Virus record (IMG/VR): IMGVR_UViG_3300022467_001304
Span: 1-20,950 of that record
DNA: 20,950 bases
Source: a virus
Direction: 5' to 3' (one strand)
Part shown: piece after piece, positions 1 to 20,950 of the stretch
Position numbering within the stretch: position 1 is the first letter of the stretch
Layout: each line of letters starts with the position of its first letter
Translations under genes and position numbers: made by a program
Notes under the pieces: model-generated
Seen by the model: only the letters and a program-made list of their open reading frames with translations
What the model was told of the DNA's origin: nothing
Database searches by the model: none

Positions 1-1
1 C

Positions 2-331
2 AACGCGCAGGACGACCGCATCCAGAACCTGGAGAACAGCGTCGCGACGTCGGGTGGTACGGTCGGAGCTGCTACACTGACTGCGAACCTCGCTCGTGGG
101 ACGGTGGTCCAAGCGACGAGTGCGAGTGGTCGCATCACATTCGTCAACCCGCTAGGTACTGCGGCGGCCAACGTCGTGTTCGGCATGGGCAATGCCAACC
201 AGTCGTACGCAGCACAGAAGATCAGCGTCAGCTCGAGTGTCGTCACGCTTCAGATTGTGAACACGACGAACGGTGCAGCTGCAGTATCCGGGCAGACGGT
301 CTCCGTCGACTACATCTTGGCCAGCTTCTAG
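2..331 (+). CDS. C-terminal part of a phage tail or tail-tip protein (5' end outside window)
   Basis: The frame that stops at 329-331 is open to the left edge, so this is the last 109 codons of a longer gene. An ATG/GTG inside it (about 104) has no good ribosome binding site. The visible part starts with a short heptad-like stretch (DDRIQNLENS), followed by a Ser/Thr/Ala/Val-rich, beta-prone region without cysteines ending in DYILASF. A coiled coil followed by a small beta domain is typical of trimeric tail fibre or tip proteins. The following genes (endolysin, holin, further tail-like proteins) fit the end of a tail module. Family identity cannot be assigned from this fragment; the structural role is inferred. 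Confidence 0.6.
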   Translation, partial: NAQDDRIQNLENSVATSGGTVGAATLTANLARGTVVQATSASGRITFVNPLGTAAANVVFGMGNANQSYAAQKISVSSSVVTLQIVNTTNGAAAVSGQTVSVDYILASF

Positions 332-340
332 GAGACGAGC

Positions 341-586
341 GTGATTGACGGGAACACACTTGCCTCGATCATCACCGCGGCTGGGGGTGCAATCGCAACG
401 GTGATCTTGGCGCTGGGGAAGTACCGCGAGAGCAGCGGGGACAGCGAACTACGCAAGGCTGAGAAGCTCGAAGCGAAAGCGAAGAGGATCCGCCGGACGT
501 ACATGCGGGAACATGGGGAAGAGGACGACGGCGGAGTGGAAGAGAACGTCACCAACCTGTGGCGACTCCGTCCGATAGGGATGTGA
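341..586 (+). CDS. small membrane protein of the tail/lysis region
   Basis: 81 residues starting with GTG, 6-7 nt after an AGGAG that overlaps the stop codon of the preceding gene. Residues about 6-26 are an Ala/Ile/Val-rich hydrophobic helix (ITAAGGAIATVILALG). The rest is hydrophilic and strongly charged (Lys/Arg/Glu-rich, KAEKLEAKAKRIRR), probably a helix in the cytoplasm or at the membrane face. One transmembrane segment and a charged tail beside an endolysin and a holin make a role in lysis possible (accessory holin, pinholin or holin modulator). No family is recognised, so the function is open. Confidence 0.7.
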   Translation: MIDGNTLASIITAAGGAIATVILALGKYRESSGDSELRKAEKLEAKAKRIRRTYMREHGEEDDGGVEENVTNLWRLRPIGM

Positions 587-589
587 CCA

Positions 590-844
590 ATGAAGCACAG
601 CGATCCGATGTCCGTGCGGGACACCATTGTAGCGATTGCCGTCATCGCGATGCTGTTCGCCTTCGCGGTCTTCTTCGTCGGGTGGAAGCACACAAACGAC
701 GTCGTCAACAAGGACCACCAACGCTGGTGCACGTTGTTGACGCAGATCCAGCGCCCGAAGAGTGCGCCCCCTACGACCAAGGCTGCAGCACACTTCAACA
801 ACGGTGTGCTGAAGCTGGAGAAAGAGTTCCATTGCAATGGCTAA
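590..844 (+). CDS. small single-pass membrane protein
   Basis: 84 residues from an ATG 3 nt after the stop of the previous gene. The ribosome binding site is weak (GGGATGTG), so translation may be coupled to the upstream gene. Residues about 10-32 form one hydrophobic helix (DTIVAIAVIAMLFAFAVFFVGW). The rest is a mostly polar domain with two cysteines (in WCTLLTQ and near the C terminus). The gene overlaps the next one by 8 nt. Small proteins with one transmembrane helix and a WC-LL type motif are common near actinophage lysis genes, but their function is not settled. Lysis or envelope association is inferred from context. Confidence 0.7.
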   Translation: MKHSDPMSVRDTIVAIAVIAMLFAFAVFFVGWKHTNDVVNKDHQRWCTLLTQIQRPKSAPPTTKAAAHFNNGVLKLEKEFHCNG

Positions 845-1673
845 GCGCCCCCTGATTGTCCCCAAGCCAATCTACCTCTCCGCGAAGCCGGTTCTGGTCG
901 CTGCCGTACTGGTCTTCATGGGGTTGTGGGTATACCGTGCCTTCTGGTACGATCCCTACCAGAAGCACCTCCTGCAGCTCACGACAACCAGCGGCCAGCA
1001 GAACGCAGCGAAGCTGGAGGCCAACGGACTGTCGTCGGTAGGGCCCAACCCGAGTGAGGTCGCGAAGGGGAAGGCAACACCACCTCCTGTGCGCGTATCC
1101 CCAACAACACCAGCAACGGTGTACGTCACAGGAGCACGTGGTCGACAGGGTCCAGGTCCGACGAGTGCACAGATCGGTGAAGCGGTCAGTGCGTACTTCG
1201 CTCAGCACCCTCCGCAGGCCAACGTGACGGTCTCGCAACTCACTCCGATCGTCAAGACGTATGTCACGTCGTACCTACGTGGGCATCCGATCCCAACACC
1301 ATCACCAGGCAAGGAGGGGAAGCAGGGACCTTCCGGATCACCGGGTGCACCTGGCTCACCTGGCCCTGGTCCAACGCAGGAGCAGATCAACGCAGCAGTG
1401 CAGGCGTACCTACCAGGGATCGTATCCGCGTACCTGACTGCCAACCCACCGCCGTCTGGTCCACCGGGTACGAACGGCACGAACGGAACTAACGGGACGG
1501 ACGGGACCGATGGCACGAATGGTAAGCCACCGTTCGGCTGGAGCTACACAGATCCAGGCACTGGCACCGAGATGCAGTGTCTACGTGACAACACCAACGA
1601 CAACCAGCCACACTACACATGTGCTCCAGCTTCGTCGACAACGACGATACCGCCTGGATCCGCGACGCCCTAG
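837..1673 (+). CDS. membrane-anchored collagen-like protein
   Basis: 278 residues, ATG overlapping the end of the previous gene by 8 nt. Residues 17-35 are a transmembrane anchor preceded by a basic N terminus, so the bulk should lie outside the membrane. Two Gly-X-Y collagen-like stretches occur at about 158-179 and 208-232, the second dominated by GTN and GTD triplets. Three similar predicted helices of about 20 residues alternate with them (109-126, 131-152, 180-205), each with an Ala-Val-x-Ala-Tyr or Tyr-x-x-x-Tyr core and followed by Pro. The C terminus has two cysteines and a Thr/Ser/Pro-rich tail. Collagen repeats in phages normally form trimeric stalks. Here the anchor and the place just before the endolysin suggest an envelope-spanning or lysis-associated role rather than a plain tail fibre; that is inference. 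Confidence 0.75.
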   Translation: MAKRPLIVPKPIYLSAKPVLVAAVLVFMGLWVYRAFWYDPYQKHLLQLTTTSGQQNAAKLEANGLSSVGPNPSEVAKGKATPPPVRVSPTTPATVYVTGARGRQGPGPTSAQIGEAVSAYFAQHPPQANVTVSQLTPIVKTYVTSYLRGHPIPTPSPGKEGKQGPSGSPGAPGSPGPGPTQEQINAAVQAYLPGIVSAYLTANPPPSGPPGTNGTNGTNGTDGTDGTNGKPPFGWSYTDPGTGTEMQCLRDNTNDNQPHYTCAPASSTTTIPPGSATP

Positions 1674-1681
1674 GAGGTGAG

Positions 1682-2500
1682 ATGTTCTATTTCCCCGATG
1701 TGTCGAAGTGGCAAGGGGACGGCGTCGACTGGAAGACGCTGACGAGTCAACGCGACGTAGCATGCATCCGCGCGATGTATGGCACAGGAGTGGATGTTGA
1801 CTTCGTCCGCAATCGGACAGCGGCCCACGCCAACGGAATCGGTGTGCTCGGCATGTACCACTATGTGGTCAAGGGTACGGACGTTGCCACACAGGCGCGT
1901 GCGTACCTGAACGCCATCGGTACGCTGGCACCCAACGAGTTCGACATCCTCGATCTGGAGGATGACATGGACTTGGCGAGTGCAGCTACGACGTGGTTCG
2001 GAATCGTGGAAGCTGCGCACAAACGCCAGGCCACCTGCTACAGTGGTGATCAGCACCTGCGGACCGATGTCGCTCCGTACACCACGCAGAACGCCGCTCT
2101 CGTTGCCGCAGTCGGCACTCGTCCACGCTGGGTTGCACGGTACTCGGTATCGAAGCCGTTCTCGACCTACGACGCGTGGCAGTACTCCGAGACGGACACT
2201 GGCGAGGGTATCCCTGGTCAGCACGACGACTCTCGGTACGAAGGAACCCTCGATCAGTTCAAGGCGAGGTTCCTTGGCACTACACCTGTGCAAACCGCAA
2301 CACCGGATCCTGAAGAGGAGGACCCAATGCTTTATCTGTTCATCCGTGCGTCGGCCAGCGACTTGTACCTGCTGTCCTGCCCCGGCGGACTGTTCATCGT
2401 ACGCCACTCGACGTCAGTCTCGCCGCTACTCGCTGGCGGTGCGAAGAAGATCCCGCTCGACGACGACACCTACAACGCCATGAAAGCGCAGGCGAAGTGA
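1682..2500 (+). CDS. GH25 endolysin (1,4-beta-N-acetylmuramidase)
   Basis: 272 residues. The ATG at 1682 follows TAGGAGGTGAG, and the preceding gene stops in the same place; an in-frame start at 1619 would overlap that gene and lacks a site. The N terminus (FPDVSKWQG) is the glycoside hydrolase 25 opening strand with Asp6. The catalytic D-x-E pair is at about 91-93 (ILDLEDD). The barrel ends near residue 200 (AWQYSETD, then GTLDQF). GH25 enzymes cleave the N-acetylmuramic acid to N-acetylglucosamine bond of peptidoglycan, here to release progeny. About 55 C-terminal residues after an acidic linker (DPEEEDP) are probably a wall-binding domain. No signal peptide is visible, so export probably depends on the holin encoded next. 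Confidence 0.92.
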   Translation: MFYFPDVSKWQGDGVDWKTLTSQRDVACIRAMYGTGVDVDFVRNRTAAHANGIGVLGMYHYVVKGTDVATQARAYLNAIGTLAPNEFDILDLEDDMDLASAATTWFGIVEAAHKRQATCYSGDQHLRTDVAPYTTQNAALVAAVGTRPRWVARYSVSKPFSTYDAWQYSETDTGEGIPGQHDDSRYEGTLDQFKARFLGTTPVQTATPDPEEEDPMLYLFIRASASDLYLLSCPGGLFIVRHSTSVSPLLAGGAKKIPLDDDTYNAMKAQAK

Positions 2501-2763
2501 GCCTCAAGACCACGTTCCAGGCGATCGAGAAGAAGGTCTACGCCGCTACCGGAGCTACCACGGCTGTCGGCGTTGTGATCGCAGTCCTCAACGACGTTGA
2601 GGCCAACCACCAGCTCCTGGGTTCCCTGCCGGAAGCTGCGCAGACCGCTATCCTGGCGGTCATCCCTGGTGTGCTGACTTTCGCTGCTGCGTGGAAGGTC
2701 GCTCACACACCCCGTCCGACCATCGACGAAGTGTCACCGCAGAAGGAGGTTCCCACGCCATGA
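2497..2763 (+). CDS. holin
   Basis: 88 residues from a GTG that overlaps the endolysin stop codon (GTGA), so translation is coupled. Two hydrophobic segments are visible, at about 17-32 (ATGATTAVGVVIAVLN) and 50-68 (TAILAVIPGVLTFAAAW), with a short polar loop between and a charged, proline-rich C terminus. Length, topology and position directly after the lysozyme gene fit small actinophage holins, which time lysis by making pores in the cytoplasmic membrane. Assignment rests on topology and context, not on a conserved motif. Confidence 0.8.
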   Translation: MSLKTTFQAIEKKVYAATGATTAVGVVIAVLNDVEANHQLLGSLPEAAQTAILAVIPGVLTFAAAWKVAHTPRPTIDEVSPQKEVPTP

Positions 2764-3305
2764 AGGAGTTCGGCCACGGAACATCGAAGTGGGTGTTCGA
2801 CAAGTACGACGAGGACCAAACTGCGTGGCTGAAGCTCAAGCTGGGACGCGATCCCATTGGGCGTGACTTCCGCAACGCGCTGATCCGACCGGCTGAGGTT
2901 AGCGGGTTCGAAGGCAACCTGGTGCTCAATGCTGGGTGGACGCGTCTGCTCAACCTGCTGGCTGGTGCGGGTGGTCAGGCGTACGATGCTACGCACACAC
3001 GGATCGGTGTCTCCGACACTGCTACGCCTGCAGCCGCGTATACGGACACCGACCTCAACGGGACCACCAACAAGCAGTTCGTGCTGGTGTCCTCTGCGGG
3101 CACTGTGGGTACGCGGACGCTGGCGTACACTGCGTCGTTCACGGGTTCCCTCGCCAACTGGGCGTGGAACGACTTCGGGATTGACAACGGTACCGCCAAC
3201 GGCACGACAGTCACTGCGCCACTGCTGAACCACGCCATTTCCGCGCAGGGGACGAAGGCCTCCGGACAGACGTGGACAGTGACCACGACGCTGACCTTCA
3301 CCTAG
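2760..3305 (+). CDS. phage tail/appendage protein
   Basis: 181 residues from the ATG at 2760 (ATGA overlap with the holin stop), 9 nt after GGAGGT. Residues 1-45 are charged (KWVFDKYDEDQTAWLKLKLG). From about 50 the protein has the layout FEGNLVLNAGWTRLLNLLAG, a Gly/Ala-Tyr stretch, IGVSDT, repeated Thr-rich beta strands and NWAWNDFGIDNG. This pattern occurs in a widespread family of phage virion proteins annotated as minor tail or baseplate-associated proteins, recalled from family knowledge and not searched. The rightward position after lysis genes and before a repeat-rich fibre-like gene supports a structural role. The exact location in the virion is unknown. Confidence 0.65.
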   Translation: MKEFGHGTSKWVFDKYDEDQTAWLKLKLGRDPIGRDFRNALIRPAEVSGFEGNLVLNAGWTRLLNLLAGAGGQAYDATHTRIGVSDTATPAAAYTDTDLNGTTNKQFVLVSSAGTVGTRTLAYTASFTGSLANWAWNDFGIDNGTANGTTVTAPLLNHAISAQGTKASGQTWTVTTTLTFT

Positions 3306-3315
3306 GAGCTTCACC

Positions 3316-4740
3316 GTGACCTGGTCCCTGGTACAGAGTCCTGCAGGTGTGTCGCAGTCCAGCAGCGCCACATCTACCGTGGTCTCGTTTGGATCCAACA
3401 ACACGCAAGGCAACGGACTCATCGCGTATGTGACCTTCGACATCTCCGCACCCGGAGCGGTTGCCCAGCTCTCCGACACAAAGGGCAACACGTGGCAAAT
3501 GGCACCCAGTGCCATCGGGACTGACACACCCGGGACGCAGACGACGCAGATCTGGATCGCGGAGAACTGTAAGGCGGACACTGGTACGCCAAACCAGGTC
3601 ACGGTGAAGTACGGCTCCAACGGAACGACCGCAACAGTTGGTCGTGGGTTGATCGTTGAGGAGTGGCACAACTCGAACGGACCCGTTGCCAACACCGCGG
3701 ATGGTGGTAGCGGTGGGATCGGTACTGCTACCACATCCGCCAACAGCATCTCTGCAGGATCAGTGACAACCACCGCCGATGGTGACCTGGTTGTCGTCGG
3801 CATCGAGCGCTACGTCACACGCACGATCACCGCAGGGACAGGCTACACGCTCGGGCAGCAGACGACCTCGGACGAGTTTACTGCGGAGCACCAGGTACAG
3901 ACAACCCACGGCTCGATCTCCGGCACTGCTACCTCAAGCGGGACAACGGGCTATGTGGCCGCCATGGCTGCGTTCAAGGCTCCGACGGGTTCCACACCCG
4001 TGACGCTACCCGACGGTGGTGCAGGGGTCGATAGCTCCCTGGCCAGCGCTACGGTGCCGCTAGCGGACGCAGGATCGGCCACAGAGGCGACCGGTGTGAC
4101 AGCGGTCGGATCTGCTGGGGACACTGGCCACGCATCGGAGAGTTCCCAGGCGTCAGTCGTGGCGCCGCTGGCTGACGGTGGGCGTGCCACGGAGTCGATC
4201 TCCATCGTCGAGACTGCCACCCCGGAGGTAGACGATACCGGTTCCGCACAGGAGGGTATGGGCGTTGTCGTCCAGGTCTCGCTGGAGGACTTCGCCAACG
4301 CCGACGACGTACTCGCAGTACAGGGAGCTGCCGCTCCACAGTTCGCGGACGGTGGTTCGTGTGCGGACACCATCGCGATCGTCGTGGAACTGTCGACCAA
4401 CGACACTGCCACCTGTGCAGAGGCCATTGGTGATACCGACGTGTTCCCGCTACCGGATGTCGGACAAGCGGTCGACACGCTCATGGCGGAGATCGAACTT
4501 GCGCTCAACGACACAGCGGTCGGAGCAGATAGCGTCTCGGTTTCCGGTCCACCTGGGACACCTGTCCACTTCAACGACGCTGGATTCGCGGTCGACTCAC
4601 TGACGGTGGTGAAGGTCACACCGTCGCAGGGCGGAACGGGCGTGCGTCTACTCGAGAGGGACATCGCAACCGGTGACGCTCGAGATGTGCTCTACGGTAC
4701 AACCCGCGATATAACGATGGGTGAAATTCGCGCTACCTAA
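3316..4740 (+). CDS. repeat-containing tail fibre or decoration protein
   Basis: 474 residues, GTG start 7 nt after AGGAG. Residues 1-222 form a Thr/Ser/Gly-rich beta domain ending in MAAFKAP, resembling the jelly-roll or concanavalin-like domains of tail proteins. Residues about 230-430 are about 11 tandem degenerate repeats of 18-19 residues built on (A/N)D-x-G-x-A-x-(D/E)-S with a hydrophobic strand after it; the D-x-G positions fall near 233, 251, 269, 287, 307, 325, 344, 362, 380, 398 and 420. The last 40 residues are charged and may be a tip. The stop codon overlaps the start of a promoter-like repeat. This is the last rightward gene. A surface-exposed or host-binding virion role is inferred. 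Confidence 0.7.
   Translation: MTWSLVQSPAGVSQSSSATSTVVSFGSNNTQGNGLIAYVTFDISAPGAVAQLSDTKGNTWQMAPSAIGTDTPGTQTTQIWIAENCKADTGTPNQVTVKYGSNGTTATVGRGLIVEEWHNSNGPVANTADGGSGGIGTATTSANSISAGSVTTTADGDLVVVGIERYVTRTITAGTGYTLGQQTTSDEFTAEHQVQTTHGSISGTATSSGTTGYVAAMAAFKAPTGSTPVTLPDGGAGVDSSLASATVPLADAGSATEATGVTAVGSAGDTGHASESSQASVVAPLADGGRATESISIVETATPEVDDTGSAQEGMGVVVQVSLEDFANADDVLAVQGAAAPQFADGGSCADTIAIVVELSTNDTATCAEAIGDTDVFPLPDVGQAVDTLMAEIELALNDTAVGADSVSVSGPPGTPVHFNDAGFAVDSLTVVKVTPSQGGTGVRLLERDIATGDARDVLYGTTRDITMGEIRAT
4003..4611 (+). repeat. tandem degenerate coding repeats, unit 54-57 bp
   Basis: The DNA encodes about 11 consecutive 18-19 codon units, each with an Asp-x-Gly turn followed by Ala and a Val/Ile/Leu-rich strand. 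Units differ at the DNA level, so this is an old, diverged expansion and not a recent duplication. The regular period suggests a solenoid or stacked beta structure; the acidic turns could bind metal ions, but that is not shown. Confidence 0.75.
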
Positions 4741-4774
4741 ATATGTTGCCCGTGAGCACATCTTCGCGTATACG
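4739..4774 (+). promoter_or_regulatory. class II promoter-like repeat, copy A
   Basis: AAATATG is followed directly by TTGCCC (4746-4751), a 17-bp spacer and TATACG (4769-4774). Three other copies with the same 17-bp spacing lie at 8395-8430, 16348-16383 and 18085-18113. It begins in the stop codon of the last rightward gene and points right, toward the 3' ends of leftward genes, with no rightward gene ahead. It may be an antisense promoter, a repressor-binding site or part of a termination region. The 4741-4791 interval between the convergent genes holds this element and no clear hairpin with a T-run. Confidence 0.5.
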
Positions 4775-4791
4775 TCGATATAACCGTGGAT

Positions 4792-5094
4792 TCAAGCACC
4801 ATAAACGGTTGTACGATCCGGGTTTACCAAGACTGTTCCACTCGGCAGTACGACGGCGAGGACATCGAAGTTTTCCCGCCGTACTGGTCCGATTGACCAC
4901 CTGACGGCACTGACTGGAGGCGTTGCAGATGCAGAGCGAACCTCGACGCGTTGCAGGGTACCGTCTGGGGTGATGACGATGAAGTCACAGCTCGTGTTGC
5001 CGAAGCAACCAAAGTAGACTTCGCACCCCTCTTCCGTGAAGTAGGTCGCCGCAATCAACTCGGATGCGGTGCCCTTGAGCAAGCGCTTGTCCAT
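4792..5094 (-). CDS. PD-(D/E)XK-like nuclease family protein
   Basis: 100 residues. ATG at 5094 follows AAAGGACGA; an upstream in-frame TTG would overlap the previous gene and lacks a site. The fold order matches small PD-(D/E)XK resolvase-like proteins: a helix with Glu (KGTASELIAATYF), a strand (GCEVYFGCFG), Asp in SCDFIVITPDG and the final strand LQRVEVRSA. The usual E-x-K signature reads E-V-R here, so the catalytic lysine is replaced by arginine; activity may be altered or lost. This is the last gene of the polymerase unit, so a role in DNA processing is plausible. Family assignment is from motif order only. Confidence 0.6.
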   Translation of the reverse strand: MDKRLLKGTASELIAATYFTEEGCEVYFGCFGNTSCDFIVITPDGTLQRVEVRSASATPPVSAVRWSIGPVRRENFDVLAVVLPSGTVLVNPDRTTVYGA

Positions 5095-5108
5095 TTCGTC
5101 CTTTCGTG

Positions 5109-5333
5109 CTAATCCGGACAATCACACGGCCGATCGAAGTGAGCATGCACTACGTGGATCACACCGAGCTTCGGTGCACCGTATCCCAGAATGAGGTACT
5201 GGTTGACGATCATCTGCGGTACATGCGTGGAGACCGTCATCACGCTAGTAGGGATGCCGAGAGACAACGACACACGCCAACGATTGTCAGGACCGATGAC
5301 GATCATGGGCTCTGTGAGGAAGTCTCTCGGCAT
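5109..5333 (-). CDS. hypothetical protein, beta-rich
   Basis: 74 residues, ATG about 9 nt after AAGGA, the upstream gene ending a few bases before the start. The sequence is mostly alternating hydrophobic strands (MIVIGPDNRWRVSLSLG, QYLILGYGAP, LGVIHVVHAHF) and ends with a Cys-Asp-Cys-Pro-Asp tail. No transmembrane segment or signal peptide is visible and no family is recognised. It lies between a helical protein and the PD-(D/E)XK-like protein in the polymerase transcription unit. Confidence 0.6.
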   Translation of the reverse strand: MPRDFLTEPMIVIGPDNRWRVSLSLGIPTSVMTVSTHVPQMIVNQYLILGYGAPKLGVIHVVHAHFDRPCDCPD

Positions 5334-5338
5334 CGCGA

Positions 5339-5617
5339 TCAGTCCTTCCGCAACAGCGGAGACGGCTTCGGACCCGGCACAACTTGCATGGGCTTGGTGT
5401 CCAACTCGTACTGAGCGATCAGCACTGCCAGGATGCCCGCCTGCGCATGCGCCTGCGCAGCCAGGATGGCGTTCTGCTGCTCGATAGCGCCCTGCGGGTT
5501 GAGCTGAATCTGCTCCCGTGTGAAGCTCGCTGCGAACATGAGGTTCTGCAACGCGTCGCTCAGACGGTTGCCAGCGAGCTCCTTGACGTTCTGCTGCTTC
5601 TGCTGTGCGTTGTTCAT
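5339..5617 (-). CDS. hypothetical helical protein
   Basis: 92 residues. The ATG at 5617 overlaps the polymerase stop codon as ATGA, so it is probably translated by coupling; the nearest purine-rich stretch (GAGGAG) is rather far. The protein is Gln- and Ala-rich and almost wholly helical (AIEQQNAILAAQAHAQAG), with a Pro-rich C terminus (VVPGPKPSP). It resembles small oligomerising or accessory proteins, but no family is recognised. A partner role for the polymerase is suggested only by position. Confidence 0.65.
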   Translation of the reverse strand: MNNAQQKQQNVKELAGNRLSDALQNLMFAASFTREQIQLNPQGAIEQQNAILAAQAHAQAGILAVLIAQYELDTKPMQVVPGPKPSPLLRKD

Positions 5618-8199
5618 GCGGCTACTTTCCACTCCTCGACTTCTCCGAGAGACGGTCCGATCTCCGCCTCGACGAACAGCTTGATGTGTGTCTCGAACGG
5701 CGGTGTGGTCATCTCCCGCGTGATGACCTCGACAGCCTCCTCAATGCGGTCCTCCTTGATCTCGAAGACCAACGAGTCGTGGACGGTGAACAACACGTGA
5801 CCCAGCTCCATGGCGGGCAGGATCTTGGATAGGCGGATCAGTGCACTCAAGCACACGTCACTCGCCAAGCTCTGCATCGGGAAGTTGACGGCCTGGTTCT
5901 CGATGCGGTTACGCAACTGCGGTGTGATCAACCGCCAGCGTCGCTTGCGACCCATCGGCGTTTCGAGTACACCCTTGGTCAGTGCATCGCGCTTCCAGCC
6001 CTCGTACTGCTCGTGCCACTGTGGGTACTCACCCCACAGCTTGTCGATGTACGCTTGGGCCTTCCGCTCGTCACCGCCGGTGATCTCGTAGAGCTCCCCT
6101 TGCGACAGTGACCACGCCTGCCTGCCGTACGCGATCCCGAACGTCACGAACTTGCTGTTGAAGCGCTGTAGCCCTGTGACCTGGTCGTACGGTGTGTCGA
6201 AGATCGCTGCTGCGGTGTTGGTGTGGAAGTCCTTCTCCGTGAGCGCACGGCCTAGGTTCTCGTCACCGCTGTAGTGCCATGCGATGAACAGCTCGAGGTT
6301 CTTGTAGTCGAAGTCCGCGATCACGTGTCCTGGGCTGGCACGGAACAGCTTGCGGATCAGCTTCGCCTTAGTCGGGTCTGCAACGCCCCACTTGGGGATC
6401 GTCTGCATCGGCGGGTTGTGGATCGACAGCCGTCCTGTCACCGTCCCGAACAGCAGGAAGTCTGGGTGGATGCGTCCGTCAGACCACACGTCGTCCGCGA
6501 TGCCACGCACATAGTTGTTCATGAGGTGGTTGCGCTCGTTGTACTCCGCGAACAGCTTCGACAGCGGATGCGCACTGTGGTAGGCCCAGAAGTCCTTGTC
6601 CGTGCTGCGTCCGTTGACCTGCTTCATCTTGAGGATGTCGAGTGCCAGTGCCTGTCGCTGTGGAGCACTGTTGGGGTTGAACGTGTCGTCCTTGACCAGC
6701 ACGAATCGTCGCTTCATGCAACGGGAGCAGCTCGGATCGCCAAACTGCACCTTCGTCACCTTGTTGCGCATGTACTGCAGCCTGGCGCGCCATTCCTTGC
6801 GGTCGTACTTCTCCAGCCAGGTGTGCAACGGCTTCGGAACGCAGTCGGGGCAAGGAGCACCCTTCACCTGTGCACTCGTGTAGTCGCTGGCCTTGAACCC
6901 TTGCTCCGCTGCGTAGCTCTGCAGTTCGACCCGGGCTGCGTCGATCAGTGGTTGCCACTCCTCCTCGAGCTTCTCGACGTAGTCCATGTCGATCATCGTG
7001 CCGTGGTACTCGATCTCGGAGAACGCTAGCTGCGCTGGGGTCAGCAGGTCTTTGCACAGGGAGGTAGTGCCTTCGGCCTTCACAGCAGCCATCAACACCG
7101 GTACCAGCTCACGTGTGTAGTACGCATCCTCGCAACCGTACTCCGCAAGAGCCATCCACTGCGCTTCGCTCATGGGTCCCAGCTTGTAGCTGTACCCACT
7201 TCTGGTGAGCTTGTCCTTGTACAGCGGCGCGTTCAGGTAGCGACGTGACAGTGGTTCCAGACCAACCTGTTCACCACGCTCCGTGAGCCCAAGCCCCAGC
7301 ACCATGGTGTCGATGACCTCGAACTGGTAGTGGAACCCGTTGGCACGCAACACCTGGATGTCGTAGCTGCTGTTGTGCATGATGACGACCCGCTTGGGCC
7401 TGCTCAGCAGCTTGTCCAGCGCTCTGTGGAACCACTCCGACTTCCCGAGCACGCGCATGTCGAACGCGACAGCCTTGATGCCGTCGTACATCTGGATCAT
7501 GACCAGCTCGTCCATCTTCGGACGTGGCTGTGCCCATGGTGCCTTCGACTCCGTGTCGAGCGACAGGTACTGCACCGGATCCATGGCTGCGAGCAACTCG
7601 CATGCCCTAGCCACATCTCGTGTGAACTCCCAGTCCACTTCGATGCGCTTCTTCGGCATCGGGATGTCGCCCTTGACGAGCTGGATCGCACGCTGCAGGG
7701 TGTCGTAGATGTTGTCGAAGAAGCCCGTTCCGCCATGCAACACGGCTGCTGGGTGATACGTCGGGATGACGAAGGCACCCAGCTCCTCACGCCAGTTGGT
7801 GCTGCCTTCGATGTCGCTGAGCTTCTCGCGAGCGCCAGTCAAGGCTGCTGCAGCGGTAGCTCCAAGCGCCACTACGATCTTCGGGTTGCGGGATCGGATC
7901 TCGTCGATCAACCGAGGCCGGCATGCAGCGATGGCTGCAGCGCTTGGTGGTGTGTCCTTCCCGTCACCACCTACGGGTGGTCGGCACTGTGTGACGTTGG
8001 TGACGTACACCTCATGACGCATGACACCGAACTCGGCAAGGGTGGCGTTCAGCAGCCGGCCACTTGCACCGACGAACGGAACGCCATCCCTTGCCTCCTG
8101 CCAACCTGGAGCTTCGCCTACGAGTACGAGGTCGGCCTTTTCCGGCCCATCGCCAGCACAGCCTTCACTGCCCTGGAGAGGGCAACCCGCACAACGCAA
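5614..8199 (-). CDS. uracil-DNA glycosylase domain fused to family A DNA polymerase
   Basis: 861 residues starting with TTG, 6-7 nt after AGGAG; no ATG fits. Residues 1-175 match family 4 uracil-DNA glycosylases: GEAPG at 28-32, PFVGASG at 41-47, PTYHP at 146-150, and Cys3, Cys6, Cys72 and Cys93 in the pattern of the 4Fe-4S cluster. Residues about 205-370 are a 3'-5' exonuclease (DTE at 215-217, HNSSYD at 275-280, YGCED at 354-358). Residues about 580-861 are the polymerase: TGRLS at 588-592, motif A DFDYKNLE at 629-636, motif B with Lys683 and GIAYG, motif C VHDS at 806-809 (Ser where Pol I has Glu). An insertion at about 448-500 holds two CxxC pairs. It is the replicative polymerase of the phage; both catalytic modules look intact. 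Confidence 0.93.
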   Translation of the reverse strand: MRCAGCPLQGSEGCAGDGPEKADLVLVGEAPGWQEARDGVPFVGASGRLLNATLAEFGVMRHEVYVTNVTQCRPPVGGDGKDTPPSAAAIAACRPRLIDEIRSRNPKIVVALGATAAAALTGAREKLSDIEGSTNWREELGAFVIPTYHPAAVLHGGTGFFDNIYDTLQRAIQLVKGDIPMPKKRIEVDWEFTRDVARACELLAAMDPVQYLSLDTESKAPWAQPRPKMDELVMIQMYDGIKAVAFDMRVLGKSEWFHRALDKLLSRPKRVVIMHNSSYDIQVLRANGFHYQFEVIDTMVLGLGLTERGEQVGLEPLSRRYLNAPLYKDKLTRSGYSYKLGPMSEAQWMALAEYGCEDAYYTRELVPVLMAAVKAEGTTSLCKDLLTPAQLAFSEIEYHGTMIDMDYVEKLEEEWQPLIDAARVELQSYAAEQGFKASDYTSAQVKGAPCPDCVPKPLHTWLEKYDRKEWRARLQYMRNKVTKVQFGDPSCSRCMKRRFVLVKDDTFNPNSAPQRQALALDILKMKQVNGRSTDKDFWAYHSAHPLSKLFAEYNERNHLMNNYVRGIADDVWSDGRIHPDFLLFGTVTGRLSIHNPPMQTIPKWGVADPTKAKLIRKLFRASPGHVIADFDYKNLELFIAWHYSGDENLGRALTEKDFHTNTAAAIFDTPYDQVTGLQRFNSKFVTFGIAYGRQAWSLSQGELYEITGGDERKAQAYIDKLWGEYPQWHEQYEGWKRDALTKGVLETPMGRKRRWRLITPQLRNRIENQAVNFPMQSLASDVCLSALIRLSKILPAMELGHVLFTVHDSLVFEIKEDRIEEAVEVITREMTTPPFETHIKLFVEAEIGPSLGEVEEWKVAA

Positions 8200-8208
8200 C
8201 GGTGTCTC

Positions 8209-8289
8209 CTAGTTTCGAGGGGTGAACCAGTTGATCAGAATGCACCCGATGACGACGAATGCGATCGCGACGATCATCCAGTGCGGCAT
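8209..8289 (-). CDS. 26-residue membrane microprotein
   Basis: ATG at 8289 preceded by AAGGAGGAGCA, one of the strongest ribosome binding sites in the window. The product starts MPHWMIVAIAFVVIGCIL and ends NWFTPRN: a single hydrophobic helix with one cysteine and a short basic tail. Its TAG stop is embedded in the AGGAG used by the polymerase gene. It is the first gene after promoter 8320-8348, so it should be made in quantity. Too short for most gene callers. It could be a real membrane peptide or a leader that sets polymerase translation; function unknown. Confidence 0.65.
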   Translation of the reverse strand: MPHWMIVAIAFVVIGCILINWFTPRN

Positions 8290-8319
8290 TGCTCCTCCTT
8301 GTGAGTGCCCTATGTATTG

Positions 8320-8348
8320 ATTATAGGTGACTCACCCGAGGTTTTCAA
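8320..8348 (-). promoter_or_regulatory. class I promoter driving the polymerase unit
   Basis: On the minus strand TTGAAA (8348-8343), a 17-bp spacer and TATAAT (8325-8320), followed by the shared leader CAATACATAGGGCAC. The spacer contains GGTGAGTCACC, an inverted repeat with 5-bp arms. The TGA inside the -35 hexamer is the stop codon of the gene ending at 8345. The first start codon is 31 nt downstream. Four more copies occur in the window. Confidence 0.85.
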
Positions 8349-8740
8349 GCAGAGACTCCTGGAGTCGCCCAATGGGCTTGTGGTTGCGCAACAGAAATAT
8401 GTTGCCCGGTTCCCGAACGACCCGTATTTTCCGTTTTAGCGTTGGACTGTTGCTGCAGATACATCGCGAGCGCCATAACCGCGAACACAGCCTTGTCCTT
8501 GTAGGAGTCTGCTACCGATTCGTACGAGGGTTCCCTGCCATTCTCCCGTAGAGAGCGCAGACGCACGAGCTTGTTCGCCTCGAAAATGTCTGCGACGATC
8601 TCCTCTGGGATGCCGAACAGGTCCCCTACCTGTGCAAACGACGCAAATGGGGCTGCGTCATCGGACTCGTAGTCCTTGCCCTTCGCGTAGTACGTATCGC
8701 CGATGATACGCAACGCCTCTGCGAACCAGTCCTGCGCCAT
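8345..8740 (-). CDS. DUF1599-like (nucleotide modification associated domain 1-like) protein
   Basis: 131 residues from the ATG at 8740, 7 nt after GGAGGT. An in-frame ATG at 8845 overlaps the upstream stop (ATGA) but has only a distant site, so a 166-residue form is less likely. The core (YYAKGKDYESDD, then DIFEANKLVRLRSL, then SYESVADSYKDKAVFAVMALAMYL) has the K-G-x-D-Y, hydrophobic-x-K-x-x-R-L and E-S-x-x-D-x-x-x-D layout of DUF1599, an all-alpha family found in phages with nucleotide-metabolism or modification genes. The last 30 residues are low complexity and span a promoter-like repeat, so they are probably not part of the fold. A role in nucleotide handling is inferred. Confidence 0.65.
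   Translation of the reverse strand: MAQDWFAEALRIIGDTYYAKGKDYESDDAAPFASFAQVGDLFGIPEEIVADIFEANKLVRLRSLRENGREPSYESVADSYKDKAVFAVMALAMYLQQQSNAKTENTGRSGTGQHISVAQPQAHWATPGVSA
8395..8430 (+). promoter_or_regulatory. class II promoter-like repeat, copy B
   Basis: AAATATG, TTGCCC (8402-8407), 17-bp spacer, TATTTT (8425-8430). It lies inside the 3' end of the DUF1599-like gene and points right, antisense to it, 54 bp back-to-back with the leftward promoter at 8320-8348. The sequence GCAAC before AAATATGTTGC could also form a 5-bp hairpin. The function is undetermined. Confidence 0.5.
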
Positions 8741-8841
8741 GTTCCCTACCTCCAGGGGGCGTCGATCTAGGTGGGAACGTTGACTCAGGTCTGCACGGTC
8801 GGTACCGTCACTGGCCCTCCTCTCAGCCGAGTTGTTGGTGG

Positions 8842-9399
8842 TCATGCGTACAACGGGTTCCTTCCCGCGATACGCACCTCGGTGACAGTGTCCCGACGAA
8901 CCCATGTGGCGCCCCGATCATTCGTCGCGAACTGCTTGCACACCAAGCACAAGAACCAGCCCTTGCCGAAGTCCTCACTTCGGGTCATGGAATGCTGGCA
9001 ACCGTCTTGCCTCCACTTCTCGAGCATCAGACGGTATTCCGGAGGCATAGGAATCCGTCCCTTGTAGACACCCTCCCAGCGACAGACGAGATCCCAGCGA
9101 TCCTTTCGCTGCAAGAACAGCATCTCGTCGTGGTCACAGTACTCCGCGAGCTGGTGTACGCCAAGCGGTGATTTCGCGTTCAGTGGCGTCTGATGACCCG
9201 TCCAGCCACGTCGACGCATCTCGAGCACCGACCTGCGATGCACGTCCCACAGCAGGTAGCGTCGTGCGGGATCCGACCAGCGTGCATCCCACTTGCGACC
9301 GTCGCGGACGATGAGGTTCCACAGTGCGTGGATCTCGTTGTGCTGCGCGAGCACACGCTGGTCGTCCAGCTCACCAAACGGTACGTGCCAGATCCTCAC
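8842..9399 (-). CDS. pyrimidine dimer DNA glycosylase-like protein (DenV/Pyr_excise type) with C-terminal Cys motif
   Basis: 185 residues from the GTG at 9399, which overlaps the upstream stop (GTGA); longer starts up to 9456 lie wholly inside the upstream gene. The N terminus RIWHVPFGELDDQRVLAQHNEIHALWN matches in layout the glycosylase/AP-lyase family of T4 endonuclease V, with Glu22 in the place of the catalytic glutamate. RRRGWTGHQTPLN follows as in bacterial members, and RWEGVYKGRIPMPPEY forms a second conserved block. The enzyme would cut the glycosidic bond at cyclobutane pyrimidine dimers. The last 50 residues hold CQH and CLVC, a possible zinc site. In T4 the nucleophile is the Thr2 amine; here residue 2 is Arg, so the chemistry is uncertain. 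Confidence 0.75.
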   Translation of the reverse strand: MRIWHVPFGELDDQRVLAQHNEIHALWNLIVRDGRKWDARWSDPARRYLLWDVHRRSVLEMRRRGWTGHQTPLNAKSPLGVHQLAEYCDHDEMLFLQRKDRWDLVCRWEGVYKGRIPMPPEYRLMLEKWRQDGCQHSMTRSEDFGKGWFLCLVCKQFATNDRGATWVRRDTVTEVRIAGRNPLYA

Positions 9400-9560
9400 T
9401 TCGATGCCTGCTTCCGTTCTCGCTGCTGACGGTACTTCGCATCCACTCGATGGCACCCGTACATGATGTCCGTCGCACTGTAGTGGATTGGCGAATCCTG
9501 CGGGAAGGGACAGTGCCGACAGCCGTTACCGTTGTAGTCGTAGACGTGTTGGTCGATCAC
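9396..9560 (-). CDS. small Cys/His protein, putative zinc-binding
   Basis: 54 residues, GTG start 8 nt after GGAGGT, overlapping the upstream stop (GTGA) and the downstream start (GTGA). The product contains NGCRHCPFPQDSPIHY, giving C14-x2-C17, and C36-H37, followed by a basic Arg/Lys/Gln-rich C terminus (KYRQQRERKQ). This arrangement suggests a small zinc-binding, possibly nucleic acid-binding protein. It has good start signals but is below usual size cut-offs. Function unknown. Confidence 0.65.
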   Translation of the reverse strand: MIDQHVYDYNGNGCRHCPFPQDSPIHYSATDIMYGCHRVDAKYRQQRERKQASK

Positions 9561-9727
9561 AGTAGTGGACCTCCGATCGCAATGCTGTGGATGCGCCAGA
9601 CGATGAAGGTCGCGGTCAGCACTACGACCATCACCATCGCACCCAACCCGATGTAGTCCATGATGTCGAGTGGCTCGCCGTACGTGACCTCTTCGGTGCA
9701 GCGGTGGCAGAGCGAGTCAATGCTCAG
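9557..9727 (-). CDS. small membrane protein with CxxC, start codon uncertain (possible CTG)
   Basis: The C-terminal 34 residues from DIMDYIGLG form one transmembrane helix (GAMVMVVVLTATFIVW), preceded by LCHRC. In this frame there is no ATG, GTG or TTG between 9661 and about 9877. A CTG at 9727 overlaps the upstream stop codon (CTGA) 8 nt after GGAGG and would give 56 residues. A further CTG at 9796 follows GAGGA and would add a second CxxC, making CxxC-x12-CxxC. The ATG at 9661 would give a 34-residue membrane peptide but has a poor site. A zinc ribbon on a membrane anchor is possible; function unknown. Confidence 0.5.
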   Translation of the reverse strand: MSIDSLCHRCTEEVTYGEPLDIMDYIGLGAMVMVVVLTATFIVWRIHSIAIGGPLL

Positions 9728-9972
9728 CTGTTGAGCCTCCGTCGCACACCCGCGACACTTTCCACTGAAGCGATCTCCGAGTTGAGAATCGTGCAGCGCT
9801 CGTCCTCGTACCGCCCGCCCAGCTTGTACGGTGCTGGCACTGGCACGAACTTCTGACGGACGATCGTTATCCCACATGAATCCCACAACTCCACCTTCCC
9901 GACGAGATAGTTGCCATCGATGTCCGTAACCTGGACGAGCTGCCCTGCCTGCACCGTCAGCTGGTTCAACAC
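9724..9972 (-). CDS. hypothetical small protein, SH3-like beta barrel layout
   Basis: 82 residues from the GTG at 9972, 6 nt after AGGGAG; the ATG two codons earlier sits directly against that site. It is the first gene after promoter 10005-10033. The product begins with alternating strands (QLVQVTDIDGNYLVGKVELW, GITIVRQKFVPVPA) with a loop ending PYKLGGRYEDERC, a pattern like small SH3-type barrels. No catalytic motif, membrane segment or family is recognised. Confidence 0.65.
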   Translation of the reverse strand: MLNQLTVQAGQLVQVTDIDGNYLVGKVELWDSCGITIVRQKFVPVPAPYKLGGRYEDERCTILNSEIASVESVAGVRRRLNS

Positions 9973-10004
9973 CTGCATCTCCCTGTTTGAGTGCCTACTA
10001 GTTA

Positions 10005-10033
10005 ATTATAGGTGACTCACTCCGGAAAATCAA
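10005..10033 (-). promoter_or_regulatory. class I promoter of the repair/small-gene unit
   Basis: TTGATT (10033-10028), 17-bp spacer, TATAAT (10010-10005) on the minus strand, then TAACTAGTAGGCACTC. The spacer contains GTGAGTCAC. The TGA of the MazG-like gene's stop codon lies within the -35 hexamer. First start codon 33 nt downstream. Confidence 0.85.
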
Positions 10034-10311
10034 GTGGTGCCTACGATCTCCTTACGAACTTTTGCAGCGAACGTCGTCGCTACGGACCCGACTTGGATCA
10101 GCTCTTCGTACAGGTGCGCGGCAGGGTCTCCGTCGAGAAGCGCTTGGGCAACCTCGCCCACTTCGGCAACCAGGATCGCAAGTCGCTGCCAGTCGCTCAT
10201 CGCGCGGGGATCGTCGATGGATGCTGCTGCGTGGATCACTCTTGCACGTGCCCGCTCACGGATCAGGTCGTCGATGACCCTAGCGTCGATTTCGGGCGAG
10301 GTTTCCGCCAT
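10030..10311 (-). CDS. MazG-like nucleotide pyrophosphohydrolase family protein
   Basis: 93 residues, ATG directly after AGGAGCAA, 6 nt after the Gat-QueC stop. Residues about 44-85 read ILVAEVGEVAQALLDG and then LYEELIQVGSVA, the E-x-x-E, E-E-L-x-x-V layout of MazG-like all-alpha NTP pyrophosphatases, which hydrolyse nucleoside triphosphates to monophosphates and pyrophosphate. The usual Asp of the E-x-x-D motif is Gly here (EELIQVG), so metal binding or activity may be altered. It is the last gene of the modification unit. A part in clearing or balancing nucleotides for DNA modification is inferred from position only. Confidence 0.65.
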   Translation of the reverse strand: MAETSPEIDARVIDDLIRERARARVIHAAASIDDPRAMSDWQRLAILVAEVGEVAQALLDGDPAAHLYEELIQVGSVATTFAAKVRKEIVGTT

Positions 10312-10317
10312 TTGCTC

Positions 10318-11673
10318 CTACTTCGCGTACTCGGTTGGGTCTGTCACTCCTGCCATCTCGAACGCCTTACGCCGCATGCTGCACGGCCCACAGTCACCGC
10401 AGTGGATCTCTTCGCCGTGGTAGCACGACCACGTCAGCTCGAACGGCATGTTCAGCTTGTGCCCGAACTCGACGATGTCGTGCTTCATCAGGCCTGCCAG
10501 CGGATCGCTGAACGTCACGTGCTTGTACGCCTTAAGTGCGTAGGGAGCCAGCTCCCGCCACTTATTGACGAACTCCTGCTCGTTGTCCGGGAATGCGCCA
10601 GACTCCTCCTGGTTGCTCCCCAACGCGATGCAGTCGTAGTCGTTGGCTTCCGCATACGCCAGCGCCAGGGCAAGCATCACCGTGTTGCGTGCGGGAACCC
10701 ACTCGTTGGCGAACTCTGCACCTGCTTCTCCGCCAGAGATCACACCCTGTGCATCCGTCAACACACTCTGTGCGTGCTGCTCGAAGAAGTTCGTCGGCAA
10801 CTCGATGACCCGTCCACCGACAGCGGAGGCCATGTTGTAGACCGCTTCGACCTCTTTCGTCTCTGCCCTGCACCCGTAGCGGAAGTGTAGCAGGTTAACC
10901 TGGTGACCCACTTGGTGGTGCTGCCACGCAACTACCGACGAGTCCAACCCTCCACTGCAGACGACCAACGTCCGGAAGTACTCCCGCTTTCGCACAGGGT
11001 AGAGGGAGTGACTCCGTAACACACCGATGTCCGAAAGGGATCCGTACTGGTAGGGACCCAGCTCGATTGGTCCTGGGTCCTTCATCGGGTTGTACGTGTT
11101 GTCGAAGTACGACCGCTGAGACGCGAACGTGTACGCACCTTTGCCGTTGGACAGCATCCACAGCGGCTTGTAGTTCGACGCCCAGTAGATCATCCGCGGC
11201 TGGCGTGCACTGTACGCGAGGATGGCGAAGCTACCCTTGAGCTTCCGGATCGTGGTCTCCCAGCCCCACTCAACCAGACACGCAGCGATGATCCAGCTGT
11301 CGACCTCCGTCGGACGACCAGCGGGATGACTCCACTCCGCGGAGCCGGTGAACTTCAGCTCCTCCCACAGCTCCTTGTCGTTGGCGATGGTCCCGTTGTG
11401 GACGACCGTCCACTCGTCGAGATCGGCACCAGCTCGGAACGGTTGCACGTCATCGAGCGTGCGGGAGTCCTCCCAGACCGGTGTACCGCGGTAGTACCCC
11501 AGGAACGGTCCACGGGCAGGAATCGGAGGATACCCAACTCCCTTGACGCTCTTGGTCATCTCGTTGAGGTTGACGATCCCCCAGCTGTCTCGTCCACGTT
11601 CGCGTGACCGTCGAGCGACTGCGTCGATCTGCGCGACGTTGTCCATGGCGAAGCCACCAAAGATGCCGCACAT
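10318..11673 (-). CDS. queC: glutamine amidotransferase-QueC fusion (Gat-QueC)
   Basis: 451 residues; the ATG shares its A with the DpdA stop (TGATG). Residues 1-220 are a class II glutaminase: the catalytic Cys2 in MCGIFGG, HNG at 92-94 and EVDSW at 123-127. Residues 233-451 are QueC: the PP-loop SGGLDSS at 240-246, ARNTVML in the middle and a zinc site Cys417-x7-Cys425-x2-Cys428-x2-Cys431. QueC turns 7-carboxy-7-deazaguanine into preQ0 with ATP and ammonia. In archaea and in coliphage 9g the Gat-QueC form is tied to archaeosine (G+) formation, so the product in DNA may be dG+ instead of, or besides, dPreQ0. Both domains look intact. The cluster context makes the function secure; the final base is inference. 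Confidence 0.93.
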   Translation of the reverse strand: MCGIFGGFAMDNVAQIDAVARRSRERGRDSWGIVNLNEMTKSVKGVGYPPIPARGPFLGYYRGTPVWEDSRTLDDVQPFRAGADLDEWTVVHNGTIANDKELWEELKFTGSAEWSHPAGRPTEVDSWIIAACLVEWGWETTIRKLKGSFAILAYSARQPRMIYWASNYKPLWMLSNGKGAYTFASQRSYFDNTYNPMKDPGPIELGPYQYGSLSDIGVLRSHSLYPVRKREYFRTLVVCSGGLDSSVVAWQHHQVGHQVNLLHFRYGCRAETKEVEAVYNMASAVGGRVIELPTNFFEQHAQSVLTDAQGVISGGEAGAEFANEWVPARNTVMLALALAYAEANDYDCIALGSNQEESGAFPDNEQEFVNKWRELAPYALKAYKHVTFSDPLAGLMKHDIVEFGHKLNMPFELTWSCYHGEEIHCGDCGPCSMRRKAFEMAGVTDPTEYAK

Positions 11674-12461
11674 CAGAAGCGGTCCTCTCGCAGCCAGTTG
11701 TCCATGGCCGAGATGCCGTTGCGGACGAGGTCACGGCTGGTTGGCGTCAGCTCGTCCCACTCGAAGTACCCCATCCGACCACCGAGCTTCTCACGTCCTG
11801 GGTAGTCCGGCACACCGTACCGGAACCACGACTCTGACACCATCGTACCGGTGAGACCCCAGACCACGAACTTGCTGGTGTCCATCGTACGCACGTTCTG
11901 CCGGATCCACGGATCGAGCATCTCCGTGAGGGTCGAACTCACACCCAGCAGGTGGATCTGCTTGTCCGGGAACATCAGCTTCAGCGCACTGACGATCGAG
12001 CCACGGGGCTGACCGAACAGCTCCTGGACTTCCTCGATGACACCGAAGGTCTTGACGCCACGGATACGCGCGAGGGTCCTAGCGCACTCGAAGTACTCCT
12101 CACCTGTGCGACCCTGCGGTACCGCCATGAACGAGTCGTAGCCGACGTCCCAGAGGTGTGACGCTGCCGCGTAGCTCTTGCGGACGGTCTGTACCGGGTC
12201 CTGGAAGACGTCGCTGAGGACGATCTCGTCTGGCTGGACGATCCGCGCTGCCTTGGTCAGCAGTGACAGCGGTGTGTCGTGGCCTTCGAACGCAGCGGTG
12301 TCCATGATCACGAAGTGCCCGCGATGCTTGCGCTCCTGGTAGAACGACGCATAGTCACTGCTATCCGCAACGACGTTCGCAACGCACAGGTGTGTGGTAC
12401 TGGTGTTCGGGATGACCTCCCACGCAGCTTTCGCTGGGGGAATGTGGCACAGCTTCATCAT
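11673..12461 (-). CDS. dpdA: DNA-guanine transglycosylase DpdA, phage type
   Basis: 262 residues. Two adjacent ATGs (12461 and 12458) follow AAGGAG and overlap the FolE stop codon. The layout follows the TGT superfamily: VIMDTAAFE at 52-59 (Asp54), VLSDVFQD at 81-88 (Asp84), VPQG at 114-117, IHLLG at 169-173 and RTMDTS at 191-196 with Asp194 as the candidate nucleophile. It is much shorter than bacterial TGT (about 370) and lacks its CxCxxC zinc motif, as expected of small phage DpdA forms. It would replace guanine in DNA by preQ0 or a derivative. The position between FolE and Gat-QueC strongly supports this. The recognised DNA sequence cannot be read from the gene. Confidence 0.9.
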   Translation of the reverse strand: MMKLCHIPPAKAAWEVIPNTSTTHLCVANVVADSSDYASFYQERKHRGHFVIMDTAAFEGHDTPLSLLTKAARIVQPDEIVLSDVFQDPVQTVRKSYAAASHLWDVGYDSFMAVPQGRTGEEYFECARTLARIRGVKTFGVIEEVQELFGQPRGSIVSALKLMFPDKQIHLLGVSSTLTEMLDPWIRQNVRTMDTSKFVVWGLTGTMVSESWFRYGVPDYPGREKLGGRMGYFEWDELTPTSRDLVRNGISAMDNWLREDRF

Positions 12462-13096
12462 GCTCCTTCTCGCATGAGTGACAGGAACTCCGCACGAGCG
12501 TCTGGCTCGTCACGGAACACGCCGCGTACAGCGCTGGTGGCGGTGAGAGCGTTGGGCTCTTCGACACCACGTAGTGACATGCAGCCGTGCGCTGCACGGA
12601 TGACGACCATCGCTCCCTTCGGATCGAGGTACTTGACGAGCGCGTCAGCGACCTGGTCGGTGACACGCTCCTGAACGGTCAACTGCTTAGCGAAGTGATG
12701 CACCACCCTCGCAAGCTTGCTGAGGCCGCACACCTTCCCCTTCGGCAGGTAGCCAACCCACGCTTTGCCGGTCACCGGCAACAGATGGTGAGCGCACATG
12801 CTCACGACCTTGATCGGTCCGACCTGCACTAGGCTGTCGTGCTCGTCACTGAAGCTGACGTCGAGGATCGCCTTCAACTCTGCCTCGTTGCCGTTGGCAT
12901 GGAACGCCTGCAACACCTTGGCAGCGCGTGCGGGCGTGCGATCGAAGTGCTGGTTCTCGGTGTCGTACCCCAGGCAGCGAAGGATCCCTGAGATGTGTGC
13001 TTCGATCTCTGCTTGAGTATCCGTCGCCAGTGGAAACGGTTCCGAACTCTCGAATGTGGTGACGAGCTCACCGAGACCGTTACGCACCTCTTCCAT
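12458..13096 (-). CDS. folE: GTP cyclohydrolase I
   Basis: 212 residues from the ATG at 13096, which shares its A with the QueE stop (TGATG), 6 nt after AAAGGGG. Longer starts to 13429 lie inside queE. The zinc ligands are Cys101, His104 (SMCAHHLLP) and Cys172 (AHGCMSLRG), and TATSAVRG near 186-192 closes the active site. The enzyme makes 7,8-dihydroneopterin triphosphate from GTP, the first step towards 7-deazaguanines and folate. A phage copy beside queD, queE and dpdA points to supply of the modification pathway. Length and motifs fit the type IA family. Confidence 0.95.
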   Translation of the reverse strand: MEEVRNGLGELVTTFESSEPFPLATDTQAEIEAHISGILRCLGYDTENQHFDRTPARAAKVLQAFHANGNEAELKAILDVSFSDEHDSLVQVGPIKVVSMCAHHLLPVTGKAWVGYLPKGKVCGLSKLARVVHHFAKQLTVQERVTDQVADALVKYLDPKGAMVVIRAAHGCMSLRGVEEPNALTATSAVRGVFRDEPDARAEFLSLMREGA

Positions 13097-13854
13097 CAGC
13101 GTCCCCTTTCCTGTCCGTATAGCAGCACGTGCTGCCTGAGTGAGAGGTTCCATCCGTACTTGTGGATACCGTCGGCAAGGTACCGTGCAGTTGCCAACTG
13201 CCCTTGCGGTGTGGTACCCTCCGGCATGATCCACACCTGATCCGGCAGGATGTTGATGTCCGCGACGATGTTGCTGACCTCGACCAGGTCGTCGACGTCC
13301 TTGACGACGAACTTGAAGTCTGCACCCAACTGCTGGAACTGCCGTAGCACATTCGGCTTGTACCGCAGCTTGGCTTCGTTGCCACTGTTCGCCAGCTTCG
13401 GGCTCACGGTCCACTGCACGAACGGCCATCGCACAGGGAGGATGGTCCCTGCCGTCTCGAACGCGATCCGGTACCGGTGGTGAAGCGCAGTCACCAGCGG
13501 GATGAGACCTTCCTGCTGCAGCAGCGGTTCGCCACCGCTGAAGATGAGCAGCGTGTTGAGTCCCAGTCCGAGCTCGTCAACTGCGTCGTAGACTTCGTCC
13601 CAACGCATGCGTCGGAGTTCCTGCCGCGGATCGTACTGCACACCATCCCTGTGCATAGCGGCGTGCCGCTCGTCGAAGGCCCACGTGTACGGCGTGTCGC
13701 AGAAGTTGCAGTGCAGGTTGCATGTGCCCAACCGAATGAATGCAGCCCTCTGCCCGGTCTGGCGACCTTCGCCTTGCCAGATGGGACCGTAGATCTCGTT
13801 GACGATGAGGCTACGGCTAGTTGACGTAGTGGGAGACGTCTCCGTCGATGACAT
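13096..13854 (-). CDS. queE: 7-carboxy-7-deazaguanine synthase (radical SAM)
   Basis: 252 residues from the ATG at 13854, 6 nt after GGGGAG; the start lies 38 nt inside queD. A TTG two codons earlier is possible. Residues 18-30 read VNEIYGPIWQGEG, the QueE opening. The radical SAM cluster is Cys45-x3-Cys49-x2-Cys52 (TCNLHCNFCDT). FSGGEPLLQ near residue 107-115 is the SAM-binding GGEP motif. TVSPK near 150 and WIMPEGTT near 210 are family features. It converts 6-carboxytetrahydropterin to 7-carboxy-7-deazaguanine. All key residues are present. Confidence 0.95.
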   Translation of the reverse strand: MSSTETSPTTSTSRSLIVNEIYGPIWQGEGRQTGQRAAFIRLGTCNLHCNFCDTPYTWAFDERHAAMHRDGVQYDPRQELRRMRWDEVYDAVDELGLGLNTLLIFSGGEPLLQQEGLIPLVTALHHRYRIAFETAGTILPVRWPFVQWTVSPKLANSGNEAKLRYKPNVLRQFQQLGADFKFVVKDVDDLVEVSNIVADINILPDQVWIMPEGTTPQGQLATARYLADGIHKYGWNLSLRQHVLLYGQERGR

Positions 13855-14272
13855 CGTCAACTCCCCTCAGCCACTCAGCGATGCATGTGTTGGTGCCGGT
13901 CTCGTGTACGAGGATCCGACCTTGCTTGGCTGCCGGGAAGTTCCGCATCGACCATCTCGCGATGATTTCGCTGAGGTTCTCGACGGTCGGGTCCCCTTCA
14001 TCGAGGATGACCGCCCCTGGCAGGTTTGCATCGCACAACGGGTCACTGCCATTGAGCAGCAATGAGTGGTCGTACGTCGAGTCCAGGTACGTGCGGAACA
14101 GCGACTTGATGTGTGCGAGGTCATCGATGAGGATGCCGCGCAGGTCGATCTCGCCGTACAGCTCCATGGTCACCTTCATCGAGTGTCCGTGGATCCGTCG
14201 GCACTTGCCTTCCAGGCTCATGAGTCTGTGAGCGACCTGGATTTCGTGATGCACCTGCAAAGAGCGCAGCAC
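13817..14272 (-). CDS. queD: 6-carboxy-5,6,7,8-tetrahydropterin synthase
   Basis: 151 residues, GTG start 8 nt after GAGAGGA. Zinc ligands His15 (VAHRL), His28 and His30 (CRRIHGHS) are present with the catalytic Cys24; Asp68-His69 (YDHS) and Glu124 (HETGTNT) complete the site. It turns dihydroneopterin triphosphate into 6-carboxytetrahydropterin, the substrate of QueE. The gene overlaps queE by 38 nt. The FolE-QueD-QueE-QueC set is thereby complete. Confidence 0.95.
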   Translation of the reverse strand: MLRSLQVHHEIQVAHRLMSLEGKCRRIHGHSMKVTMELYGEIDLRGILIDDLAHIKSLFRTYLDSTYDHSLLLNGSDPLCDANLPGAVILDEGDPTVENLSEIIARWSMRNFPAAKQGRILVHETGTNTCIAEWLRGVDDVIDGDVSHYVN

Positions 14273-14300
14273 TGACGTCGTCCTCTCTGCGCAGCTGAAC

Positions 14301-14522
14301 TTAGCTGGCGGCTTCTGTGTCTTCGGTCACCGGCTCGAGATCCTCGTTGAGCAGACCCTTTGCCTTCAGGTCCTCGAGGATCAACCACCGGATGTAGCCG
14401 CTGACGGAGCGAGCTTCCTGCCGAGCGCGCGTCTTGATGACACCGTCGTACGACGGCTCAAGCGGCACGGACAGCATGAGCTCCTTGGTCTCCTTCCGCG
14501 GCTGCGGAACGGGCTGGCTCAC
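14301..14522 (-). CDS. ribbon-helix-helix (CopG-like) protein
   Basis: 73 residues, GTG start 6 nt after AAGGAG, overlapping the RuvC-like stop (GTGA). A strand with alternating hydrophobic residues (KELMLSVPLEP) is followed by two helices (YDGVIKTRARQEARSV, then SGYIRWLILEDLKAKG), the ribbon-helix-helix order. The C terminus is acidic. Such proteins bind DNA as dimers and often act as repressors. Here it sits just before the 7-deazaguanine genes and after the recombination genes in the same unit, so it could regulate the phage promoters. The target is unknown. Confidence 0.65.
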   Translation of the reverse strand: MSQPVPQPRKETKELMLSVPLEPSYDGVIKTRARQEARSVSGYIRWLILEDLKAKGLLNEDLEPVTEDTEAAS

Positions 14523-14935
14523 AGTTCACTCCTTCGGAGGTAGGAGATGACGTGCGCAAGCGCACTCACCTCGTCGCGTTGTCCTGTAAAGCGGCTTGCA
14601 AAGCTCACCGCGTTAAGTCTGGCTGATGGCTGCGCTACGACGACCTTGATGCACGCTTCCTCGCAACGGTACAGGAAGAACCCCAACACCTTCATGGTGT
14701 GGATCGCGTCCTTGGTCCGCGGCCCACTGCCGACGAAGTCCTCCACTACCGCCTGGTCGACGTTCATCCGTTGGATGACCCGCCAAAGCGCCAAGACGTC
14801 CTTTCCGCAGGTCGTCTTGACGCTTTCGACGAGAGGACCCCGGTGGCCCACAAACGCTAGGCCTGTGTTGCCACCGGGATCGATTCCGACCGTCGTAGTC
14901 AGCCTACCAGCCGAATCCGCCGTTGCCACTGCCAC
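14519..14935 (-). CDS. RuvC-like Holliday junction resolvase
   Basis: About 138 residues; the start is unsure. VGIDPGGNTGLAFV gives the first catalytic Asp, VVEDFVG the Glu, and DEVSALAHVISYL the C-terminal acidic residues of the RNase H-like RuvC family. In-frame GTGs at 14935 and 14929 lie inside the upstream gene and have weak sites; a CTG at 14902 would start just after its stop. RuvC-type enzymes cut four-way junctions; in phages they resolve branched replication products before packaging. The gene stands next to an SSB-like and a Sak4-like gene, which fits a recombination module. Confidence 0.82.
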   Translation of the reverse strand: MAVATADSAGRLTTTVGIDPGGNTGLAFVGHRGPLVESVKTTCGKDVLALWRVIQRMNVDQAVVEDFVGSGPRTKDAIHTMKVLGFFLYRCEEACIKVVVAQPSARLNAVSFASRFTGQRDEVSALAHVISYLRRSEL

Positions 14936-15419
14936 TGTTCTGAACACCCTGCGGCAGTTCAGCAGCCGGCTGCGAAGCACGAGCAGCGAACTTCGCCTTC
15001 TCGGCTTCGACCTCATCCGCGGGGATGATCCGGTCGACCTCGTTCTCCTGGTAGACGTTGCCCTGCGCGTCCCGACGACCCTTGTAGTCGTCCTTGACGG
15101 ACACGACGCACCACGCGTGAAGACCGATCAGCTCCGCTTCGTCCAGCGGGTTCATCTTGTCCTCGGGGAAACCCATGTCGACCAAGTCGGCCTTCAGGTA
15201 CTTGAGGTTCTCCGGGGTGAGAGAGTAGCTCCGGAACAGCCAGTTGTCCGTTCCGACAGCGACCAGACGAAGGTCGATCTTCGGCTTGCCCTGGTTCTTG
15301 CCGGACGCGGTCGTACCCAGGTTGGCCTGGTCGATGACGGCCTCGTAGACACCCGGGACGAGCGGCCGGAAGCCAGTGTTTCCCTTTTCGGCGGTGATGC
15401 CGGTCATGTCGATTGGCAT
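14904..15419 (-). CDS. DUF669/SSB-like putative single-stranded DNA-binding protein
   Basis: 171 residues, ATG 8 nt after AAGGGA. Residues 18-130 look like a beta barrel: FRPLVPGVYEAVIDQA, then KIDLRLVAVGT, NWLFRSYSLTPENLKYLKADL and LHAWCVVSVKDDYKGR, with an aromatic-rich surface. The C-terminal 40 residues are disordered, Ala/Gln then Ser/Gly/Asn-rich, ending in GFGW. This is the layout of phage DUF669-type proteins found next to Sak4 or RecA-like genes. The C-terminal tip is aromatic but not acidic, unlike bacterial SSB. ssDNA binding is inferred from layout and neighbours. Confidence 0.6.
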   Translation of the reverse strand: MPIDMTGITAEKGNTGFRPLVPGVYEAVIDQANLGTTASGKNQGKPKIDLRLVAVGTDNWLFRSYSLTPENLKYLKADLVDMGFPEDKMNPLDEAELIGLHAWCVVSVKDDYKGRRDAQGNVYQENEVDRIIPADEVEAEKAKFAARASQPAAELPQGVQNSGSGNGGFGW

Positions 15420-15443
15420 TGCAGTGTTCCCTTCTGAGATGTG

Positions 15444-16223
15444 TCAGTTTGTCGATGCTGCAGCTGCAACCTCTTTGGCAGCAGCCGTGTGCCCCCGGGA
15501 GATGTCGATCATCTCCTGGATGTCGGGGTTCTTGATCTCCAGCGGGAGCTGAGGACCGGTCATCGGTTGGTGGTGCTTCGCGATCACTCGAGCGGTCGGC
15601 TTGAGCAACAGCTTCCGAGCTGAACTCTGCCGATCGGCCTCGAGGTAACCGACTGTATCAACTGCAGCGAGCATGTCCTTCACCACGCCCGGTGTTGCGG
15701 ACATCCGGATGAACACAAACCCCGATGAGTCATCCTTCAGTTCCTCGGCCTGCAGCACGAAGATGACGTTCGTGCCTGTTTCCCGCGCGACGGCGCACCA
15801 GTCGTAGGCGATCTTCATCACCATCGCGTTGGCTTGTCCCCAGTCGTTCTGTGACACGTTGGCGAGTGCCAAGTTCTGATTGCCACGGATCTTCTGGACG
15901 GCCAGCTTCGACAACTTCGTCATCGTGTCGAAGATGATCGTGTCGAACGGATGGGAGCGCTGGCGCAGCTGGTCGGATAGCGTCTCGACCCGATCGAAGC
16001 TGTCGTTGACGGGGAACAGATCGATGTCGTCCCGATCCGCGAGTGACCTCGCAGCCGTACCATCAATGTCGAACAGCAACGCTCGTTTCGCGGTTGACGC
16101 GAGCGTGGTCTTGCCAGCGCCCGGGAAACCGAACAACGCGATGTTCATCCCGTTGCTCTGCACGAGCTCCTTGGCCTTACGCCAAGGTGGCGTCGGACCT
16201 CCGCTTCCGGTTGCTACGACCAT
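15444..16223 (-). CDS. Sak4-like RecA-family ATPase (single-strand annealing)
   Basis: 259 residues from the ATG at 16223, 7 nt after TGGAGGT; an upstream in-frame TTG at 16238 overlaps that site and is rejected. Walker A is GFPGAGKTT at 32-40, followed by LLFDIDG near 49-55. Walker B is TIIFDT near 95-100. FVLQAEE and the C-terminal Ala-rich tail follow. These are the features of phage AAA_24/Sak4 proteins, which bind single-stranded DNA and assist annealing with a cognate SSB. The SSB-like and RuvC-like genes directly follow. It is the first gene of the unit that also carries the base-modification genes. Confidence 0.85.
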   Translation of the reverse strand: MVVATGSGGPTPPWRKAKELVQSNGMNIALFGFPGAGKTTLASTAKRALLFDIDGTAARSLADRDDIDLFPVNDSFDRVETLSDQLRQRSHPFDTIIFDTMTKLSKLAVQKIRGNQNLALANVSQNDWGQANAMVMKIAYDWCAVARETGTNVIFVLQAEELKDDSSGFVFIRMSATPGVVKDMLAAVDTVGYLEADRQSSARKLLLKPTARVIAKHHQPMTGPQLPLEIKNPDIQEMIDISRGHTAAAKEVAAAASTN

Positions 16224-16262
16224 CCTGTGCACCTCCAATCGGTTCTTGTTGGCTACTAGTTA

Positions 16263-16291
16263 ATTATACGTGACCTTCTACGAGAAATCAA
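16263..16291 (-). promoter_or_regulatory. class I promoter of the recombination/7-deazaguanine unit
   Basis: TTGATT (16291-16286), 17-bp spacer, TATAAT (16268-16263) on the minus strand, then TAACTAGTAGCC. The spacer lacks the GGTGA half of the inverted repeat seen in the 8320, 10005 and 19583 copies. First start codon 40 nt downstream. No other class I promoter is seen before 10005, so ten genes seem to share this one. An inverted repeat, AAACCG-7 nt-CGGTTT (16303-16321), lies just upstream. Confidence 0.85.
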
Positions 16292-16337
16292 GTGGTTTCC
16301 ACAAACCGTTTATTTCGGTTTTACGTCCGGGGTCACA

Positions 16338-16383
16338 CGGGCAACCTAAATCTGTTGCCCGCGATCCCCTCATTGCGTATACG
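16338..16383 (+). promoter_or_regulatory. class II promoter-like repeat, copy C, with perfect 8-bp hairpin
   Basis: AAATCTG, TTGCCC (16355-16360), 17-bp spacer, TATACG (16378-16383). CGGGCAAC (16338-16345) and GTTGCCCG (16354-16361) form a perfect inverted repeat around an 8-nt A/T-rich loop, overlapping the -35-like box. It lies between the stop of the leftward nuclease gene and the leftward promoter 16263-16291 and points right. It may be a promoter for antisense RNA, an operator, or a hairpin at the 3' end of the nuclease transcript; there is no T-run. Confidence 0.5.
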
Positions 16384-16398
16384 TCGAATGTCGCTCGA

Positions 16399-17559
16399 TT
16401 ACCGCGAGATTTCAACGGCCTTCAGTAGGTCAGCTAACGAACCAACCTGCGTTTCACCGTGGTCCTCTGCTAGGGCTTTCTGCGTGCCGTACGTGCCTCG
16501 CTTGTAGTTGGCCTGCGTGATCCACTGCACGTCCTCCCCGCGGAGCTGACCGTCGCACAGATCGCGGAAGTCGCAATCCCAGCACCCGGTCCACGGCTTG
16601 TTGAACGTGATGAGAGGGTCGTTGGCGATCTCCCAGAGGATCTTCTCGACGTTCTCGACCCACTCGACAACTGCGGACTGCGGGATCGTGATGCGGTGTC
16701 GCACGTAGAACGGGTTCTCGGTCGACTGGTCCCGCTGCCGGAGCCGGTTGAGGATGTCGCGGTAGTACTCGTCGCCAGGGTTGTCGCCGTTGGCCTTGAT
16801 CGCCTTGATGTACGCACTCTCCGTGGTATCGATCCACTCGCGGGACAACAGTCCGCTCTGCAGCTTCTTGGGTTGCACAGGGAGCTTCTTGTTGATCCCG
16901 TTGTACAGAACCCCTTCGACCTTGTGCCCGGTCAGCATCTGGATCATCGCTGGGTAGCCGATGATCTGGTGGTCCAGCAGCAGGTCGCGTAGCTGCGGTC
17001 GCTGGGAGAACGTCTTCGTCTCGCCAACCCACAGATTGCGCGTGCTCGGGTTCTGCAGCAAACCGTCGCACGTTCCGACGAGCCATGCGTACAAGTCACC
17101 CTGTGCGGTGTAGAACGGGATCCGCATCGTGACCTCGGGGTGGAGCAGCTTGAACGGTGCCCACGTGTCCTGCCCGTAGTGCTCCAGGTAGTTGCGCAGG
17201 TACGTCTTCGCGAGCTCCATGCTGGTGGTGAACGGCTCGTACTCGACCGGAGACATCGTCGTGCCAACCCGCTCCAGGTAGGCCTGCTCCATCTCAGCCT
17301 TCTGCTGTGCGATGTACTCGTCAGCAACGGCGAACGGATCCTTGCCCATGGCCTGCGCTTCGATGCCCTTGTGGACGATCGTACCGGTGGACAACGCACC
17401 GTACGCAGCACCCTTGCGAACCAGCGACTGCCGGTTGGCGGAACCGTAGTCCCACTGCCGCTTGCAGCGCATGTACTCCTGGATCTCCGTCACAGAGACC
17501 TGGACGATCGGCTTCCCGTTGAACGTACTCGGGAATGCGCTTTGCCCTTCTGGGATCAT
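16399..17559 (-). CDS. Cas4/RecB-like PD-(D/E)XK exonuclease with iron-sulfur cluster
   Basis: 386 residues; ATG overlaps the upstream stop (ATGA). Nuclease residues are His62 (TGTIVHKG), Asp164 (GTCDGLL), Glu179 and Lys181 (VGETKTF), and Gln197 to Tyr201 (DHQIIGYPAM). Four cysteines fit the Cas4/AddB 4Fe-4S pattern: Cys32 near the N terminus and Cys325-x2-Cys328-x5-Cys334 near the C terminus. Such nucleases resect DNA ends and in phages often accompany single-strand annealing proteins. It is the last gene of its unit and lies next to, but in a separate unit from, the Sak4-like gene. All expected residues are present. Confidence 0.87.
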   Translation of the reverse strand: MIPEGQSAFPSTFNGKPIVQVSVTEIQEYMRCKRQWDYGSANRQSLVRKGAAYGALSTGTIVHKGIEAQAMGKDPFAVADEYIAQQKAEMEQAYLERVGTTMSPVEYEPFTTSMELAKTYLRNYLEHYGQDTWAPFKLLHPEVTMRIPFYTAQGDLYAWLVGTCDGLLQNPSTRNLWVGETKTFSQRPQLRDLLLDHQIIGYPAMIQMLTGHKVEGVLYNGINKKLPVQPKKLQSGLLSREWIDTTESAYIKAIKANGDNPGDEYYRDILNRLRQRDQSTENPFYVRHRITIPQSAVVEWVENVEKILWEIANDPLITFNKPWTGCWDCDFRDLCDGQLRGEDVQWITQANYKRGTYGTQKALAEDHGETQVGSLADLLKAVEISR

Positions 17560-17882
17560 GCTCGCACCTCGATGTGGTCGAGTTCCTCGCAGTACTCGAG
17601 ACGGCCAGCGTGCCAGCGTAGTGTGTCGGTACGCCAGTCGTAAAACGCGTGTTGCACAGGAGAGGAATCTCCGGTCTCGCCCTCCTGCATCTCGACGTGG
17701 ACAGCGACGTCACCAGTGACACGCTCCTGTGCACCCGAGAACATCGTCTTGAGGTACTCCATCTCCTCTTCGGTCCGCAACGCGAACGTCCCAGCGAGTG
17801 CCAGGTGGAAGCGATCCTTGCCCACGAAGAGCTGGTTGTGACAGTGCGTTTCGCGGTCCCACACCTTCAGCTTGAAGTACAC
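17556..17882 (-). CDS. hypothetical protein
   Basis: 108 residues from the GTG at 17882, 4 nt after GGAGGAG; longer starts to 18026 lie inside the upstream gene. The product begins YFKLKVWDRETHCHNQLF and has an alpha/beta look, with an acidic stretch (EMQEGETGDSS) and a C-terminal half rich in Trp, Tyr and His. It overlaps the nuclease start (ATGA), so the two may be coupled. No family recognised. Confidence 0.65.
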   Translation of the reverse strand: MYFKLKVWDRETHCHNQLFVGKDRFHLALAGTFALRTEEEMEYLKTMFSGAQERVTGDVAVHVEMQEGETGDSSPVQHAFYDWRTDTLRWHAGRLEYCEELDHIEVRA

Positions 17883-17883
17883 G

Positions 17884-18060
17884 TTACTCCTCCGGCTGGG
17901 TCGTGATGAAGAAGCAGTCGTTCTCCGCGTCGAAGGCGGAGACGCCCGTGATCTCGGACACATCGCCGTTCGCGTCGATGACCTTGACCTGCTTACCAGC
18001 CAAGCCCGTTGCGCCGAACTCTTCACTCAGCTTCTGGCTGAGTTCGAATCCCTGCATCAT
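17884..18060 (-). CDS. small hypothetical protein
   Basis: 58 residues from tandem ATGs (18060, 18057) after AAAGGACGT. The product reads MMQGFELSQKLSEEFG, then GKQVKVIDANGDVSEITG, ending DCFFITTQPEE. The second half resembles a small beta hairpin domain of phage proteins that carry VKVIDxNG. The stop is 1 nt before the next start and overlaps its GGAGGAG. The gene is too short for common cut-offs, but the signals and composition are good. Function unknown. Confidence 0.65.
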   Translation of the reverse strand: MMQGFELSQKLSEEFGATGLAGKQVKVIDANGDVSEITGVSAFDAENDCFFITTQPEE

Positions 18061-18084
18061 ACGTCCTTTCGCTATAGTTTTGTG

Positions 18085-18113
18085 TTGACCCGGTTCGGAT
18101 CATCCCGTATTTC
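18085..18113 (+). promoter_or_regulatory. class II promoter-like repeat, copy D (diverged)
   Basis: TTGACC (18085-18090), 17-bp spacer, TATTTC (18108-18113). The spacer and -10 side (CCGGTTCGGATCATCCCGTATT) share most bases with copy B. It lies in the 75-nt gap between two leftward genes, the only sizeable gap inside that unit, and points right, antisense. No rightward gene lies ahead. On the minus strand CTATAG upstream of the gene at 18060 has no good -35. Confidence 0.4.
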
Positions 18114-18135
18114 GAGGTTAAACGGTTCGCTTCTG

Positions 18136-18300
18136 CTACGGTCGCTCCATCTTCAGTTCGGCGATTGTGTCCCATGCGATGTCGCAGGTGCAACCTACGA
18201 CGTGACCCTTGCATGCCCAACAACCATCGCACGTGCAGGGTTCATCCGGTCCGTGAGGGCAAGCCTCCTTCATCCGTCGGTCGTACTCCTCCTGGTCCAT
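18136..18300 (-). CDS. small cysteine-rich protein, putative zinc-binding
   Basis: 54 residues; ATG shares its A with the upstream stop (TGATG). Seven cysteines at 14, 22, 24, 27, 30, 37 and 39 (CPH, CTCDGCWAC, CTC), enough for one or two metal sites. The termini are charged (QEEYDRRMKEA at the start, ELKMERP at the end). The Cys pattern recalls small phage zinc-finger proteins, but no family is recognised. Signals are translational coupling only. Copy D of the class II repeat lies directly downstream. Confidence 0.65.
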   Translation of the reverse strand: MDQEEYDRRMKEACPHGPDEPCTCDGCWACKGHVVGCTCDIAWDTIAELKMERP

Positions 18301-18662
18301 CAGAACGTCAGCCCGTTGTTGTAGTGCGCCTTGTTCTCCCCGTCCTGCTCCTTCGCAGCCTCCGCTGCCATCGCCTCTACTCGAGCTTCCTCCTCCTTGC
18401 GAAGCTGGTGGAACTTCCGGGTGCGTACGATCTTCTGCCGCTCCTCCAGCGTCTTTTCGCGCTTGAGGGTGATCGTGCCGTACTCCGTCTTGATCGGCAG
18501 TCCGAGCTCGTCAGCCAGGTACGTGACGTAGCGGAACGCCTTCGCCGAGATCGCCTTGCCGTTGATCTCCGTCTGGAGCGACAGCACCGTCTCCTGGGTG
18601 TCCCATGTGCTCAGCGCTGCGACTTCCTCCGGGGTGACTTCGACGTCCTCTTCCTTGATCAC
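18300..18662 (-). CDS. hypothetical charged, helical protein
   Basis: 120 residues, ATG overlapping the upstream stop (ATGA), in a run of coupled genes. The N terminus is acidic (IKEEDVEVTPEEVAAL), followed by TEINGKAISAKAFRYVTYLADELG and a highly charged helix with coiled-coil character (REKTLEERQKIVRTRKFHQLRKEEEARVEA, written in part). The middle YVTYLADELG region could be a small DNA- or protein-binding helix pair. No family recognised. Confidence 0.7.
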   Translation of the reverse strand: MIKEEDVEVTPEEVAALSTWDTQETVLSLQTEINGKAISAKAFRYVTYLADELGLPIKTEYGTITLKREKTLEERQKIVRTRKFHQLRKEEEARVEAMAAEAAKEQDGENKAHYNNGLTF

Positions 18663-19000
18663 TTGCCCTCCTTCACGGGCGTTACCTTGGGCAGCAGACT
18701 CGTGTCTGTGCGATACTCGTCGTAGTTCAGTGGTGCGAGCAGCTCCTCTGGCACTGTGGCAGCGGCCAGGTCGAATGGTGCGAAGTGTGCTTCCGTGATG
18801 CCGTGCTTGATCGCGATCGCCTCAGACAGTTCCTCCGCGCTGGTGAACTCAACACCGTTCGCCCACATCAGCTCCTCGAAGGTCGGCGTGTCCGTCTTGT
18901 ACGCACGCACTGTTGCTACCGCGACGGGCTTCTCGATCGAGTCGCTTGCGGTACGTTCGAAGAGTGCTAGATGAATACGGTGCTTCAGTCCCTCGCTCAT
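18659..19000 (-). CDS. hypothetical protein
   Basis: 113 residues, ATG 7 nt after GGAGG. The protein begins SEGLKHRIHLALFE and is alpha/beta with KPVAVATVRAYKTDT, FEELMWANG and a helical EELSEAIAIKHG. It looks like a soluble protein of a phage early region; no family is recognised. Its start has the best signals of this stretch. It overlaps the long reading frame of the upstream gene by 152 nt, which is discussed under that gene. Confidence 0.7.
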   Translation of the reverse strand: MSEGLKHRIHLALFERTASDSIEKPVAVATVRAYKTDTPTFEELMWANGVEFTSAEELSEAIAIKHGITEAHFAPFDLAAATVPEELLAPLNYDEYRTDTSLLPKVTPVKEGK

Positions 19001-19202
19001 GCAGTGGCCTCCACAGCCCTAGTGCCTCGGCGGTCGTCTGCGCGGTCTCCTTGTCGACCGTACCCGCCTTGACTCGCTTGACGATTGCAGCGGCGACACC
19101 GCCCATCTGCGATGGCAGCTCCGCCTGTTGCTCGGGCGTGATGAAGAGGAACCGCGCTCGCGCGCTGGCCCCGTAGTCCTCATCCGACCGTATGTTCGAC
19201 AC
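18849..19202 (-). CDS. hypothetical protein, probable frameshift in the 3' half
   Basis: GTG at 19202, about 10 nt after GGGAGG, inside the end of the upstream gene. The first 67 codons read like a real protein (ARFLFITPEQQAELPSQMGG, VAAAIVKRVKAGTVDK, AQTTAEALG). After that the frame runs 152 nt into the next gene with Arg/Ser-rich, low-plausibility sequence. In the -1 frame from about 19010 the message reads VEATA and stops at a TGA at 18999-18997 that overlaps the next ATG as ATGA, the rule in this region. One missing base or a -1 slip near CTAGGGCTGTGG would give a 68-residue protein. No family recognised. Confidence 0.55.
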   Translation of the reverse strand: MSNIRSDEDYGASARARFLFITPEQQAELPSQMGGVAAAIVKRVKAGTVDKETAQTTAEALGLWRPLHERGTEAPYSSSTLRTYRKRLDREARRGSNSACVQDGHADLRGADVGERC

Positions 19203-19383
19203 AGCCTAGCACCCTCCCGGTCGAGCTGTCGACCATTGTGTTTGCGATACCCCTTGACCAGTGATCGCCCGGCGCACAGTACCCATAGGAGTACTTGAAG
19301 ATCGGCGAGGACGTGTCGTAGTCCGATGGCCCCTGCTCCTTCCGCTTGCGCTTGAGGTAGTCGGTCATGCTCTCCATGGCCAT
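19180..19383 (-). CDS. small hypothetical protein
   Basis: 67 residues. Start at the ATG overlapping the upstream stop (TGATG); ATGs at codons 3 and 6 are alternatives. The N terminus is basic (DYLKRKRKEQG), the middle Tyr/Ser-rich (FKYSYGYCAPGDHWSRG) and the C-terminal part GRVLGCVEHTVG. Two cysteines and several His, but no clear metal motif. No family recognised. Confidence 0.6.
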   Translation of the reverse strand: MAMESMTDYLKRKRKEQGPSDYDTSSPIFKYSYGYCAPGDHWSRGIANTMVDSSTGRVLGCVEHTVG

Positions 19384-19550
19384 CAGTCCTCGTCCGCCAT
19401 CAGGTACACCTTGTTGTCATCCATCGACTGGAAGATCGTCAATGGGAAGTCGTCCGACTTGAAGTACAGCCGCACCTCCGGGTCACTGCCAGCGTTCTGC
19501 GGCATCGCCTGTACCTGTTGCAGCTGCTCGATCAGCTCCGAAAGTGTCAC
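19383..19550 (-). CDS. small hypothetical protein, first gene of its unit
   Basis: 55 residues, GTG start 6 nt after GAGGAG and 33 nt after the -10 box of promoter 19583-19611. The product begins TLSELIEQLQQVQAMP, a helix, followed by DPEVRLYFKSDDFPLTIF and an acidic C terminus ending MADED. Proteins of this form, a helix then PEVR and a short beta sheet, are common small phage early proteins of unknown role. Good signals, below the usual size cut-off. Confidence 0.7.
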   Translation of the reverse strand: MTLSELIEQLQQVQAMPQNAGSDPEVRLYFKSDDFPLTIFQSMDDNKVYLMADED

Positions 19551-19582
19551 CGTTTGCTCCTCTGCTAGTGCCCTATGTATTA

Positions 19583-19611
19583 ATTATAGGTGACACTCAC
19601 CGGACAATCAA
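19583..19611 (-). promoter_or_regulatory. class I promoter of the nuclease/small-gene unit
   Basis: TTGATT (19611-19606), 17-bp spacer, TATAAT (19588-19583) on the minus strand, then TAATACATAGGGCACTAGC, a leader nearly identical to that of promoter 8320. The spacer contains GGTGAGTGTCACC, an inverted repeat with 5-bp arms. First start codon 33 nt downstream; the unit appears to run to the nuclease stop at 16399. Confidence 0.87.
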
Positions 19612-19621
19612 GTGGATCCTA

Positions 19622-20017
19622 CTATCTTTTTGCTGCCCAGTACGGACGGACCAGATCCTCGCGGATGGGTGGGATCGGCATGTCCGACTCCTCCCACTTG
19701 ATAATCTGCTGCAGCGCGAACACCTGGAAACGCTTCAAGGCAGGACGCTCATCGCCGTAGTGGGCAACCAGCCGGCTGATGTGTGCGTAGACACGCATGC
19801 GGTCTGTGTAGGTGTTGAGAGGCCACTGCTGCAGTGCAGCCATCTTGGCCGTCGGTCCGTCGTGGAACTGCACTTTGCGGATGAACGCCTGCCAGCGCTC
19901 GTACCCCGGTGCGTGGAACTCGGCGTAGTCCATGTACCGATGCAGGCTGTACTGGTTACGGTTCGGAGACACCTTCACGCGCAGAGCGCAGTGCATGTAG
20001 TGTCCGGCGACGGGCAT
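19622..20017 (-). CDS. hypothetical protein
   Basis: 131 residues from the ATG at 20017, after AGGAGAGGATAGCT; longer starts to 20176 lie in upstream genes. The protein is rich in Tyr, His, Arg and Trp (HYMHCALRVKVSPNRNQYSLHRYMDYAEFH, in part) and mainly helical afterwards (FQVFALQQIIKWEESD). No transmembrane segment. It is the last gene of its unit and its stop lies about 11 bp upstream of the -35 of the next promoter. No family recognised. Confidence 0.65.
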   Translation of the reverse strand: MPVAGHYMHCALRVKVSPNRNQYSLHRYMDYAEFHAPGYERWQAFIRKVQFHDGPTAKMAALQQWPLNTYTDRMRVYAHISRLVAHYGDERPALKRFQVFALQQIIKWEESDMPIPPIREDLVRPYWAAKR

Positions 20018-20019
20018 AG

Positions 20020-20115
20020 CTATCCTCTCCTGTGCGAAATGAGCACTCCAATGACGATGCCGACGATGAACGCGAAGAGCACCGAGCCGGCGTAGAACTG
20101 CAGGTTGCTGACCAT
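20020..20115 (-). CDS. 31-residue membrane microprotein
   Basis: ATG shares its A with the upstream stop (TGATG). The product MVSNLQFYAGSVLFAFIVGI continues with VIGVLISHRRG: one transmembrane helix with a basic Arg-Arg tail, so N-out topology is likely. Its stop overlaps the AGGAGAGGA used by the next gene. It resembles the microprotein at 8209-8289 in size and design but not in sequence. Too short for most gene callers; function unknown. Confidence 0.6.
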   Translation of the reverse strand: MVSNLQFYAGSVLFAFIVGIVIGVLISHRRG

Positions 20116-20279
20116 CACCGCACGAACCTCCGCTTACGCTTGTCGCATCGACGGCATCGCTTGACCTCGAGTCCACAGCGAAGGTGCGTTGGCCACAGAA
20201 CCGCGTACTCTGGCGGTCCCCAGTGAGTCCAGGTGTGACGCAGCTTCCGTGTATGCGTCACCCTACCAACACAGAACAT
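20115..20279 (-). CDS. small basic Cys protein, putative zinc-binding
   Basis: 54 residues from the ATG at 20279, 8 nt after GGAGG; a longer start at 20444 lies within the upstream gene. Sequence features: MFCVGRVTHTRKLRHTWTHW, then HLRCGLEVKRCRRCDKRKRRFVR. Three clustered cysteines (C-x5-C-x2-C), one more at residue 3 and a very basic C terminus suggest a nucleic acid-binding zinc finger. Overlaps the upstream gene by 17 nt. Function unknown. Confidence 0.6.
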   Translation of the reverse strand: MFCVGRVTHTRKLRHTWTHWGPPEYAVLWPTHLRCGLEVKRCRRCDKRKRRFVR

Positions 20280-20490
20280 CGTCTCCGCCTCCCAGCAGCA
20301 TCCGCGCTTCGTCGTGCTTGTGCTTGACACCCTGCATATACGCGGTCTGACTCTCCCCGACGACGTCTCCGACGGCACCGCAGGTGCACACGGACTGGAA
20401 CACCGTCGACCCGTCGTACTTGCGCAGCTTCCGTGTCTCCGCAATGTGTCCGGGCACTCTGCGCGGACGCGCGTGATCAGTGCGGCTCAT
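20263..20490 (-). CDS. small hypothetical protein
   Basis: 75 residues, ATG overlapping the upstream stop (ATGA). The N-terminal third is basic (SRTDHARPRRVPGHIAETRKLRKY), then VFQSVCTCGAVGDVVGE with Cys-Thr-Cys, then a helix with several His (YMQGVKHKHDEARMLL). A C-x-C and His residues would permit metal binding, but no family is recognised. Confidence 0.6.
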   Translation of the reverse strand: MSRTDHARPRRVPGHIAETRKLRKYDGSTVFQSVCTCGAVGDVVGESQTAYMQGVKHKHDEARMLLGGGDDVLCW

Positions 20491-20732
20491 GCCCGACCAC
20501 CCTCCGCCTTCTCGACTGTGACGACGTACACCGAACCGTCCTGCATCCGAATCGTGATCGTCTCCTGCTCCGTCTTGTCGAAGGAGACCATCTCCACCGC
20601 ACGGTCCTCAGTGTAGTCTCCGTCCTTCTCGTTCTCCGTCTCCTGGTCCGCCCACAGTGCTCCCTGCACGTCCTCCATGTCGTTTTCGACGGCGGAGTAG
20701 ATGGCGTCCCGGATGGCCTGTTCGATGTTCAC
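20487..20732 (-). CDS. small acidic hypothetical protein, first gene of its unit
   Basis: 81 residues, GTG start 6 nt after AAGGAG and 40 nt after the -10 box of promoter 20772-20800. The N-terminal half is a helical acidic segment (NIEQAIRDAIYSAVENDMED), the C-terminal half strand-forming (ETITIRMQDGSVYVVTVEKA). High Asp/Glu content suggests a protein-binding or DNA-mimic-like role, but this is speculation. No family recognised. Confidence 0.7.
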   Translation of the reverse strand: MNIEQAIRDAIYSAVENDMEDVQGALWADQETENEKDGDYTEDRAVEMVSFDKTEQETITIRMQDGSVYVVTVEKAEGGRA

Positions 20733-20771
20733 TGCGGACTCCTTTGGCGTGTGATTGTCCCTCTTGTATTA

Positions 20772-20800
20772 ATTATAGGTGAACCGCGCGGGACTTACAA
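20772..20800 (-). promoter_or_regulatory. class I promoter of the rightmost small-gene unit
   Basis: TTGTAA (20800-20795), 17-bp spacer, TATAAT (20777-20772) on the minus strand, then TAATACAAGAGGGAC. The upstream ACCACTTG matches the 10005 and 16263 copies. The spacer keeps only the TCACC half-site. First start codon 40 nt downstream. Confidence 0.83.
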
Positions 20801-20835
20801 GTGGTTTCACGGAAAAGATCCTACAACCCTCCAAC

Positions 20836-20858
20836 AAAAACGCACCGGTTACGCGGTG
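20836..20858 (-). terminator. probable intrinsic terminator
   Basis: On the minus strand CACCG-6 nt-CGGTG is followed by CG and five T residues. The hairpin starts within the last codons of the gene that stops at 20849 and lies before promoter 20772-20800. The 5-bp GC-rich stem is short, so strength is uncertain. Confidence 0.6.
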
Positions 20859-20950
20859 TCGTCTTTGTACATCTCCTCGACGATGCTACGGGCTACGTGG
20901 CCGGCGGTCTTCTGCATTCCATTGAACGTCCAAGTATCGGGCGAGTGCTC
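20849..20950 (-). CDS. 3' end of a leftward gene (start outside window)
   Basis: The minus-strand frame ending with TAA at 20851-20849 is open to the right edge, giving the last 33 residues of a protein: it includes SPDTWTFNGMQKTAGHVARS and ends EEMYKDDTA. No family can be named from this. A terminator overlaps its end, so the next unit starts fresh at 20800. Confidence 0.6.
   Translation of the reverse strand, partial: EHSPDTWTFNGMQKTAGHVARSIVEEMYKDDTA

Follow-up and report, generated by a model that had tools for sequence, protein, structure and literature searches.

Analysis of a 20,950-base fragment of an uncultivated IMG/VR virus (60% G+C; hereafter the window, known here from sequence alone) revealed a gene cassette that very probably directs 7-deazaguanine modification of phage DNA. 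The initial annotation had proposed such a modification, and it is supported by the presence of a complete preQ0 pathway together with a DNA transglycosylase. Phage DNA that contains 7-deazaguanine is known to be protected from bacterial restriction enzymes, and the genes are likely to form a phage DNA-hypermodification operon comprising preQ0 synthesis, base exchange, and G+ formation. The kind of system is known; the combination of enzymes is found in no isolate phage examined. Gat-QueC, a marker of dG+, is not restricted to genomes with the transglycosylase of phage 9g, but is combined, in a distinct lineage, with a second, short transglycosylase family. This separates the identity of the base (amidotransferase) from the degree of G replacement (transglycosylase), two properties that have so far been conflated.

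Gene Content of the Cassette

Five minus-strand genes, all of them open frames, follow one another head to tail in the order QueD, QueE, FolE, DpdA-type transglycosylase, and Gat-QueC (10318-14272; Table 1). Stop and start codons overlap at the junctions (TGATG, ATGATG), a pattern as in a translationally coupled operon. The initial description of a complete, coupled, one-strand cassette is thus confirmed by family matches, motifs, and overlapping junctions. The clustered FolE, QueD, QueE, and QueC all carry catalytic motifs: the QueD translation contains CxxxHGH (further matches being TIGR03367, E 3.5e-17, and phrog_2389), QueE contains CNLHCNFC (Cx3Cx2C), and FolE has the zinc/active-site motif CAHH...HGC; QueC is described below. 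The listed open frame of FolE extends over 12458-13429, but its start is most likely the ATG at 13096, which overlaps the QueE stop and, by this reading of the junction, gives a protein of 212 aa. When the cassette region was compared at the DNA level with isolate phages, short matches only were found, the best of them in the QueC part.

The span first assigned to the cassette, 10030-14272, does contain it, but its start at 10030 adds a 93-aa ORF that encodes none of the named enzymes. This ORF has no Pfam match, similarity to the MazG-like protein of phage phiST was tested and not found, and the ORF possibly belongs to the same operon.

Table 1. Features of the cassette and of its surroundings in the window
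Feature	Position	Strand	Remarks
Glycosyl hydrolase family 25 endolysin	1619-2500	+	strand opposite to cassette
Family A DNA polymerase with fused N-terminal uracil-DNA glycosylase (UDG)	5614-8199	-	UDG E 1.2e-30; exonuclease and polymerase domains
ORF with weak match to DUF1599, "nucleotide modification associated domain 1"	8345-8905	-	E 0.023, below cut-off
ORF with pyrimidine-dimer DNA glycosylase domain	8842-9456	-	Pyr_excise E 1e-6, above cut-off
93-aa ORF after Gat-QueC	10030-10311	-	phrog_2831 (unknown function) E 1.8e-7
Gat-QueC	10318-11673	-	451 aa; class II glutaminase fused to QueC
DpdA-type DNA guanine transglycosylase (putative)	11673-12461	-	262 aa; short CP220/phiST-like family
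FolE (GTP cyclohydrolase I)	12458-13096	-	PF01227 E 8.9e-58; TIGR00063 above cut-off
QueE (7-carboxy-7-deazaguanine synthase, radical SAM)	13096-13860	-	phrog_2076 QueE-like E 6e-46; Radical_SAM
QueD (6-carboxytetrahydropterin synthase)	13817-14272	-	151 aa, GTG start; PTPS Pfam E 1.9e-21
Two small genes just upstream of QueD	14301-15016	-	73 aa; 165 aa with TVGIDPGGNTG
Sak4-like annealing protein and PD-(D/E)XK exonuclease	15444-17559	-	upstream of cassette, syntenic in lineage

The Putative DNA Guanine Transglycosylase

The 262-aa DpdA candidate has no Pfam or NCBIfam match, its PHROGs entry is "unknown", and searches of PDB sequences with the single protein or with a profile gave no real match; it was the fold search that linked it to tRNA-guanine transglycosylase (TGT). 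The AlphaFold2 model (pLDDT 94.6, pTM 0.92) was compared with PDB structures, and all of the matches listed were TGTs; a preQ1-bound TGT scored Z 17.9 across 232 residues. Used as a single query sequence against viral contigs, the window protein returned zero matches; an alignment of four phage DpdAs used as the query yielded 42 viral loci. Six residues (G48, D54, T92, H170, G173, and D194) are invariant in an alignment of 34 DpdA proteins. D54 and D194 are located at strand ends and are ordered like the acid/base and nucleophile aspartates of TGT (D102 and D280), the pairing resting on the order of the motifs rather than on superposed coordinates. H170, in the motif IHLLG, matches, also by motif order, the position of the VHGFG histidine of 9g DpdA. 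At least one of FolE, QueD, QueE, and QueC is encoded near DpdA in 36 of the 42 loci, and all four in 18, as counted within the locus stretches; the homolog in Flavobacterium phage immuto, located in such an operon, is annotated as DpdA. Given the TGT fold of the predicted model, the catalytic aspartates and other conserved residues of the alignment, and the preQ0 genes nearby, the assignment of this protein as a putative DNA guanine transglycosylase is well supported. A tRNA-Ile reported by ARAGORN inside dpdA was rejected as spurious, since Rfam detects no tRNA and the prediction falls inside a coding frame that is conserved.

By sequence homology, the enzyme belongs to the short family of CP220, phiST, Youna2, and BSP7, and not to the 9g kind. 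It was matched by the short-family profile at E 6e-73, and the window-family profile in turn matched the proteins of CP220 (E 1.4e-38), phiST (1.4e-55), and immuto (1.8e-48), with at least positions 1-248 of the 252 in the profile covered, indicating full-length homology. A 9g-type profile (built from 9g, PaMx25, and Megan gp2 and gp3) missed the window protein, and the window-family profile missed the 9g-type DpdAs (E 1e-3), placing the enzyme outside DpdA1. DpdA2 of Vibrio nt-1, a type lacking the DpdA1 histidine, gave a weak, partial match to the window-family profile (E 2e-4); the window protein keeps H170 and falls outside this type too. Thus, the initial call of a DpdA stood, but the enzyme is not of the 9g type, and 9g, CAjan, and Rosebush were the wrong comparison set. 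A 2023 study by Cui et al. is said to name a DpdA3 subfamily and to tie it to complete G replacement; we take the short family to be this DpdA3, with CPT_0056 of CP220 presumably a member. Likely names follow for many phage "hypothetical proteins", including phrog_20335 and genes of CP220, Youna2, phiST, and BSTP8.

Phages of the short family differ from the window in their QueC. Campylobacter phage CP220, whose CPT_0056 (258 aa) is of the same family, has a plain QueC without Gat, which does not adjoin the transglycosylase gene. Cellulophaga phage phiST, Weizmannia phage Youna2, and Bacillus phages BSP7/BSTP encode homologous short DpdAs (25-30% identity to that of the window) in an operon with FolE, QueD, and QueE, but have no Gat domain: in Youna2 and BSTP8 QueC stands alone, and phiST has no QueC match. 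The published systems without an amidotransferase also share FolE, QueD, QueE, QueC, and a transglycosylase with the window, their DpdA being one of two types, 9g or nt-1 (PMC6884629).

Adjoining DpdA genes were observed at other loci. In L029 (7908-9403), the profile of short DpdAs recognizes two adjacent ORFs (E 8e-69 and 3e-41), a possible tandem duplication; in Microbacterium phage Megan (L006:670-2543), two tandem 9g-type DpdA genes directly precede Gat-QueC.

Gat-QueC and Its Glutaminase Loop

The last gene encodes a full-length Gat-QueC, in which an N-terminal Met-Cys class II glutaminase (aa 2 to about 225) is fused to QueC (aa about 232-445). Its matches include QueC (E 1.9e-55), GATase (E 4e-11, GATase_6/7), and phrog_10428 (E 7e-108); the tblastn alignment with the 9g protein is full-length, at 38% identity. 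In structure comparisons, the first half of the model matched GlmS glutaminase (Z 23.6) and the second half QueC (Z 20.8). The QueC half keeps SGGLDS (SGGxDS) and the Cys4 site. The glutaminase had been called intact, which holds for C2, R62, HNGTIAN, and D125, but not for the loop R-x-E-P-T-T-E (aa 62-68), which in the window reads R-G-T-P-V-(2-residue gap)-W-E.

This departure occurs in none of the 27 compared relatives: E64T sets the window apart from all 27 and T66V from 26 of them, and the two-residue gap comes in addition. The model has pLDDT below 50 only at aa 65-67 of this loop. Four related loci (L067, L068, L071, and L073) keep RGEPTTEW, L069 has RGEPAHEW, and among neighboring lineages the loop differs in part, as in RATPTTE, RGEPAHEW, and RAEPTHEF, some lineages departing at single positions. 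GlmS has an R-W-A-T-H loop, and by analogy R-x-E-P-T-T-E may help to bind glutamine. A frameshift behind the odd loop was rejected, as the other two frames restore no motif; the Gat-QueC frame contains neither a frameshift nor a stop.

Pairing of Short DpdA with Gat-QueC

In total, 80 viral Gat-QueC loci were returned; the DpdA was 9g-like in 61 and short in 9, and none was present in the available stretch of the remaining 10. In a tree built from 48 short DpdAs, those paired with Gat-QueC, nine in all (the window and eight distinct loci), fall in a clade of uncultivated phages that is almost exclusive to them. The pairing requires 2 label changes on this tree, versus 8.4 with shuffled labels. 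Strict monophyly of the Gat-paired DpdAs was rejected (p-AU 0.001) because the DpdA of L007, a locus with plain QueC only, falls among them as the sole exception; one gain and one loss of the pairing suffice.

The window shares with the uncultivated IMG/VR relatives L067, L068, L069, L071, and L073 the gene order exonuclease, Sak4, QueD, QueE, FolE, DpdA, Gat-QueC, UDG-polymerase, with 44-50% identity in Gat-QueC and 51-56% in the polymerase. This recurrence indicates that the operon is a conserved unit and not a chance assembly. The isolate phages with a short DpdA that were examined (immuto in its operon region) have QueC alone or no QueC, and none has Gat-QueC. To our knowledge, no short-family DpdA paired with Gat-QueC has been studied; the product and the extent of modification in the window are therefore extrapolated.

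Predicted Pathway and Product

Judging by family membership and intact motifs, GTP would be converted to preQ0 by FolE, QueD, QueE, and the QueC half of Gat-QueC. DpdA, a predicted single-domain TGT-fold enzyme that keeps both conserved aspartates as well as the DpdA histidine, would act on phage DNA after replication and replace guanine with the 7-deazaguanine base, as its fold and motifs suggest. By comparison with 9g, the glutaminase half would feed ammonia from glutamine to preQ0, free or already in DNA, yielding the formamidine of dG+. The modified DNA would be expected to resist restriction enzymes.

Enterobacteria phage 9g (DpdA1 and Gat-QueC) shares FolE, QueD, QueE, a full-length Gat-QueC, and the predicted chemistry with the window, and its gat-queC and dpdA put dG+ into E. 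coli plasmid DNA, dpdA alone giving dPreQ0 (PMC6884629). It differs in a 317-aa DpdA of the other family, in a gene order unlike that of the window, and in keeping the glutaminase loop (RAEPTTEW). By this analogy, dG+ is the likeliest main product, its chance being even or marginally better, with dPreQ0 or dADG as live alternatives. The initial step from Gat-QueC to dG+ thus draws support from 9g, but is weakened by the altered loop, which makes the conversion of preQ0 to G+ the least secure step and dG+ less certain than the fusion itself implies. The lineage may plausibly produce dG+; for the window phage itself, this is uncertain.

The same operon could work with an impaired glutaminase half, Gat-QueC then serving as QueC only and the DNA carrying dPreQ0 or dADG. 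The loss of the loop consensus in the window alone among the relatives, with low model confidence exactly there, is consistent with this possibility, as is CP220, which is reported to carry dADG (PMC8306585) and combines a DpdA of the same family with a QueC lacking Gat. We nevertheless consider it doubtful, as Cys2, R62, the HNGTIAN oxyanion motif, D125, and the whole domain are kept in an uninterrupted frame, and as neighboring lineages vary the loop as well.

Two other explanations dispense with DpdA as the enzyme acting on phage DNA. In the first, the phage polymerase would incorporate a nucleotide that already carries the modified base, and the TGT-fold protein would have another role; this route is mentioned as proposed for Campylobacter phages (PMC6884629), and a family A polymerase is encoded downstream of the cassette. 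It is highly improbable, given a TGT-fold protein with both aspartates inside the operon and preQ0 genes near most of its relatives. Cui et al. in 2023 reportedly assign post-replicative insertion to such transglycosylases, which also counts against a nucleotide route. Least probable of all is a role of the pathway in host tRNA or folate metabolism rather than in phage DNA: FolE, QueD, QueE, and QueC do make the precursors of queuosine and archaeosine in cells (PMC6884629), but the sequence of the transglycosylase is not that of a tRNA TGT, as the protein has 262 aa, a histidine of the DpdA type, and no match to the TGT family in Pfam; related proteins are encoded next to DNA polymerase in phage operons.

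G replacement in 9g or Rosebush amounts to about 25-30%. Partial replacement as in these phages, proposed initially, is not supported as stated: the window DpdA is in the family of CP220, so the 9g/Rosebush model need not apply. For CP220, 100% of dG is reported to be replaced by dADG (PMC8306585, citing Crippen 2019). Replacement clearly above the 9g and Rosebush range is a tentative proposal for the window, rather less than evenly probable. It is unlikely that the lineage, by pairing Gat-QueC with a transglycosylase linked to complete replacement, carries most or all of its genomic G as deoxyarchaeosine; we know of no genome fully substituted with dG+.

Neighboring Genes

The UDG-polymerase fusion was also found in L009, and long polymerase matches in Brevundimonas phage StAshley extend into the UDG part. 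Of the ORFs between Gat-QueC and the polymerase, the one with the Pyr_excise domain has a homolog in L071, and the one with the weak DUF1599 match is conserved at this location in L067, L068, L069, and L071. The 73-aa and 165-aa genes upstream of QueD are kept beside the cassette in L067-L073; the TVGIDPGGNTG stretch of the latter looks RuvC-like by eye.
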